A stretch of 64,000 nt of DNA from positions 1,281,001 through 1,345,000 of the forward strand of contig NZ_CP060244.1 of the NCBI RefSeq assembly GCF_014672835.1. Reading direction: 5' to 3'. This DNA is from Entomobacter blattae. Its GTDB lineage: Bacteria > Pseudomonadota > Alphaproteobacteria > Acetobacterales > Acetobacteraceae. The notes beneath the pieces were generated by a model, which ran no database searches, had not been told where the DNA came from, and was given only the letters and a program-made list of their open reading frames with translations. Numbering within the stretch: the first letter of the stretch is position 1; each line of letters opens with the position of its first letter. The translations under genes and the position numbers were made by a program. Shown here in pieces: positions 1-64,000 of this stretch.

Positions 1-239
1 TATGAGAGCACACTGAAGACCCAAGCAGCCACAGGGCAAAAACAGCCTTTATACTAAGGGGGTGTAGCCAGGGGGTATGGGTCAGAGATTGTAGCTCATG
101 GTTTGTGGGCCAATGGTTGTGGACTGGTGATTGTGGATTAGGGCTTTTGGGTGGTAACAGGCTTTAGAAAAATGGCGGGGTTTTCTGTGTTTTTGTTTTT
201 CTGGCCGAGGCCTATAAGGATAACAAAGAGGAAAAAATA

Positions 240-2642
240 GTGGCAAGTGAAGAGCTGGTTGACCCCACAGGGGAGGAGTCTCATCCATTTCGTCGTTTTA
301 TGATTCAGATTGCGATTCCGATTATTGGGGTTATTTTGGTTGTTTTGGTGATTGTTGGTGTAAGCCTTCATTCCTATAACTCCACACGGGAAGGGGTGCT
401 GAGGCTTTCGCACACCATTCTTCTCAACCAGCAACAGCGGGTTTCAAAAGAAGTAGCCGACTTTCTAGAGCCCGCCTCAACAGCAGCTTTCATCCTTGAT
501 GATATGATCCACCACAGCCCCATCCGCTATGAAAGGGGCCTGTTCGAGATCTATACCACAAGCCTCTTGCGGAAAATCCCCCAATTTCAGTCCTTCTATC
601 TGGCTGATGAGGATGGCAACTTTGCCATGGTTGAACATATGAGTGAGGGACGCTTGCGTCGCACGCTTCTGCAAAGAGACCCCACCACCCATAAAATGGT
701 CTTCTACCGCCGGATCTATAATCAGGATGGTGTGCTGATCGGCCAAAGCTCCGACCCCAGCAACGGATATGACCCCCGCACACGGCCATGGTATAAAAAT
801 GCCGGCAAGGATGGCATGATCCAATGGTATAAGCCGTATTACCTCAGTTACTTGCACGAGGTGCTGATCGCCTCTGCGGCCTCTTTTCAGGGGGCTGATG
901 GCAAGAAAAAAGTCTTCTCAGTGAACATCACCTTAAGCCAGCTGACCACATTTTTGTCTTCCCTACGTTTTGGTACCCATGGGGATGCCGCCATTATTGA
1001 CAAGGATGGCCACTTTATTGCCGGTAGGCGCCTTTTGGAAGTAGCTCACCAAAAGCAGAAATCCAATGCTGAGTGGGACCCCACCGATACGGTGGTCGAT
1101 AGCCAGCATACCCCGGTGTTAATGCGCGCTTATGATGACTTTCGTGTCAATAGTTATGGGGTCCGTGAGATTCAAAAGGATAATAAGCGTTATATCATGA
1201 TTGCAGCAGCCCTTCCCTCTGATACCCAGGGGTGGATTTTGCTGGTGGTGGTACCTGAAAATGACTTCTCTGACTTTACAGCGTCCGATGGAAAGCAGAA
1301 TTTTCTGTTTTCTCTGGTCATTGTAGGCCTGGCCATTGTCTTGGCAGGCTTGCTTATCCGCCAGGGAAGGCGAACAGAAAAAGCCCGTAAGGATTTTCGC
1401 ACCCAACAATATATCAACCAACAGCAGGGCCAAATTATCGGAGATTTCGCAAGAGACCCAACCTTGCTCAACCCACAAGAAGAAGCTCTTAAACTCACAG
1501 AAGAATTGGCGAGCCTTTCGCATAGCAAGCGCGTGGGTTTATGGCGCTTATTGCGAGATGGCAGCACGTTATTATGCGATGATTTTTACGATGTCCAAGG
1601 CGATACCCACACCGGTGGCTTTGAAATTGCCAATGCGGAAATGTCAGCTTTCTTCAGCCTTATTCAAGAAGGGGGGACAGTGCATATTGAGGATGCGAGC
1701 AGAGATGATCGGGTGCTGCCTTATTACCGGCAATATATGAGCAAGTTCGGCTCTACCTCGCTTGATATTTTTATTGTCCAGGGTGAGGGCTCTGCCTCAG
1801 CTGGGGCGATTGTCCTAGAGGATGCCGAAATTATCCGCAATGTGGCCAATACTGTTGAGCTGGTCGGGGCGATTGTAGCCTTGCGCTTTGCCGTCGCTAA
1901 CCGGGAGATGATAGGCTATACCCGCAAAGTAGCCTCTCAAAGCCAGCCCGTTATACTGGCCCAAAAAGAGCAAAACCTTATTGGCGAGCAGGGGGTTAAT
2001 GGGCAGATGTTTCCTTTGGCCCTGCAGAAGCCTCACCAAGCGGGTTCATCCCAATCTGTGCCTGAGGGGGAGGGTGCTGAACTGGCCAACCAGGGGTTCT
2101 TCCCCTATGTTGCGGTTATGATGCTCAGCTTTTTGGAATTAAACCAAGTTTCTGCCCATAGTGCTGACACTATTGTTGAAACGGTTAAAACCATGAGCCT
2201 GCAGCTTGAAGAGGTGGCTCAGAAATATAACCTTCGGTATATACAGGTGGTTGGCAACCGTATTCTGGCTGCAACGGGGTTTGTCCCTGAAGGGGATTCC
2301 ACAGCCATTATTCGCTTGGCCAATGCAGCTTTGGATATCCGTGATCTTTGTGCAGCCCTGCTGGGCCAGCTCGATATTGACCCTCTCTTTAAAATAGGCA
2401 TGGATATTGGGCCCGCTTATGCAGGCCATTTGGGTCAGGCAGGGCAGGTGTTTAACATATGGGGTGGGGTGGTTAAAGTGGCAGAGCTTATGGCCTTTGA
2501 TGCCCCCGATATTGGCACCATTCAGGTGACGGAAGTGGTTTATGAGAACTTGCGTCATCGGTTCCTGTTCAGGCCTAGAAGCACGTTTTTTGTGCCTGGC
2601 AGTGGCTTGGTGCAAACCTATGTTCTGGCGGGGTTGCGTTAA
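240..2642 (+). CDS. Membrane sensor with dCache, GAF and degenerate nucleotidyl-cyclase domain
   Basis: An 800-residue inner-membrane protein, first gene of the lipid-transport operon. A membrane helix at about 21-44 is followed by a periplasmic region of about 300 residues resembling a double Cache sensor, a second helix at about 355-375, a GAF-like domain at about 400-560, and a C-terminal domain from about 620 with the fold signature of class III cyclases (GPAYAGHLG and IQVTEVVYENL match the usual pattern). The metal-binding aspartates are absent: the usual FADI-type segment reads MLSF, and GDAxxA reads GNRILAA. In the WGDxVNxAxR motif D, N and R are replaced (WGGVVKVAELM). I infer no cyclase activity and a regulatory or binding role. 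The GTG start follows an AAAGAGGAAA ribosome-binding site. Confidence 0.85.
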   Translation: MASEELVDPTGEESHPFRRFMIQIAIPIIGVILVVLVIVGVSLHSYNSTREGVLRLSHTILLNQQQRVSKEVADFLEPASTAAFILDDMIHHSPIRYERGLFEIYTTSLLRKIPQFQSFYLADEDGNFAMVEHMSEGRLRRTLLQRDPTTHKMVFYRRIYNQDGVLIGQSSDPSNGYDPRTRPWYKNAGKDGMIQWYKPYYLSYLHEVLIASAASFQGADGKKKVFSVNITLSQLTTFLSSLRFGTHGDAAIIDKDGHFIAGRRLLEVAHQKQKSNAEWDPTDTVVDSQHTPVLMRAYDDFRVNSYGVREIQKDNKRYIMIAAALPSDTQGWILLVVVPENDFSDFTASDGKQNFLFSLVIVGLAIVLAGLLIRQGRRTEKARKDFRTQQYINQQQGQIIGDFARDPTLLNPQEEALKLTEELASLSHSKRVGLWRLLRDGSTLLCDDFYDVQGDTHTGGFEIANAEMSAFFSLIQEGGTVHIEDASRDDRVLPYYRQYMSKFGSTSLDIFIVQGEGSASAGAIVLEDAEIIRNVANTVELVGAIVALRFAVANREMIGYTRKVASQSQPVILAQKEQNLIGEQGVNGQMFPLALQKPHQAGSSQSVPEGEGAELANQGFFPYVAVMMLSFLELNQVSAHSADTIVETVKTMSLQLEEVAQKYNLRYIQVVGNRILAATGFVPEGDSTAIIRLANAALDIRDLCAALLGQLDIDPLFKIGMDIGPAYAGHLGQAGQVFNIWGGVVKVAELMAFDAPDIGTIQVTEVVYENLRHRFLFRPRSTFFVPGSGLVQTYVLAGLR

Positions 2643-2643
2643 C

Positions 2644-3642
2644 ATGATAGGTTGGGCCCCAAAAAAGATGTGGATTGTGCCAGGTCCTATGCCAAGCCCT
2701 ATGCCAGATCCCTTTATACTGGGCTTCCCAAGGGCTACCTCATGGATTTTAAGCCCTATAGTGGGCGGGTTATGGGGTCGTGAGCAGTGCAACTGTGACC
2801 AGTACAGCAGTGATCAGCGCAGAAGAAGTGACCAGTGGGGCAGCGACCAACACAGTAAGGGGAGTGCTCTTAACCAAGCTCGCTTAGCGAGCAGAGGAGT
2901 TGCGGAAAGCAACCGTGACGAATGTTCTCAATATTCTCGTGGCCATAAAGGGGAGAGAGAAGACTGCCAGCTTCAAGACCCCTCCCAAGACCTCCCTAAA
3001 AAGATAGGCTCCAAAAACACAGGCCCCAAAAAAACACGTCATGAAAAAATGGGCCATGAGAAAACACGCCCTGAGAAAACGGGCCATAAAAAAATGCGCT
3101 ATGAAAAAGAGGCCCATGAAAAAACACGCCAGAATAAGGCCTGGAACAGGGGGCAAAAGTGGGTTTGTTGTTTTCTTGGCAGGATCCTTCTTGTGCGCTG
3201 GGTCCCTCTTGTGGGTATGGTCTCTCTTGTAGGGAATGAAAGTCAAGGAAAGCTTAACCTTTATAAGGGGTTTGAGAACGCAAGGGAAGTTGAAAACGCA
3301 GGAGAAAAGAGAGGCGAGTGTAAAAATAAAAACAAGAATAAGAATAAAAATAAAACCCAGCTTACCCCATGGCCTGTCTTCTTCCCTTCTCTTTTAATTC
3401 AGGGGCGAAAGATTTTGGGGGCACAGGGCAATCCTGCTTTGGTGAGAAGGCATTATTTTACGGTATCTTTTTTATCTTCTTTTTGGTCTTTATCTTTTTC
3501 CTGGGTCTTACCTTCTTTTGGGGGGGGTGCTGTAAGGTCTTTTTATCAAAGGGTTTATTTTAATCAGGGGGTTTATGAGTGGGTTTATGAGTCTGGCCTT
3601 TCAGCTCTTAAAGCGGGTAAAGGAGTTTTCTCATGCGCCTAA
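2644..3642 (+). CDS. Candidate translated low-complexity spacer ORF between sensor and permease
   Basis: An open frame of 332 codons fills the whole gap. Its ATG lies one base after the upstream TAA, and its stop overlaps the permease start by 10 bases. The product is low complexity, with a run of 5-residue repeats of the type HEKTx, and matches no family I recognise. The frame stays open for about 1 kb although the DNA is repetitive and looks like other non-coding spacers here. It may be a real fast-evolving protein, or a spacer kept open so ribosomes reach the permease. I favour the second reading; annotators may call nothing here. Confidence 0.3.
   Translation: MIGWAPKKMWIVPGPMPSPMPDPFILGFPRATSWILSPIVGGLWGREQCNCDQYSSDQRRRSDQWGSDQHSKGSALNQARLASRGVAESNRDECSQYSRGHKGEREDCQLQDPSQDLPKKIGSKNTGPKKTRHEKMGHEKTRPEKTGHKKMRYEKEAHEKTRQNKAWNRGQKWVCCFLGRILLVRWVPLVGMVSLVGNESQGKLNLYKGFENAREVENAGEKRGECKNKNKNKNKNKTQLTPWPVFFPSLLIQGRKILGAQGNPALVRRHYFTVSFLSSFWSLSFSWVLPSFGGGAVRSFYQRVYFNQGVYEWVYESGLSALKAGKGVFSCA
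3010..3129. repeat. 15-bp tandem repeat, about 8 diverged units
   Basis: Units of the form catgaaaaaatgggc recur every 15 bp. Because 15 is a multiple of 3 the array keeps the overlapping 332-codon frame open and reads as 5-residue repeats. Confidence 0.8.
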
Positions 3643-4469
3643 GCTGGGCAGGGTTGTGGTCTTCACGCTGGTTTATTACGTTTTTTCGCTGGTTGGGCTT
3701 TATTGGCCGGGTAACGCGTACGCATGTTCGTTTTTTTCTGGTGCTGGTGGGAACCGCTTGGGGTGTGCTACGCGAAAGTGTGAACCCTTTATCGTGGCGG
3801 CGTACGGTGGTTTATGAGTTTCGGCGCACTTTATCGCAGGCGGTTGGTGGGGGGGTCATGAGCACCCTCTTTACGGCCACCCTGACCGGAATAGCCATTA
3901 TCTCCCAAACCATTTATTGGCTTGGGGTGGCTGGCATGGACCAGATGACAGGCTCGATCCTGGCTACGATCCTTCTGCGTGAGGTTGCCCCCATTTTGGT
4001 GGGAATCATCATGCTGGGCCGAAGCGGCATGCTGGCCGTAGCAGAATGTGGACAGCTAACGCGCACAGGCACAATCCGGCTTTTGGAATCCCAAGGGGTA
4101 GACCCCTTTACGTTTTTTGTTATGTCGCGGGCATTTTCCTTTACCATCAGTAGCTTTACCTTAGGGATTTTGTTTAGTTTTACAGCACTTTTTGTGGGTT
4201 ATATCATTAGCTATTCGGTAGGGACAACATCCAGCTCGGTGTGGTTTTTCTTCAATACTGTCCTTTTATCCATGACAGCGTGGGACTACATTCTTGTGCC
4301 GTTAAAATTTGTGACCATTGGTTTTTTCATTGGCCTTGGCTCCACATTAACCGGGCTGCTCATTCAAAGTAACGAGAGCGTTTCTTCCCTTTTGCCAAGA
4401 GCCTTTGCCAGGGGTATTCTCATGGTTATGTTTATAACGGTGCTGTTTAGCATCAATATTAATTTTTAG
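3633..4469 (+). CDS. MlaE-family lipid ABC transporter permease
   Basis: A 278-residue integral membrane protein of the MlaE/YrbE permease family, the membrane subunit of MCE-type systems that move phospholipid or other hydrophobic molecules between the membranes. The family core is visible: the segment with LREVAPILVGIIMLGRSG at about residues 125-145 is the characteristic coupling region, followed by several hydrophobic helices to the C-terminus. AAAGGAG lies 8 bases upstream of the ATG. It is followed after 21 bases by the ATPase-like gene and then the MCE gene, so permease, ATPase and substrate-binding subunits are adjacent. The substrate cannot be read from sequence. Confidence 0.9.
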   Translation: MRLSWAGLWSSRWFITFFRWLGFIGRVTRTHVRFFLVLVGTAWGVLRESVNPLSWRRTVVYEFRRTLSQAVGGGVMSTLFTATLTGIAIISQTIYWLGVAGMDQMTGSILATILLREVAPILVGIIMLGRSGMLAVAECGQLTRTGTIRLLESQGVDPFTFFVMSRAFSFTISSFTLGILFSFTALFVGYIISYSVGTTSSSVWFFFNTVLLSMTAWDYILVPLKFVTIGFFIGLGSTLTGLLIQSNESVSSLLPRAFARGILMVMFITVLFSININF

Positions 4470-4490
4470 GGTAGGCTTCAGGAGTAGGTT

Positions 4491-5195
4491 ATGAGCGGTA
4501 TTGAACCCCTACTGGAAATGCAAGATGTTCTGCCCTATTTTGAGCAGACCGTCTTACCCCCCGCAATTTATAATTTTAGGGTTTTTGCTGGCCAGTTTAT
4601 TCTTATAGAATGCCGCAATGCTTTTAGAGGGAATGCTTTTGCGGATATGTGCCTGGGTATGGTGGGTTTAAAGACGGGGAGCATTCGGTTTATGGGGTTG
4701 GATTGGGCCAAGCTCCAGCTCCAGCAAAAAAATGCCTTGCGTGGCCGTGTTGGCCGCTATCCCCATATTCAAGGGAACTGGATGAACCTTCTGGGCACCC
4801 ATTTTAACATTATGTTTCAGCAGCTTCATCACACCAAGCGTGAGACAGAAGAAATTGTTCATGAGGCCACAGCCCTCTCACGGCGCTTTGGCTTGCCGGG
4901 CCTTCCCGTTGAAGCCCCAGAAATGTTAAGCGACGTTGATAGGGCTCGTGCAGCCTGTGTCAGGGCGTTTATGGGAAGCCCCTCTCTTGTTCTGTTGGAA
5001 TATTGCCTAGAAGATTATTTGCCGGAATTAAAAGACCCCTTGTTTCGTACCATTAACAATATGCAAAGCACAGGGACGGCGGTGATCAGCTTTACCAGGG
5101 ATCGGTTTTTATGGAAGGATTATAACCGCGAGATATCGGGCTTCTACCGCTTACGGACGGAAGGGCTGGTCGTGTCGAGAGGAGGGATACAGTAA
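4491..5195 (+). CDS. Degenerate ABC ATPase-like subunit of the MCE system
   Basis: A 234-residue protein in the place of MlaF. The layout is that of an ABC nucleotide-binding domain, but each catalytic motif is broken. The P-loop position reads IECRNAFRGNAF, with no GxxGxGKS/T and no lysine. The signature reads LSDVDRARAACVRAF instead of LSGGQ. The Walker B equivalent is LVLLEYCLED, lacking the consecutive Asp-Glu. The H-loop region reads ISFTRDRF with no histidine. The stop TAA shares its last base with the ATG of the MCE gene, indicating translational coupling. I infer a non-hydrolysing scaffold or a partner for an ATPase encoded elsewhere. Confidence 0.75.
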   Translation: MSGIEPLLEMQDVLPYFEQTVLPPAIYNFRVFAGQFILIECRNAFRGNAFADMCLGMVGLKTGSIRFMGLDWAKLQLQQKNALRGRVGRYPHIQGNWMNLLGTHFNIMFQQLHHTKRETEEIVHEATALSRRFGLPGLPVEAPEMLSDVDRARAACVRAFMGSPSLVLLEYCLEDYLPELKDPLFRTINNMQSTGTAVISFTRDRFLWKDYNREISGFYRLRTEGLVVSRGGIQ

Positions 5196-6196
5196 TGTTT
5201 TTATTTAGGCGAACCGATAATGCCCGCCAGCTTGTCCATATTCGCTATACGGATGAATGGGTCGGCGTGCTGGTTTTGATCTGTTTAATTGCCTGTGGGG
5301 CGGCCGTGGTGGAAGCGGGTTTTTTAAGGGATTGGTTAACCCCTTCTGCCAGCTTGCGCATCTTGCTGCCAGAAACAGGGGTGGCTAACCTCAGTGTGGG
5401 CGATGATGTGGAGGTGTTTGGTATTCATGCCGGTACCATCCGCAAGGTTTCGGTTAACCCTTCTGGTGGGCTCTATGCTGTCGCCGAAATAGACCCCCAG
5501 GTGACGATTTATATTCGCCAAGATAGTCAGGCTGTTATTCGCCGGCGTTTTGCCGTGGCAGGGGCCACTTATATTGCCATTAGCCGTGGCTTTGGCCAGG
5601 AGTTTGACTGGCACTACGCCGTTATTAAAGCCAACACCGAGCCCAACCCGATGGATACCATAACCCAGATGTTGCTTCAGGTTCACCAAAAGATCCTGCC
5701 TATTCTCGATAGTGCCCAGCAGCTGGTAGATAACCTTGATAACGTAACCGGCAATCTGCGGACGGGTAAGGGCACTATTGGCCGCCTGCTCAGCAATGAT
5801 GACCTAGCGCGCAAGACAGAAAAAATGGTCACCGCGCTGAATGCTGTGGTCAACAACCTTCAACCACTGGAAGGCAAAGCCGGTGCCGTGTTGGGCAGTG
5901 CACACCAGGTGATGGGCAATACCAACAAAATCCTTACCCATACCGATGTGATCTTGGCGAATTTGCGCCGTATCTCGCATGATTTGGAGCAGGCTTCTCC
6001 GCGGCTGCCTCGATTGGTGAAAAACCTTGATGAAAGCACCAGCAACCTGCCTGCCTTGCTGACCCAAACTCAGTTGATGGTTGACCAGCTTGAAAAGCTC
6101 ACCCGCCAGCTTCGAGGATTGTGGTATTTGGGGGGAGCGAATACCAAGCCGCGCTCTCAAACAGACCGCCTGCCTGCCCATGAGGTTAACCCATGA
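5195..6196 (+). CDS. MCE (MlaD-like) substrate-binding protein
   Basis: A 333-residue protein with one N-terminal membrane helix at about 22-42, an MCE domain at about 50-130 (GxxVxxxGxxxGxV-like stretch DDVEVFGIHAGTIRKV), and a long helical C-terminal region rich in heptad-like Leu/Val and Asn residues. That arrangement matches periplasmic MCE proteins that bind or channel lipids between inner-membrane permease and outer-membrane partners. It starts inside the stop codon of the ATPase-like gene and overlaps the next gene by an ATGA, so the four genes are probably co-translated. Confidence 0.88.
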   Translation: MFLFRRTDNARQLVHIRYTDEWVGVLVLICLIACGAAVVEAGFLRDWLTPSASLRILLPETGVANLSVGDDVEVFGIHAGTIRKVSVNPSGGLYAVAEIDPQVTIYIRQDSQAVIRRRFAVAGATYIAISRGFGQEFDWHYAVIKANTEPNPMDTITQMLLQVHQKILPILDSAQQLVDNLDNVTGNLRTGKGTIGRLLSNDDLARKTEKMVTALNAVVNNLQPLEGKAGAVLGSAHQVMGNTNKILTHTDVILANLRRISHDLEQASPRLPRLVKNLDESTSNLPALLTQTQLMVDQLEKLTRQLRGLWYLGGANTKPRSQTDRLPAHEVNP

Positions 6197-8043
6197 GAGA
6201 GATGTTTAAAATTCTGTTTCCTCTCAAGGCCCTCCGTATAGTGTGGCCCGGCATTGTTCCCACTTGGCTCTTACCCCACAGCAAACCAGAAGGACACTTT
6301 TGGGGTCTTGGCCCAAAAATGGGGCCAGGGCCAGGTTTACGGTCTATCCCTGATCCAAGCTTGCAGCTTAACTCCAGCGCAAGTTTGATAGGAAGGCCAA
6401 GGGTTGGCAGAGATTTTGCTGTAGATTATGGCTTAAACCCACAGCCAGGGTGGGAGGGGAATGATCAGGAGAGGTTGAAAGAAAAGGCTGGGACGCAAAA
6501 ATCTACTCTACAACCCAACAAGAGAACAGACCCAAGGGGAAGGCTAAGCTCAAAAACAAGACTAAGCTTAAGAATGCCACCAAGAATACCCCCGAGAATA
6601 TCTCTGAAAATATCCTCAAGACTAACTCCAGAGGGAAGAGCGGACATATTAGAGAGAGGAACAGAAATAAAAAAAACACTTCTCGGCGCCTTTTCAGGCC
6701 GAGGAGCGATTCTTGTCTCCTTGCAGGAAAGGACACAAGGGCTCCATCAGGGCGTATCCTCTCCAACACCCCTAATGACACACCCAATCACAGTGCCAAT
6801 CTTATCGAGGAGCGATTCTTGTCTCCTTGCAGGAAAGAAAACAAGGGCCCCATCAGAGCGTATTCCCTCTAACACCTCCCATGACATCCTCAATTACAGC
6901 GCTCCAATCACAGCCCCAATGACATATGCTGTAACACAGGCAGTAACACATGCCGTAACATACTTAGGAGCACACCCAGTACCACCTCCTGGAGGAGAGC
7001 CCAGAGAACGAGAGCCTAGAGCACGAGAGCGAGAGGTCAGAGCACAGCAGGCAACCTTGGGAAGGCAAGCAGGTTGGAGGTGGTCAGCATCTTTGGTGGG
7101 TCTTCTATTCTTGGGGTTGGCCGGGGGTGTGGCAGGCTGTGGGAGCGTTGAAGAGGAAGATCCCTACGATCAAAATCTTTATCTTACCATGCGCGCGGGG
7201 GATCAGTCAGCCAGCTTGCAGCGTTATAGCCAGGCAGAACAGCAATATCAGAAAGCCTATTTTGCGGCTGTGGCCAGAAATGATCATGAAGCCATAGAGA
7301 ATGCCGCCTATAATCTGGCATTAACCCAGTTGGCCCAAAGCCAGGCGCAAGCAGCCCTCAAACAGGTTACCCTAGCCCGGCAGGCTTTGTTGGTGCGGGG
7401 GGTTAAAACGGCTTCTGCTCTTGATCTGGTGGCCGCTGCTGCCCAGTTTAGGCTAGACCATTATAGCCAGGCTGCCCTTTTGGCCGAGAGGGCCATGCAG
7501 TCTTCTCAGAGTGATATTGCCGAGCGGGCCGCCTTTATCAGAGGGTTAATTGCTGATGAGCAGGGGGACAACCCAACCTTACGGGCCATGCTTGGGCGTG
7601 TGGCGCCGCAAGATAAGGATGAAAGTGAGCTCAGCTTACCCCAAAGGGCTGATAAGGCCGAATTGCAAGCCCGCTTTTTTCGTAGATCTGGCCAGTTGAA
7701 CGAGGCCCAACAACAGATTACGCTGGCCAGTGGGTTTTATCGCCGTGCGGTGGATTACCGCAGTATGGCCCGTAGCTTGGCTTTTGAAGGAGATTTAACT
7801 CTTCAGCAAGGTCATACCCAACGCGCCGGAGATTTTTACCTTCAGGCGGCCCAGTCACTTCTTTTGTTGAGGGACGATCACGGGGCAGAAAAACTATGGC
7901 GTAAAATTCAGGTTCTGCCGCTTTCGGGTGCATGGAAAAGGCAGGCAGAGAAAAGTATGTCTCGTATTCGTATGGAGTTAATGGATGTTCCGGTCGATAT
8001 TATTAAAAAACGTGCAGCCCGCCAACAGGAGAACCGCTGGTAG
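6193..8043 (+). CDS. TPR-type lipoprotein with long low-complexity N-terminal extension
   Basis: The 616-codon frame starts in the ATGA overlap with the MCE gene. Residues 1 to about 290 are Pro/Arg/Thr-rich, contain repeats and match no domain. Then comes a classic lipoprotein signal (hydrophobic LVGLLFLGLAGGVAGC, cysteine near residue 316), followed by about 300 residues of TPR-like helical pairs. A lipobox so far from the start cannot act as a normal signal peptide, so the functional start may be internal; an in-frame TTG at 7057 would give a normal signal. The extension looks like a repeat expansion inserted between the original start and the signal. Its role in the operon is probably an envelope partner of the MCE system. 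Confidence 0.6.
   Translation: MREMFKILFPLKALRIVWPGIVPTWLLPHSKPEGHFWGLGPKMGPGPGLRSIPDPSLQLNSSASLIGRPRVGRDFAVDYGLNPQPGWEGNDQERLKEKAGTQKSTLQPNKRTDPRGRLSSKTRLSLRMPPRIPPRISLKISSRLTPEGRADILERGTEIKKTLLGAFSGRGAILVSLQERTQGLHQGVSSPTPLMTHPITVPILSRSDSCLLAGKKTRAPSERIPSNTSHDILNYSAPITAPMTYAVTQAVTHAVTYLGAHPVPPPGGEPREREPRAREREVRAQQATLGRQAGWRWSASLVGLLFLGLAGGVAGCGSVEEEDPYDQNLYLTMRAGDQSASLQRYSQAEQQYQKAYFAAVARNDHEAIENAAYNLALTQLAQSQAQAALKQVTLARQALLVRGVKTASALDLVAAAAQFRLDHYSQAALLAERAMQSSQSDIAERAAFIRGLIADEQGDNPTLRAMLGRVAPQDKDESELSLPQRADKAELQARFFRRSGQLNEAQQQITLASGFYRRAVDYRSMARSLAFEGDLTLQQGHTQRAGDFYLQAAQSLLLLRDDHGAEKLWRKIQVLPLSGAWKRQAEKSMSRIRMELMDVPVDIIKKRAARQQENRW
6701..6872. repeat. Direct repeat of about 65 bp, offset 106 bp
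   Basis: Copies at about 6701-6765 and 6807-6872 share gaggagcgattcttgtctcc and continue with high similarity. They lie in the stop-free extension upstream of the lipoprotein signal, showing that the extension grew at least partly by duplication. Confidence 0.8.
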
Positions 8044-8149
8044 TGCTTTGCGCAATCCAATAGCGGCTTTGGTGGCAACCTTTGTAAAAAAACTTGTTGT
8101 CGGGAACGTCCTGCACAGGCAGAAAGAGGGAGGTGACTTCTGGTTATCG

Positions 8150-8265
8150 GCTGACGTATTTGGTAGATTCTCTAGCAGTTTCTCTGACAGATTCTTTGGC
8201 CGCTTTTCTGGCCGCTTTTCTGGCCGCTTTTCTGGCTGGTTATCTGGTCGCTTCTCTGGTCAGTT
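8150..8265. repeat. 12-bp-unit tandem repeat (ttctggccgctt)
   Basis: Three near-perfect units followed by diverged ones. The unit is a multiple of 3, and the frame from 7985 into the small lipoprotein stays open across it, giving RFSGRFSGRFSG-type repeats. Confidence 0.75.
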
Positions 8266-8377
8266 ATTTGGCGGAAGCGCTGCCATTGCACCAGGTGATC
8301 CGAAAAAAGCCCTGGTTATCCGCAACCCAACCGCTTTCATAGGGGCTATCCTGTGCGGGGCAAAACAGACCAGGCGG

Positions 8378-8659
8378 ATGTGGGCTTGCCTGGCGTTGAT
8401 CGGTCTGGTTGGGTGTTCCTCAACGGGAGATTATGGCCGCAATCGTCCTAAGGATACTGTCTGGCGCAAAAAAACAGATCCCGGCACTCAGTATGACCCC
8501 TATTACCATTCTTCTATCAAGCAGGGCAGTCTCTCACAAGTGCATTCTGGGGTCGATACTCCTGCAGAAATCGATCCCCATGCCCACCATAATCCCAAGC
8601 AGATTTTTAGATATTCCCCCATTTTGGCAGAGCCGAACAGAAATCCCTATACTGAGTAA
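8378..8659 (+). CDS. Small lipoprotein, last gene of the MCE operon
   Basis: The product from this ATG is 93 residues with a short signal (MWACLALIGLVGCSS) whose LVGC is a good lipobox; the mature part is hydrophilic, rich in His, Pro and Tyr, and of no family I recognise. The same frame is open back to 7985, inside the previous gene, so annotators may choose a much earlier start; the upstream part is 12-bp repeats and would bury the signal peptide. An outer-membrane accessory to the MCE system is a guess from position only. Confidence 0.55.
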   Translation: MWACLALIGLVGCSSTGDYGRNRPKDTVWRKKTDPGTQYDPYYHSSIKQGSLSQVHSGVDTPAEIDPHAHHNPKQIFRYSPILAEPNRNPYTE

Positions 8660-8710
8660 TAGGCCCCTGAGTAATATGTTTCTGAGTAATATGTTTCTGA
8701 GTAATACTCC
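8651..8710. repeat. 15-bp tandem repeat, 4 units
   Basis: Units like tctgagtaatatgtt at the 3' end of the lipoprotein gene and just beyond its stop codon. Confidence 0.85.
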
Positions 8711-9195
8711 CTTGGGAAAGGTGGTCGGCCGCTTATTTTGTACTCATAAGGACTCTCCTTAGTCTATTGGGTGAGGCAAGTAGTCCAGGCATTTTCTTAT
8801 ATCCTTCATGGAAAAACGGACTTGAAGAAGACCATGCTGGTGATGTGGACAAGGCCTGACGTCTTCGAAAAGGTTGGAGTAGAATAGGGGAAAGATGGTC
8901 ATGAAGTCCCCTACTGGCGCCTCTCGGAAAGCCGCGTTTGAGGAAGGAAGGTGATGTCGGTAATGCGGAAAAGGGCCTGATGGTTCAGAGGAGATAGGAG
9001 TAAAATAGGGAGGGGAAGACAGTGGTGAGGCACCCCCTACTAACATCTCCCGAAAGGGGGTTAGCCGCCGGTGAGCGAACCTTCGGGGCGGTACAGACTA
9101 CTAAGCATCTCACAAAAGGGGGGTAGCCTTTTCTGTAATAGAAGGACTTCTATAGCGGTTGGTTGAGAGTGTGGGGCTAAGCAGAGCGTGAGAGC
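8711..9195. other. Non-coding spacer with a diverged 120-bp tandem duplication
   Basis: No gene is supported. Segments at about 8818-8937 and 8938-9060 align throughout (ggagtagaataggg versus ggagtaaaataggg; gtcccctactg versus caccccctactaac; ctctcggaaag versus tctcccgaaaggg), and a third partial copy follows near 9098-9120. It adjoins an rRNA relic. Confidence 0.6.
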
Positions 9196-9380
9196 TGGCT
9201 TGAACCCACCATCGCGCAGCTTCCGTTATTTTTTGGAGGTGATTGGCCCCAGTCAAACTGCCCACCATCCACCATGCAGGGTTCTGATTCAGGGTAACGG
9301 GATGCGGTTAGGCATTAGAAAAATTGGTTAGACATTAGAAAATTTTAGAGTGGTATTTCAAGGCTGGTTCCACAGAAAGA
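9196..9380 (-). pseudogene. Decayed 23S rRNA fragment
   Basis: On the plus strand this stretch reads as the complement of the 23S rRNA segment near the E. coli 2180-2290 region. Diagnostic words in correct order are cttccgtta then ccccagtcaaactgccc, then ggttagacat, then ggtatttcaaggctggttcc and acagaa. Bacterial 23S genes have the near-identical complement CCCCAGTCAAACTNCCC followed by GGTATTTCAAGGNTGGCTCC. Insertions between the words show decay. No other part of an rRNA operon is present in the window, so this is an isolated relic. Confidence 0.75.
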
Positions 9381-9401
9381 GGATTGTGGGACTGTTTCTG
9401 T

Positions 9402-10856
9402 TTAAAGCTCCTTAAGGGTGGATTGCTTGCTCACAAAGGCTGCATTGTCTTTCTTTAAGCCCGTAATGGTGACAGCCAGATGGTTGTTTTTCATTTTGGT
9501 GACAATGGTATCCAAGGCGCCGGTGGCAGTAACATCCCAGAAATGGGCATCACTGAGGTCTATCTTCACGTTTTTAACGTTATCGCGAATTTTAAAGGAA
9601 TTTTCGAATAAGGTGGAAGAGGCAAAAAAGATTTGCCCCTTTACCGTGTAAATCCTGGTGGTAGCATCTTCTGACAGGGTACTGCTGACTTCGAGTAAGC
9701 GGCTGAGCTGCCAGGCAAAGAAAATACCGTTGAGCATGACCCCCACAATCACTCCAATGGCCAGGTCTTTGGTGGCGACCACCACGATGACTGTTGCCAG
9801 CATGCACAGGGTAGAGGTTTTAGGATGGAAGGTTATTTCCCTTAAGGAAGACCATGAAAATGTGCTGATAGAGACCATGATCATAATTGCCACCAGCACC
9901 GCTACTGGAACCTGGGCCACAAAGGGGCGTAAAACATCCATCAGCAATAATAAAAAAGCCCCGGCCATAAAGGTCGAAAGCCGCCCCACACCCCCATAGC
10001 GTAAATTGCCCACGGTTTGGCCAATCATGCCGCAACCGGCAATACCACCAAAAAAGCCCACGGCCATGTTGGCAATCCCCAGGCCCGTACATTCCCTACG
10101 CTTGTTACTATGGGTTTCTGTCAGGTCATCAACGACAGTAGCCGTCATTAAGGATTCCAAAGCCCCCACTAAAGCCATCGCAGCGGCATAGGGCACAATA
10201 ATCTCCAGGCTTTCGAATGTTAAAGGAATATGAGGCCAAACCAGCCCGGGAAACCCAGTGGGTAACGCCCCCAGATCGGCTACTGTGTGGAGGGGCATGG
10301 GATAAACCCAGTAGAGAGCCGTCAGCGCTATAATGGCAATCAATGGTGAAGGGATAAGAGTTGTCATAAAGGGAGCCAGATAAATAATGGCCAGGCCCAA
10401 GGCGGTTATCAGATAGGTTTGCCAGTTTGCCCCCAGAAGATGGGGAAGCTGGGCTGAAAAAATAAGAATGGCCAAAGCATTGACAAAGCCCGTACGAACA
10501 GGGCGTGAGACATACTGCATCAGCACATGTAGGCGCAACAGCCCTATCAGCACTTGAAAGAGGCCAGCAAGGATGGTTGCAGCAAACAGATAGTCAATTC
10601 CATGGCCCCGCACCAAGGCGGCAGCCACCAATGCAACAGAACCCGCAGCCCCTGAAACCATGCCCGCTCGCCCACCGGTAAAGGCAATAACAATGCTGAT
10701 GATAAAGGTGGCGTAGAGCCCTACTTCCGGGGCTACACCGGCCACAAAGGAAAAGGCGATGACCTCGGGGATGAGGGCAAAGGTGCTGACCATTCCGGCT
10801 AGAATATCTTGTCGGATATTGCCAAGCCATTCCTGGCGATAATGCGTAGGGGTCAT
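9402..10856 (-). CDS. SulP-family anion transporter with STAS domain
   Basis: A 484-residue transporter from the internal ATG, which has GGAG five bases upstream; the frame is open further to 10937, but that N-terminus is a low-complexity His/Thr/Phe repeat. The SulP transporter domain occupies about 1-385 (QDILAGMVSTFALIPEVIAF start, internal GGIAGCGMIGQT region), followed by a C-terminal STAS domain at about 400-484 (VKIDLSDAHFWDVTATGALD). Family members move sulfate, bicarbonate or dicarboxylates with proton or sodium; the substrate is not readable here. A 23S rRNA relic lies just downstream, and a 10-copy octamer repeat lies 125 bp upstream of the start. Confidence 0.9.
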   Translation of the reverse strand: MTPTHYRQEWLGNIRQDILAGMVSTFALIPEVIAFSFVAGVAPEVGLYATFIISIVIAFTGGRAGMVSGAAGSVALVAAALVRGHGIDYLFAATILAGLFQVLIGLLRLHVLMQYVSRPVRTGFVNALAILIFSAQLPHLLGANWQTYLITALGLAIIYLAPFMTTLIPSPLIAIIALTALYWVYPMPLHTVADLGALPTGFPGLVWPHIPLTFESLEIIVPYAAAMALVGALESLMTATVVDDLTETHSNKRRECTGLGIANMAVGFFGGIAGCGMIGQTVGNLRYGGVGRLSTFMAGAFLLLLMDVLRPFVAQVPVAVLVAIMIMVSISTFSWSSLREITFHPKTSTLCMLATVIVVVATKDLAIGVIVGVMLNGIFFAWQLSRLLEVSSTLSEDATTRIYTVKGQIFFASSTLFENSFKIRDNVKNVKIDLSDAHFWDVTATGALDTIVTKMKNNHLAVTITGLKKDNAAFVSKQSTLKEL

Positions 10857-11384
10857 TATAGCTCCTGTGATAAAGGGGGTGGTGATGAAGGGGTAATGAA
10901 GGGTGAGTGTGGTAAAAAAGGGGTTGTGGGTCGTCATTTGGTCTAAAGGGGGTGTTTCAGCTGTGATACTGCAATATTCTTTCTATTGTTCTATTGTTCT
11001 ATTGTTCTATTGTTCTATTGTTCTATTGTTCTATTGTTCTATTGTTCTATTGTTCTATTGTTCAACCTATCGTTCAGCGCAAGGGGCCCCTTTTGAATGG
11101 GCTCGTTGGGTTAACCTGTTTTGGGTTGGTCTGTCTTAGGTTAGTCTGTCTTGGGGGATCAGTCTGTCTTGGATTAATCTGTCAAAGATAGCTTGTTGTT
11201 TGTACCCGCTATTTGTGAGAATCATCCTAAACGGGTAAGAGAGATCGGGGTAAGGAGATATCCCTGAACGTTCAAGGAACGTTTAAGAAAGGGGCTTAGT
11301 CTTAGGGAACGAGACAAAAAAGATCGCTGAAAACCTCAGATATCAGACCCCAGATATCAGACATCAAACCTCAAAATTCAGGCG
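10857..11384. other. Spacer upstream of sulP: repeats, promoter region presumed
   Basis: No gene supported. It holds the octamer array at 10981-11060, a diverged 15-bp repeat (tctgtcttaggttag type) at about 11128-11183, and a repeat of cagatatcagac near 11336-11365. The sulP promoter must lie here, but no convincing -35/-10 pair stands out. Confidence 0.5.
10981..11060. repeat. Perfect octamer microsatellite (ttctattg) x10
   Basis: Ten uninterrupted copies of an 8-bp unit. Eight is not a multiple of 3, and the array sits in the presumed promoter/leader of sulP, the classic context for slipped-strand length variation. Confidence 0.95.
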
Positions 11385-11684
11385 TTAGGGAGGAGAGCGC
11401 TTGGTCATACGTTTTTTCATCAGGCAGAAAAGGCGCTCGCCTATTTCCAGGGTGATCAGGGCTATAGCAAAACACAAGGCCAATAAGCCAATGGCAATAA
11501 GCTGCTCTTTTTGGTGGGGCTTGGTTTGGCCCAACCCTTTGGCCAGCATGTCCCATATGGGGAGGCGAGCCAAGGTTGTGCTGAGTGTGTGACTGGTGCG
11601 GACAAGGAGTACACACACACTAAAGAGTCCCAAGAGAAGAACGGTTTTAATGACAGTGGATGTAAGACTTGTGGGGTGGTTCAT
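11385..11684 (-). CDS. Small two-helix membrane protein, unknown
   Basis: A 99-residue product with two hydrophobic segments (about 12-30 and 63-83) and basic ends (KKRMTKRSPP). I do not recognise the family. Its ATG overlaps the stop of the DUF423 gene in a TCAT/ATGA arrangement, which argues for a genuine coupled gene rather than a chance frame. No downstream partner is within reach, as the next feature is the sulP leader. Confidence 0.5.
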   Translation of the reverse strand: MNHPTSLTSTVIKTVLLLGLFSVCVLLVRTSHTLSTTLARLPIWDMLAKGLGQTKPHQKEQLIAIGLLALCFAIALITLEIGERLFCLMKKRMTKRSPP

Positions 11685-12139
11685 CGGCGGCGTGCACCCC
11701 GTAGGGCAAAAAAAGCGAGGTTAAGCCAGGCCAACATTAAAATGCTGCCGCCCACTGGAGCGATAGGGCCAGGATGTATACCGCTTAAGGCGGTATAGAA
11801 AACGGCGCAACCAAAACATAGGCAGCCAATGATAAAACCATACCCTGTGACAAGAAGCTGGGTACTAGGCAGCCAGTTTACCAGCAGCCCCATGCCAAGA
11901 AGGGCTACAGTATGCCAACTGAGGAGTTCATTGGCCGTATGGGCCATGGTGCGTCCCCCAACAGCAAAGGCGTGCTCTGGTAAATGGCTGACAAGGGCAG
12001 AGCTGGCAACGGTAAAAAACCCTAAAAGGGCTGCACAAAAAATGAACATTCTGGCATGCTGCGACAAGGGCAGAGATAAGGGGCGCGACAAGAGGCGCGA
12101 AGGGGGCCGAGAAGGGGGAAAGATCTTTTCACTCATCAT
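11681..12139 (-). CDS. DUF423 family membrane protein (YgdD-like)
   Basis: A 152-residue membrane protein with four hydrophobic helices. The family pattern is visible: an N-terminal helix, a segment with HTVALLGMGLL, and the C-terminal stretch FYTALSGIHPGPIAPVGGSILMLAWLNLAF, typical of DUF423. Function is unknown. The first 28 residues are a Pro/Ser/Arg/Leu repeat (RPPSRLLSRPLSLPLS), not expected in the family and probably another in-frame repeat expansion; a shorter start at the methionine near residue 31 is possible. Confidence 0.8.
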   Translation of the reverse strand: MMSEKIFPPSRPPSRLLSRPLSLPLSQHARMFIFCAALLGFFTVASSALVSHLPEHAFAVGGRTMAHTANELLSWHTVALLGMGLLVNWLPSTQLLVTGYGFIIGCLCFGCAVFYTALSGIHPGPIAPVGGSILMLAWLNLAFFALRGARRR

Positions 12140-12588
12140 CGCTTCAGGATACCATCGATGAGAGCAGGATAAAACCCTTTAAAAGTGCTTAAAAAGGGTT
12201 GGATTTGCTGGGAGGAAACGTTTTTTCAAGATAGTGAACTCCAAAATAGCTAACTTTAAGATAATGAACTCCAAGACAGTTAATTTCAAGACAGTTAATT
12301 TCAAGACAGTTAATTTCAAGGCAGGTAAGAAAAAGGCAAGAAGAATGGAGAGAATTTATCCAAAAAGGCTTACAACCCGGCTTGCTTCCTTTTTTTAGAT
12401 TTGCTCCCTTTTTAGAAAGGTATAGGCCAGTTTTATAGGCAGAGCATAGATCAGAGCGGTGTTTGTATTGCAGACTTTTTCGGTCGATATGAGTGTTGTT
12501 ATTGGCTATAAAACCCGTGATGAGAAGAGTATTTTCTATAACCTATGGGTAAGTGTGGGATAAAGTCATCAAAGAAGGAGGGGAAAGA
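12140..12588. other. Spacer with 15-bp tandem array at 12228-12332
   Basis: Seven 15-bp units (aagacagttaatttc and variants such as aagatagtgaactcc). The three middle copies are perfect, the flanking ones diverged, suggesting recent growth in the centre. No coding signal in the remainder, which must carry divergent promoters. Confidence 0.7.
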
Positions 12589-13524
12589 ATGGCTATTGTC
12601 ATCGATCAGGTAGTCACAAAGGGTGGGGATAAAGGGCGTACTTCGTTGGGAAGTGGCCGGCGGGTTCCTAAAAGCCATGTCCTTATTGAGATGTTGGGAG
12701 CGCTAGATGAAGCCAATGCTGTGATTGGGGTGCTGGTAGCCCATTTGGAGCACGCACCTTCGCCAGGCTGGCAGGAGGAAAGCAAACCCCGCCAACAAGA
12801 TAATCCTCCAAAAATATTGGCCCAAAACGCACAGGCTCAAAGAATACTGGCCCAAAAAACACCGACCAAGCCCTTAACACTGACTAAACCCTTACAGGAG
12901 AGGCAACAAGGGGCTGGACCCTTGGAAAACACAGCCAAGCAGCTTATGCCAGGGCAGAGTGATCTACATCAGGATGGGCATGCTTCTGGGGATGAGAATC
13001 TGCTTAGGGACGATAATCTGGTGGAATGGTTGCTGAAGATCCAGTCGACATTATTTGATATGGGAGCGGAGATCAGCCTGTTGAGTCCGCAGGAGAGCCA
13101 AAAAAGCCAAAAGGGCAGTCAGAAAAACGCGCTCCAGAACAATACATCCCAGAACAATACGTTTCAGAAAAACGTGTCCCAGAACAATACACCAATAATC
13201 CACAAGGAGGAAAAGGTGGGCTCCAGTCGGCTCAAGCCAGAGATATTGGCAGAAATGGAGCAGAAAATAGCGGCCTGCCTGACCACCCAACAGCCTTTAA
13301 AAACCTTTATTTTACCAGGCGGTACCTTGCCGGCGGCTTACGCCCACCAGGCCCGCACGGTTATTCGCCGGGCTGAGCGCCAAGCTGTAAGCCTAGCCCA
13401 GAAAAAATACTCTACTGTCAACCCGCTGCTTTTAGAGCTGCTGAACCGGTTATCGGACTATTTCTTTGTTTTAGCCCGGCGGCTTAATCACCATGGGCAG
13501 GCTGACAGGCTTTGGAAACCCTAA
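12589..13524 (+). CDS. PduO-type cob(I)alamin adenosyltransferase with two low-complexity insertions
   Basis: Transfers the adenosyl group of ATP to cob(I)alamin/corrinoid. Family motifs: TKGGDKGRTSLGSGRRVPK at the N-terminus (ATP binding), LLKIQSTLFDMGAEIS in the middle, and FILPGGTLPAAYAHQARTV with RRAERQAVSLA and LNRLSDYFFVLARRLN at the end. These usually make about 190 residues; here 311, because about 85 residues of Gln/Pro/Lys-rich sequence follow the first helix and a 5-residue repeat (QNNTS type, 15-bp units) precedes the GGT segment. Both insertions are in frame and fall between helices, so the fold may survive. Start chosen at ATG 12589 behind AAGGAGG. Confidence 0.88.
   Translation: MAIVIDQVVTKGGDKGRTSLGSGRRVPKSHVLIEMLGALDEANAVIGVLVAHLEHAPSPGWQEESKPRQQDNPPKILAQNAQAQRILAQKTPTKPLTLTKPLQERQQGAGPLENTAKQLMPGQSDLHQDGHASGDENLLRDDNLVEWLLKIQSTLFDMGAEISLLSPQESQKSQKGSQKNALQNNTSQNNTFQKNVSQNNTPIIHKEEKVGSSRLKPEILAEMEQKIAACLTTQQPLKTFILPGGTLPAAYAHQARTVIRRAERQAVSLAQKKYSTVNPLLLELLNRLSDYFFVLARRLNHHGQADRLWKP
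13120..13194. repeat. 15-bp tandem repeat inside the adenosyltransferase gene, 5 units
   Basis: Units cagaacaatacatcc and variants, encoding the QNNTS-like pentapeptide repeat in the interdomain insertion. Confidence 0.9.
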
Positions 13525-13592
13525 ACCTCAAAGCAAGGCAGCCTCGAAGAAAAGAAACCTTAAAGCAATGAAACCCTGAAGACAAGGAAACT

Positions 13593-13619
13593 TCAAAAAA
13601 AAGGGGAGAAGCTCTCCCC
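13593..13619 (-). terminator. Intrinsic terminator of gluconokinase
   Basis: Perfect 7-bp stem ggggaga/tctcccc with AGC loop; on the minus strand it is followed by a run of eight or more T. It lies about 40 bases past the gluconokinase stop. Confidence 0.85.
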
Positions 13620-13657
13620 CTCGGGGTTTCTTGGGGGTTTTATCTAGGGGTTTTTGG

Positions 13658-14290
13658 CTAAAGGGGCAGCTTAACAGTTGCGGTAGGAGATGCGCATGCG
13701 CGATGTAAGGGGTGGTCCTGATCGCTGGTTAAAAGGCGCAGGGCCCGTAAGGCACTTTTGGCAATAGATTGCTGATCGGCCCTGACATCGAGTTCCATCA
13801 TGACTTCATCATCAGCTGGTTCCTCAAGGGTGGCAAACTGGCTATCAAGCATGCTGGCGGGCATAAAATGGCCTGTTCTGGACTGTAAGCGTGGAGCGAT
13901 ATCTTCTTTGGTGCCCTTAAGGTACAAAAAACAGACCCTGTTGCTGCCCTGGGCGATAATATCGCGGTATTTCCTTTTTAAGGCCGAGCAGGTTACAATC
14001 CCGCACTCCTTATCTTTAATCCAGTTTTGGGCAACCAGGGCAATTTTTTCCAACCAGGGTTGTCTGTCTTCGTCGTTAAGGGGGATCCCCGCGCTCATTT
14101 TGTCGATATTGGCTTTGGGGTGTAGGGCATCACCCTCTACCACAGGCCAGTGGGCTTCATTACCAATAAGTTCAGCAACGGTGGATTTTCCACACCCTGC
14201 AACACCCATAACCACCAGCACCCGGGGGGCACCAGCTTTACGAAGGGCAGTGGAGAGATGGACGAGCTTATCATTTGAATCAGGATACAT
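13658..14290 (-). CDS. gntK: Gluconokinase
   Basis: Phosphorylates D-gluconate to 6-phosphogluconate, feeding the pentose phosphate route; sensible beside a periplasmic glucose dehydrogenase that makes gluconate. The P-loop GVAGCGKST is near the N-terminus, followed by the family segments EGDALHPKANIDKMSAGIPLNDEDRQPWL and CSALKRKYRD, and the adenine-loop area RTGHFMPASMLDSQFATLE. From this ATG the product is 210 residues. The frame also opens at a TTG at 14362 that has a good GGAAGG sequence just upstream, so a start 24 codons earlier is possible. About 25 extra residues at the C-terminus are not typical. Confidence 0.9.
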   Translation of the reverse strand: MYPDSNDKLVHLSTALRKAGAPRVLVVMGVAGCGKSTVAELIGNEAHWPVVEGDALHPKANIDKMSAGIPLNDEDRQPWLEKIALVAQNWIKDKECGIVTCSALKRKYRDIIAQGSNRVCFLYLKGTKEDIAPRLQSRTGHFMPASMLDSQFATLEEPADDEVMMELDVRADQQSIAKSALRALRLLTSDQDHPLHRACASPTATVKLPL

Positions 14291-16172
14291 TTTTAACTCA
14301 ATAATTTTAAAGAAAACGAATGAAGAATGGTGGGGGGCAAGGTTAACCAAAAAATTGTGCAATCCCCTTCCTTACTTTGTCATCTATAAAGGGGAAATGG
14401 GGTAGAATGATGAGCAAGAGCAGTTATAAACACGTGCGTTTACGCCTGTTTATTCACCAGGTTGTTGCCCTGTATTGAACTTTTGGTGTGTTAGGCGGTT
14501 CCTCCCCTTTAATGGCTTTTTATAAAAAAACACAGTCTATAGGAAGTTAAAAAATGAAGTCAAAAAAAAACGCAAGAAAAAGGTGCATGATTAGAAAGAA
14601 TGATGCAAGAAGATATTTTTAATAATTCTCTTAAAGAATGCCTTATTTTACCTTCCAGAGGGATATTTTGAAAAAAACTTCAAGCCCTGTTCAAGGGAAA
14701 AATAGAGGAGAAACCTAAGGAGAAACAGAGGAGGAAAAGGGGAAGAGTGGGCAATAATAGCTGATTTATAAAGGATTTTATTGGATAGGGAAGAAGGAGT
14801 AGGTTTTTTAATAGAGGCAAATTTTTGCTCGAAAGGAAGACAGAAAAGTTTAAAAGGAGAGAGGATCAAGGATATTTTAGGAAAAAGTGGTTTGAAAAAA
14901 CTGCATAAAAATAGGGCACTCCCTTTTGGCGTTTCTTCCCTTTCCTTCCTTGTCCCTGGGTTTGGGCCTTCCTGAGTCAGGAGTCTTCCTGATTATAGAA
15001 AGCAAATTATGGAAGGCAAAAATGCTTAGAAATGGGGGAAGAACCTGCCAGGAAGGGGAAAGCTATGAGGGGCGAAACAGAAAGCGGCCTTATTAACATG
15101 GTCCTGCTAGGAATGGGAGAAACCCCGATTACGCTGGCCATTTGTTTTCTTCGCCATGGTTCTGCCAGGAACAGGGGGAAGCCTCTAGTAAGGAAGAGTT
15201 GCGCTTTGGGGGGAGAATGGTGCAGAGGCAAGGTGGGGAGAGTTTCCTCTATTACGATCATGGAGGGCTATTCCATATGGAAATAGATCTATATCGCAAT
15301 GTAGGATCTATTGGGAAATGAGGAGAGCCACCTGCATTTCTGCTTAGGAATTCCCAACCCGAGTAATTTTCACCCCTAGGAGTTCCCAACCTGAGTCATT
15401 CACCTTAGGAATTCTTAACCTCTGGAAGCCACGCTAATTTTACGAAGATGACCCGCAGGCATGACCCTCCCTTCTGAATTCTCTGACCCTCCCTTATCGC
15501 TTCTTGCACAATGACGAACACGATGACGAAATGATTTCATTCATTTTAGCGATCGAAATAAAGGTTAACGATCGAAATAAAGAAGACTGCGCTATAGGAA
15601 AGTGCAAGCAAGCCCGCAGTGATAGTATTTTTTCGTTCAGATATTGCTTACAGGAGGCGAAAATGGGGATTTGAGCGTGTATAAAGGGGGTTTGAGCATG
15701 TAAAAATAGAGAAGAAAGGGGATTATCCTACAGTCTTGGGGCTTAATAGGCGGGGTGAGATAGTGTATACTCTTTCTGATTGTATGTTCTGACTGATTAT
15801 ATGGTCTGATTGTATGGTCCTTACGACCATTATTATATTTTATTTCATGCCTAGTATGTGGGGGGCCCAGTATGCAGGCTCAATATGCAGATCTAGTGTG
15901 TGGGCCTGGTGTACGGATCCAGTGTGCGAGAGGGGGCGAAGGCAGCGGGCGGTTCACTGGTCAGGCGATTCCTCCTTACTTGGCATAGCAGTGGGCATAA
16001 CATTGGGCACAACAGGGCATTCCCGCCATACTCAAGAGGAGGGTAAGTTGAGAAAATCGGCAGGCAGCTCAGTCGTGCCATAACCGTAAACTGGCCGTAG
16101 GGCCGCCTGGTTTTTATAACGGGTTTTTATAATCTGAAAATATTGGATTCTTCCCAAATTCAGGAGATTGAT
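14291..16172. other. Long spacer, no gene recognised; degenerate repeats
   Basis: Almost 1.9 kb with only short open frames of no recognisable family. Visible structure: diverged direct repeats at about 15025-15185 (cctgccaggaa, cctgctaggaa, ctgccaggaac), a tandem gatcgaaataaag-type repeat at 15550-15590, repeats of ggaattcccaacc at 15345-15425, and a cluster of short repeats at 15850-16030. The final bases carry the AGGAG site of the mannitol dehydrogenase. Confidence 0.5.
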
Positions 16173-17636
16173 ATGCAATTGAACAACGCTTCCCTTCATT
16201 CTTTACCCCCTCAAGTGCATTTTGCGGGGTATGATCGTAAAAAATTACAGGCAGGCATTGTTCATTTTGGAGTCGGTAATTTTTTTCGTGCGCACGAGGC
16301 TTTTTATATCAACCAGTGCCTTTCCCTACCCGGGCAGGAGGGATGGGGGATTGTGGGGGTAGGCCTAAGCGGGGGCGAGCATTCTGAAAAGAAAGCCAGG
16401 GATTTTAAAAAGCAGGATGGCCTTTATACCCTTACCGAGGCCGCCCCGAATGGGGAGCAGAACATTGAGGTCATTGGTGCGTTGGTCGACTACCTCCTTG
16501 CGCCAGCCAATCCGCAAGCGGTACTTGATATTCTGGCCGATCCCAAAACCCGTATTGTCAGCATGACCCTGACAGAAGGGGGGTACTTTATTGATCATGA
16601 AGGAAACTTTACCCTGAATGTTCCACAGATTCAGGCCGATCTAGCTCACCCCAGTACCCCTCAAACAGCGTTCGGCTATATTGTGGAATCCTGTGCGCGC
16701 AGGCGTAAGGCTGGTATTGGTCCTTACACGGTGCTTTCTTGCGATAACCAACGCCATAATGGGGATGTCGCCAAAACAGCCGTACTCAGCTTTGCCCGCG
16801 CCAGAGACCCCGAACTGGCAGCGTGGATTGAAGAGCATGTGACCTTCCCCAATAGTATGGTCGATAGGATTACCCCTTCCATTTCAAAGGAAACGGCAGC
16901 AGCCTTGAACAAGGCCAGCGGAGTAGACGATTTACGTCCCCTGTTGGCGGAGGATTTTACCCAATGGGTGATGGAAGACCGCTTTTGTACGGGCCGTCCA
17001 GCATTTGAAAAGGTGGGGGTACAGTTTACCGATGATGTCAGCCCCTATGAATATGTTAAACAGCGTATGCTCAATGCCAGCCATGGCCTTGTCGCCTATG
17101 CCGGTGTGCTGATGGGATACGACACCATTGATGAAGCCATGCAGGATAAGTTGATTGCCCGTATTATGGATGATTTTCTTGATCAGGATGTGATCCCCTT
17201 TATTACCCCGCCTCAGGGGATGGATTTGGTTGCCTATAAGAATACATTGATTGAACGTTACACCAATCCAGCCATTAAGGACCAGCTCTTGCGGATTGCC
17301 TCTGATGCGACCTCAAAAATCAAGGTTTTTTGGACAGATACGGTTAAAAGCCTACTGAAGGAGAAGGGGGATATGGCCCGTGTGAATTTTGCCCTGGCCT
17401 GTTATTTGGAAATGCTGGGAGAGAAAGACTGCCACGGTAAATCTTTTCAGGTTCATGAGCCTACCCTTTCCGAAGAGGATTTTAAAAATGCTCGCTCTTC
17501 CAACCTGGAAGATGGGTTAAGCCTTCCTGCGTTTGATGGCTGGCGCCAGGAGTGGGATAAACCTCACCAGCAAGAGCTTATAGAGGTTCGTAAACGTCTT
17601 CGTACCCAAGGGGTAAAGGCAGCTTTTCCTGTCTAG
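16173..17636 (+). CDS. Mannitol 2-dehydrogenase family polyol dehydrogenase
   Basis: A 487-residue NAD(P)-dependent long-chain polyol dehydrogenase interconverting mannitol and fructose or a related pair. The nucleotide-binding segment GIVHFGVGNFFRAH is at about 30-43, and the catalytic signature KxxxxNxxH appears as KQRMLNASHG near residues 303-312. Length and ending fit the MtlK/UxaB superfamily. The ATG at 16173 follows AGGAG at the right distance; the frame extends ten codons earlier without a site. Cytoplasmic sugar-alcohol oxidation is typical for acetic acid bacteria. A diverged copy of its 3' end lies 12 bp past the stop. Confidence 0.88.
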   Translation: MQLNNASLHSLPPQVHFAGYDRKKLQAGIVHFGVGNFFRAHEAFYINQCLSLPGQEGWGIVGVGLSGGEHSEKKARDFKKQDGLYTLTEAAPNGEQNIEVIGALVDYLLAPANPQAVLDILADPKTRIVSMTLTEGGYFIDHEGNFTLNVPQIQADLAHPSTPQTAFGYIVESCARRRKAGIGPYTVLSCDNQRHNGDVAKTAVLSFARARDPELAAWIEEHVTFPNSMVDRITPSISKETAAALNKASGVDDLRPLLAEDFTQWVMEDRFCTGRPAFEKVGVQFTDDVSPYEYVKQRMLNASHGLVAYAGVLMGYDTIDEAMQDKLIARIMDDFLDQDVIPFITPPQGMDLVAYKNTLIERYTNPAIKDQLLRIASDATSKIKVFWTDTVKSLLKEKGDMARVNFALACYLEMLGEKDCHGKSFQVHEPTLSEEDFKNARSSNLEDGLSLPAFDGWRQEWDKPHQQELIEVRKRLRTQGVKAAFPV

Positions 17637-17647
17637 TGCCATATTCT

Positions 17648-17737
17648 TAGAGGATTTTAGAAATGCTCGCTCTCTCAACCTGGAAGAGGGGTTAAGCCTT
17701 TCTGCATTTGATGGCTGGCGCCAGGAGTGGGAGAAAC
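17648..17737 (+). pseudogene. Echo copy of the mannitol dehydrogenase 3' end
   Basis: Matches 17472-17561 of the preceding gene with few changes (shared gatggctggcgccaggagtg), starting 12 bp after its stop. Same strand, offset about 176 bp: a partial tandem duplication that is decaying. Confidence 0.9.
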
Positions 17738-17990
17738 TCTACCGTGAAGTGGTTTATCCTGAATATTCATAACCTTGGTTATTTTTTACCAGAGCCGAAA
17801 ACGATCAAGTTTCTGCGTTATTTATCTGCGTTATGATTATTTATCTGCATTATGAGTGTAAATATCTGCGTTATGATTATAAAATCCTGTCTGCCATTTT
17901 TCTTTTTTTGAGAGGTCATAAGGGGGGATTGCTCACCCCGTTGGTAGGGGTAGGAGTATTTCTTTTGTTATCCTCTTATAAACCCTATGC

Positions 17991-18245
17991 TTCCTCAAGA
18001 TCATGCAGATCGTATACGTCTTGTGTAAGACCGTGTAACTTATTGGCTCTCCCAAGGGGGCCAGCCAACAGATCGTATTGCCTGCTTTCTGCTGTCCACT
18101 TTCTGTTGTTCATTTTTTGGGGAAAGCTGGTTTGGCACTAATGCCTGCCTATAGTGCGCAATCTAAAAATCTGCCTCCAAGAAGAAGGCTCAGAAACGCC
18201 TGGCTGCTCTTAAAGAGGCTGAAGAAGCCAAGCAAGCTGAAGCCA
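17991..18245 (+). pseudogene. Relic of rpsP (30S ribosomal protein S16)
   Basis: Translation from 17991 gives NPMLPQDHADRIRLV, a stop, then DRVTYWLSQGGQPTDRIA, the diagnostic centre of alphaproteobacterial S16. Further on and in other frames come GKAGLALMPAYSAQ and SKKKAQKRLAALKEAEEAK, the usual linker and lysine/alanine-rich tail. At least one stop and two frame changes are present and the first third is missing. S16 is essential, so an intact gene must exist elsewhere; this is a decayed duplicate. Confidence 0.8.
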
Positions 18246-19645
18246 TATACTTTAAGATTTTGGCATTTTAAGATTCTGACACTTTTAAAATGTAGCACTT
18301 TAAAAGTGTGGTACCCCTATAGGAGTACTATGTGCCCTGGAAAACCATACTCCAACCCTAAGGGCGTGGTGCCCCTCTGTAGGAGGTTCTATGACGTAAG
18401 GGGAATCCTGTTTTTATGGTTCGGTGGTACCCCTATGGAGAAGGTGCTATTACGGTAAACATGGTGAGAATATCAGGCAGGAGTGTTATGTTACCCCTGT
18501 GGCAAGGTGCTCTATGGTTTCAAGTTGTCCACTATTTCGCAAGAACTAGGGGTTTTTCGCACGCATATTGCTTCGCACATATATTGCTCAGAAGACGCAC
18601 ATTGCCAGAAGTTTTTTAAAAAAGGGCTTTCTTATGGAGCTGGTTTTTGTGGAGCTAGTTCTGGTAGAGCTAGAGAACTAGAGAGCTAGGGAGTCAGAGG
18701 GTAGATAGGGAGTTTCATACGCGCGTTTCTATTTTGCCTGAACACTGGTTTCCTGAATACTGGTTTGTAGCACGGGATCACTTTTATTCACTTTTCTCAC
18801 TGTTTCTGGTTTATCATTGTTTCCGGCATGAAGACAGCCAGAAGTTAGGACCAGAATCAGAGTCAGGGGCCAGAAAATCAGGACTAGTGTTGAGGGTTAA
18901 TGTTTTAGGATTCTGTTGCAGAACTAAGTTTGGCCAAATACATTATTGGCCAAACTATTGGCTAGAACATTGGCCAGAACATGGGTAAGAATATTTAGCC
19001 AAAATATTGGCCAAAATCACTTTCAATAGAGAACTCTTATGTAACCCCCATAACCGTAAAGAGTAGCCGTAAAGATACGCCATCTCTCGTTAGGGTATTT
19101 GGATCATCCTTTCATGGTTGCTCTCTGTGGATTTGGTTGGGAGAGCATTGTGTGGGGAGTACCTTTTTGGGCATACGCTTCCTTTCTCCGCTCTCTGTGG
19201 TTGTGGGAAGCCTATTTCTTGCGTCAGCTGTTAGGGGTTTTCACAATATTTTGCTCAAGGAAGTCAGCCTTTCGAAAGGAAACGGTAGCCAGATAGCAAC
19301 AAGGTAATGGGATAAATTAAGGTAATGGGATAAATTTTTAAAATCTGTATGAAAATTCCTTGGGTTTATGGGTATTATCTTTGTGGATAACCTACAAAAA
19401 AGCCATAATTGTTTGTTTTGTGTCATCATAGAGTCTTGATAAAAAGCAGGCTGTTGGTCAAACAGAATGGTTTTGTTGTTGGTCTTAACAATAAGGTTGC
19501 CATAAAGAAATACGGTTTTTTTTAAGAGACATCTTTTTGTTTGGCCCGCTATTTTTCGGTAATAAAGTAACCCGATATCTTGTGGCGTAAAGCTTGTAGC
19601 CTGTAGAAGACGATCTTTTATTCAGCTCGACGTTGAGGAGAAAAA
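18246..19645. other. Spacer with diverged tandem repeats, no intact gene
   Basis: About 18295-18520 holds four diverged copies of a unit containing ggtacccctatagga (variants gtgcccctctgtagga, gtacccctatggaga, ttacccctgtggcaa). About 18938-19020 has repeats of aaaatattggcc forming internal dyads. No family was recognised in the remaining open frames. The opgD promoter should lie near 19500-19630. Confidence 0.5.
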
Positions 19646-21202
19646 ATGTTCCGCCGAGAACTCGTCAAAGCTGGTGTAGCAACTTCTTTGCTAACGCTGG
19701 CAGATAACATGGTTAAACCGTCATCGGCGCAGGCAGCCAAATTGCCTTTGTCTGTGGAAGGCGGGGCATTTACCCAGTCCACTGTAAAGCAGCTGGCTGA
19801 AAAAATGTCTCATAGCGCTTATAGCGCACCAGATCAAAACCTGCCCAAGGCTGTGAACAATCTGGATTTTGATCGTTACCGCAAGATTGTTTTCCGTAAA
19901 CAAAACGCTCTCTGGGCAGGGCAGAATTTAAAATTTCAGGTGGAGTTTTTCCCCCGTGGTTTTCTCTACCGTCCGAAAATAGAGATGTTTGAGGTGGTAG
20001 ATGGAAAATATGCCCCTGTGCCCTATGATGCCAATTTCTTTACGTATGAAGATGAAAGCCTACGCGTTAAGGAAAATCTTGGCTATGCGGGTTTGCGTAT
20101 TTATACCTATATCAACCGCCCCGATGTTATGGAAGAGTTCTGTGTTTTTCTGGGGGCCTCTTATTTCAGAGCCGTAGCGAACGGACAGGAATATGGTTTA
20201 TCGGCCCGTGGTTTTGCCAATGGCACGGGAGACCAGAAGGGAGAGGAATTTGCTCTTTTTCGTGCTTTTTGGATAGAGCGCCCAGTAGCAGGGGTGGATG
20301 CCATGGTTATTCATGCCCTGTTAGATAGCCCTTCCGTAACGGGGGCTTTTCGCTTTAATATCCGTCCCGGCACCCGCCCGGGGGATTCTACCATTTTTGA
20401 TGTGGAATCCTTTCTCTATCCCCGTAAAGCAATTGCCTCATCAGGGATTGCCCCGCTTACCGGCATGTATTATTTCGATGCCAATAACCGCCAGCATATT
20501 GATGATTGGCGAAATGCTGCCCATGATAGTGAAGGCCTTTCTTTATGGACAGGAGGTGGTGAGCAGATATGGCGGCCCTTAAGTAACCCGCTTGACCTGC
20601 AATTCTCAGCCTTTGCCGATAACGCTCCCGAGGGGTTTGGCCTTTTACAGCGCAAGCGTCGCTTTGAAGACTACCAGGATCTGGCCCTGCATTACGAGCG
20701 TCGCCCCTCCTTGTGGATTGAGCCTATCGGCAATTGGGGGCCAGGCAGTGTTGACCTGGTGGAAATTCCCAGCCCCAATGAGGTGAATGACAATATCGTA
20801 GCTTTCTGGCGCCCGAAAGAAGGCCTTAAAGCGGGCCAGGAATATGCCTTTACCTACCGGATGTTCTGGGGAAAGGATCACCCTTCCCATACGCGATTGG
20901 CTCGTGTAATGGATACCCGGATAGGCGCTGTAACCGATCATCCAGAGGCACGCTTTATCAGTATTGATTTTGCAGGCGATGCCGCCCCAGAAACCCTCTC
21001 GCCAGCGAGTTTGAAGTTACAGGCCAGTGCTTCTGTTGGGGTCATCCGCAATATTGCGATTTATCAGAATCCGGTCATCCGTGGCTGGAGAACAACCTTT
21101 GAGTTTTACCCAGGTGATGCCAAACTTGCCGAGTTGCGTTGCGCTCTGGCAGACTCGCAAGGGATTATTTCTGAACAGTGGTTTTACAGGTGGACTCCTT
21201 AA
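19646..21202 (+). CDS. opgD: Periplasmic glucan biosynthesis protein (MdoG/OpgD family)
   Basis: A 518-residue periplasmic protein needed to make osmoregulated periplasmic glucans. The N-terminus MFRRELVKAG with a following hydrophobic stretch and an Ala-x-Ala-like site near residue 35 is a twin-arginine signal, which favours OpgD over OpgG. The body matches the MdoG family throughout (LDFDRYRKIVFR, the conserved YLGASYFRA-type segment seen as LGASYFRAV, RPGDSTIFDVES, and the C-terminal immunoglobulin-like domain). GAGGAG precedes the ATG. It lies upstream of the glucosyltransferase opgH on the same strand. The choice between D and G is not certain. Confidence 0.88.
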   Translation: MFRRELVKAGVATSLLTLADNMVKPSSAQAAKLPLSVEGGAFTQSTVKQLAEKMSHSAYSAPDQNLPKAVNNLDFDRYRKIVFRKQNALWAGQNLKFQVEFFPRGFLYRPKIEMFEVVDGKYAPVPYDANFFTYEDESLRVKENLGYAGLRIYTYINRPDVMEEFCVFLGASYFRAVANGQEYGLSARGFANGTGDQKGEEFALFRAFWIERPVAGVDAMVIHALLDSPSVTGAFRFNIRPGTRPGDSTIFDVESFLYPRKAIASSGIAPLTGMYYFDANNRQHIDDWRNAAHDSEGLSLWTGGGEQIWRPLSNPLDLQFSAFADNAPEGFGLLQRKRRFEDYQDLALHYERRPSLWIEPIGNWGPGSVDLVEIPSPNEVNDNIVAFWRPKEGLKAGQEYAFTYRMFWGKDHPSHTRLARVMDTRIGAVTDHPEARFISIDFAGDAAPETLSPASLKLQASASVGVIRNIAIYQNPVIRGWRTTFEFYPGDAKLAELRCALADSQGIISEQWFYRWTP

Positions 21203-21335
21203 TTTTGGAGCTCCTCTCAATAATTTTGGAGTTTTTCTCAATTTTGGAGTCTCTCCTAAAAGTTTTTTGAAAAGATGTCGTTTTTTGAAAAGACGCCCTG
21301 GAAAGAAGAGTCCTAGAAAGATAGAGTCCTGAAAA
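21199..21335. repeat. Short tandem repeats between opgD and opgH
   Basis: Three copies of a roughly 20-bp unit containing aattttggag, then gttttttgaaaaga twice, then agagtcct repeats. They fill most of the 189-bp spacer inside the presumed opgDH transcription unit. Confidence 0.7.
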
Positions 21336-21391
21336 GAAGCCTTGGGGAGGAAGTATCATTCCCGAAATTCATTTTCTAGAGTTGGAAAACC

Positions 21392-23572
21392 ATGCCCGTA
21401 TTGCCTGACCCCTCACCGTTGGAAATGCCGATTCAGTCGCTTCATGAGCAGCCTTGTCGTTTTGGCCGCCCTTTTAGGCCTGTAACCGAGCCCTCCAATA
21501 TCACCTTAAGGCGGCTTCTGGTCATTGGGGGCTCAATGGTGTTAAGCGCTTATGCAGCCTATGAGATGAATAATGTGCTGAATAGTACGGGGGCTTCTGT
21601 GCTGGGGTGGGTTATCCTGGTTTTGTTTGTGTTTCTGTTTTGCTGGATTTCGCTGGCCTTTACCTCGGCTGTGGCCGGGTTTATCTCTCTTTTACGGCAA
21701 GGGGGCTTGGGGCTTGGCATTCACGCCAAAGGCCCCCAGCCTGAGCTTAAAGGCCGCACAGCTGTGCTGATGCCAACCTATAACGAAAACCCTTTTATGG
21801 TCATGGCAGGGTTAGAGGCCATTTATGAATCGCTTTATGAGTGTGGAAGGATTGAGTCGTTTGATTTTTTTATCCTCTCCGATACAACAGACCCCGACAT
21901 ATGGCTAACCGAAGAAGCTGCCTTTTTGGAGTTTCGGAAAAAAACCCATGGCGCTGAGCGTATTTTTTATCGCCGCCGGACCAATAATACAGAGAGAAAA
22001 GCCGGCAATATTGCCGAGTGGGTTAAACGCTTTGGGGGGGCGTACGACTATATGCTCACCTTGGATGCCGATAGTGTAATAGATGGCAGCCTTGTGGTGC
22101 GTATGGTGGCAGCGATGGATACGCATCCTACGGTAGGGTTGATCCAGAGCTTGCCTGTTATTGTGAATGGCAATACGGTGTTTGCCCGCCTTCAGCAGTT
22201 TGCCGGGCGTGTGTATGGCCCACTCATCGCTCATGGCATTGCCTGGTGGCATGGGGCAGAGGGGAATTATTGGGGGCATAATGCGCTTATCCGTACCCAG
22301 GCCTTTGCTGAGCAGGCAGGTTTGCCAACCTTACCGGGGCGCAAGCCTTTTGGGGGGCATATCCTTAGCCATGATTTTGTAGAGGCAGCGCTTATGCGCC
22401 GTGGGGGGTGGGCCATTCATATGGTACCAGGCCTTTCTGGTTCTTATGAGGAAAGTCCTCCTTCATTAACGGATATTGCCATTCGGGATCGTCGTTGGTG
22501 CCAGGGGAATTTGCAACATGCCAAGGTTATCCCCACCAAGGGTATGCACTGGATTAGCCGTTTGCATATGATGATGGGGATTGGCTCTTACGTCACCTCC
22601 CCCCTCTGGCTTATTTTCCTGCTGGTCGGGATTATGATCTCGTTTCAGAGTCACTTTGTTCGGCCAGAATATTTTGGCTCTGAGCGTAGGTTGTTCCCTC
22701 ATTGGCCCCAGGTGGATCCAGTCTTGGCAAAATACATGTTTATTGCCACCATGGTCGTGCTGTTGGTTCCCAAAGTGCTGGCCTATATCGCCTTACTGTT
22801 TGACAGACCCTTGCGGACGGGGTGTGGGGGGTGGCTGGCAGCAGGGTGTTCTGTGGTGCTTGAAACCCTTATTGGGGGATTGTTGGCACCGGTGGCCATG
22901 CTGATCCAGACATCGCATGTTATCTCCATTCTCTCAGGTCAGGATTCAGGGTGGAATACCCAAAGGCGAGAAGATGGCGGGTTGAACCTGAAAGAGGTTA
23001 TTCGCAGCTATTGGGGGTTTACGGTTTTTGGGCTTATTGTCGGGTTTGGCACTTGGGAGGTTTCGCACTCCCTGTTCTTGTGGATGACCCCCGTATTGTT
23101 GGGGCTTTTGCTGGCTATTCCGCTTGTTTATGGCACGGCAAGCCGCCCTTGGGGATTGTGGCTTAAAAAGAAAAAGCTGCTGCTTATTCCTGAAGAGGTC
23201 AATCCCCCCCCCGTATTGCGCCTTCAGTGGGCTGCCCGTGAGGAGGTCAAAGGATGTAAGATTGGGAATGCCTTTGAAATATTCAAACATGCCGAAGGGG
23301 TCAGCACCGTGCATAAAGAGGCTTTGGGCCCAGAGCGGCAGAGAGGAGAGCCCATTAACCCAGACCTGCTGGTGGGGTTGTTAAAGTTAGAAGAATCAGC
23401 CTCTCTTCAGGAAGCCCAGATTAAGCTAACCAAGAAGGAAAAAGCGGCCATATTCACTGTTAAGGAAGGTATAGAACTGGTTGCGCGCATTCCAGAAAAA
23501 CTCCAAGACCCTCTCGAGCCGCATCTTGCACTTGCGGAAAATATTGAAATTCCTTCCTCAGCCCATAACTGA
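21392..23572 (+). CDS. opgH: Glucans biosynthesis glucosyltransferase OpgH
   Basis: A 726-residue inner-membrane family-2 glycosyltransferase that polymerises the glucan backbone from UDP-glucose. Two N-terminal helices (about 45-65 and 70-95), then a cytoplasmic GT-A domain with the DxD-type LDADSVIDG near residue 228 and the QxxRW-type IRDRRWCQGNL near 368, then five or six C-terminal helices (LIFLLVGIMISF onwards). The family product is usually longer at the N-terminus. It follows opgD, which works on the periplasmic side. Start by position; the ribosome site (gttggaaaacc) is weak. Confidence 0.92.
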   Translation: MPVLPDPSPLEMPIQSLHEQPCRFGRPFRPVTEPSNITLRRLLVIGGSMVLSAYAAYEMNNVLNSTGASVLGWVILVLFVFLFCWISLAFTSAVAGFISLLRQGGLGLGIHAKGPQPELKGRTAVLMPTYNENPFMVMAGLEAIYESLYECGRIESFDFFILSDTTDPDIWLTEEAAFLEFRKKTHGAERIFYRRRTNNTERKAGNIAEWVKRFGGAYDYMLTLDADSVIDGSLVVRMVAAMDTHPTVGLIQSLPVIVNGNTVFARLQQFAGRVYGPLIAHGIAWWHGAEGNYWGHNALIRTQAFAEQAGLPTLPGRKPFGGHILSHDFVEAALMRRGGWAIHMVPGLSGSYEESPPSLTDIAIRDRRWCQGNLQHAKVIPTKGMHWISRLHMMMGIGSYVTSPLWLIFLLVGIMISFQSHFVRPEYFGSERRLFPHWPQVDPVLAKYMFIATMVVLLVPKVLAYIALLFDRPLRTGCGGWLAAGCSVVLETLIGGLLAPVAMLIQTSHVISILSGQDSGWNTQRREDGGLNLKEVIRSYWGFTVFGLIVGFGTWEVSHSLFLWMTPVLLGLLLAIPLVYGTASRPWGLWLKKKKLLLIPEEVNPPPVLRLQWAAREEVKGCKIGNAFEIFKHAEGVSTVHKEALGPERQRGEPINPDLLVGLLKLEESASLQEAQIKLTKKEKAAIFTVKEGIELVARIPEKLQDPLEPHLALAENIEIPSSAHN

Positions 23573-23670
23573 TCTTACTTTTTTCAGGCTTTATCCTTGA
23601 GCGTTCCCTCCTCTTCCTTCTTGTTGGGACGGTTGTCAGGTCAGGTTTTGGGGCCGTCTTGTTGGCCATC

Positions 23671-23965
23671 TCCTTTCGGGAAGGTTTCATAGCCTTTCAG
23701 GGCCATCATCGCTATGAACATCATCTGTTTCTTAAAATGGCAGACTCTGCTGGTGAAGAGGCAAGCACCTTTCTGCAATCTTTTTTGAAAAAGAGGAAGG
23801 CGGCTTTTTGCCTGTACAGCGCGTGAAGGTGAAAAGGCCTTTCTGAATCGCTTCGTTGCAGCTGGCTCAGCAGTTCGCTACCATGCCCTTCATGAGTTGG
23901 AAGTAGAAAATATCCTTCCTCTGGATAGCGCTTTACGACGTAATGATCAGCAGTGGCAGGCTTGA
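23671..23965 (+). pseudogene. Relic of dld (quinone-dependent D-lactate dehydrogenase)
   Basis: One frame from about 23671 gives GHHRYEHHLFLKMADSAGEEA, then after a frameshift near 23820 the next frame gives REGEKAFLNRFVAAGSAVRY and HELEVENILPLDSALRRNDQQW before a stop. These match the conserved C-terminal part of Dld (known pattern KAFLHRFAAAGAAIRYQAVH, DILALDIALRRNDTEW). About 1.3 kb of upstream coding sequence and the final 60 or so residues are missing. Confidence 0.85.
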
Positions 23966-24879
23966 ACTTTCGTTGCGAATTTGCACTGGAGTTTCCTTAC
24001 TAGCTCTAAAGATGGTCTATGAGCGGCCCACTTTATTGAGGAGTACGGGCTCTTGATTGCGTGCTATGAGAACTCGTTAGAGGGCGGGTAAACTTGTCAC
24101 ATAGGCAAGCCAGTTTATAGTGCTAGGGCCTGGGTTATAATGCAGGGCACAGGGTAGGCCTATACCTTGGGGAGTATGATGGGTTTTTGATTGTGGAATG
24201 AGGGCATTCTCAGAGAGCGGGGTAAACCTGTCATCTCACCCGGCAGGCTGATCAGTTTATAGTGTAGGGCCCGGGGTAGGTTTATACCTTGGGGAGTATG
24301 GGTTTTTAATTGTGGAGTAGAACATTCTCAGAAGGGGGATAAACTTGTCACTCCGAGGGTGATCAGTTTCGTACCATTAGCTAAGGCGGTGGGGTATTGA
24401 AGGTTGTGAGGGTTCACGCTTTTTAAGTGAAGCTTCAAGCATGGTTTTATAGCCTGTTTTGCTGGCTAGAGAAGTGATACGGGGTATTATACCCCAAGAA
24501 CGGTTCTTTTAGGAGGTATAAAAGCCTAAGAGGTGTAAAATTTGGTCAGCCCGTTAGGGCTGTAAGCCTGTTTCTAATTTTTAAAAAAGATGATCAGCCT
24601 CTTTTAGAAGGGGCTTGAGGGGGCTTAGATATGCCCAAAAAAGGTCAGGAGATATTGAGAGGCCCCATCGCTTTATCAAAAGGGTGGGTACTATTTGCCT
24701 CGTGTTGGGGGTATTTCAGTCTTAGGGGTATTTCAGTTTTGGGCGCTTTCCAGTTTTGAGAGAGAGTCTAGTCTTGGGGGACATTCCAGTTTTTGGGGGC
24801 CAGTTTTTGGGAGGTCCAGTTTTGGAGAGGCCCAGTTTTGAAAAGGCATTGAGAAGAAGTATGGTAGGCAAAAGACTAT
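23966..24879. other. Spacer with two tandem-repeat fields
   Basis: At 24070-24377 a unit of about 120-145 bp occurs two and a third times; shared words include ggtaaacttgtca, agtttatagtg, tataccttggggagtatg, and acattctcagaag. At 24705-24846 a short unit cagttttggg recurs about eight times. No gene seen. Confidence 0.75.
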
Positions 24880-25803
24880 TTATTGTACAAATTCAGCCCT
24901 CGGGTAGCCTTGCATGAATAAAAGGGAAAGCAAGCTGGTTTTTTCAATCTGGTTTAAAATGGCTTCTTTAATAATGGGCTTGGCCTTAAACCCTACGCCC
25001 AAGCCACACTCTTTTAACATGGCCAGGTCGTTTGCACCATCGCCTATACAGGTGCAGGCCGTAAGGGTTAGGCCCCTTTCAACGGAAAGCTCCCCCAACA
25101 AGGTGCGTTTGGCGGAACGGTCTAAAATAGGGTGCTGAACAGTGCCATCCAGCTGGCCGTTTTTTATCCCAAGGATATTGGCCCGGTGGGTATCAAACCC
25201 GCAAAGGGCTGCCACACGTTCGGTAAACCAGGTAAACCCGCCAGAAATCAGCGCCGTATAGGCGTTATGGGCCCGCATGGTGGCCACCAAGGTTTGGGCC
25301 CCTTCATTAAGCCTTATATGGTTTTGCCAGGTGGTTTCCAGTAAATGGCTGGAGACGCCTTTAAGAAGGCCAACCCGTTTTTCCACTGACTGGACAAAGT
25401 CGATCTTACCATTCATGGAGAGTGCTGTAATGGCGGCGATTTCCTTGCCCTTATGGGCTTCAAAGGCTAAGTCATCCAAGGTCTCACTTGAGACAATGGT
25501 ACTATCCATATCAGCAATGAGGAGGGCTTTCTGGCGTGCCTTTGCTGAGGTCAGGAAAAGATCGATATCCTGCTGCGCTAATGTTTGCCGTAAGCGGTTA
25601 AACGGGGCTTCTTCTGCAAGAAAAAGGCTAAAATCTTCCTCTACAGGCAGGGTGCACGGAATATCGACTGCTTCTCCTTCAGAAAGGGGAATCACAGTGG
25701 TGCTTTTAACCATCTCCTGGGCAAGGGCCCAATGGGCTGCTGTAAGGCTGGTGGCAGCACGGTTGGCAACAAGGGTAAGGAAATATGTGGGGGTTTGTGT
25801 CAT
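24880..25803 (-). CDS. serB: Phosphoserine phosphatase SerB
   Basis: Last step of serine synthesis, removing phosphate from L-phosphoserine. The HAD-family catalytic motif DMDSTIVSSE is at about residue 98, with motif II SGG (ALISGGFTWF), motif III lysine in the LLGELS/RTL area, and GDGANDLAML near 260. The N-terminal 85 residues are the usual regulatory (ACT-like) half of long SerB proteins. At 307 residues the length is normal. It is divergent from miaA, with 1.7 kb between them. No clear ribosome-binding site precedes the ATG. Confidence 0.93.
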   Translation of the reverse strand: MTQTPTYFLTLVANRAATSLTAAHWALAQEMVKSTTVIPLSEGEAVDIPCTLPVEEDFSLFLAEEAPFNRLRQTLAQQDIDLFLTSAKARQKALLIADMDSTIVSSETLDDLAFEAHKGKEIAAITALSMNGKIDFVQSVEKRVGLLKGVSSHLLETTWQNHIRLNEGAQTLVATMRAHNAYTALISGGFTWFTERVAALCGFDTHRANILGIKNGQLDGTVQHPILDRSAKRTLLGELSVERGLTLTACTCIGDGANDLAMLKECGLGVGFKAKPIIKEAILNQIEKTSLLSLLFMQGYPRAEFVQ

Positions 25804-27503
25804 AAAATCAGTGGGGTTTTTGAGGAGTATGAGAAGGAGCGGGAACAGAGAAAAGGTTAGGAGATGAAAGGGGTTTAAAATGGAAAAAAACAGGCAAGAG
25901 GTGTGACAATGAAAGAGTTGGCAGAGAAAGATCTGGTAGCAATAAGTTGGGCAGCAACAAATTTGGCAGTGACAGGTTTGGCGGCGAAAGGTTTGGTAAC
26001 GAGTGGCACATAGTTTAAAAAAGATTTATGGATGTTTAAGAAAGATTATGGATCATATAAGCCTTAGACTCAACCAGTCTAGCGGTAAAAAACGCAAAAG
26101 ACTCAGCATCAGATGAGCCCTTTGGGTGCTCTATCTCTTTGGTACCCCATAATGTTTAGCACTCTATAATGAATGATGCTGACAATGAACAATGCGAACG
26201 GCATTTTGCAAGAGTGGGCCTGTTTGTAATGGAAATAAGGGGCTATGGACTCGATAGGGCTGAGGTTGGGAATTTAAGCGGTGTGGCTTCTTCAAGCTTG
26301 GGGAAGACCAATATGTCCTCATTGGTATCTCTGACGGCTTATGCCCCCAGGGTGCACAATGCCACCAGCACCAAACATCTTGTGCTCCGATCAGCAAAAA
26401 TCCAATCAGAAAAAATCAAAGAAGGGTCTATGCACAGGTTGAAGCCACTCTTCCTCTAAATAGAGATAGCTCTTCTTCTACCTGACCTTCTGCCCGATAG
26501 GCATTTATTTGAATTACTGGTCGCATGAGGCGGTGGGGATAAAGGGAAGATAGGGGAACTTATTTTGAGGACTTCATGAGAGTAAGACTCCCATTGGGGA
26601 TATAGCCCGTCTTCTTTAGCGTTTCCCTCCTTGTGAAAAGGAGAAGCTTAGGAGAATCCTGTAAAAATCTTTATCATTCAAACCAGAATGTTCAAACCAT
26701 AATGACTATCGTTTCAAACGCGGCAATGGTATTGGCTCTCCTACTATCTTATATCTTCTCTATTTCGTAAAAGAGGATGGTAAACATCGGAAAGATCCTT
26801 TACCACGATCATCATATCCTCATACGGCTTGGTGTGTTTGGAGATGGGTCTTTCACTTGGGAGCGCCTTACACTCTGGGAGATCGCTCACACTTTGGGAG
26901 ATCGCTCACATTTTGGGAGCCATGCACTCAGGAGGTCATGACTCTGAAAGCCATTGGATAGGCACAGTTTTGCATCTTAAAGCAAGGGCATGAGCGCCAG
27001 AAGAATGGGGGCAAGGAGGATTATAGCCCTTTTTTGTTTCCAAAATAAATGAGCCTGGCTTTCAACATGCCTATGCTGTGAGAACGAAAAACCATGTTAA
27101 ACAAGAAACCATGTTATAAGAGATCAGGATAGTTTTAGGACATTATAGTTTTAGGATACTGGTGCAGAACACTGGTGCAGAACACTGGTGCACAAACACT
27201 GGCGCAGAGGATGACCTAATGGATAGGCGGTTTGGCAAGGAGTCAGTTGGCGGTTAACGGGAGGGAGAGGGTTTTATCTTTTCTCCTGAATGGATCATAT
27301 GGATGGTGCTGAACGGGAGTGTCCTCAGGGCCTGAATGGCTTTTAAGCCGTAGGGTTTGAAAAGATAGCCCTAATTTGAAAAGACAGTTCTAAAAAGGGT
27401 TTCTAATCAAATCAAAAAAGGGCTTCTAAAATGAGAGGCCAATCGAATAGGGCCCTCAATAGTATAAGGTCAAAAAGAGGAAGAAAAAGGGTGAGAGAAG
27501 AGC
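25804..27503. other. Long divergent spacer with repeats, no gene recognised
   Basis: Contains the 15-bp array described separately, repeats of gggagatcgctcacac at 26860-26935, a 13-bp repeat (actggtgcagaac) at about 27168-27212, and repeated ttctaaaa motifs before miaA. Short protein-like stretches without stops occur on the minus strand near 26430-26540 and 26730-26840, but I could not assign them. Confidence 0.5.
25903..26007. repeat. 15-bp tandem repeat, 7 units, upstream of serB
   Basis: Units of the type ttggcagtgacaggt. On the minus strand they read as a Leu-Pro-Asn pentapeptide repeat in a short open frame, which I do not regard as a gene. Confidence 0.85.
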
Positions 27504-28565
27504 GTGTTAGAAAATAGGCCCAAAGAGGAAGAGGAGCACAATCAGAAGCAGCACAGCCCGCAGCAGCAAAGTGTAAAGCAGCCAAGCCCGAAGCAGAGAA
27601 GTTTGAAACCATGGGCACTGATTATAGCGGGTCCCACCTGCTCGGGGAAATCAGCCTTGGCCTTTCATGTGGCACAACGTTTAAAAGGCACGATCATTAA
27701 CGCGGATTCCATGCAGGTTTATAAAGAACTGCGTGTGCTCACTGCTCGGCCTATCCCGCAAGAGGAAGCGGAAATTCCTCATGAGCTTTATGGGTGTCTG
27801 CCGGCCAGCCAAGCGGGGAGCGTTGCCTGGTGGCGCTCCCAAGCTTTGGCAGCCTTGGATACAGCGATACAGCAGCAACGTTTGCCCATTCTTTGTGGGG
27901 GCACAGGCCTGTATTTTAATGCCCTGGTGAAGGGTTTGGCCAGCATCCCCGATCCCACTCCAGAAGTCCGTCTGCAAAGCCGTGCCCTTTTACAGGCGGA
28001 AGGGAGCGAGGGGCTGTATCGGCAGCTGGAGCGGGTTGATCCGCAAGCTGCCCAGCGCCTGCACCCTTCCGATGGGCAAAGGTTGGCCCGCGCCTGGGAG
28101 GTGTGGAAAAGCACTGGGCGCAGTATTACCGAGTGGCAGTCCATACCGGGGTTGCCGCCAGCACCCTACCGGTTTATGGCAATAAGGTTGGCCCCTTCGC
28201 GGCCTGTGCTGCGCGAGAGGATAGAAGCCCGTTTCGCAGCCATGCTCGACCATGGCGCTGTTGACGAGGTTAAGGCTCTTCTTGCTCAACAGCTAGACCC
28301 AGCCCTTCCTGCCATGCGGGCCCACGGGGTGCCGGAACTGATACGTTTTCTGTCAGCAGACTGCTCCTTGGAGCAAGCCAGCCAGCTGGCAGTGCAGGCT
28401 ACAGTGCGATATACCAAAAGGCAGGCCACCTGGTTTGCCCATCATGATTTGGCAGAACAAGGCAGGTATGAAATTTTTGCATGGAATTCATCCAAAAATG
28501 AGCAACAAATGGAAAATATGTATAATAATTCTATTTCATTTATTATAAAAATGATTGACGAATAA
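27504..28565 (+). CDS. miaA: tRNA dimethylallyltransferase MiaA
   Basis: Adds the dimethylallyl group to A37 of tRNAs reading codons that begin with U. The P-loop GPTCSGKSALA is at about 43-53, followed by the DSMQVYKEL segment, GGTGLYFNAL and the C-terminal TVRYTKRQATWF motif. The protein is 353 residues, about 40 more than usual: the first 35 residues are a Gln/Lys/Pro/Ser repeat (SPQQQSVKQPSPKQ) not part of the family. The GTG start has GAGAAGAG upstream. The last 20 residues are Asn/Ile-rich, another atypical end. Confidence 0.93.
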   Translation: MLENRPKEEEEHNQKQHSPQQQSVKQPSPKQRSLKPWALIIAGPTCSGKSALAFHVAQRLKGTIINADSMQVYKELRVLTARPIPQEEAEIPHELYGCLPASQAGSVAWWRSQALAALDTAIQQQRLPILCGGTGLYFNALVKGLASIPDPTPEVRLQSRALLQAEGSEGLYRQLERVDPQAAQRLHPSDGQRLARAWEVWKSTGRSITEWQSIPGLPPAPYRFMAIRLAPSRPVLRERIEARFAAMLDHGAVDEVKALLAQQLDPALPAMRAHGVPELIRFLSADCSLEQASQLAVQATVRYTKRQATWFAHHDLAEQGRYEIFAWNSSKNEQQMENMYNNSISFIIKMIDE

Positions 28566-28878
28566 GTTTTGCCTTTCTAATATGCACCACGCATTTAAGA
28601 AATTGAACAGGGCTTTATCCCGTTTTATTGAATAAGGCTTTAAAGCCCCGTTTTGCAGAATATTTTGCCTTATCAGCTTTTGCCCATTATGAAAGGGATT
28701 GCCCTCTTATAAGAATGGTGAAGGAAATAAGAACGTTGAAGGAAAAACCCCTATAGCGGTATAAAAAGAAAAGCTAGAAGAGGTTTGATAAGATTTGATA
28801 AGAAAAGAAACATCTAGCGGGAAACATTCAGCAGGGGCTGGTTTTATTCTTGCCCACTATATTTTTAAGGAGCTCGAT
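28566..28878. other. Leader region of the ilv genes
   Basis: Carries the self-complementary ggctttaaagcc at about 28633-28644 followed by ccccgtttt, possibly a weak terminator for miaA. No leader peptide with a run of branched-chain codons was found. AAGGAG lies just before the ilvB ATG. Confidence 0.4.
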
Positions 28879-30696
28879 ATGACGGAGACCACCAAGCAGA
28901 AGGCGATAGGAGAAACAGCTTCGACCCATTCAGACTCATTGAATGGGGCAGAGGTGGTGCTTCGTGCCCTTCATGAGCAAGGGGTAGAAGTGATTTTCGG
29001 GTATCCTGGTGGGGCAGTACTCCCCTTGTATGATGCCTTATTTAAACAAAATGTTATTCGGCATATACTTGTTCGCCACGAGCAGGCCGCCGTTCATGCC
29101 GCAGAAGGCTATGCCCGCTCCACGGGCAAGGTAGGGGTGGTGTTGGTGACAAGTGGGCCTGGGGCAACCAACACCGTCACCGGCCTGCTGGATGCGCTGA
29201 TGGATTCTATCCCCGTCGTCTGTCTGACCGGTCAGGTTCCCACCACAGTTATCGGCACTGATGCCTTTCAGGAAGCCGATACCACAGGGATTACCCGCCC
29301 AGTGACCAAGCATAATTATCTTGTTCGTCGCCCAGAGGATCTGGCCAGTACCATTCACGAGGCCTTCTATATTGCGCGTTCTGGCAGGCCTGGCCCTGTA
29401 GTGATTGATTTGCCCAAGGATGTGGTTAGTGCCCCGGCGCCTTATATTTCTGCTGAGGTTGAAGCGAAGGCCAGCTCACACCGTTCTTACCATCCTGCAC
29501 GCCTGCCTCCGGAACAGGCTGTGTATCAGGCCGTGATGGCGATGAAAAGGGCGAAAAAACCTTTGCTGTATGTGGGGGGTGGGGTGATCAACTCTGGGCC
29601 TTATGCTTCAGAAGCCTTAAGGAGGTTGGTCGCTTTAACAGATTTCCCTACCACAACAACCCTTATGGGGTTGGGGAGCATTGCAGGCGATGACCCTCAC
29701 TTCTTGGGAATGCTGGGCATGCACGGCACGTATGAGGCTAATCTGGCCACGCATGGGTGTGATGTTCTAGTGGCCTTGGGGGCCCGTTTTGATGACCGGG
29801 TTACCAGCAAGCTGAGTGGCTTTTCGCCCCATTCCTTAAAAATCCATGTGGATATAGATCCTTCCCAGATGAACAAAGTGGTGAATGTTGATATCCCCAT
29901 TATTGGTGATGTGGGCGAAACCATGAAGATGATGTGCACCTTCTGGGAGAAGGATACCACCGTGGAACCCCATCGTGGGGAACTTCAGGCCTGGTGGCAG
30001 CAAATAGAGGAATGGCGTGCTGTACAATGCCTGACCTTTGTTCAGGATAAATCCGAGAATGCCACCATAAAGCCACAATATGCCATTCAGAGGCTTTCAG
30101 AAATCAGCGCGCAGATGGGGAAAGATGTGTTTGTGACCACTGAGGTGGGTCAGCACCAAATGTGGACAGCCCAGCATTTTAACTTTACCCGCCCCAACCA
30201 GCTTATGACGTCGGGTGGTTTAGGCACCATGGGGTATGGTTTTCCCTCTTCCATGGGGGTGCAGATTGCCCATCCCGATGCTTTGGTGCTAGATATTGCA
30301 GGAGAGGCCTCAACCTTAATGAATATCCAGGAGCTGGCCACTGTGGCCCAATATCGTCTGCCTGTTAAAATGATTATTTTAAATAACCGCTATATGGGCA
30401 TGGTGCGGCAATGGCAGGAGCTTCTCTATGATAAGCGCTATTCTCAAAGCTATAGTGAATCCCTGCCGGATTTTGTAAAGCTGGCGGAAAGTTTTTCGGT
30501 GCGGGGTATGCGGGCTACCACCGTTGGTGAGCTAGATGATGTGCTGACGGAAGCTTTGGCCTATAACGGGAGTGTGGTCGTGGAGCTGGCTGTAGAAACA
30601 GTAGAGAATTGCTATCCCATGATACCGCCAGGGGCAGCCCATAACCAGATCCTTCTGGATCCAGCTCTTGCGCAAAAGCCTGCGGGGGGTTCATAG
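28879..30696 (+). CDS. ilvB: Acetolactate synthase large subunit
   Basis: Thiamine-diphosphate enzyme joining two pyruvates, or pyruvate and 2-oxobutyrate, the first shared step to valine, leucine and isoleucine. The catalytic glutamate lies in RHEQAAVHAAEGYAR; the central domain has GARFDDRVT; the cofactor/metal region reads DIAGEASTLMNIQEL with LNNRYMGMVRQW. The usual GDG/GDA metal motif has Glu in place of Asp. Start at 28879 behind AAGGAG; the frame is open 28 codons earlier. 605 residues. It is followed by ilvH and ilvC in the standard order. Confidence 0.95.
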   Translation: MTETTKQKAIGETASTHSDSLNGAEVVLRALHEQGVEVIFGYPGGAVLPLYDALFKQNVIRHILVRHEQAAVHAAEGYARSTGKVGVVLVTSGPGATNTVTGLLDALMDSIPVVCLTGQVPTTVIGTDAFQEADTTGITRPVTKHNYLVRRPEDLASTIHEAFYIARSGRPGPVVIDLPKDVVSAPAPYISAEVEAKASSHRSYHPARLPPEQAVYQAVMAMKRAKKPLLYVGGGVINSGPYASEALRRLVALTDFPTTTTLMGLGSIAGDDPHFLGMLGMHGTYEANLATHGCDVLVALGARFDDRVTSKLSGFSPHSLKIHVDIDPSQMNKVVNVDIPIIGDVGETMKMMCTFWEKDTTVEPHRGELQAWWQQIEEWRAVQCLTFVQDKSENATIKPQYAIQRLSEISAQMGKDVFVTTEVGQHQMWTAQHFNFTRPNQLMTSGGLGTMGYGFPSSMGVQIAHPDALVLDIAGEASTLMNIQELATVAQYRLPVKMIILNNRYMGMVRQWQELLYDKRYSQSYSESLPDFVKLAESFSVRGMRATTVGELDDVLTEALAYNGSVVVELAVETVENCYPMIPPGAAHNQILLDPALAQKPAGGS

Positions 30697-30727
30697 CAGC
30701 GATGGTATTTGAAGGCAGGATGATAGC

Positions 30728-31243
30728 ATGATGGAGAGTGATCAAATTGTATCGGCAACATTTGCCATATTGGTCGAAAATGAGAGCGGGGCGCTGGCAA
30801 GGGTGATCGGCCTGTTTTCTGGGCGAGGCTATAATATTGAAAGTCTGACTGTGGCACCGGTGGGGGAAGACGGTAAACGTTCGCGTATTAATATTGTCAC
30901 CTCTGGCACCCCGATGGTGATTGCCCAGATCAAAGCCCAGCTGAACCGTCTTGTGCCGGTTTATAAGGTTGCCAACCTTAGCCAGGGGGGCGAAAAGCCC
31001 ATTACCCGTGAAATGCTGCTGATAAAGGTTGAAGGCCATGGGGAGTCTCGCTCAGAGGCTCTGCGCCTGGCTGAGGCCTATCGGGCCCGGGTGGTGGATG
31101 CCACAACGCACTCTTTTGTGTTTGAGCTTACCGGTTCTCCCAGCAAGCTTGATACTTTTGTCAACCTTATGTATCCGTTGGGACTGGTAGAAGTTTCCCG
31201 GACAGGGGTTGTTGCTATGTCTCGTGGTTCTACGGGGCTTTAG
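30728..31243 (+). CDS. ilvH: Acetolactate synthase small (regulatory) subunit
   Basis: A 171-residue regulatory subunit giving valine feedback and full activity to the large subunit. The N-terminal ACT domain is clear (ATFAILVENESGALARVIGLFSGRGYNIESLTV), as is the second ACT-like half (REMLLIKVEG, DATTHSFVFELTG). It lies 31 bp after ilvB and 43 bp before ilvC. A decayed second copy of its middle and end lies downstream of ilvC. Confidence 0.95.
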   Translation: MMESDQIVSATFAILVENESGALARVIGLFSGRGYNIESLTVAPVGEDGKRSRINIVTSGTPMVIAQIKAQLNRLVPVYKVANLSQGGEKPITREMLLIKVEGHGESRSEALRLAEAYRARVVDATTHSFVFELTGSPSKLDTFVNLMYPLGLVEVSRTGVVAMSRGSTGL

Positions 31244-31286
31244 CCAGTTTTAACCCAGTGAATTTTAAAAGTAAGAGAGAAGGTAA

Positions 31287-32306
<1,020 letters not shown>

Positions 32307-32334
32307 GTCGAGGCACCCAATTCGTTAAATTAAA

Positions 32335-32366
32335 ACCGCTGCGATGATCATTGCGGCGGTTTTTTA
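32335..32366 (+). terminator. Intrinsic terminator of ilvBHC
   Basis: An imperfect palindrome centred on gatc, fully paired if G-U pairs are allowed (ccgctgcgat... attgcggcgg), followed by six T. It begins 29 bp after the ilvC stop. Confidence 0.85.
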
Positions 32367-32580
32367 TTGTAACTGGGTTGATGAACTGTAACTGGCCTTG
32401 ATGAAGGCCTTCATTGAGGGAGACAGCTATTGGTGAAGTGCGATGTCACAAGAGCGCAAATCTTGAGAGCGCAAATCTTGCCATCATGGTTCAAATGTTT
32501 CCTGGCCTGCTGAATAAAGAAAAAAGCCGTCTTGGTCTTGACCTTAAACTGACATTGACTCTGACATGTCATCATATTCT

Positions 32581-33004
32581 GTGGCACCAGTGAGGGGCAC
32601 CAGTGAGGGGCACCAGTGAGGGGCAGCAGTAGGGGGCACCAGTGGCGCGCGCCACCAAGTAGGAGCCACAGAGGCCCTCCCCAGTAGGGATCAGCCAGTG
32701 GTGGATGCCAGTAGAGGATGTCATCAGTGAGGGAAGACGGTCAACGTTCACGTATGAATATTGTCACCCTGATGGTACCTTAATGGCACCCCGATGTCAC
32801 TACGATGATGCCCCAATGGTGATTGCTCAGATCAAAGCCCAGCTGAACCGTCTTGTGCCGGTTTATAAGGTTGCCAACCTTAGCCTGGGAGGCAAGAAAA
32901 GCCCATGACCTGTGAAATGCTGCTGATAAAGGTTAAAGGTCATGGAGAATCTTGCTCAGAGGCTCTGCGTTTAGCTGAGGCCATCGGGCTCGGGTGGTGG
33001 ATGC
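32581..33004 (+). pseudogene. Decayed echo copy of ilvH
   Basis: From about 32735 the sequence parallels ilvH from 30868 to its codon about 120: agcccagctgaaccgtcttg, ggtttataaggttgccaacc, gaaatgctgctgataaaggt and ggtggtggatgc all recur in order. Frameshifts and an extra 50-bp stretch break the frame. The first 130 bp are a 13-bp array (ggcaccagtgagg) that appears to have grown from the ilvH bases gtggcaccggtggggg. Confidence 0.92.
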
Positions 33005-33184
33005 TCGCTTTAGGAAGTTCTACAATGGGTTTTTTAGCATCTTGCCCTATTTAGGGTCTTACCACATTTAGCACCTTGCCACATTGTTAATATAGGAGTT
33101 GCTAACATGAATAAGGCTATTTCCCATTGGAATTCTTGATAGGAAGCAGTTCGAGAAGGACTTACGGAAAATTGCACCTTATAT

Positions 33185-33405
33185 GTTGATGGCGAATCAA
33201 CAGCATGCACAAATTGATATTATTCTAGTCATGCAGGAGGAGCCTTCTGACCTCTATAGAGCAAGACGATGGAGAATAGGTTTTAGCCCACGGGTTTTAA
33301 TTACGGCAGAACCTAAAAAGGCTCTGGAAGGCGTAAGGGCGGGGCCAGTAAAGCCTTATATCCTTGCGGGGGAACAGCCCATTGAGAGGGCTTTGTTAAG
33401 AAAGT
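33185..33405 (+). pseudogene. Decayed echo copy of ilvC segments
   Basis: The frame reads DIILVMQEEPSDLYRA, parallel to ilv[19 protein letters not shown], and then SPRVLITAEPKKALEGV with VKPYILAGEQ, parallel to [16 protein letters not shown] and [11 protein letters not shown]. The bases cccacgggt and attacggcagaa are shared. About 500 bp between the two parts are lost. It follows the ilvH echo, so the ilvHC segment was duplicated in order. Confidence 0.8.
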
Positions 33406-33776
33406 GCTTTCTTTCTGTCGAGGTCTTGTTTTTTCTGTCATGGTCTTATTGTTACAACGGGTTTAGAAGGGTATTCCGAGTAAAAAACCTCTTCAAAAGG
33501 GTTTTTGCTTTAAAAGAGTTTCTGCTGTATCAGGCGAATGGTCGTACTTATTTATTGGCCTGAAAAAAAGCAAAAAAAGCAGAACGGTATTATTTTACTG
33601 GAAGAAAAGGGAGAGGAAAGAGAGTTTTCCTCTCCAGGCAATACAATCTAAGGAAATTTTTCCTACAAGAAGAAAAGTTTCGAGAAGAGAACTTTCTGTA
33701 GGAAGTCAAAGATAGTGGGATTTTTTATTTTCATCAAGAAACAATTATAGAAAAAATAGGAATATATGAATAAAAA

Positions 33777-33822
33777 ACAAAAAACTCCCCCTTCTATAGC
33801 TAAGTCACTTAAGAAGAGGGAG
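33777..33822 (-). terminator. Intrinsic terminator of the thi operon
   Basis: On the minus strand an 11-bp stem CTCCCTCTTCT/AGAAGGGGGAG with one wobble is followed by TTTTTT, starting 10 bases after the thiC stop. Confidence 0.88.
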
Positions 33823-33831
33823 GATGCGGGC

Positions 33832-35748
<1,917 letters not shown>

Positions 35749-35810
35749 TTAAAGAAAAGATGTTCAGGTGAAGAAAAATAGAGAGAGTTAACTTTGCTAA
35801 GGTGTGGGAG

Positions 35811-36686
35811 CTAAGGCGTGAGGTGTTTTTGGTGTGCTCCGTGGGAAAGGGGTGAGTTTGGCGGTTCGTTAGGGTTTGAGCGTATTTCCTGTCTGGAATC
35901 ATTATGCCCAAAATCACCATGCCCAGAATCGTTATGTCCAGAATCGTTATGTCCAGAATCGCTCTGTTCAGAGCCACTCTGTTCAGGGCTCGCATGAACA
36001 GCAGAGCTGGACTCAGCGGAGGGGTTGGGGCGAGAATCTAGGCCTTGCTGTGGGGGAAGGCTTAAGGCAGGCTTGTCTACAAGCTGGGTGGCTTTAAGCC
36101 ATTCCCGCGCTCGTTCTTCGGGAGAAGGGTTTTGGGTAATATCACTAATGGCTGCCACACTATCGGCACCTGCTTTCAGGCAGGCAGCAGCCTGCTCACA
36201 GGCAATGCCTCCAATGGCAACTAGGGGCAGGGGGCCTACATGTTTTTTCCACTCCGTAATCCGCGCTATCCCTTGGGGGCCAAACGCCATAATTTTGGAA
36301 GTGGTGGGAAAGATTGGGCCCAGGGCTACGTAATCGGGCGAAATAGCCAAGGCTTTTTCCAGCTCAGCATGGTCATGGGTGCTGACGCCAATGGCAATAT
36401 TATGGTGTTTGAGAGCTTGAATATCGGCCGTTTGCAGGTCTTCCTGCCCAAGATGCACAAAAGGTATCTTCAGGGTAATGGCTATGGGCCAGTAATCATT
36501 TAAAACCAGCTGGGCAGCATAGCGCTGGCAGAGGGCCAAAGCTTGGGCTGCTTGCTGCTGCATGATGGCCAAGGGTTTATCCTTCATTCGCAGCTGGATG
36601 AGCTTGACCCCTGTGGGAACAAGCCTTTCCACCCATTGGGCCGAATCCACTACGGGATAAAAGGGGGGAAGTGAGAATGCGCTCAT
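35811..36686 (-). CDS. thiE: Thiamine phosphate synthase ThiE with repetitive C-terminal tail
   Basis: Joins the thiazole and pyrimidine phosphates to thiamine phosphate. The TIM-barrel motifs are present: QLRMKDK near residue 32, [36 protein letters not shown] and VAIGGI. The family is about 210 residues; this one has 291, because roughly 80 residues of Ser/Gly/His/Asn/Asp repeat ([10 protein letters not shown] type) follow the barrel. That tail is built from seven 15-bp units at 35896-36000. The ATG overlaps the thiG stop by four bases. Confidence 0.92.
35896..36000. repeat. 15-bp tandem repeat in the thiE 3' end, 7 units
   Basis: Units gaatcgttatgtcca and variants; two adjacent copies are identical. 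The 15-bp length keeps the thiE frame. Confidence 0.92.
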
Positions 36687-37687
36687 GTAAAGGCCTTTCC
36701 CATAACGGGGGTAGAGGGGCTGGCCATATCACGTTGCTCCATAGGGTCTGCCAGAAAGGCAGCACGCCCTGCTTCTATCGCCTTGGCAAAAGCCTCAGCC
36801 ATAAGGGGCGGGGTGCGGGCTTGCGAGACGGCCGTATTCAGCAAAATGGCATCATAGCCCAATTCCATGGCTTGGGTGGCATGAGAGGGCAGGCCAATGC
36901 CGGCATCAACCACAAGGGGAATCTTAGGGAAGTGCCCCCTAAGGGAGCGCAGGGCATAGGGGTTGTTAAGCCCTCGGCCACTGCCAATGGGGGCGCCCCA
37001 TGGCATAAGCACCTGACAGCCGGCCTCAATCAGGCGCTCGGCAACGCCTAGATCTTCTGTGGTGTAGGGGAAGACGGCAAACCCTTCCTCATTCAGGATA
37101 CGAGCCGCCTCAACCAGGGCAAAGACATCCGGCTGAAGGGTATCACCATCGCCGATGACCTCTAGCTTGATCCAGTTTGTATTGAAAAGCTCGCGGGCCA
37201 TATGGGCGGTGGTTACGGCTTCCTTTACAGAATGGCAGCCCGCTGTGTTGGGAAGGATATGGGTTCCCAGCCCCTTAACCAGGGACCAGAAGGTTTCCCC
37301 TTGCCGGCTTGAAGAGGATTCCCGACGCAGCGAGACCGTCAGCACACTGGTTTTTGCGCGTTGGGCAGCTTCCGCCAAAATAGCCGGGGAGGGGTAGCGG
37401 GCTGTTCCCAAAAACAGGCGTGAGGGCAGGGAAACCCCATAGACCTTTAGCTCATCGGCCAATAAGCTGGGGGCTTGGGTTGCCCGCCCTATGATTTCCC
37501 TCACTCTTTCTTGGGCTGCTTCTCCTTTTCTGGTAGGTTCCCCGATATGTTCTCCGGTGCGTTTCCCAATGCGTTCTTTGGTGGTGTGTTCTTGGGTATA
37601 GTCTTCGGCACGTTCTTTGGTAGAGGGCATGGCAGAGGAAGGAGAAGGGGGCATTGTGGTTTGGGTCATGGTCTCAAAGCCTGTCAT
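36683..37687 (-). CDS. thiG: Thiazole synthase ThiG with N-terminal extension
   Basis: Makes the thiazole phosphate from deoxyxylulose phosphate, dehydroglycine and ThiS thiocarboxylate. The Schiff-base lysine is in [10 protein letters not shown], and the phosphate-binding segments [15 protein letters not shown] and [12 protein letters not shown] are intact. About 78 residues before the ThiG core (which begins at [19 protein letters not shown]) are Glu/Arg/Thr-rich with internal repeats ([17 protein letters not shown]), absent from the family. GGAGG lies 9 bases before this ATG and no better start is seen nearer the core, so the extension is probably translated. Confidence 0.93.
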
Positions 37688-37692
37688 AAAGA

Positions 37693-37890
37693 TTAACCTC
37701 CCTGCATGGGAGCAAGGATTTCTACTGCATCCCCTTCAGAAAGTTTTAGTGTTGTGCGGTGCTCGCGGCTAATGAATTGGCCATTAACAGCTGTGGCCAC
37801 AAGTTCTGCATCATAGCCTAAGGTGTTGAGAAGGGTGGTCAGGGTCGAGGCGGAAACAGTGTGCTCCTTCCCGTTAATGGTCAGTATCAT
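37693..37890 (-). CDS. thiS: Sulfur carrier protein ThiS
   Basis: A 65-residue ubiquitin-like sulfur carrier, starting [12 protein letters not shown] and ending in the required Gly-Gly (APMQGG). Its ATG overlaps the thiO stop by four bases, and thiG follows after 5 bp. The frame could open earlier at 37947, but that would run into thiO and add non-family residues. Confidence 0.95.
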
Positions 37891-38885
37891 AAGGCGTGTT
37901 CCTCTAGCAGGTGCGAAACAGAAAGGGCTGTTTGCTGGGCCAACCAAGGGGCCAGCAAATACCCATGACGGTGCATGCCGTTGATATAAAACTGGTGAGG
38001 GGTTTGGTGAATGACCTTGGGGATATTATCAGCAAAAGCAGGGCGTACACCACTGCCAAGCTCCAAAATTTCAGCCTCACCAAAGGCAGGATGAATGGTG
38101 TAGGCCCCATTGAGCAATTCGGCTATGGAAAGGGCTCTGGCTTCGCCTGGGCTATCACTTTCAATCATGGTGGCTCCGACCATGAAAATGCCCTCTCCCC
38201 TGGGGACAATATAGAGCGGAATGCGTGGATGAAGCAGCCTTACCGGGCGAGAGAAGGAAATCTCCGATGTTTTCAGAAGCAGCATTTCCCCCCTGACCCC
38301 GCGCAAATCCTTCAACTGCTGGCGGGCTGGCAAGCCGCGGCAATCTATCCAGATATCTTCTGCCTGGGCGTAGGCGCTTTTTTGGTAATCCTCGGGGAGT
38401 TCGGTATTAAAATGAACAACACCACCCAGTTTAACAAATGTTTTATAGAGGGTGTGCATGGCCTCGCGCGGGTTAAGATGGCCTTCTTGCGGGAAAAACA
38501 GCCCCTTGCGAAAGCGGCCGGCCAGGTCTGGCTCAAGGGCGGCTATGCGGGCTTCATCGACCCATTCATACTCGCTTGTTCGGCGAGAGAAGCGGGTAAG
38601 GTCGGCCACATCACGGGGGGCTGCAAGAACCAAGGTACCATTTTGTTGGACTGAGCTTGCATGCTGAGCCCACCAGGAAAGGGCTGAAACCCCTTGGGTC
38701 ACCACGATTTCTTCGGCACTTTCACGCTCACACCATGGCGCGAGCATGCCCCCTGCATACCAAGAACAGGTCGGAGCCCCCACAGTAGGGCCCCGTTCAT
38801 AAAGTTCGGCCTTAATCCCTTTTTCGGCTAAGGCAACAGCACAGGTTAGGCCAGCAATCCCTGCCCCGATAATTTTCACACTCAT
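37887..38885 (-). CDS. thiO: Glycine oxidase ThiO
   Basis: FAD-dependent oxidase that makes dehydroglycine from glycine for thiazole synthesis. The N-terminal FAD-binding fold reads KIIGAGIAGLTCAVALAEKG, with the acidic end of beta-2 at ELYERG. The C-terminal substrate region has GVRPAFADNIP and NGMHRHGYLLAPWLA. 332 residues, slightly short for the family. First gene of the thiOSGEC operon downstream of the TPP riboswitch. Confidence 0.93.
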   Translation of the reverse strand: MSVKIIGAGIAGLTCAVALAEKGIKAELYERGPTVGAPTCSWYAGGMLAPWCERESAEEIVVTQGVSALSWWAQHASSVQQNGTLVLAAPRDVADLTRFSRRTSEYEWVDEARIAALEPDLAGRFRKGLFFPQEGHLNPREAMHTLYKTFVKLGGVVHFNTELPEDYQKSAYAQAEDIWIDCRGLPARQQLKDLRGVRGEMLLLKTSEISFSRPVRLLHPRIPLYIVPRGEGIFMVGATMIESDSPGEARALSIAELLNGAYTIHPAFGEAEILELGSGVRPAFADNIPKVIHQTPHQFYINGMHRHGYLLAPWLAQQTALSVSHLLEEHAL

Positions 38886-39150
38886 GGCAAATCTTCCTTA
38901 ACCAAATATTCCTTAAAAAGAGCCCATTAGAAAACTACCAGACTGTGAAAAGGTTTTGCGTCTTTGTCTGTGATCTGTAGCAGAAAAGCCTAAAGCAAAA
39001 AAACCTAAATCAAAAAAAACTGGGAGAGTGAGATTGGGGGGAGCCCTAAGGGTATGTAATGGGTAAGACATTTAACCTCCAGTAAAAAACCAGGGTGTTT
39101 TGTCAGGAAAGAATGCCTGGCCATAGGGTTGAAGACTGCCTGGCCATGTT

Positions 39151-39253
39151 CCATCCCTTCGCCGGCATGACCCGGATCAGGTTCAAAGGGTTTGGTTGGT
39201 ACCATCTCAGCCTCTGGAATTGTCTTTTTGAAAAGAGCAAGAGGCACCCCTGG
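39151..39253 (-). promoter_or_regulatory. TPP riboswitch (THI element)
   Basis: On the minus strand the core words appear in order: AGGGGTGCC, then GGCTGAGATGG, then ACCCTTTGAACCTGATCCGG, then GTCATGCCGGCGAAGGGATG. These are the conserved pyrimidine- and pyrophosphate-sensing arms. It sits about 265 nt upstream of thiO and should repress thiOSGEC when thiamine pyrophosphate is abundant. The expression platform in 38886-39150 was not resolved. Confidence 0.97.
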
Positions 39254-39736
39254 AAAGATCTTACAGTAACGTGAATATTGGCAAAGGACAATAGGAAACA
39301 AAATAGAAATTTGCCCTTACAGGGAGAAAAGAATATATTCATAAAGGGTTTGTGATGCCATGGCCCTTCTTGCCAAGACCTGCTTCCCTTGAAGCTCCTT
39401 TCCACAAAGCGTGGTGAAAGCTTGACGATAAGCGTGACGAAGGTTTGACAAGGGGAGGGGATGAATAAAGGAAGATCTTAGCGGATAAAGGGTTTTGGTT
39501 GCATAACGCAAGTGCTCTATTAAGTGCTCTGGCAGACAAGTGCTTTATTAGGTCCTTTGGTAAAAAGTTCTCTGGCAAAGAGTTCTTATAAGGGGTAGGG
39601 TGTAAGGCCATTGTCTGGCTAAAAGGCAAAAGTAGGTTATAGGGTTGGCAGCCTACAGGGGTTAAAAACAGCTTGCCCTATTGGGGGGTATGTTGGGATA
39701 TTCTGGTTTGATATTCTAGCGAGAGAGGAGAGCTTT
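39254..39736. other. Divergent spacer upstream of the thi operon
   Basis: Must hold the thi promoter. Diverged repeats of gacgaaggtttgac and of aagtgctctattaag/ctctggcaaagagtt occupy about 39410-39590. No gene recognised. Confidence 0.45.
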
Positions 39737-40330
39737 TTGGTATCAGAACGGAGTGTAGAGAGAAACCGGCTTTCGCGGTTGGAGGCCGCCATAGTTCTGG
39801 TCTTTACTGCTATAGCGATTGTGATTATGGTGTTGCCAACATTAATGAATGGCATTTATATCCTTGTTAAGGAAGTGTTCGGGGCTGTTTTGCTCCCTTT
39901 TGTTCTTCTCTCGACCTTGGGCGGAGATGGCAAGACCACCACTTATGGCTTTGGGAATGATGCAGGCATTTATTCCACAGCCCCAGGCTATTTTCTGCAT
40001 AACCTTCTGGCAACCTCCTGTCTTGTCGCGGGGATCGCTCTCTTCTTTTTAGCAAAAAGAGACCGCGTCTACCCTATTACCCGTATTTCTGGTGTGGCTT
40101 TTACCATTCTTGCCATAGTGGTTGCTCATTGGCCAGCGTGGCTGGCGATTATCCCGGCTTTTTGTGTACAGTTTTATGAACTGCTCAGAACCATTTATTT
40201 TCTCAAATTTGCAGCTCCCCGTTTTGTAGACCCGCGTTTTGCAGACCCCCAATATCCAGATCCCCATCGTGAGGCTGCCCTGCATCAGCCTCCCGTTTCC
40301 TCCATTGAGGGTGAAAAAGAGCAGGAGTGA
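39737..40330 (+). CDS. Unknown four-helix membrane protein
   Basis: A 197-residue protein with hydrophobic segments at about 16-40, 45-62, 88-106 and 118-145, and a hydrophilic C-terminus with a short repeat (DPRFADPQYPDPH). I do not recognise the family. The TTG start is supported by GAGGAG six bases upstream and by no ATG until residue 31. It is flanked by repeat-rich spacers on both sides with no operon partner. Confidence 0.65.
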   Translation: MVSERSVERNRLSRLEAAIVLVFTAIAIVIMVLPTLMNGIYILVKEVFGAVLLPFVLLSTLGGDGKTTTYGFGNDAGIYSTAPGYFLHNLLATSCLVAGIALFFLAKRDRVYPITRISGVAFTILAIVVAHWPAWLAIIPAFCVQFYELLRTIYFLKFAAPRFVDPRFADPQYPDPHREAALHQPPVSSIEGEKEQE

Positions 40331-40738
40331 TCTGGGTATTTTTTCATGATACTGGGTCTTTATACGGGGTCTTTTTTTATTAGCAGATGCTATTAATGGT
40401 AAAATTTATGAGGTTATAGTTAGGTGTCTATAGTTGGGCGTATTGAAAATGGACATTGAGCAGATCCCATAACCCTTAAGGCAGAATTTGAGCATTCTGG
40501 TCTTTTGGGGGACGTTGGAGCACCATTTATTTAGTCCAACTTTAGGAGAATAGCTAGTCCCGCGCTTTAGTGGGGAGCTGCCCTGGTTTTATGCACAATA
40601 GGGCGGCGGCCATTTTGTAGGGAGAAAGGCCGTAGAGGAGACGTTAAAGAGGAGCAAGTGGCGTGTAAAAGGGGGATATAAAGGAAGTATGGAGGCCCAT
40701 AAGGTATTTTTGTTAAGGTTTTGAAGGAGTTTTTTAAA
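40331..40738. other. Spacer, no gene seen
   Basis: Contains repeats of tatagttaggtg/tatagttgggcg near 40414-40442. AAGGAG at 40724-40729 serves the next gene. Confidence 0.4.
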
Positions 40739-41398
40739 GTGGTATCGCATCGTGCTGTAGTGTTTGATATGGATGGCCTGCTGTTGGATACGGAAAGCCT
40801 GGCCATGGAGGCCTTAGAAAAAACAGGCCTGGCCATGGGCCATGCCACCCCACCTGGTTTTTATCAGGGAATGATTGGGGCCCCTATGGATAGGAACCTG
40901 CAGATGTTGCAGGAGCATTTTGGGGAGGATTTTCCCGCTGAGGCGTTTTTTCGTGCCAGTGATGATTTGTTTGAAGACTATATTGAAAGCGGGCGTCTTA
41001 CTGTAAAACCTGGGGTGTGGGCGTTACTGGATTATCTTGATGAACAGGCCATTCCCTATGGGTTGGCGACCTCTTCTGGGCGCAGTAAGATGGAGCGCCA
41101 TATGCATAAGGTTGGCCTTTTGCCCCGTTTTCGCTATACCATTACCCGTAATGAGGTTACACACGGCAAACCTGGGCCTGAACCGTTTTTAAATGCGGCC
41201 CGTTTAATTGGGGTACCCCCGGCAGAGGCCTTGGCCCTTGAGGATTCCTATAATGGTGTGCGCTCGGCTTTTGCTGCGGGTATGCCGGTTATTATGGTGC
41301 CCGATGTTTTGCAACCGACCGAGGAAATATTCACCAAGGCCCTGGCTGTTTTGCCAAGTCTGAATGAGGTGTTGGAAAAATTTCGGGCAGGTCGGTAA
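40739..41398 (+). CDS. HAD-superfamily phosphatase (beta-phosphoglucomutase-like)
   Basis: A 219-residue cytoplasmic hydrolase or phosphomutase. HAD motif I reads VFDMDGLLLDTE, motif II is in GLATSSGRS, motif III lysine is in THGKPGPEPFL, and motif IV is LEDSYNGVRSA. The helical cap between motifs I and II fits subfamily IA with pseudo-substrates such as sugar phosphates. GTG at 40739 is preferred because AAGGAG lies 9 bases upstream; the frame is also open from a TTG at 40721 that overlaps this site. Confidence 0.88.
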   Translation: MVSHRAVVFDMDGLLLDTESLAMEALEKTGLAMGHATPPGFYQGMIGAPMDRNLQMLQEHFGEDFPAEAFFRASDDLFEDYIESGRLTVKPGVWALLDYLDEQAIPYGLATSSGRSKMERHMHKVGLLPRFRYTITRNEVTHGKPGPEPFLNAARLIGVPPAEALALEDSYNGVRSAFAAGMPVIMVPDVLQPTEEIFTKALAVLPSLNEVLEKFRAGR

Positions 41399-41535
41399 CG
41401 ATGATTTCCCCCTCCCATCAGCAATCCTCAGGGTAAGGGTTGAGATAGGCTAGGGTTGCCCAAGGTAAGGGGTATTAGAGGTGTGGTGGGTTAAAGGGTC
41501 ATGCTGGTTATGCGAAGGAAAAGTGCTCTTTCTCG

Positions 41536-41739
41536 TTAACGGATATGAGAAAACGACTCGGGTAAGGCGCTAACCATTTCTGCCACACTCTCAGCATCTC
41601 TCACATTGAAAACATAGGAGTATATTGAGGCTAAGGGAGCGAGCTGCTCTTCTAAAAGCTTCAACTAATCACCCCTTCTGCCCGTAATGATAACAGACCA
41701 TTCCTCCTGAGCAAAAAGCCGGGCTGCGGATATTGCCAT
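41536..41739 (-). pseudogene. Relic of a YdfG-type short-chain dehydrogenase
   Basis: The minus strand reads ARLFAQEEWSVIITGRRGD, a stop, then LKLLEEQLAPLASIYSYVF and NVRDAESVAEMVSALPESF. That matches the N-terminal Rossmann part of YdfG-like SDRs (pattern ARxFAxEGWxVIxTGRR, then LDVRD, then LPxxF). The beginning (TGASSGIG) and the catalytic YxxxK half are gone. Same strand as nothing nearby; an isolated relic. Confidence 0.75.
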
Positions 41740-43244
41740 TCGGGGCATTGCTAGCTATGTGGGGGAGAAGCTGATATAAAAAGATCTATAAATTATTATG
41801 AATCGGCAACGCGTGCCATGCGGGGGAGAAGCATTTTTTTGGTGGTGCGTTTAACTCGATGATCGGCAAAAAATGATAGCTGTATCTTAAGCCTTCTTTC
41901 CCACACTCCCATATGGGGTTTTGTATGGCAGCAAAGATGCTAAAAGAATATAATACCTTCTCTTGAGGGTTTAGCCATAAGGGCTGCTCGATATTCTTAC
42001 TCGTGGGTTTTATCCCGAAGGTTTTGTGCTGAGAGATTTTATTCCGAAAGATTTTGTTCTGAGAGTTTGACTCTCAGGGGTTTTCCTTCCAGGAATTCTA
42101 CTCCGAGAGGTTTTGTTATAATTTGTGCGTTTCGGTCTGCTGTTTTCTCGGCAACGGTACCCAACAAGCCCCAGAATAGAAAATCTGGAGTGGAAAACCC
42201 AAAGTGGAAGCTCCAGTGGAAGATCTAAAATGGAAGCCAAGAATGGCCTTTATCCCAGTCGAATTCATAAATCCAATAAACACCGAAATGATGAATACCA
42301 TAATAGTAAAGGCGATCGCTATATTACTGATAAGTGCCGAGGATGACGTATTTTTTCTATAGAGATTTTTATAGAGAGATTTCCGTTATCACCACTACGA
42401 GAACTTTATCCATTCTTTGAGATCTGGTTCTAACAATTTTTTGTACCTTCTTTCTTTACGGGTTCCTTTACGGGAAATTCTTTTACAGGAAAAATGTCTA
42501 AACGGTTTTAAGACTTAGGTGTAATTTCGTTATACCCTTTACCCTTACGGGATTACGTTGGTGCTGAATTACCTTGTGGGAAGAGCTCTAAGGGTGGGAG
42601 AATTCTAAAAATGGGGCGGCCTACCTCTTGGATCTTCAATAGACCTATTCTCCCCATCAATACTCGCTCTTAACCCCTTGATTGAGGGATAAAAACAGAT
42701 TGCAACAACGCTTTAGGGGCCTCTGATGGTCCCGTTACCATGGCTCGCTTTTTTCTCGCTTCAAGAATGATTGGGTAGATGGCTTTATAGGCGAGAATAG
42801 TCATAGGTGAGAATAGTCTAGCAGGAAATGTGGGAGAGGGGCCTTTATGCGAGAACCTAGTTTGAGGTGATAAGCCAACGTTCACTTCAACCCCGAGAAG
42901 GAATCATTACGAATGGTTGGGGCACGTACGGGGCGTATGGGGGGAGTAAAGAGAGGAAGCAGGGGAGTATAGCTTTATGGTTGTTTCACAATAGTTGTTT
43001 CACATGGGATCTCTTTTTTTATATAGCCAGCAGAATAAACAGAGCCACAAGTACGAGAGGCATATAAGCGAGCAGAAAGCTGATTTTGGTTAACTATCCA
43101 ATCAGAAATATATTAACCTCGGAAACATATTAATCAGGGTAATAAGAAAAAATCAGGGTGATTAAGAAAAGCCATGCCGATAATCCATATCTATTGCGAT
43201 AGAGCTGAAATAAGGTATGGAGGTCGGTGCTCTCCAGCAAAACG
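41740..43244. other. Spacer with repeats; left flank of the RT region
   Basis: No intact gene. Repeats: atgcgggggagaagc twice near 41757 and 41818; a 15/30-bp field (ttttattccgaaaga type) at about 42005-42115; aagtggaagctcc type at 42185-42235. The stretch 42270-42340 recurs near 45030-45136 (see repeat entries). A helix-coding stretch without start lies on the minus strand near 43020-43090. Confidence 0.5.
42270..42340. repeat. Left flanking repeat of the RT region (segments A then B)
   Basis: Segment A (42270-42299, aatccaataaaca...) matches 45107-45136 at 27 of 30 bases. Segment B (42300-42340, ataatagtaaaggcgatcgc...) matches 45030-45070 at 37 of 41 bases. Both copies are in direct orientation, but the order is A-B on the left and B-A on the right. 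Confidence 0.88.
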
Positions 43245-44867
43245 TTATTCAGGATTATGAGAGGTGAACAGGGCGGTAGAAGGGTGTGTCCGTTTTTTCT
43301 TGGAGGGAAAAGGGTTTTCTCCGCGTTGGGCCCGATGAAGGGCTGCGTAGAATTTTTTTTCAAAATTGCGGCATTGTTTGGAAATTTTTTCGTTCGTATC
43401 GCCAGTGTCGCGAAATATTTTGGCGCTGCGCCAAGCATAAGCTGGAAAATTTCGTGCGTAACAACGGACTTTATGCTTTATCGGCTCTTCTTCCTTTAAG
43501 GAAGGAATTTTAACCATTATTGGAATAAGGGCAAATCGTTTAAGGAGTTTTTTGGTGCTTGGGTTTTTAGGAAGGCCGTTTTTGGGGGGAGGCTTCTTTT
43601 TCAGGTTGCAGGAGTACCGTTGAAAAGCCTTTAAAGCGGGGACAAGCTTACGCCATTGTCGTGCTATGGAGCTACCCCGTATGGTCGTGCCGTCTTCAGC
43701 TAAGATAAACCCCAGATATTGGGCTTGCTTAAAGGGCGAAAAAGGACTCTTATACGGAGGAGTCTGGGTAATGGACTCGCTGATGGTTTTTCCATATTGG
43801 GTGATGTCTGTTTTATGTTCTGCGCATTGCAGCCCTTCTTTAGCCAGGAGGGTAAGGACCGTGTTGCGGATATTATCAATAATGGTGGTGGTAATGTCTT
43901 CCATACTGGCAGAAGGATCATGGGGGCAGATAATCAGGATATCGTCAGAATAGCGCAGATATAAGGCGTTCAGGTGGGTACAATAGGTTTTGAGCTCTTT
44001 ATCAAACTCCATCATATACAGGTTTGAAAAGGCCGCACTAATGGGTGTTCCCTGGGGAATGCCGTGCCTTTCCCTGGAGTTGAGGGGTTTGTTGTCGGGT
44101 TTGGTGGGGTCTCGTGTTCCGGGGTTGGGGTAAATGGGTATCCCTTTTTCTTTTAACTCTTTAATCGTGCCAATAAAATTCTCCCGCCTTGACAGCCGAC
44201 TGACAAAAGGTTCTGTGTTTTTTAAATCCTCTAGCTGTACAAAATGATACTGGCTGGTAAAACGAAACACACTGTACCAGTCTTTCGGAAGCAAGGGAGG
44301 AGAAGCCGAAAGGGTTTGCGGATTTGTTGAAGGGGCAGTCGGCCCCTGCGGAGTAAGCGGGGCAGGGCCATAAGCCTGTAAAAGGGCTTGAAGCCGGTGT
44401 TTGAGTTTTGCATGATTAAGGCTGCCAAAAAAATTCTTAACGTCGAATGTCATAATCATGGCGGGTTTATTTTCTTCTGCAAACCGGCGGGCCTGGGCTG
44501 CAAAATCGTTATTGGCTTTGCCTAGATTACGATAGGCAATAATGTTTTTATCTAGGTCTTCTTTTTTGTAATACTGGGTTAAAGCTTCATTTAACTGGTA
44601 AGCATAATACCCCAGAATGGCACTGTCTTTATGGGAAGGATAGCAGATTTCCCGCTCTTTGGGTCTGGAACGTCTTCGGTGGCGGGTTTTCTGAGTAAAC
44701 TGGATAAGGGGGGAAAATTTATGCTGGGATACCTGAATAGGATCAGCCAGTTTTCTGACTAATTCTTCTAGGGCCTTGGGGCCTATAGGGCGATCAAAAT
44801 GGCGGAAGGTACGGCCCTTAAACCATGCCGATAAGGAGGCTTGCTCTGAGGGGTCGACAGCATCCAT
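43245..44867 (-). CDS. Defence-type reverse transcriptase (DRT2-like)
   Basis: A 540-residue reverse transcriptase not of group II intron type. RT motifs: FDVKNFFGSL (Asp142), the HGIPQGTPISAAFSNLYM block at about 269-285, and YSDD at 306-309. There is no maturase or HNH domain. The N-terminal region (FRHFDRPIG, then DKNIIAYRNLGKANNDF) resembles what I recall of the unknown-group UG2/DRT2 antiphage enzymes; this subgroup call is from memory. About 25 Pro/Thr/Ala-rich residues (170-192) are an insertion. A hairpin-rich leader lies immediately upstream, as expected for DRT2, where a non-coding RNA is the template. Confidence 0.7.
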   Translation of the reverse strand: MDAVDPSEQASLSAWFKGRTFRHFDRPIGPKALEELVRKLADPIQVSQHKFSPLIQFTQKTRHRRRSRPKEREICYPSHKDSAILGYYAYQLNEALTQYYKKEDLDKNIIAYRNLGKANNDFAAQARRFAEENKPAMIMTFDVKNFFGSLNHAKLKHRLQALLQAYGPAPLTPQGPTAPSTNPQTLSASPPLLPKDWYSVFRFTSQYHFVQLEDLKNTEPFVSRLSRRENFIGTIKELKEKGIPIYPNPGTRDPTKPDNKPLNSRERHGIPQGTPISAAFSNLYMMEFDKELKTYCTHLNALYLRYSDDILIICPHDPSASMEDITTTIIDNIRNTVLTLLAKEGLQCAEHKTDITQYGKTISESITQTPPYKSPFSPFKQAQYLGFILAEDGTTIRGSSIARQWRKLVPALKAFQRYSCNLKKKPPPKNGLPKNPSTKKLLKRFALIPIMVKIPSLKEEEPIKHKVRCYARNFPAYAWRSAKIFRDTGDTNEKISKQCRNFEKKFYAALHRAQRGENPFPSKKKRTHPSTALFTSHNPE

Positions 44868-44879
44868 AGCCTTTAATTC

Positions 44880-45010
44880 TCACAGTGAGAGGGACAAAAG
44901 CTTCCCCGCAACCTCATTCCCTCTCACTCTTCCAGATAGTCCCCAAATAAAACTATCTGGTAGATGACCTCTCAAGGAGGCCTGGCTTTCACTTCTCAAA
45001 AGAAGGCTAC
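44880..45010 (-). ncRNA. Candidate structured RNA upstream of the RT gene
   Basis: Four hairpins in 130 bp: gtgagaggga (44885-44894) with tccctctcac (44918-44927); ccagatagt (44932-44940) with actatctgg (44952-44960); cctc/gagg (44968-44980); cttct/agaag (44992-45005). The first two stems are perfect, 10 and 9 bp. Nothing similar occurs before other genes here. It may extend upstream to the flanking repeat at 45030. Its role as RT template or regulator is inference from DRT2 and retron systems. Confidence 0.55.
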
Positions 45011-45029
45011 TCACCCGGGGTAATAGACT

Positions 45030-45136
45030 ATAATAGTAAAGGTGATCGCCATGTTACTGACAAGTGCCGAACCCAATTACGAGTTGACAAGTGCAAGTAT
45101 TGCAACAATCCAATAAACATCCAAATGATGAATACT
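45030..45136. repeat. Right flanking repeat of the RT region (segments B then A)
   Basis: Copies of the left-side segments B (45030-45070) and A (45107-45136), separated by 36 bp. See the left entry for identities. Together they bracket about 2.8 kb containing the RT gene and its leader. Confidence 0.88.
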
Positions 45137-45518
45137 AAACTAGTATACTCTTTCTATAGGAAAAAAATCAATATTTTTATTTCTTTAAAGATGGAACAAA
45201 CCTTCTACCCAAGACAACCATCTTTTCAAGAGAGACCGTGCATTTTTCAATATTTTACAAGCGTATTTCAGAAAAAAGGCTCAGTAGATTTCCCAATTTT
45301 GAGGTTTCTCAGTTTTGCTAGACATCCGCCAAACATCCTTTCTAGAAATAGGCTCACGGTTGGTAACGGCTGCGGCAATAGTGGTGGGGTTCTTTTGCTG
45401 CAGGGGAGTAAAATTATGTACCCAGTCCGCCTGAAGTAAAGCATGATCAGTTGTCGTGGCCAGTAAAGGCGTACTAAGCCGGTGTAAGCCTGCAAGAACG
45501 CAGGAAGAAATGTGAATA
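45137..45518. other. Spacer between RT leader and gcd terminator
   Basis: The minus strand at about 45290-45500 is open and protein-like (stretch ADWVHNFTPLQQKNPTTIAA) without a good start or a family I can name; possibly another relic. Confidence 0.35.
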
Positions 45519-45555
45519 AACAAAACAGCTCCCCAAAAAGGAGAGCTGTTTTGTT
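45519..45555 (-). terminator. Intrinsic terminator of gcd
   Basis: Perfect 12-bp stem aacaaaacagct/agctgttttgtt around a 13-base loop, 27 bp past the gcd stop. The T-rich arm serves the minus strand. Confidence 0.88.
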
Positions 45556-45581
45556 AGTTTAGTTCTGATGAGAAGGACGTA

Positions 45582-47996
45582 TTAAGGCTTTGCAGCTTCT
45601 TTTTGGTCCTCATCAGGGAGGGCATAGGCAACCACATAGTCACCAATTTTGGTTCCAAATGAACCGTGTCCGCCATCCGCAGTCAGGATATATTGTCTAC
45701 CCTCATGTGAATAGGACATAGGGGTTGATTGCCCACCTGCTGGAAGGCGATCTTCCCAGAGAACCTTTCCTGTGGTGACATCATAGGCACGGATATAGTA
45801 ATCCATAGTAGAAGTCAGGAAAGCTACGCCACCGGCTGTAACAAGCGGGCCACCCAGGCTTGGCACCCCAAGCTTGAAGGGGATAGGCAGTGGGGCTACG
45901 TCACGGATGGTGCCGTTCCGATGCATCCACATAATCTTATGGGTTTTCAAATCAATCCCAGCCATATAGCCCCAAGCGGGTTTTTTACAGGGAATTCCCA
46001 AAGGTGAAAGGAAAGCATTAAGAGTAACAGCATAAGGTGTGCCATACATGGGCTGTAAGCCATTTTCCATACCAGCCCCTTTTGCATCTTTGGGGGGTTC
46101 AGAGGGGTTACCAGGCCCACGGGGAATCAAGCGAGAGACGAACGGTATGGCGATAGGGTTGGCAATAGCAATTTGTCTTACAGGGTCAATAGCAATGCCG
46201 CCCCATTCAAACATGCCCAGGTTGCCTGGGAATACCAGGGTTCCCTGTTCTGAAGGAGGTGTGAAGGTGCCTTCATAACGCAGCCGATGGAACATGATGC
46301 GGCAAACCATCTGATCAAACATGCTGGCTCCCCACATATCAGCACCTGTGAGTTTTTTCTCTGGGCGGAAGGTCAGCTCAGAGAAAGGCTGTGTTGGTGA
46401 GGAGAAGTCCCCTTTAGCAGCGCCTTGAGGAACAGGGCGTTCCGGGCTTGGTACAATAGGCTGGCCACTTCTACGATCCAGCACAAAAATGTTACCGGTT
46501 TTGGCGGGAACATAGATAGCGGGAATGATCCCGTTCTCAGTTTTAATGTCAGCCAAGCTTGGCTGAGAGGGAAGGTCCATATCCCAAAGGTCATGATGAA
46601 CCGTTTGGTAAGACCATGCCAATTTTCCCGTATCAATATGCAGGGCCACTAGGGAGCTTGCATAGCGTTCGGAGTTTTTATCACGGTTTCCACCCCAGAT
46701 ATCAGGAGTTTGTACACCCATGGGGATGTAGACCAGGCCAAGATTTTCATCAACTGATGAGGTAATCCAGGAGTTAGGAGAGTTAGGAGAGTAGTTGTGG
46801 GTGGCAGAAGGCATCTGATTAGGGTCAGGGTTGCCAGAGTCAAACACCCAGAGCAATTTGCCGTTATAGATATCATACCCACGGATAACCCCAGAAGGCT
46901 CATGGGAAGAGTAGTTATCAGTAACAGCAGAGGATACGATCAGCACTTTATCTGTGACAACAGGCGGAGATGTTGGGATCAACTCTCCCAGTGTTTTGAC
47001 AGGCATATATTCGTAGAGGTTAAGCTCTCCATCTTTACCGAAGCCTGTGCATTTAGCTCCTGTATCGGCATCAAGGGCGATCATGCGGCCGTCATTAACG
47101 GGCACGAAGATGCGCTTTGTGCATTCCTGTGGGGCCTTGGTGCCTGTAACATCTACGGCATCGGCTTTGGTTTCATGGTAGGAAACCCCGCGGCAGGTGA
47201 GATGCTGGAAGGTAGGGTTATCATTAACCTTGGGGTCGAACTTCCATTTAACCTTTCCTGTGCCAGGGTCAAGGGCATAAACCCATTGGTGTTGGGTACA
47301 GAAATAGAGCGTGTTGTTAACCTTTAGGGGGGTAACCTCGAAGGTGGTCTCGCCTGGGTCATTGGGGCCGGGCAGATCTCCGGTGCGGAAGGTCCAGGCA
47401 ACTTTCAGCTTATGGGCGTTGTCTGGGGTGATCTGGGTAAGGGGGGAGAATCGGTCTCCAAAGCCCGTGCGGCCATAAGCGATCCAGTCTCCATCGGCGA
47501 TGGTTTTAGCATCTTGCTGGGGCTGGGCATCGGCAGCCACAGGGGGCAATTGCCCGGCGACATCTTGTGGGTCTTCGAACAGGGCGATGGCCAGAACAAT
47601 GGCATATAAGAAGAGTGAGCCGAATGTGATGGCAGCACCGGGCTTTCTTCCACGTCCGAAATGTTTTATAACGAAAGGCAGGATGAGCCAAACCCCAAAA
47701 AAGGCCAGGATATCAAGCCGTGGGGCTAGTGCCCAGAAATCGAGCCCTGTTTCATAGACGGCCCATATCAGTGTGCCGATTAAAACGGCGCTATAAAGGA
47801 AATAGGCATAGGCATTTTGCCGGAAAAGCAAAAAGGCTGTTACCAGCAATGCAAGGCCAGTAATAAGGTAATAGGCAGTTCCATTTAAGGAAACAAGATA
47901 ACCCCCTCCGATAATCAGAAGGGCGGCTATGAGTGCGCATGCAATGGCCGTTAGTGTGACCAGTAAGCTGCGCGGCGGAGGTGTGTTTATATTCAT
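45582..47996 (-). CDS. gcd: Membrane-bound PQQ-dependent glucose dehydrogenase
   Basis: Oxidises glucose to gluconolactone in the periplasm and passes electrons to ubiquinone. The 804-residue length, five N-terminal membrane helices (about 10-140) and large quinoprotein beta-propeller fit the family. Propeller signatures: DWIAYGRTGFGDRFSPLTQI at its start, CRGVSYHE, HHDLWDMDLPSQP and the C-terminal GHGSFGTKIGDYVVAYAL. A quinate or related polyol dehydrogenase of the same family is the alternative. This enzyme with the gluconokinase and mannitol dehydrogenase marks the oxidative sugar metabolism of acetic acid bacteria. Confidence 0.93.
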   Translation of the reverse strand: MNINTPPPRSLLVTLTAIACALIAALLIIGGGYLVSLNGTAYYLITGLALLVTAFLLFRQNAYAYFLYSAVLIGTLIWAVYETGLDFWALAPRLDILAFFGVWLILPFVIKHFGRGRKPGAAITFGSLFLYAIVLAIALFEDPQDVAGQLPPVAADAQPQQDAKTIADGDWIAYGRTGFGDRFSPLTQITPDNAHKLKVAWTFRTGDLPGPNDPGETTFEVTPLKVNNTLYFCTQHQWVYALDPGTGKVKWKFDPKVNDNPTFQHLTCRGVSYHETKADAVDVTGTKAPQECTKRIFVPVNDGRMIALDADTGAKCTGFGKDGELNLYEYMPVKTLGELIPTSPPVVTDKVLIVSSAVTDNYSSHEPSGVIRGYDIYNGKLLWVFDSGNPDPNQMPSATHNYSPNSPNSWITSSVDENLGLVYIPMGVQTPDIWGGNRDKNSERYASSLVALHIDTGKLAWSYQTVHHDLWDMDLPSQPSLADIKTENGIIPAIYVPAKTGNIFVLDRRSGQPIVPSPERPVPQGAAKGDFSSPTQPFSELTFRPEKKLTGADMWGASMFDQMVCRIMFHRLRYEGTFTPPSEQGTLVFPGNLGMFEWGGIAIDPVRQIAIANPIAIPFVSRLIPRGPGNPSEPPKDAKGAGMENGLQPMYGTPYAVTLNAFLSPLGIPCKKPAWGYMAGIDLKTHKIMWMHRNGTIRDVAPLPIPFKLGVPSLGGPLVTAGGVAFLTSTMDYYIRAYDVTTGKVLWEDRLPAGGQSTPMSYSHEGRQYILTADGGHGSFGTKIGDYVVAYALPDEDQKEAAKP

Positions 47997-48597
47997 ATAT
48001 CCATCTACATCTTGTACTTGGTGTTGTTTACAGAGAGCTGATAGAAAAATGTGCAGACCGCATGCAACATTTTATTTGTGCGCCATTATAGGATAAGAAA
48101 CGAGATAACATTAAGTAAAAACTCGGCAATTTTTATTTTTATTAGGGTAATGATGCTTCTTTACAATAGATAAAGTGCGAATAGAAAAGATATTTCCTCC
48201 TTATTGAGAACAGCTTGGCAGATAAAAAAGGCCCGCAAGTGTGTTCAGAGCCCATTTTGGACGCGTTCTGGATGCATTTTGGGCATGTTCTGGGTGTGTT
48301 TTGGCAGTAAGGGCTATGAAGGTTAGGTCAGGGAAATATTCTTCTTGCAGAAGTTTTATAAGTTGCGTTATACAGCCTAAACGTTGTTATTAAAGCAGCG
48401 TTTAAAAGACTAGCCCACCTGGGTTTGCGCCTTTTCCTTTATAGGGGCTGGCCCACAAAGGGGGTTCGCCGGCTATGGTTTTGCCTCTGGGCCTGGAATG
48501 GGCATGCCCATGTAATGCTGATAGCGGTTTCTGGTAAAGAGTTTTCCAGGATGGATCTACACCAAACGTAGAGTTGATTTGAGTGAATGGAGAGAAA
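47997..48597. other. Divergent spacer between gcd and rpmI
   Basis: Should contain both promoters and the rpmI leader. A diverged repeat (ttttggacgcgttctggatgca type) lies at about 48255-48305, and a 14-bp palindrome atgggcatgcccat near 48498-48511. No infC gene precedes rpmI here, unlike the common infC-rpmI-rplT order. Confidence 0.5.
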
Positions 48598-48804
48598 ATG
48601 CCCAAGATGAAAACAAAGTCTTCTGTTAAGAAGCGTTTTAAAATTACAGCCACTGGTAAGGTGTTGGCTGGCCCAGGGAATAAGCGCCATGGCCTTATTA
48701 ACCGCTCCCAGAAAATGAAACGTTCGAACCGTGGCACTCAGGTGTTGACCGAACAGGATGGCAAAACTGTTAAGCAGTGGGCCCCCTACGGTCTTTCAAG
48801 ATAG
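48598..48804 (+). CDS. rpmI: 50S ribosomal protein L35
   Basis: A 68-residue basic ribosomal protein with the family start [21 protein letters not shown] and the [10 protein letters not shown] segment. GGAGA lies just upstream. The frame also opens at 48583, but the internal ATG gives the family N-terminus. Followed after about 120 bp by rplT. Confidence 0.97.
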
Positions 48805-48923
48805 AGATTCTTAAAGAGGGTTTTGCTCTCATTATCAGGGTTGCTTCTTGAGATATTCGTGGCTGGCATCGGCCGGCCAGAAGGTTTTTGAAGTTTTTGG
48901 GACTAGTGTAAGGATTTAAGTTC

Positions 48924-49280
48924 ATGGCAAGAGTAAAACGCGGTGTTACCGCTCATGCCCGTCATAAAAAGGTGCTGAAACAAAGCAAGGGCTTTGTTGG
49001 GCGCTCTTCAACCAATTATCGTATGGCGATTGAACGGCTGGAAAAGTCGTTACAATATGCCTATCGGGATCGTCGCAACAAAAAGCGCGATTTTCGCTCC
49101 TTGTGGATTCAACGTATCAACGCTGCAGTGCGTGAACATGGGTTGACTTATAGCCGTTTCATCAATGGCCTGGACAAGGCCGGCATTGTGATCGACCGGA
49201 AAATGCTGGCCAGTATCGCCTATGATGATGCCGCAGGGTTTGCCGAAATTGTTAAACAGGCCCAGGCTGCATTAGGTTAA
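48924..49280 (+). CDS. rplT: 50S ribosomal protein L20
   Basis: A 118-residue ribosomal protein, complete and typical: [19 protein letters not shown] start, [24 protein letters not shown] centre, SRFINGL and [10 protein letters not shown] end. It binds 23S rRNA early in 50S assembly. AAGGA precedes the ATG. Confidence 0.97.
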
Positions 49281-49319
49281 CTTTTGCGCAATCTTGTTTT
49301 TTAAGGCTTGTTTAAAGGG

Positions 49320-49344
49320 CGGGCTGTGCTTAGGGCACAGCCCG
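49320..49344 (+). terminator. Hairpin after rplT
   Basis: Perfect 10-bp GC-rich stem cgggctgtgc/gcacagcccg with a 5-base loop, 39 bp past rplT. No T run follows, so termination may be partial or factor-assisted. Confidence 0.65.
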
Positions 49345-49380
49345 ATTCTGTGTATTCTGGTCAATGATATTCTCGCTTAA

Positions 49381-49644
49381 AAATATTTTCCCCCAAGGGA
49401 GATGCTCCGAGAGATGTTCCGAGGAATGCCTCATTGGATGCTCCAGGGGATTATCCCAGAGGATTATCCCTGAGGATTCCTGGGGGGAAATCCCTCGGGG
49501 GGATACTAGGGGATACTAGGGGATACCCTTGTGGAAAAAAGGGATAGGGCCATGAAAAGAGTGGGGCCAGTGTTTGAGTATATCAATGTTGAGTATATCA
49601 GTGTTGGGCATATCAGCGTTGGGTATAAAGGTTAGGAATGAAGA
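49381..49644. repeat. Repeat-filled spacer before pheS
   Basis: Several fields: gagatgctccga/gagatgttccga at 49400-49425, ggattatccc and ggatactagg repeats at 49448-49530, and a 15-bp array (gagtatatcaatgtt) with three units and a partial at 49576-49630. No gene. Confidence 0.75.
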
Positions 49645-50718
49645 ATGAGTGATGACCTTCAGGCTTTACGGGAAGAAACAGTGCTTGCACTGGAACAGGT
49701 GACAGACCTGCGGGAGTGGGATGCGATCCGGGTGGGGGTATTGGGCAAGAGTGGCCGCCTTACAGCCTTGTTGAAAACCCTGGGCCAGGCCAGCCCCGAG
49801 GAGCGCAAAACTCGGGGGGCAGCTCTAAACCGCCTGCGTGATGAGCTTACCACCCTTATTGAGGCCTGCAAGGAAAAGATTGAAGCCCAGCTTTTAGACC
49901 AACGCCTTGAGCGCGAACGGCTGGATGCGACCATTCCAGTCCCCTCCTTAGGGCAGGGCATTATTCATCCCATCAGTCATTCTATCGCAGAAATTACAGC
50001 CATTTTTGCTACCATGGGGTTTGTGCAGGCTGAAGGCCCTGATATTGAAACCGAATGGCATAATTTTTCAGCCCTCAACACCCCAGAACATCACCCCGCC
50101 CGAACAGACCAGGATACTTTTTATCTTCCCGAAACGGAGGGGGGCATAGGGCGTGTCCTACGCACCCAGACTTCTCCCGTTCAGATTCGAACCATGCTGA
50201 CTCAAACACCCCCTATTCGGGTTATTGTGCCGGGGCGCACATATCGGGCCGATCATGATGCAACTCATTCGCCTATGTTTCATCAATGTGAGGGGCTGGT
50301 GATCGATAAGGCCATAACACTTAGCCATCTTAAAGGGTGTTTGATAGATTTTTTACGAGCCTTTTTTGGAAATCCCCATTTGCCGGTTCGGTTTCGTTCC
50401 TCTTACTTTCCCTTCACTGAACCTTCCATGGAGGTTGATATTGGCTGGAACCGAAAAACAGGGGAAATCGGCCAGGGCGGAGATTGGCTGGAAGTCTTAG
50501 GTTCTGGCATGGTGCATGCCCGTGTTTTGGCCAATTGCGGATTAGACCCGCGGGAGTGGCAGGGGTTTGCCTTTGGCATGGGGGTAGAGCGTTTAACCAT
50601 GTTAAAAAATGGTATTCCGGATTTGCGCTCCTTTTACGAAAGTGATGTGCGATGGTTAAAGCGTTTTGGTTTCAGCCCGTTTATGCCCGTTATTCTGCAT
50701 GAAGGAGTAAACCGGTGA
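49645..50718 (+). CDS. pheS: Phenylalanyl-tRNA synthetase alpha subunit
   Basis: A 357-residue class II synthetase catalytic subunit. The N-terminal coiled coil (about 1-100) is followed by the motif 2 region (HPARTDQDTFYL, RVIVPGRTYRADHDATHSPMFHQ) and motif 3 (GFAFGMGVERLTMLK). The protein ends IPDLRSFYESDVRWLKRFGF plus a 13-residue tail. Its TGA overlaps the GTG start of pheT. Confidence 0.97.
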   Translation: MSDDLQALREETVLALEQVTDLREWDAIRVGVLGKSGRLTALLKTLGQASPEERKTRGAALNRLRDELTTLIEACKEKIEAQLLDQRLERERLDATIPVPSLGQGIIHPISHSIAEITAIFATMGFVQAEGPDIETEWHNFSALNTPEHHPARTDQDTFYLPETEGGIGRVLRTQTSPVQIRTMLTQTPPIRVIVPGRTYRADHDATHSPMFHQCEGLVIDKAITLSHLKGCLIDFLRAFFGNPHLPVRFRSSYFPFTEPSMEVDIGWNRKTGEIGQGGDWLEVLGSGMVHARVLANCGLDPREWQGFAFGMGVERLTMLKNGIPDLRSFYESDVRWLKRFGFSPFMPVILHEGVNR

Positions 50719-53183
50719 AATTTACACTCTCCTGGTTGTGTGAGCATCTTGAAACATCGGCCACTATTGAGGAAATCTGCGCCTGCCTGAATATGATAGG
50801 CTTAGAGGTGGAAAGTTGTGAAAACAGGGCTGATACGTTGGCCCCCTTCATAACCGCCCGTATTGTGCGTGCTATTCGCCATCCAAATGCTGATCGTCTG
50901 CAGGTTTGTATGGTTGATATTGGCCAGAAGGAACTGGTACAGGTTGTGTGTGGTGCCCCCAACGCCCGTGCGGGCCTGAATGTTATTTTTGCTCCACCTG
51001 GTTCTTATATTCCTGGCAGTGAAATCACCATAAAGGAAGGGGCTATTCGTGGTGAGAAAAGTGCAGGCATGCTCTGTTCCTTGCGTGAGCTGGGGTTGGG
51101 CAATGAGCATGAAGGTATTGCCGAACTGGGAGAAGATGCTGTCCCCGGTCAGCTTTATGCGATATATGCTGATCTCGATGATCCGGTCATTGATATTGCT
51201 ATTACTCCTAATAGGGGTGATGCCCTGGGCGTGAGGGGAGTTGCCCGTGATCTGGCGGCAGCAGGCCTGGGAACGCTTAAGCCCTGGCTGGTTGAAGCGG
51301 TGGAAGGTCAGTTTCCATCACCAATGGACTGGGTGATTGAAGACTCCCAAAGTTGTCCCTGGGTGTTGGGGCGGGTTGTTCGTGGTGTTAAGAATGGCCC
51401 GAGCCCAGAGTGGCTCCAGGCCCGATTACGGGCGGTAGGTGTAAGGCCTGTTTCAGCCCTGGTCGATATTACCCAGTTTTTTACGCTAGACCTTAACCGC
51501 CCCTTACATGTGTTCGACCTTAACCGCTTGAAAGGCAATCAGCTGACGATATGCCGTGGGGAAGGTGAAAGCTTTTTGGCGCTGGATGGCAAGGAATATA
51601 CCCTTACCCCTGAGGATTGCGTTATTGTCGATGCCAGTGGGGTTCAGTCTCTGGCGGGGATCATGGGGGGGGAAGGCTCTGCCGTAACCGAAGAGACCAC
51701 CGATATTTTTCTGGAATGCGCCCTGTTTGACCCGGTCAGAATTGCCCATACAGGCCGCAGGCTAAACATTGTCTCTGATGCGCGTTATCGTTTTGAGCGT
51801 GGGCTTGACCAAGCCAATTTGCCCGCCATGCTTCAGGCTGCGACCCATATGGTGATTGAGCTTTGCGGGGGAGAGGCCAGTGAAGTGACTTCTGCGGGGC
51901 AGGAACCGTCTTGGAAGCGCAATGCCGAAATCCGTTTTGAACGCTTGCACAGTTTTGGGGGTATGGATGTCTCCCCGCAAAAGGCAGGAAGTATCTTACA
52001 TCATTTGGGGTTTGAGCAGGTGGTGTATGATGAAGCCAATGGGCAGGCTGTTTTTTCTGTGCCCGCCTGGCGTAATGATATTGCTGCACCCTTTGTGCTG
52101 GACCAACGCCCAGGCCAGGATGCTGTAAAAAATCAAAAGGCTGCAGAAGGAGCCCGCGAGATAGAGGCCGAAAACGACCTGATAGAGGAAGTTTTGCGTA
52201 TTATTGGCCTTGATCATATCCCCAGTCTTTCACTCCCGGGTGCCTCTGCGCTGGGGGGAGCCGCTGTTTCGCCCTTACAGGTGCGTATTGCTGCGGCTCG
52301 CAGGCTGTTATCTTCACAAGGGTTGATGGAAACCATAGGCTTTTCTTTCGTCTCGCACGAATTGGCGGGTCTTTTTGGCGAAATCCCCGAGAGTCTGCAC
52401 TTGCTAAACCCCATTGCCACCGATATGGACCAATTACGGCCCACGCCCTTGGTGAATCTATTTTCCGCTGTTATGCGTAACCATGCTCGGGGCTGCCATA
52501 CTGTGGGCTTGTTTGAAGTAGGGGTAGCTTTTCATGAGCAGGGCCAAAGGAGTGTGGTGGCCGGGTTATGTGCGGGCTATTCTTTACGCCATCCTGGTGG
52601 TGGGAATAAGCCTGCTGAGTTGTGGAAGGCCAAGGTGTATGCCCAATCTGTGCTGGAGGCATTGGGCCTTTCCCCAGACTCTTTAACCGTTACGCTGGAT
52701 ACACCGCCTTATTATCATCCGGGCCAGTCTGGCACCTTCCGCCAGGGGCCCAAGAATATTCTAGGCTATTTTGGAGCTCTTCACCCCAAATTGCTGCATG
52801 AGAAAGGCATTGACTACCCCATCGTTGGTTTTGAGATTTTTCTTGATGAGGTTCCCACTCCCCGGCGTGGGCGTAAGGCAATTTCTATGCGCTTGCCGGT
52901 GTTACAGTCTGTACGGCGCGACTTTGCCTTTGTGGTTTCAAAAGAGGTAGAGGCCCAAACCCTGTTAAGGGTTGTTCGCTCTGCCGAGCGGGGGCTGATT
53001 ACAGAGGTCAGCCTGTTTGATGTCTATGAAGGCGATAAAATTCCCGCAGATAGCAAATCCCTGGCAGTAGAGGTGGTTTTGCAACCCCTAGAAAAAAGCC
53101 TGACCGATGCAGAGATTGAGCAGATTTCAGAAAAAATCGTAGCAGCTGTTAATAAAGCGGTCGGGGGGCAATTGCGCCAGTAA
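50715..53183 (+). CDS. pheT: Phenylalanyl-tRNA synthetase beta subunit
   Basis: An 822-residue subunit forming the alpha2-beta2 enzyme. Domains in order: tRNA-binding OB fold (about 40-150), B3/B4 editing domain (about 210-380), B5 (about 405-505), catalytic-like core, and the C-terminal anticodon-binding FDX-ACB domain (from about 725, LPVLQSVRRDFAFVV). In B5, about 28 residues with DQRPGQDAVKNQKAAEG are inserted between the aspartate-rich start and ENDLIEEVLRIIG, a segment absent from usual PheT. GTG start inside the pheS stop. Confidence 0.97.
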   Translation: MKFTLSWLCEHLETSATIEEICACLNMIGLEVESCENRADTLAPFITARIVRAIRHPNADRLQVCMVDIGQKELVQVVCGAPNARAGLNVIFAPPGSYIPGSEITIKEGAIRGEKSAGMLCSLRELGLGNEHEGIAELGEDAVPGQLYAIYADLDDPVIDIAITPNRGDALGVRGVARDLAAAGLGTLKPWLVEAVEGQFPSPMDWVIEDSQSCPWVLGRVVRGVKNGPSPEWLQARLRAVGVRPVSALVDITQFFTLDLNRPLHVFDLNRLKGNQLTICRGEGESFLALDGKEYTLTPEDCVIVDASGVQSLAGIMGGEGSAVTEETTDIFLECALFDPVRIAHTGRRLNIVSDARYRFERGLDQANLPAMLQAATHMVIELCGGEASEVTSAGQEPSWKRNAEIRFERLHSFGGMDVSPQKAGSILHHLGFEQVVYDEANGQAVFSVPAWRNDIAAPFVLDQRPGQDAVKNQKAAEGAREIEAENDLIEEVLRIIGLDHIPSLSLPGASALGGAAVSPLQVRIAAARRLLSSQGLMETIGFSFVSHELAGLFGEIPESLHLLNPIATDMDQLRPTPLVNLFSAVMRNHARGCHTVGLFEVGVAFHEQGQRSVVAGLCAGYSLRHPGGGNKPAELWKAKVYAQSVLEALGLSPDSLTVTLDTPPYYHPGQSGTFRQGPKNILGYFGALHPKLLHEKGIDYPIVGFEIFLDEVPTPRRGRKAISMRLPVLQSVRRDFAFVVSKEVEAQTLLRVVRSAERGLITEVSLFDVYEGDKIPADSKSLAVEVVLQPLEKSLTDAEIEQISEKIVAAVNKAVGGQLRQ

Positions 53184-53402
53184 AGGCCAACCAGTAAAGG
53201 CCGAGAGAGGAAAACCATAGGATGTTTGGGGAGTGGTATGGTATCAATAGTTTGGGCTTGGGTTTTATGGCCCTACTGACCTGTGATAGGGTTTGAGTGT
53301 GATAGGGTTTTAGAATGTTCGTTGAGTGGCAAGTGTATGGCTTAGTCCTAAGCCTTGGTTTTGGGTCTTAAAGTTGCAGAGTTCTGTGGAAATAATATTG
53401 GT

Positions 53403-55208
53403 ATGACAAATACTCCTTTGGTGCAAATTCGTAATTTTTCCATTATTGCCCATATCGACCATGGCAAATCGACCCTGGCTGATCGGCTGATCCAGGCATG
53501 TGGGGCGTTAAGCGAGCGCGAAATGAAAAGCCAGGTGCTGGATAATATGGAGCTGGAGCGTGAACGGGGCATCACCATTAAAGCCCAGACTGTACGTCTG
53601 AACTATCCAGCCAAGGATGGTAAAACCTATGTGTTGAACCTTATGGACACCCCAGGCCATGTCGATTTTGCCTACGAGGTGAGCCGCTCTTTGGCGGCGT
53701 GTGAGGGCTCTCTTCTTGTGGTTGATGCCTCTCAAGGGGTAGAAGCCCAAACCCTGGCTAATGTCTATCAGGCCATTGATGCAAACCATGAGATTGTACC
53801 GGTGCTGAATAAGGTGGATTTACCAGCCGCAGATGTTCCCCGGGTCAAAGCCCAGATCGAGGAAGTGATAGGGATTTCCGCTGAGGATGCGGTAGAGGTT
53901 TCTGCTAAGACCGGGTTAAATATCGAAGCTGTTCTTGAGGCCCTGGTGACCCGTTTGCCGCCCCCAAAAGGGGATGATAAGGCCCCACTTAAAGCCTTGC
54001 TAGTCGATAGTTGGTATGATCCGTATCTGGGTGTTATCATCTTGGTGCGCGTAAAGGAGGGGCGCCTTAAAAAGGGGGCAAAAATCCGCATGATGTCCAA
54101 TGGGGCTGTCTATCATGTTGACCAGCTCGGCGTGTTTTTACCCCATATGACGCAGGTTGATGATTTGGGCCCCGGGGAAATGGGCTATATTAATGCTGCC
54201 ATTAAAACCGTAGCAGACTGTAATGTAGGGGACACCATAACCGAGGAGAACAAACCGGCTGCCGAGCCCTTGGCAGGGTTTAAACCTTCTGTGCCAGTGG
54301 TCTGGTGTGGCCTTTACCCCGTCAATGCCGATGATTTTGAAAAACTGCGTGATAGTCTGGCCAAGCTGCGTTTAAATGATGCCTCCTTCCATTATGAAAC
54401 AGAAACCTCGGCAGCGCTGGGTTTTGGTTTTCGCTGTGGCTTTTTGGGGCTTCTCCATCTGGAAATTATTCAGGAGCGCTTAAGCCGAGAATTTAACCTC
54501 GATCTTATTGCTACCGCTCCTTCTGTGGTGTACCATCTTTTTCGCAGTAATGGCGGTATGGAAGAACTGCACAACCCCGCCGATATGCCGGATGGCTCTG
54601 TGATTGAACGTATAGAAGAGCCCTGGATTAAGGCCACCATTATGGTGCCCGATGAGTATTTGGGGGCTGTTCTGGCCTTGTGTACCGAGCGGCGCGGCCA
54701 GCAGGAAGATTTAACGTATGTGGGCAATCGGGCGATGGCCGTCTATCGTCTTCCCCTTAACGAAGTGGTGTTTGACTTTTATGACCGGCTAAAGTCTGCT
54801 ACCCGGGGCTATGCCAGCTTTGACTATCAGATGGATGGCTATGAGGAAAGCGATCTGGTAAAAATCTCCATTCTAGTTAATCAGGAACCCGTGGATGCAT
54901 TAGCCTTTGTCGCTCATCGTTCTGTGGCGGAAACGCGGGGAAGGGCCATTTGTGCCCGACTTAAGGAGCTCATCCCTAGGCAGCTGTTTAAAATTGCCAT
55001 TCAGGCGGCGATTGGTAGCCGTGTTATTGCGCGCGAAACCATTGGGGCCCTTTCTAAAGATGTAACCGCTAAATGCTATGGGGGTGATATTTCCCGTAAG
55101 CGTAAATTGCTCGAAAAACAAAAAGAGGGCAAAAAGCGGATGCGCCAGTTTGGTAAGGTGGAAATTCCCCAAAGTGCCTTTTTAGCTGCTTTGAAGATGG
55201 ATAAATAA
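53403..55208 (+). CDS. lepA: Elongation factor 4 (LepA)
   Basis: A 601-residue translational GTPase that acts on the ribosome under ionic stress. G1 reads AHIDHGKST, followed by DTPGHVDF and NKVD; the EF-G-like domains and the lysine-rich LepA C-terminus ([17 protein letters not shown]) are intact. The ATG at 53403 gives the family N-terminus; the frame opens 16 codons earlier. A terminator follows. A near-identical copy of its last 110 bp occurs beyond the tRNA-Ser gene. Confidence 0.97.
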
Positions 55209-55229
55209 CCCCCCATCTCCGTGTTAAAT

Positions 55230-55263
55230 CCCCCCTCCTTACAAGGCTTGAAGGGGGTTTTTT
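55230..55263 (+). terminator. Intrinsic terminator of lepA
   Basis: A cccccct/agggggg stem with a 17-nt region between, followed by TTTTTT, 22 bp past lepA. Confidence 0.85.
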
Positions 55264-55609
55264 GATGCGTGGTTTTGGTGAAGAGAATTTTCAAACGGCC
55301 TTTGACCGATCCTTTGGCTGATACTGCACAATTTAAATCTTCCTCATCACTTGGGGCGTCCCCAATAATCAGAATTTTTGGATGGGTGGGGGTGGCAGGC
55401 AGAATGGCGACAACAGTATGGGTTGCCGTTTCCGAGAGTGGGCAGAACGATGAGGTAGGAAGAAAGGCCAGGAGGGCCTCTGGTGTTTCAAATTTTTGGG
55501 CCAGGGTTATGGCTTGTTGGATAGGCAGTGTTGAGGGTGAAGAGGGTAGGGGCGAAAGGGGTTGGGCAGGACTGGTTGGGGAAGAGGAGAGTGTGCGTTT
55601 TTGTTTCAA
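55264..55609 (-). pseudogene. Relic of a family 4/5 uracil-DNA glycosylase N-terminus
   Basis: The minus strand reads CPLSETATHTVVAILPATP then PKILIIGDAPSDEEDL. The family pattern is CxLxxTAT..VF..G.P..PVMLVGEAPGxEEDxxGxPFVGxxG. The glycine-rich active-site follow-on is replaced by unrelated sequence after DEEDL, and the catalytic domain is absent; the open frame then runs antisense into lepA. The upstream part holds short repeats (TTYHKFTT). I read this as a decayed gene. Confidence 0.6.
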
Positions 55610-55936
55610 AGCGTTTTCTGAAATAGAGGTGCAACAGGACTTAAAGTTTCGGTCGCTGGTTGTAAACTTGTGGTACGTTGTAAACTCGCGGTAAGGAATG
55701 AGGAGCGTTGACAGGCTTTGGTCAGGAATTTTAGGGCCAATAGGGCCCCAACCCTAAGGGAGTGTTTGGCTGAAATTGTGGGGGTCTTGCAGGAGAATAA
55801 AAGCTTTTGCCAAGGGAACTTAAGGAGGCTTGAAGGCCAGCCTGGGCCAAAAAAGAAAGAGGCATATTTTTTACTTGCCAATTTGGTGAAAACTGGTATT
55901 CTCCGCCCACCTTGTTGAAGGTTTGCCGCCCCTTAT
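55610..55936. other. Spacer before tRNA-Ser
   Basis: Short repeats (gttgtaaacttgtggtac/gttgtaaactcgcggta) near 55662-55694. No gene supported; may include the 5' part of the glycosylase relic. Confidence 0.4.
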
Positions 55937-56026
55937 GGAGAGATGGCCGAGCGGCTTAAGGCGCACGCTTGGAAAGCGTGTGTACGTGCAAGCGTACCGT
56001 GGGTTCGAATCCCACTCTCTCCGCCA
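55937..56026 (+). tRNA. tRNA-Ser (anticodon GGA)
   Basis: A 90-nt serine tRNA. Acceptor GGAGAGA pairs with TCTCTCC; the anticodon loop is cttggaaag giving GGA; a long variable arm has the stem gtacg/cgtac; the T arm reads gtgggttcgaatcccac; CCA is encoded. It borders the AT-rich island, a common position for integration. Confidence 0.97.
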
Positions 56027-56116
56027 GAAATTCCATATATTTTATTAAGATATAACAGTTTTTTATGTGGAATATCTATCTGGCCACTTTCTAGTCACGA
56101 CAAAAACGTCTCTAAT

Positions 56117-56320
56117 ATCTCTTATAAGCGTAAATTGCTGGAAAAACAAAAAGAGGGCAAAAAGCGGATGCGCCAGTTTGGTAAGGTAGAAATTCCCCAA
56201 AGTGCCTTTTTAGCTGCTTTGAAGATCCTCTCCCTAGCTCCTAGGTATAAATCTCCCCTTACAAGGCTTGTGATGGGGGTTTCTGATGCGTGATTTTGGT
56301 GAAGAGACTTTTCAAATACT
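56117..56320 (+). pseudogene. Echo copy of the lepA 3' end and terminator
   Basis: Matches 55086-55297: the lepA C-terminal codons with only a few changes up to gctttgaagat, then, more diverged, the terminator region (cttacaaggctt) and the following tgatgcgtgattttggtgaa. It lies just after tRNA-Ser, so lepA tail, glycosylase relic and tRNA are bracketed by the two copies. Confidence 0.92.
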
Positions 56321-56431
56321 CAATCTCATTTTTAGTTTTAAGAGGAGATGATTCGTTTTTTTGAATCGATTACTCTACGAGTATTGATTTGCCGCTTTAA
56401 AATGAGACTATCCTAGCGATAGGAAGTATAT

Positions 56432-56691
56432 ATGGCTAAGCCATCAGGATTGGATTATCGGCATCGAGACAACAATGGCACAATTTGTAGAAAAAATAGT
56501 CATACAACCATTGGTTCTCTTCGAAAAATATTGGGGCCCGATTTTGCACCGAGCTATTCTGGAAAGGGCTTTTTAAAAAGTTTCTGCACAAAGAAAAGGT
56601 CCATTCACTGAGTCAGTATTTAAAGAAAAATCATCGCCAACGCTGTAGTATGGTATTACCAAACGGTAAAAAGTCTGTTTTGCATGGCTGA
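56432..56691 (+). CDS. Small basic protein, frameshifted or read by -1 frameshifting
   Basis: An ATG behind AGGAAG opens 59 codons (MAKPSGLDYRHRDNNGTICR start, RKIFGPDFAPSYSGKG) to a stop at 56611. At tttttaaaaag the -1 frame continues with KKFLHKEKVHSLSQYLKKNH to a stop at 56691. The joined product of about 86 residues resembles a small protein type I believe is widespread (KNGNT... LR..YG.DFA... SL..YL), though I cannot name it. The site T TTA AAA fits the -1 slippery pattern; a simple frameshift mutation is equally possible. Confidence 0.45.
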
Positions 56692-56701
56692 AGCATTTTA
56701 G

Positions 56702-59700
56702 CTAAATACTGCCACCAACCCCTTTAAATCTTTCAATAAATGAAGAAATTTTTTGGAAAACTGTTTGTTTTTTAGTTAAATATTGTGGATGAAGAGGGCT
56801 CATTTGAGGTAATATCTCATTGAGCTCTATACCGTTCTCGCTAGCATATTCCTGCTTTAACGATGTGGCAAGATAACGTTTTGCAGCTTGCTCTTTTAAG
56901 TTTTCCGAAGCAATAAGCGCTTGAGCTTCTCGTTGTTGTTCTTTTTGTGCGTAGGTGAAGAAGGCCTCAATAATACTGGCTGTATCAGAGATATGATCCA
57001 AATTGGTTTTATCGATAAAATCAACCACAAGACTTTCCTTGGCACGACTACCAAGGCTTGTACGAATAAGTCGTTTGGCTTCTTCTATTAAGGCAGGTTT
57101 GTCTTTGGCTTTTTTATGGTGCTCAAAGATAAGCTCTAGAATATAATCAAGGCTTATTTCCTGAGATTTGAGAAGTTCTACTTCAAAAACCACATCATTC
57201 CAATCTATTTTTGATTTGTCTTGATCGTTATTGGATTTTTGAGATCTAATCCAGCCGCGAACATCATGATAGGTTGAACGATAATCCTGAATAATACGTG
57301 CAGAAGGCACATTAATAGAGTGCATCTCTCTTAATTCTGCCTCAGTCAGGTTATGCTTTTCTTTAAAGGCTTCAACCGCTTGAACATTGGTTTGGTCTAT
57401 ATTTTGTAAAGCTTGCAAGGTGGTAAATTCATCATAATTTTGCAGAATATTTTCGATGCGTAAATACTCACCAAACAATTTTGCAAAATCTTTCTTATCC
57501 AGCTCTTTCGCGATTTTATCGGTATTGGGGAAACGACTTTGCAGCTCTTTTATAATTTCCAGATAGCCACGTTGAGTTTCTTGTGTAAGATTATCGGTAA
57601 ATCCTTGCATATATTCGGTATAACTCTTCTCAAGCACAACGTTTTTTGTGTGTTTATCACCAAACAGAGTAATGGCCTCTATTGTTGCCTGCTCTAGGTC
57701 ACGAAAAGTTATGATGTTGCCAAAGCTTTTAGTTGAATCATAAATGCGGTTGGTACGAGAATAAGCTTGAATAAGGCCGTGATAGCGCAAATTTTTATCA
57801 ACAAATAAAGTATTCAAGGTTGGGGCATCAAACCCCGTTAAAAACATTCCCACAACAATTAGTAAATCGACTTCTTGATTTCTAACCCGTTTGGAAAGAT
57901 CGCGGTAATAATTTTGAAATTCCTTACTTTCTAAGCTGAAATTTGTTTTGAACTGGGCGTTATAATCCTGAATGGCAGCAGCCAAAAACTCCTTTGCAGA
58001 TTGGTTCATTGCAGTGGGTTCAAAGGTTTCATCAGCAATTTCGCCTATAGCACCTTGTTTTTCATTGGCTGTCTCTTCTCCGATCTTTTGTTCTTCATTG
58101 GCTGCGAAGGAGAAAATAGTGGCAATTTTTAATGGGTTTTTACTGTTTTCCTGCTGTTTTTTTATCTCTTCATAATACAGTTTAGCAGCATCCACACTGC
58201 TGACAGCAAACATGGCGTTAAAGCCTTTATTATTTGCCAGACGATGTGTTTTCTGGCGGAAGTTATTTAAAATATAGCGCGTTACCTCCTTTATCCGTTC
58301 CGGATGGAGTAAGGCTTGTTTATTTTCCGAAGCGGTCAATTTTTTTTCATCAATCTCTGTTTCCAGCATTTTAAACTGAGGACGGACATTGTGGTAATCG
58401 ACTTTGAATTTCAAAACCTTTTCATCTCGAATAGCATCTGTAATTACGTAAGAGTGGAGTTCGCGCCCAAACACACTTTGTGTTGTTTCAGTCCCCAAAG
58501 CGTTTTGCGGAAAGATGGGCGTACCCGTAAACCCAAACTGATAAAAACTTTTAAACTTTCTGTGGATATTTTCTTGTGCTTTCCCAAATTGGGAGCGATG
58601 GGCCTCGTCAAAGATAAAAACAACCTGCTTGTTATAAACAGCGAGGTTATTTTCCCTTTTAATGAGATGATTCAACTTCTGAATAGTTGTAACAATAATT
58701 TTGTTATCATCTTTTTCTATATTTTCTTTAAGGCCAGCCGTATCGTTTGAGCCATTAACACTTTCTGGAGAAAAGCGCTGATATTCTTTGATTGTTTGAT
58801 AATCAAGGTCTTTACGATCAACCACAAAGAAGACTTTATCAATAAAATCTAACTCTGTGGCTAGGCGTGCTGCCTTAAAGCTGGTTAAGGTTTTGCCTGA
58901 GCCTGTTGTATGCCAAATAAACCCACCCCCTTCGGGCCTATTCCAGCTTTTGGTTTGATAAGAGCTTTTAATTTTTTGTAAAATGCGTTCTGTTGCAGCA
59001 ATTTGATAGGGACGCATAACCAGCAATATGTTACGCGTGTCAAACACCGTATAGGTAAATAAGATTTGTAAAAGCGTATTTTTTTGAAAGAAGGTTTTAG
59101 TAAAATCTTTTAAATCTTTAATCACCGTATTATCAGCACGGGCCCAGTTCATGGTAAAATCGAAACTATTTTTATCACGTTTGGTTGTATTGGCAAAATA
59201 GCGGGTATCTGTTCCATTGGAGATAACAAAAACCTGCAAATATTTAAACAGCGAATGTTCGGTATTAAAACTTTCTTTGCTATAACGATGAATTTGATTA
59301 AAAGCTTCACGAATGGCAACACCACGCTTTTTTAATTCAACCTGTACGATAGGTAAACCGTTGACTAAAATGGTTACGTCATATCTGTTGGTATAGGCCC
59401 CTTTTTGTTCAAACTGCTTTAGAACTTGCACAGTATTACGAGCAATATTCTTTTTATCGATCAGAAAGATATTTTGAATATGCCCATCGTCAAAGGTAAA
59501 ATCATAGATGTAATGATCATGAAGCTTGCGGGTTTTATCAATAATGCTATCCCCAGGCCTATCGAGATATTCCTCTAGAAAGCGTTGCCATTCCCCATCT
59601 GAGAACTGAACATTATTGAGACTTTGTACCTGTTGGCGTGCATTTGCCAATAATTGTGCTGGTGTAGAATTGGGTAAGGCCTCATATCCCTGATTTTTCA

Positions 59701-59830
59701 GATCTTTGGTAAACTCTTGTTCTAAATCAGCTTCCGTTTGATAGGAGCTATCGAGCGGTTCCATTTTGGTATATTGATCAAGAACAATATAATTTTGCGT
59801 TTCGGCAAGAACAGTTGTTGCAAAATTCAT
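56702..59830 (-). CDS. hsdR: Type I restriction endonuclease subunit R (type IC-like)
   Basis: A 1042-residue motor and nuclease subunit. The N-terminal nuclease core shows D and ELK ([19 protein letters not shown], about 150-170). Superfamily 2 helicase motifs follow: HTTGSGKT near 308, [10 protein letters not shown] near 410, and later motifs including [13 protein letters not shown]. The C-terminal third is helical and ends in the HsdM/S-contact region. The gene is the last of hsdM-hsdS-prrC-hsdR, 32 bp after the nuclease gene. Codon third positions are AT-rich compared with the housekeeping genes, consistent with transfer. Confidence 0.95.
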
Positions 59831-59862
59831 TTTTTATCTTTCTGCGGGTAAATTTCATCTTC

Positions 59863-60930
59863 CTACTGATAAAATTTATATTGATCGACTAAATGCTTAA
59901 ATAAAAATGCTACAGTTTTTAGCTCAGGCGGGGTTGGTTCAGCAATCGTTTCATTTGATAATGTTGAGTGGCTCGTAAAATGAATAATACGCGTCAAATA
60001 TAACCGTTTGTCATCTGGCAATAATTCCCCCCACTTCTTATAGCCAAGAAAGGCTGCTGTTTTTTCATATAAGTTACGCAAAAGTGTAAAATGATATTTT
60101 TGAATATTCTTTTGCTCAATAGCTTCTGCCAGCGTTTGCTTCAAAAATAAATGATATGAAAAACTTCTGTTTGAATCTTCTGGTTTTTCTTCCAACTCCA
60201 ATGTTCCATCTTCATTGGCTTTTAGCATAGAAGAGGAGGATTTTTTTCGATCACTTTCATTATATAAAACATTATAAAATAAGGGATTATGAGTTGTAAC
60301 AATAAACTTTACCTGGGTTGTACTTGATTTAATTAACTGAGCTAAATCTACTGCCAGTTCTATCAAGTGGTTTTCATCGAGTGAACTTACTGGATCATCA
60401 ATAAATATATATTTTAAATCATCATATTCCTGTGTAGAGCGCTCTTCTTTGGGCTCATTAAGCTCTGATATCACTTGCTGTATCAGTGCATAAAATATGC
60501 TCCATACAAAACTCCTTTCTTCACCTTTTGAAATTTTAATATTTTCTAGCAATTGTTTATCTATATCCGTAACTGAAAAAGTTACAGCAGAAAAATCTTC
60601 GCTAAATTGTGGAGTTAATTTTTCGCCGGCATAACGTTGAAAATACTTAACAATATTTCGGTCTTGACCTTCATCACGAAGTATCCAACTTATAAGAGAG
60701 TTTTCCTGAATTTTTAACTTATATTCGCCTTCACAACTATTATTCAAGTAAAACAAATCTTCCGTAAAGGCATTATAATATAACATTTTCTTTCGTGTTG
60801 GTTTTTCAAATAAATTCTGAAATTCATACGATAGACGCGTTTTGCCTGTACCATTAAAAGCATAAATCAATTGCATTTTTTTATCGCATTTTTGAAGATT
60901 TTGTGCGACTTCCCTAAGTGTTTTTCCCAT
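59863..60930 (-). CDS. prrC: PrrC-like anticodon nuclease (ABC-ATPase-linked)
   Basis: A 355-residue protein with an ABC-type ATPase half: Walker A FNGTGKT at about 25-31, signature KISKGEERSF near 133-142, Walker B YIFIDDPVSSLDENH near 174-188, H-loop TTHN. The C-terminal part carries R285, E289 and H321, with exactly the spacing of the Arg320-Glu324-His356 triad of E. coli PrrC, which cleaves tRNA-Lys in the anticodon loop when phage inhibit the linked EcoprrI enzyme. Location between hsdS and hsdR repeats the prr order. Many relatives are annotated only as AAA ATPase; the tRNA target is unknown. Start at the MGKTL methionine, right after the hsdS stop. Confidence 0.75.
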   Translation of the reverse strand: MGKTLREVAQNLQKCDKKMQLIYAFNGTGKTRLSYEFQNLFEKPTRKKMLYYNAFTEDLFYLNNSCEGEYKLKIQENSLISWILRDEGQDRNIVKYFQRYAGEKLTPQFSEDFSAVTFSVTDIDKQLLENIKISKGEERSFVWSIFYALIQQVISELNEPKEERSTQEYDDLKYIFIDDPVSSLDENHLIELAVDLAQLIKSSTTQVKFIVTTHNPLFYNVLYNESDRKKSSSSMLKANEDGTLELEEKPEDSNRSFSYHLFLKQTLAEAIEQKNIQKYHFTLLRNLYEKTAAFLGYKKWGELLPDDKRLYLTRIIHFTSHSTLSNETIAEPTPPELKTVAFLFKHLVDQYKFYQ

Positions 60931-60931
60931 T

Positions 60932-62173
60932 CTAAGCACCCTCATTATTTGAAGGAAAATCTAAGAGCTGCGCACGGTAATATTCATATTGCTTCTGGCG
61001 TAGGGCAATCTCTCGGGGTAAGCCCTGCGTAATGGAATGGGTCAACATATCGAATTTGTCCAGAATAGAGACGATACGCTCTTGCTCTGAGAGCGGAGGA
61101 ATGGGGATAAGAATTTTTGACATATCTGATGCAGACACATCGATAACTTTTGTTCCTTTTGCATATTTTCTTTTCTCATTTGCAAAAGTTTGTGTTTGTG
61201 AAAAATATACAAAATATTTTCCCAAAATTTGTTTGCTTGGCTTAAAAATAGAGGCATGCCCGCCTGTAACAGCTTGTCTTTTCCCAAGGTAAACCATTGC
61301 CTTACCCACATCGTCAAGATTTTCACTGGTGTTTGTTATGACGACATCCCCAGTTTCGACCTTTTTTAATTTTTCAGCCAATTGTGGGGAAACAAAAGAC
61401 TTTGTTTCCACTGTGGATAAACCATAATATGTATAAATTTGCCCATAATGAATGGCCGGTACTCCGGTTTCAGTGAAGTCTTTCTTTTGTAAACCATTTC
61501 CACGGATAAACTGCCCCATTTCTCCCAAAGTTTTCCATTCGGCTTCACCTTCTTTAAAGGTCAGTAATTTATCACGATAATAGTTGTATTGTTTTTTACG
61601 TGCGGTAAGCTCTGCGGTAAGCCTAGCTGTAAGCTCTGCGGTAAGGGCCGTAAATTTATCCAGAATTTCTACAATTTCAGTTTGCACAGATAAGGGAGGG
61701 ATAGGGATAAGAATTTTAGCAAGACTATCTTTTGAAATACGTCGTACCTTGGTCCCGCTAATATATTTTTTCTTTTGTCTTTTAAACGTTTCTGTGAGAA
61801 AATAATAAGCTAAATATTTAACATTCTGACTATGTCTAAATAGCATCATGTCTCCGGATATTGCAGCTTTTTTACCAAACCATGCAACAGGTTTTAAAAC
61901 ATCGTCATCATTTTCTGAAGTAGTTGTAATCAAGAGGTCATTCTTATAAGCAATTTTCAGTTTTTCAGCCAATTGTGGTGAAACAAAAGACTTTGTTTCC
62001 ACTGTAGATAAACCATAATAAGTATAAATCTGCCCATAATGAATGGCAGGCACACCGGTTTCGGTAAAGTCTTTCTTTTGTAAACCATTACCACGGATTA
62101 ATTGCCCCACTTCTCCCAATGGTTTCCATTCTACCTCTGTACCCTTCAGAAGCTTTTGTATGATAGGGTTCAT
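60932..62173 (-). CDS. hsdS: Type I specificity subunit S with duplicated TRD halves
   Basis: A 413-residue DNA-recognition subunit with two target recognition domains (about 14-165 and 210-365), each followed by a coiled-coil helix. The first 57 residues of both TRDs are nearly identical (shared [20 protein letters not shown] and [15 protein letters not shown]), while their second halves differ. The central helix has four tetrapeptide units [16 protein letters not shown], the TAEL repeat of type IC enzymes such as EcoR124, where copy number sets the spacer length of the target. Overlaps hsdM by ATGA. Confidence 0.95.
61602..61649. repeat. 12-bp TAEL repeat in hsdS, 4 units
   Basis: Units gcggtaagctct, gcggtaagccta, gctgtaagctct, gcggtaagggcc. 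Gain or loss of a unit adds or removes four residues in frame. Confidence 0.93.
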
Positions 62174-63729
62174 GCTTCGATGTCCGTAATCAAGTTATCA
62201 ATCTGCGCGCGTAAAATGTTTATTTTTTCTACCGTGGTTTTTATTTCTGCATTCAGTTCTGTAATATTAATTACTTCCCTTGTGTCTTCTGCCTCTACAT
62301 AGGAACTTACGGACAGATTATAGTTATTGGCTTGTATCTGCTTGTTATCAACGAGTTGGGCAAAATGCTTAATATCTATTTTATCGTCAAAGGCGGTAAT
62401 AATTTTTTCAATATGCTCAGCCGTTAAAACGTTATTATTCGTTTCTTTTTTGAATAATTTACTGGCATCGATAAATTGCGTTTTATAGTGGGTTTTATGT
62501 TTGGAAAGCACCAGAATATTGACCGCAATAGAGGTTCCGTAAAACAAATTGGGGGCCAGGGCGATCACTGTTTCAACGTAATTATAGTTAATAAGATACT
62601 GGCGAATTTTCTGTTCTGCTCCAGTACGATAAAAAATTCCAGGGAAACAGACGATGGCGGCACGTCCCTTGGGGGATAAATAATGAAGAGCATGAAGGAC
62701 AAAGGCAAAATCTGCCTTAGATTTGGGGGCTAATACACTTGCTGGGGCAAAACGTTCATCATTAATAAGAATTGGATTATCGCTTCCTTCCCAGTTGATT
62801 GAATAAGGTGGGTTGGAAACGATAACATCAAAGGGCCGCTCGTTGTTATGTTTGGGGTCTATTAACGTATTGCCCAAGGCTATATCGAATTTGGTGTAAT
62901 TGATATTGTGCAAAAACATATTCATACGGGCAAGGTTATAGGTTGTATGGTTTATTTCTTGGCCGAAAAACCCTTTTTCAATCGTATGGCCGTTTGTATG
63001 GAGGATATCGAACTGTTTTTTTACTTGCAAAAGAAGTGAACCAGACCCCGCAGCTGGATCGTACGCCTTGTTCACCTCATCTTGTTTGTGCAAAGCCAGC
63101 AGGGCAATTAGCTTTGAGACATGTTGGGGGGTAAAGAATTCTCCCCCTGATTTACCAGCATTGGCTGCATAATTAGAAATAAGAAACTCATACGCATCGC
63201 CAAACAGATCGATATGATTATCTTCAAACTTGCCAAAATCAAGGTCGGCGACCCCTTTGAGCACAGCTGTCAAACGTTTGTTTTTTTCTGCAACTGTGTT
63301 GCCAAGCCGGTTGCTGGTGGTATCAAAATCAGCAAATAAGCCCTTGATATCATCTTCAGAGGGGTGGCCATTTGCTGAGCTTTCAATATCTGAAAATATC
63401 TGTTTCAGGTCGGTATTGAGGTTTTCGTTATTATTGGCTTTTTCCACAATATTTTCAAATAATTGGCTGGGGTAGATGATATAGCCTTTACTTTTAATGG
63501 CATCTTCCTTACGCTCTGGCGTAATCACATCATCGGTCATGTCAGCGTAATGAATTGTTTCATCACCCGCTTCGATATAATTTTTGAAATTTTCACTTAT
63601 AAAACGATAAAAGAGTGTACCAAGAACATATTGCTTGAAATCCCAGCCATCGACTGAGCCACGTACCTCATTGGCAATTTGCCAAATTCTGCGATGGAGC
63701 TCAGTGCGTTGCTGTGTAGTGGAGGCCAT
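62170..63729 (-). CDS. hsdM: Type I methyltransferase subunit M
   Basis: A 519-residue N6-adenine methyltransferase. The SAM-binding motif I reads [13 protein letters not shown] near residue 225, and the catalytic motif IV is NPPYSINW near 305. The N-terminal helical HsdM domain starts [35 protein letters not shown]. First gene of the operon, AAAGGA upstream of the ATG. With HsdS it modifies the target; with HsdR it makes the restriction complex. Confidence 0.97.
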
Positions 63730-63744
63730 AATGTCGTTATTCCT

Positions 63745-63807
63745 TTTAGCTTAATAGTGCTTTAATATAGCCTATCAGCATTGATAAAAATATGCCTTAA
63801 AGCTAAA
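63745..63807. promoter_or_regulatory. Inverted repeat and putative promoter upstream of hsdM
   Basis: Arms tttagcttaa (63745-63754) and ttaaagctaaa (63797-63807) are inverted copies with a one-base difference in length, in an AT-rich stretch 15-80 bp before the hsdM ATG. On the minus strand TTGAAT is followed at about 17 bp by a CATATT-like -10. A repressor site is plausible; none is proven. Confidence 0.35.
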
Positions 63808-63868
63808 CTTATTCAATTTCTTTATCTCTACACGTTATTGCTTTTATCCTCGGAAGGATAGGTGGGTT

Positions 63869-64000
63869 TTATGGGGAAGATCTTGAAATGATGGGTTCTA
63901 TAAAGGCTGTTTTGGCTTCCAGCATGGCCAAGGTATAAACAGTTTTGTCGTGCTTCTGAGAGCATCCCTTCTTCGTCGGCGCAGATAAACATACAAACGG
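63869..64000 (-). CDS. Possible 3' end of a gene running off the window
   Basis: The minus strand is open from the window edge to a TAA at 63869, giving 43 codons with a protein-like end (HDKTVYTLAMLEAKTAF). Too short to identify; could be chance. Confidence 0.2.
   Translation of the reverse strand, partial: PFVCLSAPTKKGCSQKHDKTVYTLAMLEAKTAFIEPIISRSSP

Follow-up and report, generated by a model that had tools for sequence, protein, structure and literature searches.

A cyclase-fold membrane sensor and an ABC subunit without catalytic motifs accompany a conserved Mla/Mce-type transport cassette in acetic acid bacteria, favouring a non-enzymatic role for both

The membrane domain of the mycobacterial class III adenylyl cyclase Rv1625c is composed of six transmembrane helices. 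In Rv1359/MSMEG_0545 the class III cyclase domain lacks the first Asp and is possibly catalytically inactive, and it is described without a link to a transporter (PMC3961136). Mycobacterial Mce systems depend on one shared ATPase, MceG, which is encoded outside the operons, and Mce1N inhibits Mce by displacing MceG (PMC10517005). Here we analyze a window of 64,000 nucleotides from Entomobacter blattae, in which a membrane sensor lacking the first Asp, like Rv1359/MSMEG_0545 but in this case beside a transporter, heads a series of genes on the same strand (Table 1). The cassette resembles the MlaFEDB phospholipid transporter in its MlaE permease, its MlaD/MCE protein and an ABC subunit with the fold of a nucleotide-binding domain (NBD), and differs from it in that the ABC subunit has no Walker A, LSGGQ or canonical Walker B in any member scanned, in the gain of the sensor and a lipoprotein, and in that no MlaB gene is seen within the cassette. 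With the Mce1/MceG/Mce1N system it shares an MlaE-like permease with MCE proteins, an operon without an active ATPase and, if the sensor is indeed its regulator, an activity set by an accessory protein; unlike Mce1, it possesses a degenerate NBD of its own and a pseudo-cyclase sensor. A full-text search of an open-access library, which covers part of the literature, returned no description of such a cassette.

Table 1. Features of the sensor and transporter genes, with positions counted from the first letter of the window
Feature	Position	Strand	Basis or remark
Pseudo-cyclase membrane sensor	240..2642	+	open frame, 800 aa, GTG start, intact
TM helix 1, aa about 20-45	297..374	+	hydropathy; helical in predicted model
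Double Cache domain, periplasmic, about aa 61-350	420..1289	+	Pfam dCache_1; 6mni/6iot among Foldseek matches
TM helix 2, aa about 353-376	1296..1367	+	hydropathy and predicted model
GAF-like domain, about aa 411-560	1470..1919	+	weak Pfam match; mixed alpha/beta fold in model
Pseudo-cyclase domain, aa 620-800	2097..2639	+	Pfam, alignments, structural superposition
Sensor-permease spacer	2643..3632	.	about 1 kb, short tandem repeats (15/30-bp units)
MlaE-family permease	3633..4469	+	PF02405, E 3.3e-31
Pseudo-ATPase, ABC nucleotide-binding-domain fold	4491..5195	+	motif scan, alignment, predicted fold
MlaD / MCE-domain protein	5195..6196	+	PF02470, E 4.4e-9
Lipoprotein, TPR-like by inspection	6193..8043	+	lipobox-like AGGVAGC by eye

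The original prediction assigned the C-terminal domain of the sensor to the class III cyclase fold, and database, alignment and structural evidence agree on this point. Guanylate_cyc (PF00211) matches residues 624-797 with an E-value of 3.6e-16, far above the cut-off, the best sequence matches are Rv1625c-type class III cyclases (E 1.1e-17), and the predicted domain superposes on the cyclase Cya (5o5k) with a Z-score of 24.9, the top value obtained (rmsd 2.6 A over 182 residues, 26% identity), which places it in the same fold as the Rv1625c-type enzymes (5o5k/4p2f). The input side differs from that of Rv1625c in consisting of a periplasmic dCache and a cytoplasmic GAF-like domain instead of the Rv1625c membrane domain. 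The dCache_1 match (aa 129-336, E 1.7e-11) lies slightly below the Pfam cut-off and the GAF match is weak (aa 413-510, E 0.052), although the GAF-like region is modelled with pLDDT mostly above 80 in a structure, predicted using 16 orthologs, of moderate overall confidence (mean pLDDT 76, pTM 0.42). The binding motif of dCache_1 amino-acid receptors has the form Y/R/W/Y ... D; Y177, R180/R182, W184 and Y200 are found in the sensor, and the putative position of the later Asp is N229, with N in 77 and D in 21 of the 101 rows of the ortholog alignment.

The catalytic sites of the window protein depart from those of the Rv1625c-type cyclases. The second metal Asp, located in a well-aligned region, is replaced by N673, and the substitution of base-specifying and transition-state residues that had been predicted is confirmed at every position: the adenine-site Lys and Asp have become Q669 and N739, and the transition-state Asn and Arg have become K746 and L750. 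Judging from the alignments, the loss of the first metal Asp partly depends on the register adopted. MAFFT places M627 at this site. The superpositions begin by pairing model residue 616 with Rv1625c 242 and with CyaC 1004 and, taking the first metal Asp to be D256 in Rv1625c and D1017 in CyaC, point to about residue 629/630 (L/S) if no gap is assumed. Profile-profile alignment with hhalign selects residue 633, setting I-x-F-S-D(633) against V-L-F-A-D; this residue is Glu in the window protein and acidic in 94 of 101 aligned rows (Asp 88, Glu 6), and may represent a displaced first metal ligand in orthologs. The predicted replacement of both metal aspartates hence stands for the second site and is register-dependent for the first, where no register yields an Asp. 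A displaced Asp, which the original prediction named as grounds for its refutation, is conceivable in orthologs, but the window protein, with Glu633 and with the second Asp and the remaining residues missing, has no Asp-Asp pair whichever register is chosen and is, by sequence, catalytically dead.

The sensor family is widespread. Using the window protein as query and a threshold of E 1e-20 or better, matches were obtained in 92 of 299 Acetobacteraceae genomes, corresponding to 35 of 102 genera and including Komagataeibacter, Gluconacetobacter, Acetobacter, Gluconobacter, Commensalibacter and other acetic acid bacteria; with the alignment as query, matches were obtained in 152 of 299 genomes of a sample of the order. 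Two full-length relatives (loci L203 and L204) come from two other alphaproteobacterial families. A divergent sensor beside MlaE also appears in a metagenome-assembled genome labelled Limnobacter (L177), which is possibly misbinned or misnamed.

The substitutions seen in the window recur throughout the ortholog alignment, whose 101 rows include the window protein and, in some cases, split frames or one gene fetched twice. In the MAFFT/HMM register the first-Asp column contains M in 63, L in 32 and A in 4 rows; the second metal site holds H in 58, N in 23 and D in only 4; the adenine-site position 739 is Asn in 97; and R is kept at the transition-state Arg site in only 4 rows. Because these losses are conserved family-wide, a chance origin is excluded. 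Recent decay of the sensor gene was considered and rejected for the family, the losses being common to orthologs and dN/dS low. An ancestor with an intact catalytic site was not found among the sampled relatives. Three deep-branching members (L180, L181 and L183) keep both the second-metal Asp and an acidic residue 633, and are possible intermediates on the way to loss of activity.

Since residue 633 is acidic in nearly all rows and four deep members have an Asp at the second site, relatives may have kept some capacity to bind metal, a point that counts against the regulated-transporter model. It bears also on the idea that the pseudo-cyclase is a ligand sensor, binding nucleotide or metal without turnover. 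The constancy of Asn739, a near-invariant FNLWG segment, the acidic 633 and the retention of D722 in 97 rows speak for such a function, as does the window pair Q669-N739, which resembles the unusual pairing of Gln with Asn in Rv0386. Position 669, however, varies freely among K, R, Q and E, the second metal site is mostly His or Asn and the transition-state positions are variable, so that a conserved nucleotide pocket is hardly discernible, and we regard this explanation as improbable. A further possibility, that the domain forms a heterodimer with an active cyclase half, was rejected for the window organism, where the sensor contributes the sole PF00211 domain of the genome.

Strong purifying selection acts on the dead cyclase domain, as the dN/dS analysis proposed with the original prediction makes clear. 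Its median dN/dS amounts to 0.086 in Gluconacetobacter, 0.113 in Komagataeibacter, 0.042 in Acetobacter and 0.027 in Gluconobacter, the lowest value of any sensor domain in three of these genera and second to GAF in Komagataeibacter.

The predicted dead ATPase is likewise borne out. The ABC subunit of the window lacks Walker A and LSGGQ and carries Glu in place of the Walker B Asp; across relatives, the Walker A pattern GxxxxGK[ST] occurs in 0 of 94 ABC subunits scanned and the Asp-to-Glu change in 94 of 95 rows of the subunit alignment. The predicted structure is nonetheless that of an NBD (pLDDT 93), with MlaF among the Foldseek matches. By its sequence, the subunit is without the motifs for usual ATP binding and hydrolysis. 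The main competing explanation is that an intact MlaF encoded elsewhere energises MlaE in trans, while the pseudo-ATPase, together with the sensor, competes or modulates. The genome encodes three MlaE genes and four MlaD matches, and each of the other two MlaE regions adjoins one intact MlaF-type ABC ATPase that could act in trans, which weighs against the regulated-transporter model; sharing of MceG and its displacement by Mce1N offer a mycobacterial precedent (PMC10517005). Against this, every locus of sufficient length pairs MlaE with the pseudo-ATPase, and the pseudo-ATPase has strongly conserved motifs of its own (ALRGRIGR, HHT, GLPGLP and RAxCVRAF). Constant pairing and conserved motifs suggest that the pseudo-ATPase is the permease's own partner, and supply in trans, though it deserves serious consideration, seems to us unlikely.

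Adjacency of an MlaE permease and an MCE protein on the same strand marks the cassette as a putative transporter of Mla/Mce type. The order sensor-MlaE-ABC-MlaD-lipoprotein is preserved in practically every locus with sufficient flanking sequence, including L203 and L204. Matches to the lipoprotein in relatives span aa 313-593 only, beginning at about position 7129, and for this reason its true start probably lies later than 6193; the 5' part (window 6193-7130) contains short tandem repeats and has no match in relatives. Sensor and pseudo-ATPase occur together in 89 of 299 genomes and are discordant in 5, counts that are not independent given the relatedness of the genomes. Three genomes, all fragmented assemblies, have the sensor without the pseudo-ATPase. 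The two that have the pseudo-ATPase without the sensor belong to one genus (G246 and G277; loci L206 and L207) and retain the rest of the cassette as MlaE-pseudoATPase-MlaD-lipoprotein; Pfam analysis of the frames upstream finds no sensor, with BrkB and a helicase in its stead. This persistence of the cassette argues that the pseudo-ATPase has a role of its own, and is evidence against the regulated-transporter model.

The two sensor-less genomes would also be expected if the sensor were a conventional receptor with its site of action elsewhere, sharing only its regulation with the transporter. The same holds for the roughly 1-kb distance from sensor to permease in the window organism, which likewise counts against regulation of the transporter by the sensor. 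The spacer DNA is absent from relatives, whose genes are adjacent or overlapping: the distance from sensor stop to MlaE stop is 1824 bp here, compared with a median of 866 and a maximum of 1236 bp in 97 relatives, figures that include at least one locus with a split permease frame (L116; minimum 434). Neither plasmids nor the remainder of the genome yielded a match to the spacer that would indicate its origin. The conservation of adjacency in two further alphaproteobacterial families and the overlap of frames in relatives, such as L106, where successive cassette frames overlap or almost touch, are at odds with an unconnected receptor, which we consider very improbable. In the window organism, where a repeat-rich spacer separates the genes, the predicted position of the sensor at the head of a putative operon thus rests on gene order and on the relatives.

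Taken together with the structural and evolutionary results, these observations agree with the original proposal that two nucleotide enzymes have become non-catalytic: by sequence, both are so throughout the family, and they are encoded side by side and co-occur across genomes. Family-wide losses, adjacency, co-occurrence and purifying selection on the cyclase domain favour a retained non-enzymatic role for both dead enzymes; signalling from the sensor to the transporter by conformation or binding, as originally suggested, could be such a role, and an obligate link between sensor and pseudo-ATPase is opposed by the two sensor-less genomes. As both proteins have stayed strongly conserved despite losing their catalytic residues, the cassette probably functions with neither of the two enzyme activities.

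We propose, with about even confidence, that the cassette encodes a conserved transporter of Mla/Mce type which contains a pseudo-ATPase and is regulated non-enzymatically by the pseudo-cyclase sensor. The sensor would be the regulatory component of a transenvelope lipid-transport cassette, perceiving ligands through its periplasmic Cache and cytoplasmic GAF-like domains. Its class III cyclase fold would no longer make cyclic nucleotide and would be retained as a conformational or binding module, and the pseudo-ATPase would have kept the ABC fold after losing the usual motifs for ATP binding and hydrolysis. The MlaE-MlaD complex could then be a gated, ATP-independent lipid conduit, or be controlled by the docking of both pseudoenzymes. 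The analysis shows the sequence losses, the predicted folds, the selection, the gene order and the co-occurrence; the physical coupling of sensor to transporter, the direction of the signal, the lipid substrate and the absence of ATP-driven transport are inferred. The most specific form of the proposal, in which a widespread class of MlaE/MCE lipid transporters operates without any ATP hydrolysis, a pseudo-NBD having replaced the ATPase, and the Cache/GAF pseudo-cyclase sensor controls the conduit through conformational changes passed directly between the two dead nucleotide enzymes, is speculative and seems to us unlikely.

If the regulated-transporter proposal is right, the acetic acid bacteria and further lineages have retained an ABC-type lipid transporter whose ATPase subunit is unable to use ATP, accompanied by a receptor with a cyclase domain incapable of second-messenger synthesis. 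Such an arrangement would bear on passive lipid movement by MCE systems and on the recruitment of pseudoenzymes as signal couplers, and the cassette is present in organisms that can be cultured, Gluconobacter and Komagataeibacter among them.

The genome of the window organism also carries, at 1445758-1446351 (G000:C1; about 5759-6334 of locus L027), part of a second sensor copy, which shows 72% identity over aa 309-424 and is broken by stop codons.

Follow-up and report, generated by a model that had tools for sequence, protein, structure and literature searches.

Overlapping stop and start codons of the ATGA or TAATG type couple the translation of neighbouring bacterial genes by termination-reinitiation (PMC10666635, PMC6728339, PMC12548453), and an untranslated spacing of about 20 nt nearly abolishes this coupling (PMC10666635). 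Two further systems describe how coding sequence can be lengthened: triplet-unit repeats expand within disordered N-termini and signal-peptide regions, and the palindromic elements of Rickettsia insert in frame into genes (PMC10969869). The Mla/MCE-type operon of Entomobacter blattae, an acetic-acid-type bacterium, can be compared with all three. It resembles other Mla/MCE lipid-transport operons by Pfam and synteny, with adjacent MlaE and MlaD, an ATPase-like gene and a lipoprotein in the family's usual order, but two things set it apart: its junctions are expanded, and it ends with an additional small lipoprotein.

In the window (the whole 64-kb stretch of DNA that was analysed), the operon lies on the + strand and begins with a Cache-domain/guanylate cyclase-type gene (240-2642; Pfam Guanylate_cyc, E 3.6e-16; dCache_1, E 1.7e-11), which also heads the operon in relatives and is the upstream partner at its first junction. 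There follow an MlaE permease that aligns with those of relatives (3633-4469; Pfam MlaE, E 3.3e-31), a diverged ATPase-like gene without a Pfam match, a candidate for the MlaF-type ATPase by its place, which is kept between mlaE and mce in relatives (4491-5195), an MlaD/MCE-domain gene (5195-6196; Pfam MlaD, E 4.4e-9), a TPR-like lipoprotein whose native part (7057-8043) is homologous to the post-mce lipoprotein gene of relatives, and a small lipoprotein (MWACLALIGLVGCSS...; 8378-8659) that is single copy in the genome and has no match near the operon in 80 Acetobacteraceae loci. The signal peptide of the TPR-like lipoprotein, read by eye, is GRQAGWRWSASLVGLLFLGLAGGVAGC.

In those 80 loci nearly all operon junctions are stop/start overlaps of 1-4 nt without spacers. 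The usual spacing is -4 between cyclase and mlaE, -1 between ATPase and mce, and -4 between mce and lipoprotein, where the ATGA is kept in low-GC relatives too. These ancestral -4 and -1 overlaps are the commonest coupled arrangement, and the MlaD/MCE gene of E. blattae retains both of its own, TAATG upstream (5195) and ATGA downstream (6193). By comparison with the 80 loci, spacers 1 and 2 sit 3' of the ancestral coupled start codon in the variable N-terminus of the downstream gene. That N-terminal stretch ranges from 15 to 98 residues in MlaE and from 5 to 36 in the lipoprotein of relatives, and in several of them it contains small 12/15-nt repeats. Unlike described coupled pairs, two junctions of E. 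blattae carry 0.9-kb open fillers between the putatively coupled start and the conserved part of the gene that follows.

The repeat-built spacer 1 (2643-3632) is open in one frame only, as part of a stop-free stretch of 2542-3642. Its ORF (2644-3642, 332 codons) has a usable start, ATG2644, 1 nt past the TAA of the cyclase-type gene (2640-2642), so that stop and start lie within a few nt (TAACATG, 2640-2646), as expected of a coupled pair. It ends at TAA 3640-3642, out of frame with MlaE and overlapping its start, ATG3633, by 10 nt. This is probably the present MlaE start, with a Shine-Dalgarno-like AAAGGAG 7 nt ahead of the ATG (3619-3635), and it lies within the last part of the filler ORF. 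We also considered a one-base sequencing or assembly indel at this junction; if present, it would fuse spacer 1 to MlaE. Spacer 2 (6193-7056, or 6197-7056 past the MCE gene) separates the ATGA start, still in place, from the signal peptide of the lipoprotein, and its ORF (6193-8043) begins in the overlap with the MCE stop and continues in the same frame through the lipoprotein. The coding score is negative until about 7093, and internal start signals exist: TTG7093 is preceded by a strong Shine-Dalgarno sequence, GGAGGTGG, and TTG7057 as start would give a normal lipoprotein signal peptide. Spacer 3 (8044-8377), with 12/24-nt repeats, is likewise in frame with the small lipoprotein that follows it (ORF 7985-8659). 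Stops in the three forward frames number 31/0/10, 20/7/0 and 6/0/3 for spacers 1, 2 and 3, and 15/12/9, 16/4/11 and 3/1/4 on the - strand. The fillers are of low complexity and score as non-native coding sequence, with non-native codon usage. These coordinates and frames confirm the initial annotation, which had described three repeat-built expansions, each open in a frame that overlaps the upstream gene and reaches or enters the downstream one; its remark on the many stops in spacers that separate transcription units is likewise true of the window.

Could such open frames arise by chance? Dinucleotide shuffles leave at least one forward frame fully open in 0/2000 trials for spacer 1 and 0/2000 for spacer 2, and with a probability of 0.064 for spacer 3. 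A stricter null, in which repeat arrays are kept whole and blocks are permuted, gives 1/5000, 3/5000 and 959/5000. Spacers 1 and 2 are thus open beyond chance, and spacer 3 is open but not significantly so on its own. A bottleneck-jump statistic for the ribosome path (p = 0.010 for spacer 1, 0.005 for spacer 2 and 0.025 for an independent open junction, L020) was dropped as biased, because the shuffled stretch included native N-terminal coding sequence.

The repeats point to the same constraint. Tandem arrays in the open fillers have a period divisible by 3 in 17/17 cases, as do 94/109 arrays in coding cores; the proportion is 54/187 (29%) in divergent and convergent intergenic DNA. An imperfect tandem duplication in spacer 2 (6700-6909) is the exception to triplet periods: its offset of 106 nt is compensated to 108 by a 2-nt indel, and it is open in both frames used. 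Together, these observations support growth of the repeats in register with the reading frame. As in other triplet-unit expansions, periods are divisible by 3, complexity is low and the location is N-terminal, smaller 12/15-nt repeats occur at matching places in relatives, and in spacers 2 and 3 the open frame is continuous with the conserved gene. The E. blattae fillers differ in being ten-fold longer than those of any relative, in combining many unrelated repeat families side by side and, in spacer 1, in having a frame other than that of the gene behind it. It is quite unlikely that the fillers are untranslated or neutral, long open frames being what results when a stop-free triplet unit is repeated, with the true starts at ATG3633, TTG7057 or TTG7093, and ATG8378. 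ATG3633 and TTG7093 both have a good Shine-Dalgarno sequence in front, which would suit this reading, and spacer 3 fits chance, but several different repeat families within one spacer share a single open frame, which the block null rarely reproduces in spacers 1 and 2, and only about one third of arrays (18/51) have triplet periods in matched open stretches outside operons.

The initial annotation had suggested that selection keeps intra-operon spacers stop-free as a rule, turning non-coding insertions into translated filler, in whatever frame, for example so that the transcript stays covered by ribosomes and escapes termination by Rho. A genome-wide rule is not borne out in a 1.2-Mb sample (45% of the genome), with genes called by a 3-periodic order-4 model and the remaining open-gap candidates read by eye. 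Stop density does not differ usefully between co-oriented and other gaps, and this lack of depletion within operons counts in part against the suggestion; most long "open" co-oriented gaps proved to be real genes missed by the first, dicodon-based gene caller. Among 64 junctions that are tight in Swaminathania, 5 have expanded by at least 300 nt, of which 3 are open and 2 closed. With three further closed cases, two just beyond the definition and one smaller, three expanded ancestral junctions are open and five have stops in all frames. The open fraction is 3/4 at ancestral -4/-1 junctions vs 0/4 at wider ones, numbers too few to lean on, and one closed junction, L013, was ancestrally a -4 overlap. 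The independent open case, L020, is a chain of ATGA-linked ORFs. A stretch of 33-nt perfect repeats, L036 (17084-17935), was set aside; its open part ends short of the next gene.

Protection from Rho-dependent polarity is accordingly an unlikely cause, even though the frames are open beyond chance, spacer 1 and L020 form bridging ORFs that do not share the frame of the following gene, and C-rich, G-poor stretches in spacers 1 and 2 could load Rho if untranslated. Against it stand the five closed junctions and the missing stop depletion. A scan of C minus G, as a measure of Rho-loading potential, separates open from closed spacers only weakly. What stands of the proposal is that the frames are not due to chance, that the repeats are in register and that ribosomes have a path to the next gene; what fails, besides the general depletion of stops, is the premise that the fillers are plain non-coding insertions. 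Spacers 2 and 3 share the reading frame of the gene that follows, needing no polarity, and spacers 1 and 2 lie at an ancestral coupled start; therefore ordinary selection for downstream translation suffices, and Rho polarity is unnecessary for explaining the fillers. That the filler ORFs specify functional proteins or domains in their own right is very unlikely: they are long and stop-free, and the one in spacer 1 possesses a start and a stop codon of its own, but Pfam matches are lacking, the low complexity and codon usage noted above argue against it, and a search of 100 family genomes found no homologue of spacer 1. Insertion of mobile elements that bring an open frame with them seems extremely improbable. 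The Rickettsia elements set a precedent for extra stop-free sequence in frame with a host gene (PMC10969869), but the E. blattae fillers appear locally made and are not palindromic; neither spacer 1 nor spacer 2 has a second copy anywhere in the genome, the two have no sequence in common, and neither shows terminal inverted repeats.

The fillers probably belong to the coding sequence of the genes that follow them, as translated N-termini or leaders made by frame-constrained repeat growth at ATGA-coupled junctions. From the open frames, repeat periods, ancestral junctions, frame relations and uniqueness of the fillers, we infer the following order of events. The ancestor would have had ATGA overlaps at cyclase-mlaE and mce-lipoprotein, with the downstream start used by termination-reinitiation. 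Repeats would then have grown by local tandem duplication just 3' of the coupled start, in a stretch already variable in length. Because a stop or an uncompensated frameshift in the filler would break the link between the coupled start and the downstream gene, purifying selection would keep the frame open and favour repeats whose unit length is a multiple of 3. Spacer 2, and spacer 3 by analogy, would still be fused in frame before the lipoprotein signal peptide, and signal peptidase might strip the filler from the lipoprotein. Spacer 1 would now be a bridging ORF whose 10-nt overlap leads to a new Shine-Dalgarno/ATG start of MlaE. An extension of 280 residues is unusual in front of a signal peptide, which counts against fusion, and the spacer 2 filler could instead be a leader that does not form part of the protein, given the start signals at TTG7057 and TTG7093. 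Also counting against translated N-terminal growth as a whole are the non-native scores of the fillers, the closed -4 junction L013, and spacer 3, which is non-significant and has no ancestral comparison. A broader reading, possible though doubtful, is that strictly coupled ATGA junctions tolerate growth only as translated filler, a "ribosome bridge" in the form of a repeat-built leader or an ATGA-linked ORF chain, sometimes shed with a cleaved signal peptide, and that ordinary operon spacers are free to gain stops.

The fillers look like extra coding sequence trapped at gene starts, with no general rule moving ribosomes through non-coding gaps. For gene finders they are a caution, in that the ORFs resemble proteins of 330-620 residues but probably consist of filler, either by itself or joined to shorter conserved genes. 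If translated, they would be naturally occurring insertions between genes that still overlap in almost all of the 80 relatives, and the closed junctions of the same genome would serve as controls. They would then show that tight spacing can be lost only where the inserted sequence is itself read, and would offer a direct test of translational coupling beyond model organisms.

The window is part of one 2,701,842-bp contig, with a GC content of about 45% in the sampled part of the genome. The operon, whose membership was inferred from synteny, begins with a cyclase gene (240-2642), followed by MlaE (3633-4469), an ATPase-like gene (4491-5195), MlaD/MCE (5195-6196), a lipoprotein labelled TPR-like from its sequence but without a Pfam match (native part about 7057-8043), and a small lipoprotein (about 8378-8659). 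Repeat-built fillers occupy three junctions: cyclase-MlaE (spacer 1, 2643-3632), MCE-lipoprotein (spacer 2, 6197-7056) and the junction before the small lipoprotein (spacer 3, 8044-8377). Each is stop-free in one sense frame, as the initial annotation had claimed, with 31/0/10, 20/7/0 and 6/0/3 stops per frame. Dinucleotide shuffling left some frame open in 0/2000 sequences for both spacers 1 and 2, and in 6.4% for spacer 3; a stricter null, which keeps each repeat array intact and permutes the blocks, did so in 1, 3 and 959 of 5000 permutations, respectively. The open frames of spacers 1 and 2 are a genuine signal, and the view that chance is an unlikely cause holds for them, but not for spacer 3, where openness is suggestive only.

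Is openness a rule across the genome? The initial annotation proposed that non-coding spacers inside operons are generally kept stop-free, for example against Rho-dependent polarity. With a home-made gene caller, 1.2 Mb of the genome (45%) was sampled, and 560 co-oriented pairs were compared with 1.62 Mb of Swaminathania; 107 were syntenic there and 64 tight, meaning that start and upstream stop are at most 30 nt apart in Swaminathania. Five of the 64 grew by at least 300 nt: spacers 1 and 2 and a junction in sampled stretch L020 are open, and the closed ones are L023 10397-10949 and L011(-) 14513-14965 (reverse-complement coordinates). Three additional expanded junctions are all closed: L030 5780-6101 (distance 0 in Swaminathania, with no start identified there), window 28566-28878 (spacing there +32) and L013(-) 2356-2614 (spacing there -4; expansion 251 nt). 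Beyond this operon, only one of six expanded junctions is open, and stop density in the 1.2-Mb sample showed no useful difference between co-oriented and other gaps, so the general claim is unsupported. A weak pattern, on counts too few to conclude, ties openness to an ancestral -4 overlap (3/4, versus 0/4 for the other expanded junctions); at L013 an ancestral -4 junction expanded with stops.

Among 80 relatives in the Acetobacteraceae, cyclase-mlaE and mce-lipoprotein usually have a spacing of -4 nt (the ATGA stop/start overlap), and ATPase-mce one of -1 nt. Anomalous cyclase-mlaE distances in two Asaia loci (994 nt in L098, 680 nt in L114) could reflect alignment errors, frameshifts or expansions. 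At mce-lipoprotein, low-GC (38-40%) relatives retain the ATGA overlap, and their lipoprotein signal peptide is short. Between the cyclase stop and the conserved portion of MlaE lies coding sequence of variable length (15-98 residues, 78 loci), and the stretch separating the lipobox cysteine from the MCE stop spans 5-36 residues (75 loci); several relatives carry 12- or 15-nt tandem repeats in these N-terminal stretches, Swaminathania at both junctions. The window equivalents measure 359 and 316 residues. Given these ATGA junctions and variable N-termini, spacers 1 and 2 lie within pre-existing, length-variable N-terminal coding sequence, immediately downstream of a coupled start. No counterpart of the small lipoprotein occurs in the relatives' operon loci, and spacer 3 is therefore placed by analogy.

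By the organism's own coding statistics the fillers score negative; the sign changes to positive at about 7093-7111, the start of the native lipoprotein. Spacer 1 and spacer 2 each occur once in the genome, without similarity to each other, and the spacer-1 protein has no homologue among 100 family genomes. Within open fillers (the three spacers plus L020, L021 and L136, a small set selected in part on openness), all 17 tandem arrays have periods divisible by 3, compared with 94/109 in coding cores and 54/187 in gaps between divergent or convergent genes. Because fillers were chosen for openness, a matched control was drawn from open stretches of at least 300 nt in divergent or convergent gaps, where triplet periods account for 18/51 arrays (Fisher 1.3e-6); other co-oriented sense stretches gave 28/52. 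The one large non-triplet duplication in fillers (6700-6909, offset 106 nt) is open in both frames in which it is read, and a 2-nt indel shifts its offset to 108. Together, these observations suggest that the filler region was being read in its open frame during repeat growth.

The L020 filler takes a bridging form between genes for an outer-membrane efflux protein and an HlyD-type membrane-fusion protein: ...CCATGA, a 17-codon ORF, CTATGA, a PENKA-repeat ORF of ~130 codons, GGATGA and the fusion-protein gene. A fused form occurs in L021 (TonB-dependent receptor) and L136 (aspartyl protease), where extensions rich in repeats precede or surround segments resembling signal peptides. Judged from sequence, the filler genes of all three stretches appear to encode envelope or exported proteins.

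Called coding cores make up about 67-68% of sampled stretches L009-L145, a low coding density, and the gaps are rich in short tandem arrays, period 15 being commonest in co-oriented and divergent gaps. A co-oriented gap just downstream of a TonB-dependent receptor gene (L021:9105-10958) holds a long near-perfect 15-nt array that repeats HKRRT over >600 nt in one frame; a convergent gap (L033:4277-5399) holds a long tandem array reading PKPKAQS, and a partly open co-oriented gap that precedes a lipoprotein gene (L036:17084-17935) holds a perfect repeat reading SHVGEPCRGAM. Equal-length gaps at L037:18544-19566 and L129:11743-12765 share an identical longest open stretch and translation, a repeated element in different genome parts. 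In the window, a 15-nt repeat (CTGAGTAATATGTTT, x3.7; 8652-8706) begins at the small lipoprotein stop codon, as though by duplication of the end of the gene; an imperfect duplication of ~120-150 nt, seen by eye, lies downstream of the operon (8815-9055), and 10981-11063 is a perfect 8-nt array (TTCTATTG, 10.4 copies). Rfam places a TPP riboswitch at 39136-39261 (-) and a tRNA gene at 55937-56023 (+).

Rho-dependent polarity could add to selection for open fillers, and C-rich/G-poor stretches are present in spacers 1 and 2, although polarity is not needed for the explanation. In published reporter work, a spacing of about 20 nt removes almost all reinitiation coupling (PMC10666635), and a review describes a weaker effect at distances up to about 40 nt (PMC12548453), so an insert that is not translated would be expected to uncouple the downstream gene at an ATGA junction. 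An insert staying open behind ATGA would merely give that gene a longer N-terminus. At spacer 1, a later frameshift between 3576 and 3633 may have split such an extension in two, MlaE then starting from a new AAAGGAG-N7-ATG within a 10-nt overlap; a sequencing indel at this junction would give an identical picture. Spacer 2 needs no more than a coupling-preserving N-terminal extension as its explanation, and by analogy the same account may cover spacer 3.

Follow-up and report, generated by a model that had tools for sequence, protein, structure and literature searches.

A conserved operon of Mla-type parts encoding an ABC ATPase-like subunit that lacks the ATP-site motifs

Gene organization of the operon

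The window analyzed here is a 64,000-nucleotide stretch of the Entomobacter blattae genome (contig NZ_CP060244.1, positions 1,281,001 to 1,345,000), and positions below refer to the window unless stated otherwise. Five genes on the plus strand constitute an operon, in the order of a cyclase-like sensor, an MlaE-family permease, an ABC ATPase-like subunit, an MCE protein, and a TPR-type lipoprotein. The same order is found wherever the contig reaches, from Acetobacteraceae to Desulfobacterales, in 80 loci among the matches listed, and an intact ATPase is encoded in the operon in none of these 80 loci. The permease (278 aa, 3633..4469) matches PF02405 with 109 bits (cut-off 22.5) and is followed, after a gap of 21 bp containing a Shine-Dalgarno-like AGGAG, by the 234-aa ATPase-like subunit (4491..5195). 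The start of the MCE gene overlaps the stop of the latter by one base (TAATG), and the MCE gene and the following ORF likewise overlap, at ATGA. Of the original prediction that the permease, ATPase-like, and MCE genes are adjacent and translationally coupled, the adjacency is borne out; the last two genes overlap, whereas the permease and ATPase-like genes are closely spaced without overlap.

The first gene of the operon (240..2642) encodes an 800-aa membrane sensor of dCache-(GAF)-class III cyclase-like architecture. The Pfam Guanylate_cyc family is matched with 59.7 bits and dCache_1 with 44.6 bits, just below its cut-off, and the GAF domain is recognised in homologues. Wherever the contig extends far enough among the 80 loci listed, a homologous sensor is encoded immediately upstream. 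The active site of its cyclase domain is degenerate: of 76 sensors, 71 lack the second metal Asp and all lack the transition-state Arg, and the first metal Asp, present in 65/76, is Glu in the sensor of the window. By the residue test for this class (two metal Asp together with transition-state Asn/Arg), the sensor is not an active class III nucleotide cyclase, and the operon, as read from its sequences, encodes two enzyme-like proteins without enzyme residues.

The MCE (MlaD-like) protein (333 aa, 5195..6196, plus strand) comprises an N-terminal membrane helix, an MCE domain matching PF02470 with 36.9 bits (cut-off 25.1), and a helical C-terminal part. In its AlphaFold2 (AF2) model, the strands of residues 52-148 are predicted at approximately 85 pLDDT and the C-terminal helices at low confidence, so that a needle formed by these helices is one that we infer. 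The lipoprotein ORF (6193..8043, plus strand) measures 616 aa as called, its true start being uncertain, and was assigned from operon homologues; its conserved part and a lipobox-like segment lie in the second half. A homologue is next in the operon in all loci whose contig reaches among the 80 listed, and TPR families were found in the L137 lipoprotein homologue.

Low-complexity expansion seems common in the genome region around the operon. The gap of approximately 1 kb between the sensor and mlaE (2643-3632) consists of low-complexity, partly tandem-repeat DNA with 15/30-bp repeat units at 2994-3131, and the two genes abut in relatives. Towards the 5′ end of the lipoprotein ORF, approximately 0.8 kb (6250-7060) is of similar low-complexity, partly tandem-repeat DNA that is absent from relatives, and the ORF that follows the lipoprotein contains 12/24-bp repeats (8165-8272) encoding a (GRFS)n-like stretch. 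Furthermore, a perfect 8-bp array (TTCTATTG, 10.4 copies; 10981-11063), which looks like a phase-variable simple repeat, immediately precedes a SulP-type transporter gene on the minus strand (9402-10937).

Motifs, fold, and conservation of the ATPase-like subunit

The ORF of the ATPase-like subunit is uninterrupted, and its product matches ABC ATPase profiles weakly (Pfam ABC_tran, 13.1 bits against a cut-off of 25; NCBIfam FtsE, E 4e-8). Alignment with MlaF of E. coli and with the two paralogous MlaF proteins encoded in the same genome, supported by the AF2 model at the Walker A site, located each of the former motifs. The Walker A position (residues 41-49; 4611..4637) reads CRNAFRGNA in place of GPSGIGKTT, with Gly47 replacing the Lys and without a glycine-rich loop; the signature position (residues 146-150; 4926..4940) reads LSDVD in place of LSGGM; the Walker B position (residues 166-172, LVLLEYC; 4986..5006) has LEYC in place of FDEP, so that Asp is replaced by Glu170 and the catalytic Glu by Tyr171; and the H-loop position (5097..5099) has TRD in place of SHD, with Arg203 replacing His. 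The absence of the P-loop Lys, LSGGQ, Walker B Asp-Glu, and H-loop His from a whole, in-frame gene, as originally predicted, is thus borne out, and by these motif tests the protein is non-functional as an ABC ATPase subunit.

The fold, in contrast to the motifs, appears intact. The AF2 model (pLDDT 90.2, pTM 0.89) aligned by VIA-align with a Z of 25.2 to LolD over 222 residues and of 22.7-23.2 to MlaF, the overall range against LolD, FtsE, and MlaF being Z 22-25 over 213-226 residues. The predicted fold is therefore that of an ABC nucleotide-binding domain, with a helix (residues 44-54) modelled at the P-loop site.

Homologues at roughly 32-49% identity occur throughout Acetobacteraceae and, beyond this family, in Skermanella, other Alphaproteobacteria, and Desulfobacterales/Deltaproteobacteria MAGs (at least 80 loci in the scan). 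A set of 89 sequences, comprising 26 groups below 62% identity with a few genomes entered twice, was collected via sequence patterns of the dead family, a bias that is partly offset by the permease-led search described below. The Walker A Lys, signature GG, and H-loop His are each present in 0/89, whereas the catalytic residues are present in 14/14 canonical comparators; the Walker B Asp is replaced by Glu in 88/89, and the catalytic Glu is kept in 8/89. A hidden P-loop elsewhere in the protein, named in the original prediction as a GxxxxGKS loop that would overturn it, was rejected, since neither GK[ST] nor SGG[QMEW] occurs anywhere in the 89 proteins. The alignment of Acetobacteraceae homologues that had been proposed as a check accordingly extends the motif loss to the whole family, including its members in other Alphaproteobacteria and in Desulfobacterales/Deltaproteobacteria MAGs. 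In a tree, the dead sequences form one clade with 100/100 support and a long stem, and the motif loss, judged from these sequences, is ancestral and common to the whole operon family rather than local decay. As for its ancestry, an AU test of MlaF origin versus LolD/FtsE-type origin (p 0.08 and 0.23) rejected neither.

In genome sampling, the scores of true members ranged from 129 to 329 bits, whereas those of ordinary ABC ATPases did not exceed approximately 80. The subunit was found in 90/299 Acetobacteraceae genomes (35/102 genera), 6/385 alphaproteobacterial genomes, and 6/398 Pseudomonadota genomes, and among 395 genomes sampled from the phylum to which one Desulfobacterales MAG belongs, that MAG alone carried it; it is a near-fixture in part of Acetobacteraceae and sporadic outside. 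A search with the permease alignment in the 385 alphaproteobacterial genomes returned exactly the same six genomes as the search with the dead ATPase, and thus no version of the operon with a live ATPase was found in this sample.

Selection on the operon was estimated by the Nei-Gojobori method from same-genus pairs with 0.1 < dS < 0.9, leaving out cross-genus pairs as saturated. The median dN/dS of the dead ATPase was 0.078 over 125 non-independent pairs, and the corresponding values were 0.040 for the permease, 0.039 for the MCE protein, 0.068 for the sensor, and 0.132 for the lipoprotein. Conservation in the dead family compared with active MlaF was low at Walker A (0.41 vs 0.90), the signature (0.57 vs 1.00), and the D-loop (0.35 vs 0.93), whereas it was similar in the post-P-loop helix (0.79 vs 0.77), the strand to the Q-loop (0.74 vs 0.65), and the post-signature helix (0.77 vs 0.82). 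Conservation is thus lost only at the ATP-site motifs, as would be expected if the protein needs its fold and contacts but no ATP. In addition, reduced genomes of 1.9-2.0 Mb have kept the operon, and the family-wide conservation and purifying selection support the earlier suggestion that the gene is being retained.

Elsewhere in the same genome, at approximately 927.7 kb, an intergenic fragment of 185 bp (L068 1454-1637), interrupted by stops, is 80% identical to positions 5056-5239 of the window and corresponds to the end of the dead ATPase gene and the start of the MCE gene. A decayed second full copy at this site was considered and rejected, as the similarity is confined to this fragment.

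Permease coupling helix and possible roles of the subunit

The coupling helix between TM2 and TM3 of MlaE is a documented contact of MlaF (PMC7790496). On the basis of this location, the corresponding region of the operon permease was aligned to positions 4053..4103 (plus strand; QLTRTGTIRLLESQGVDP), in which Gly146 and Arg149 occupy the canonical MlaE positions of Glu/Asp and Asp, respectively. The position of E. coli Glu127 is Gly in 79/79 operon permeases and Glu/Asp in 19/23 canonical ones; the Asp130-equivalent position is Arg/Lys in 77/79 operon permeases and Asp in 20/23 canonical ones, although it is Ser in E. coli itself. The operon permeases hence lack the canonical acidic coupling helix, and they form a divergent MlaE clade with invariant columns of its own. 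Since both partners of this contact, helix and ATPase, have changed, it is less likely that the permease simply employs a canonical MlaF.

The following mechanism is proposed. A single loss of ATP binding and hydrolysis would have occurred in the ancestral form of a distinct operon for MCE lipid transport, and the pseudo-ATPase would have been kept as a non-catalytic subunit with a structural or regulatory role. This subunit most likely still binds its own MlaE-type permease, at the coupling helix on the cytoplasmic side, and may hold or gate it once docked. Lipids, the presumed substrate, would pass from the permease through the MCE ring and its helical extension, presumably towards the outer-membrane lipoprotein, without ATP hydrolysis by the complex, by analogy with Pqi and Let, which lack an ATPase. 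We give roughly even chances to this reading, in which the dead ATPase is a docked, non-catalytic ABC subunit of an MCE lipid-transport system and the complex hydrolyzes no ATP. A point against it is that, to our knowledge, other MlaE-type permeases work with an active ATPase, so that an ATP-independent MlaE would be unprecedented. The dCache-GAF-pseudo-cyclase membrane protein encoded upstream probably provides regulatory input. More tentatively, the pseudo-cyclase might sense the periplasm and signal via the pseudo-ATPase on MlaE, thereby switching a passive MCE lipid bridge between open and closed; if so, an ABC-type transporter would have been turned into a gated, ATP-free channel.

Among the alternatives, the permease might borrow a canonical MlaF from elsewhere, with the dead subunit as an accessory or as the partner in a mixed pair. 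The second MlaF-like gene that the original prediction suggested looking for indeed exists: the genome contains two canonical pairs (MlaE 217667 with MlaF 216871, and MlaE 490241 with MlaF 491008), whose MlaF proteins could act in trans, two or more further MlaE genes are likewise present in 8/8 other operon-bearing genomes tested, and a shared MceG is documented for mycobacterial Mce systems (PMC10517005). However, a mixed pair would have no standard ATP site, as the dead subunit, without Walker A and signature, completes neither composite site; the coupling helix is devoid of the acidic residues conserved in canonical permeases; a redundant subunit is not expected at a dN/dS of approximately 0.08; and the slot in the operon is still filled by the dead subunit itself, whose fold would allow docking on the permease. 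Borrowing is accordingly possible in principle but disfavoured, and we consider it rather doubtful; of the two options originally offered, ATP-independent transfer is the better one, as a proposal. The canonical Mla genes of this genome are scattered, with MlaE/MlaF near 217 kb, MlaC homologues at 661 and 1115 kb, and MlaD homologues at 742 and 1918 kb.

A third option, which the original prediction had left out, is that of a regulatory or blocking subunit. By analogy with Mce1N, which binds the permease competitively and blocks MceG from YrbE1B (PMC10517005), the dead subunit may act as a negative regulator, taking up the site where an ATPase would dock until some signal displaces it. An ABC-like fold could fit the seat of the ATPase, and a sensor protein is always encoded beside the dead ATPase. 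Nevertheless, none of the loci seen encodes a cognate active ATPase in the operon, and the changes in the coupling helix point away from canonical ATPases; such a regulator is therefore unlikely.

Still less probable is a non-canonical site for a nucleotide or another ligand, which would make the dead subunit a ligand-sensing one. Asp150 (89/89) and Glu170 (88/89) are invariant or nearly so in the family, as are Trp72, Arg84, Arg153, and Arg158 in a 17-member alignment, and weak or unusual nucleotide binding at a non-canonical site is possible. The P-loop segment, however, is modelled as a helix, and of the former motifs only the D-loop is less conserved. Finally, a pseudogene heading for loss or a sequencing error can practically be dismissed, since, although the motif loss is complete and a few copies in draft genomes are broken (L145, and a truncated one in G907), the loss is ancestral and family-wide, frames are intact in nearly all genomes, dN/dS is low, the gene is retained in reduced genomes, and its occurrence in so many Acetobacteraceae genomes, at scores far above those of ordinary ABC ATPases, argues against chance or error.

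The role of ATP and the direction of lipid movement are disputed in MCE/Mla lipid transport, and a conserved MlaE-MCE system with a dead subunit in the ATPase slot offers a direct test case. Its retention across the family suggests a transporter that is running or regulated without an ATP motor of its own. If the operon system moves lipids, MlaE and MCE can work without ATP; if a borrowed ATPase is needed or blocking regulates the system, a new layer of control is implicated. Gluconobacter, Acetobacter, and Komagataeibacter, acetic acid bacteria amenable to genetic work, carry the operon, and their envelope lipids matter for acid and ethanol tolerance. No published description of the operon was found in the open literature, subscription papers and preprints being outside the search, and the main text of knockout papers on Gluconobacter oxydans makes no mention of such a gene.

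Comparison with known systems

Degenerate nucleotide-binding domains are kept by selection in half-degenerate ABC transporters such as TAP, CFTR, and PatAB, in which the second site of the pair stays active; by contrast, no active partner is encoded in the present operon. The Mla system (MlaFEDCB) similarly combines an MlaE-family permease, an MCE protein, and a subunit of ABC-ATPase fold in one operon. It differs in that the ATPase-like subunit described here has none of the catalytic motifs, the coupling helix is changed, and the operon lacks MlaB (STAS) and MlaC and has an additional cyclase-like sensor and TPR lipoprotein. Mycobacterial Mce1 resembles the system in drawing its ATPase (MceG) from elsewhere and in having a non-ATPase protein, Mce1N, in the ATPase seat (PMC10517005), although Mce1N is a membrane protein without an ABC fold and MceG is an active ATPase. 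The Brucella Mpc and Veillonella-type single-needle Mla systems likewise have a lipoprotein partner and an MCE protein of approximately 330 aa whose C-terminal extension is helical, features that by analogy suggest an envelope-spanning bridge; however, Mpc retains a conserved ATPase, MpcF (PMC12436622), and the lipoprotein is PqiC-like in those systems and of the TPR type here. Pqi and Let (LetAB) carry out MCE lipid transport without an ATPase domain (PMC12436622), but with PqiA/LetA as the membrane partner and without a pseudo-ATPase, whereas the partner here is MlaE. The operon is plainly made of Mla-type parts but, by composition, is neither Mla, Pqi, nor Let.

Follow-up and report, generated by a model that had tools for sequence, protein, structure and literature searches.

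The 64,000-nucleotide stretch analysed here, referred to as the window, raises the question whether the gene that lies between a restriction specificity gene and a restriction subunit gene, prrC (59863..60930, - strand), encodes an anticodon nuclease that could provide a second layer of defence. Such a second layer is the published model for the PrrC family (PMC3014915, PMC3874165), and the sequence-only reading had proposed it for this locus. We found that prrC is a further member of this already known defence family. We place the probability at roughly 85% that its product is orthologous to E. coli PrrC and acts on tRNA-Lys(UUU) under Hsd control, with cleavage and control carried over from the family.

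The prrC open reading frame spans 59863-60945 on the - strand and contains an in-frame ATG at 60945 and a second ATG at 60930. The second start gives a protein of 355 aa and matches where E. coli PrrC begins (MGKTL...). This protein combines an N-terminal ABC-type NTPase with a C-terminal HEPN-class RNase, and a whole-genome search found it in single copy, with no second such gene in the 2.70-Mb genome. In a profile search, the PADLOC PrrC model matched residues 3-354 (E = 1.2e-132) and Pfam AAA_13 matched at 6.3e-13; NCBIfam returned no matching PrrC model. Over its full length the product is 57% identical to PrrC of the E. coli prr locus (WP_097331719.1, plasmid NZ_CP116245.1, 396 aa), which served as our reference. 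Since the PADLOC match covers the full length, the earlier assignment to the PrrC type is beyond doubt; the spacing of the catalytic residues is weak evidence by itself, as R-x3-E-x31-H arises in 2.4% of shuffles of the protein. The AlphaFold model of the product has a mean pLDDT of 82, and its NTPase part resembles SMC/Rad50/PtuA heads. A fold search with this model returned the shared ATPase head alone (TM <= about 0.4) and gave no guidance on the nuclease part, while a sequence search for solved structures gave none at E <= 10 with the single protein and chance-level matches with a profile. We also considered whether prrC ends in a premature stop, as read-through of the TAG adds a short tail up to the hsdR start. 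Truncation was ruled out because tail length at the C-terminus differs between family members and proteins of the nearest clade stop at the same place.

Alignment to PrrC bears directly on the catalytic triad that had been proposed from its spacing, a triad out of register having been named as the refuting outcome. R285 and E289 (codons within 60064..60078, - strand) and H321 (59968..59970, - strand) fell exactly in register with E. coli R320, E324 and H356, each with an offset of 35. The reference carries R, E, H, D and D at residues 320, 324, 356, 287 and 222, which fits the published numbering (PMC2610378, PMC3014915). R285, E289 and H321 are invariant across the 90 aligned sequences, as are Lys30 of Walker A and Asp185 of the D-loop, and the NTPase motifs of the product are complete (QLIYAFNGTGKTR, KISKGEE, FIDDPVSSLDENH and TTHNP).

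We found that hsdM (62170-63729), hsdS (60932-62173), prrC and hsdR (56702-59830) are transcribed in this order, all intact and all on the - strand, so that the claimed correspondence with the E. coli prr locus holds. A single base separates the hsdS stop from the prrC ATG, a spacing shared with the loci of E. coli and Azotobacter. The hsdM product is a type I N6-adenine methyltransferase of 519 aa (TIGR00497, 1.4e-198) with intact DPAAGSG and NPPY motifs. The hsdS product is a type IC specificity subunit of 413 aa (Methylase_S, 2.8e-35) with two similar target-recognition halves and TAEL-type repeats in its central helix, which belong to the long class among homologues. The type I restriction/translocase subunit encoded by hsdR (1042 aa; TIGR00348, 1e-193; EcoR124_C, 6.1e-64) retains TGSGKT, DEAH and D151/E165/K167, which we take to be the nuclease positions of EcoR124I, and this hsdR is the sole one matched in the genome at E <= 0.001. 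Identity to the counterparts in the E. coli prr locus is 71% for HsdR and 74% for HsdM, compared to 27-30% over short stretches for EcoKI. TAEL repeats in HsdS are a type IC feature that sets gap length (PMC3874165). Given EcoR124_C, the intact motifs, the prr-locus identities and the TAEL repeats, the system is of type IC, as had been suggested, and is predicted to be functional. The intact hsd motifs bear on prrC since PrrC orthologues were found to be active except when tied to a cryptic restriction-modification system (PMC3874168).

Several features mark the surroundings of these genes. The GC content of individual genes in the hsd-prrC island (56702-63729) is 32-40%, compared to 50-53% for the neighbouring lepA and pheT, which is consistent with horizontal acquisition. 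The 3' end of lepA and the bases that follow it are duplicated approximately 1 kb downstream (55087-55198 and 56115-56226, 95%; 55254-55295 and 56275-56316, 90%). These duplicates flank tRNA-Ser(GGA) (55937-56026) and may be the trace of an old integration or duplication beside the island. Approximately 14 kb past the right end of the window lies a phage-type tyrosine integrase (13555-14565 of locus L021), followed by prophage-like genes. Within hsdS, a 178-bp direct repeat (61363-61540 and 61954-62131, 90% identical) covers the start of TRD1 and TRD2; its sequence suggests recent gene conversion and related half-sites.

We asked which tRNA the product might recognise. Residues 249-259 (KPEDSNRSFSY; 60154..60186, - strand) correspond to KYGDSNKSFSY, residues 284-294 of E. 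coli PrrC, which form the tRNA-Lys recognition stretch and include Asp287, a residue implicated in wobble base contact (PMC3014915). Eight of the 11 positions are identical, with DSN, SFSY and the counterpart of Asp287 (Asp252) retained. The anticodon loop of the host tRNA-Lys(UUU), CTTTTAA, is identical to that of E. coli. Since the loop is identical, the recognition stretch and Asp252 are kept, and a PrrC of far greater divergence targets tRNA-Lys (discussed below), tRNA-Lys(UUU) is the likely substrate. Thus a substrate that the sequence-only reading had described as unknown is narrowed by homology to one tRNA, while cleavage itself we infer. MnmA and MnmE scored over the cut-off in the host genome, which also speaks for this substrate. 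Nothing scored over the cut-off for MnmC, whose profile also matches generic oxidoreductases; MnmC is likely absent, short of proof. Because MnmC was not found over the cut-off, cmnm5s2U may occupy the wobble position in place of mnm5s2U, the form preferred by E. coli PrrC; we counted this, together with the presence of a tRNA-Lys(CUU) in the host, against the preferred reading.

By analogy with the family, the HsdR2M2S complex would keep PrrC silent (PMC3014915). A phage anti-restriction factor that blocks the Hsd enzyme on unmodified DNA would free PrrC, and NTP hydrolysis would unmask its nuclease. PrrC would then cut host tRNA-Lys(UUU) within its anticodon loop, on the 5' side of the wobble base, so that translation halts and the infection is aborted. 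We found no RtcB in the genome, which we counted in favour of the PrrC reading.

Relatives were gathered with short peptide patterns taken from the prrC product, so the sample is biased towards it. In 76 of the 89 related loci, the prrC relative is preceded by hsdM and hsdS and followed by hsdR, all on one strand; of the 13 others, 12 are incomplete at a contig or sequence end, and the last is a distant relative (30% identical). No annotated phage matched the product, and 14 IMG/VR contigs contain prr relatives. In many relatives prrC and hsdR are separated by a further gene, about 280-360 aa long and by inspection RhuM-like or of another kind (loci L081, L064, L073, L076, L063, L087 and L089); no such gene is present within the window. 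A link between PrrC and RhuM has been noted earlier (PMC3710099). In a quick tree, the sister group of the product (SH-aLRT 90) comes from the bee-gut bacteria Gilliamella, Snodgrassella and Apibacter, and the terminal branch of the product is 0.55, compared to a median of 0.09. We considered relaxed selection on prrC and rejected it, since regression of PrrC divergence on hsdM/hsdR divergence placed the gene among those slower than most (residual -0.033, rank 57 of 73).

The most conserved PrrC-specific block of the family, FTEDLFYWDND, is probably the 'PrrC Box' of the literature, a 15-residue motif of the N-domain. In the prrC product this block is present and reads FTEDLFYLNNS, with Trp93 replaced by Leu and Asp96 by Ser (E. 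coli numbering). Across 99 columns conserved at 95% or more, the product deviates at three, two of which fall inside this block. Codon 62 (60745..60747, - strand) is TTG, a single-base step from TGG. All 110 relatives examined carry Trp93 (each of the 89 other sequences in the alignment and, by motif, seven further genomes and 14 viral contigs), and it is kept even in relatives that are 30% identical. Because the Trp is kept so uniformly, altered or attenuated activity is possible.

Two alternatives concern what the protein is and what it cuts. An RloC-type or other ABC-HEPN protein merely placed in a restriction-modification operon would share the ABC NTPase and the Arg-x3-Glu...His RNase with the prrC product, and RloC linked to restriction-modification is known (PMC2610378). 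However, RloC proteins have 658-897 aa and a coiled-coil/zinc-hook insert (PMC2610378), whereas the 355-aa product contains neither such an insert nor a CXXC hook; its Glu and His are 32 residues apart, as in PrrC, compared to x36-52 in RloC, and PrrC is by far the best PADLOC model. Length, spacing and the missing insert thus exclude an RloC-type protein for practical purposes. A different target in this lineage, such as tRNA-Lys(CUU) or another tRNA, would fit the three differing positions of the recognition stretch. The host also encodes tRNA-Lys(CUU), which to our knowledge E. coli lacks. In addition, a review describes variation in the recognition region between PrrC proteins and notes that their substrates may differ as well (PMC3014915). 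Against this, DSN, SFSY and the Asp287 counterpart are retained, the UUU anticodon loop is unchanged, and tRNA-Lys is still the target of PrrC170, which shares 35% identity with E. coli PrrC (PMC11555353), so we regard another target as quite improbable. The presence of two lysine tRNAs means that discrimination between isoacceptors by PrrC can be asked in one cell.

The other two alternatives start from the altered block. Trp93->Leu and Asp96->Ser might harm the NTPase head or the contact with Hsd, in which case prrC would be hypomorphic or inert and simply carried along by a restriction system that works. The fixation of Trp in 110 relatives, distant ones included, the one-base step from TGG and the long terminal branch speak for such a loss; on the other hand, the reading frame and all catalytic and NTP-binding motifs are intact, overall PrrC divergence is no higher than hsdM and hsdR predict, and the short C-terminus is common to the nearest clade and hence no sign of decay. 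We consider attenuation unlikely, though it deserves more weight than any other alternative. Alternatively, the rewritten YWDND block (YLNNS) might be a functional change rather than decay, with NTP gating or HsdR contact altered. This seems to us a slim prospect; if true, this PrrC would differ in latency or trigger from every other member of the family that we examined. A natural variant at a position otherwise fixed in the relatives examined offers a direct way to test what the PrrC-specific block does. Our preferred reading remains an orthologue of E. coli PrrC that acts on tRNA-Lys(UUU) under Hsd control.

Among known systems, E. coli PrrC (EcoprrI, prr locus) is like the present protein in the hsdM-hsdS-prrC-hsdR order, the one-base hsdS/prrC junction, the triad, the NTPase motifs and the recognition stretch. 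The two differ in length, the prrC product being 41 residues shorter owing to linkers near the N-terminus that are 16 and 15 residues shorter and to a shorter tail, and in the two substitutions of the conserved block. Furthermore, a 32-base gap separates prrC from hsdR in the window, whereas the two genes overlap by 8 bases in the E. coli prr locus. The reference E. coli locus (L002, NZ_CP116245.1) is carried by an IncY plasmid that also has genes for a phage repressor and a terminase (i.e., a phage-plasmid). PrrC proteins of Gilliamella, Snodgrassella and Apibacter are 59-62% identical to the product, similarly compact (about 366-370 aa) with a short C-terminus, and encoded in the same operon; however, all of them keep the Trp, and their clade crosses phyla while the prrC product stands alone on its long branch. 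PrrC170 of Klebsiella quasipneumoniae, likened here through its published description, is likewise a PrrC with an associated type I restriction-modification system; it acts against T1 and T7, specifically targets tRNA-Lys and is 35% identical to E. coli PrrC (PMC11555353). To these systems the window adds a prr locus from a new lineage, located on the chromosome and paired with an intact restriction system.
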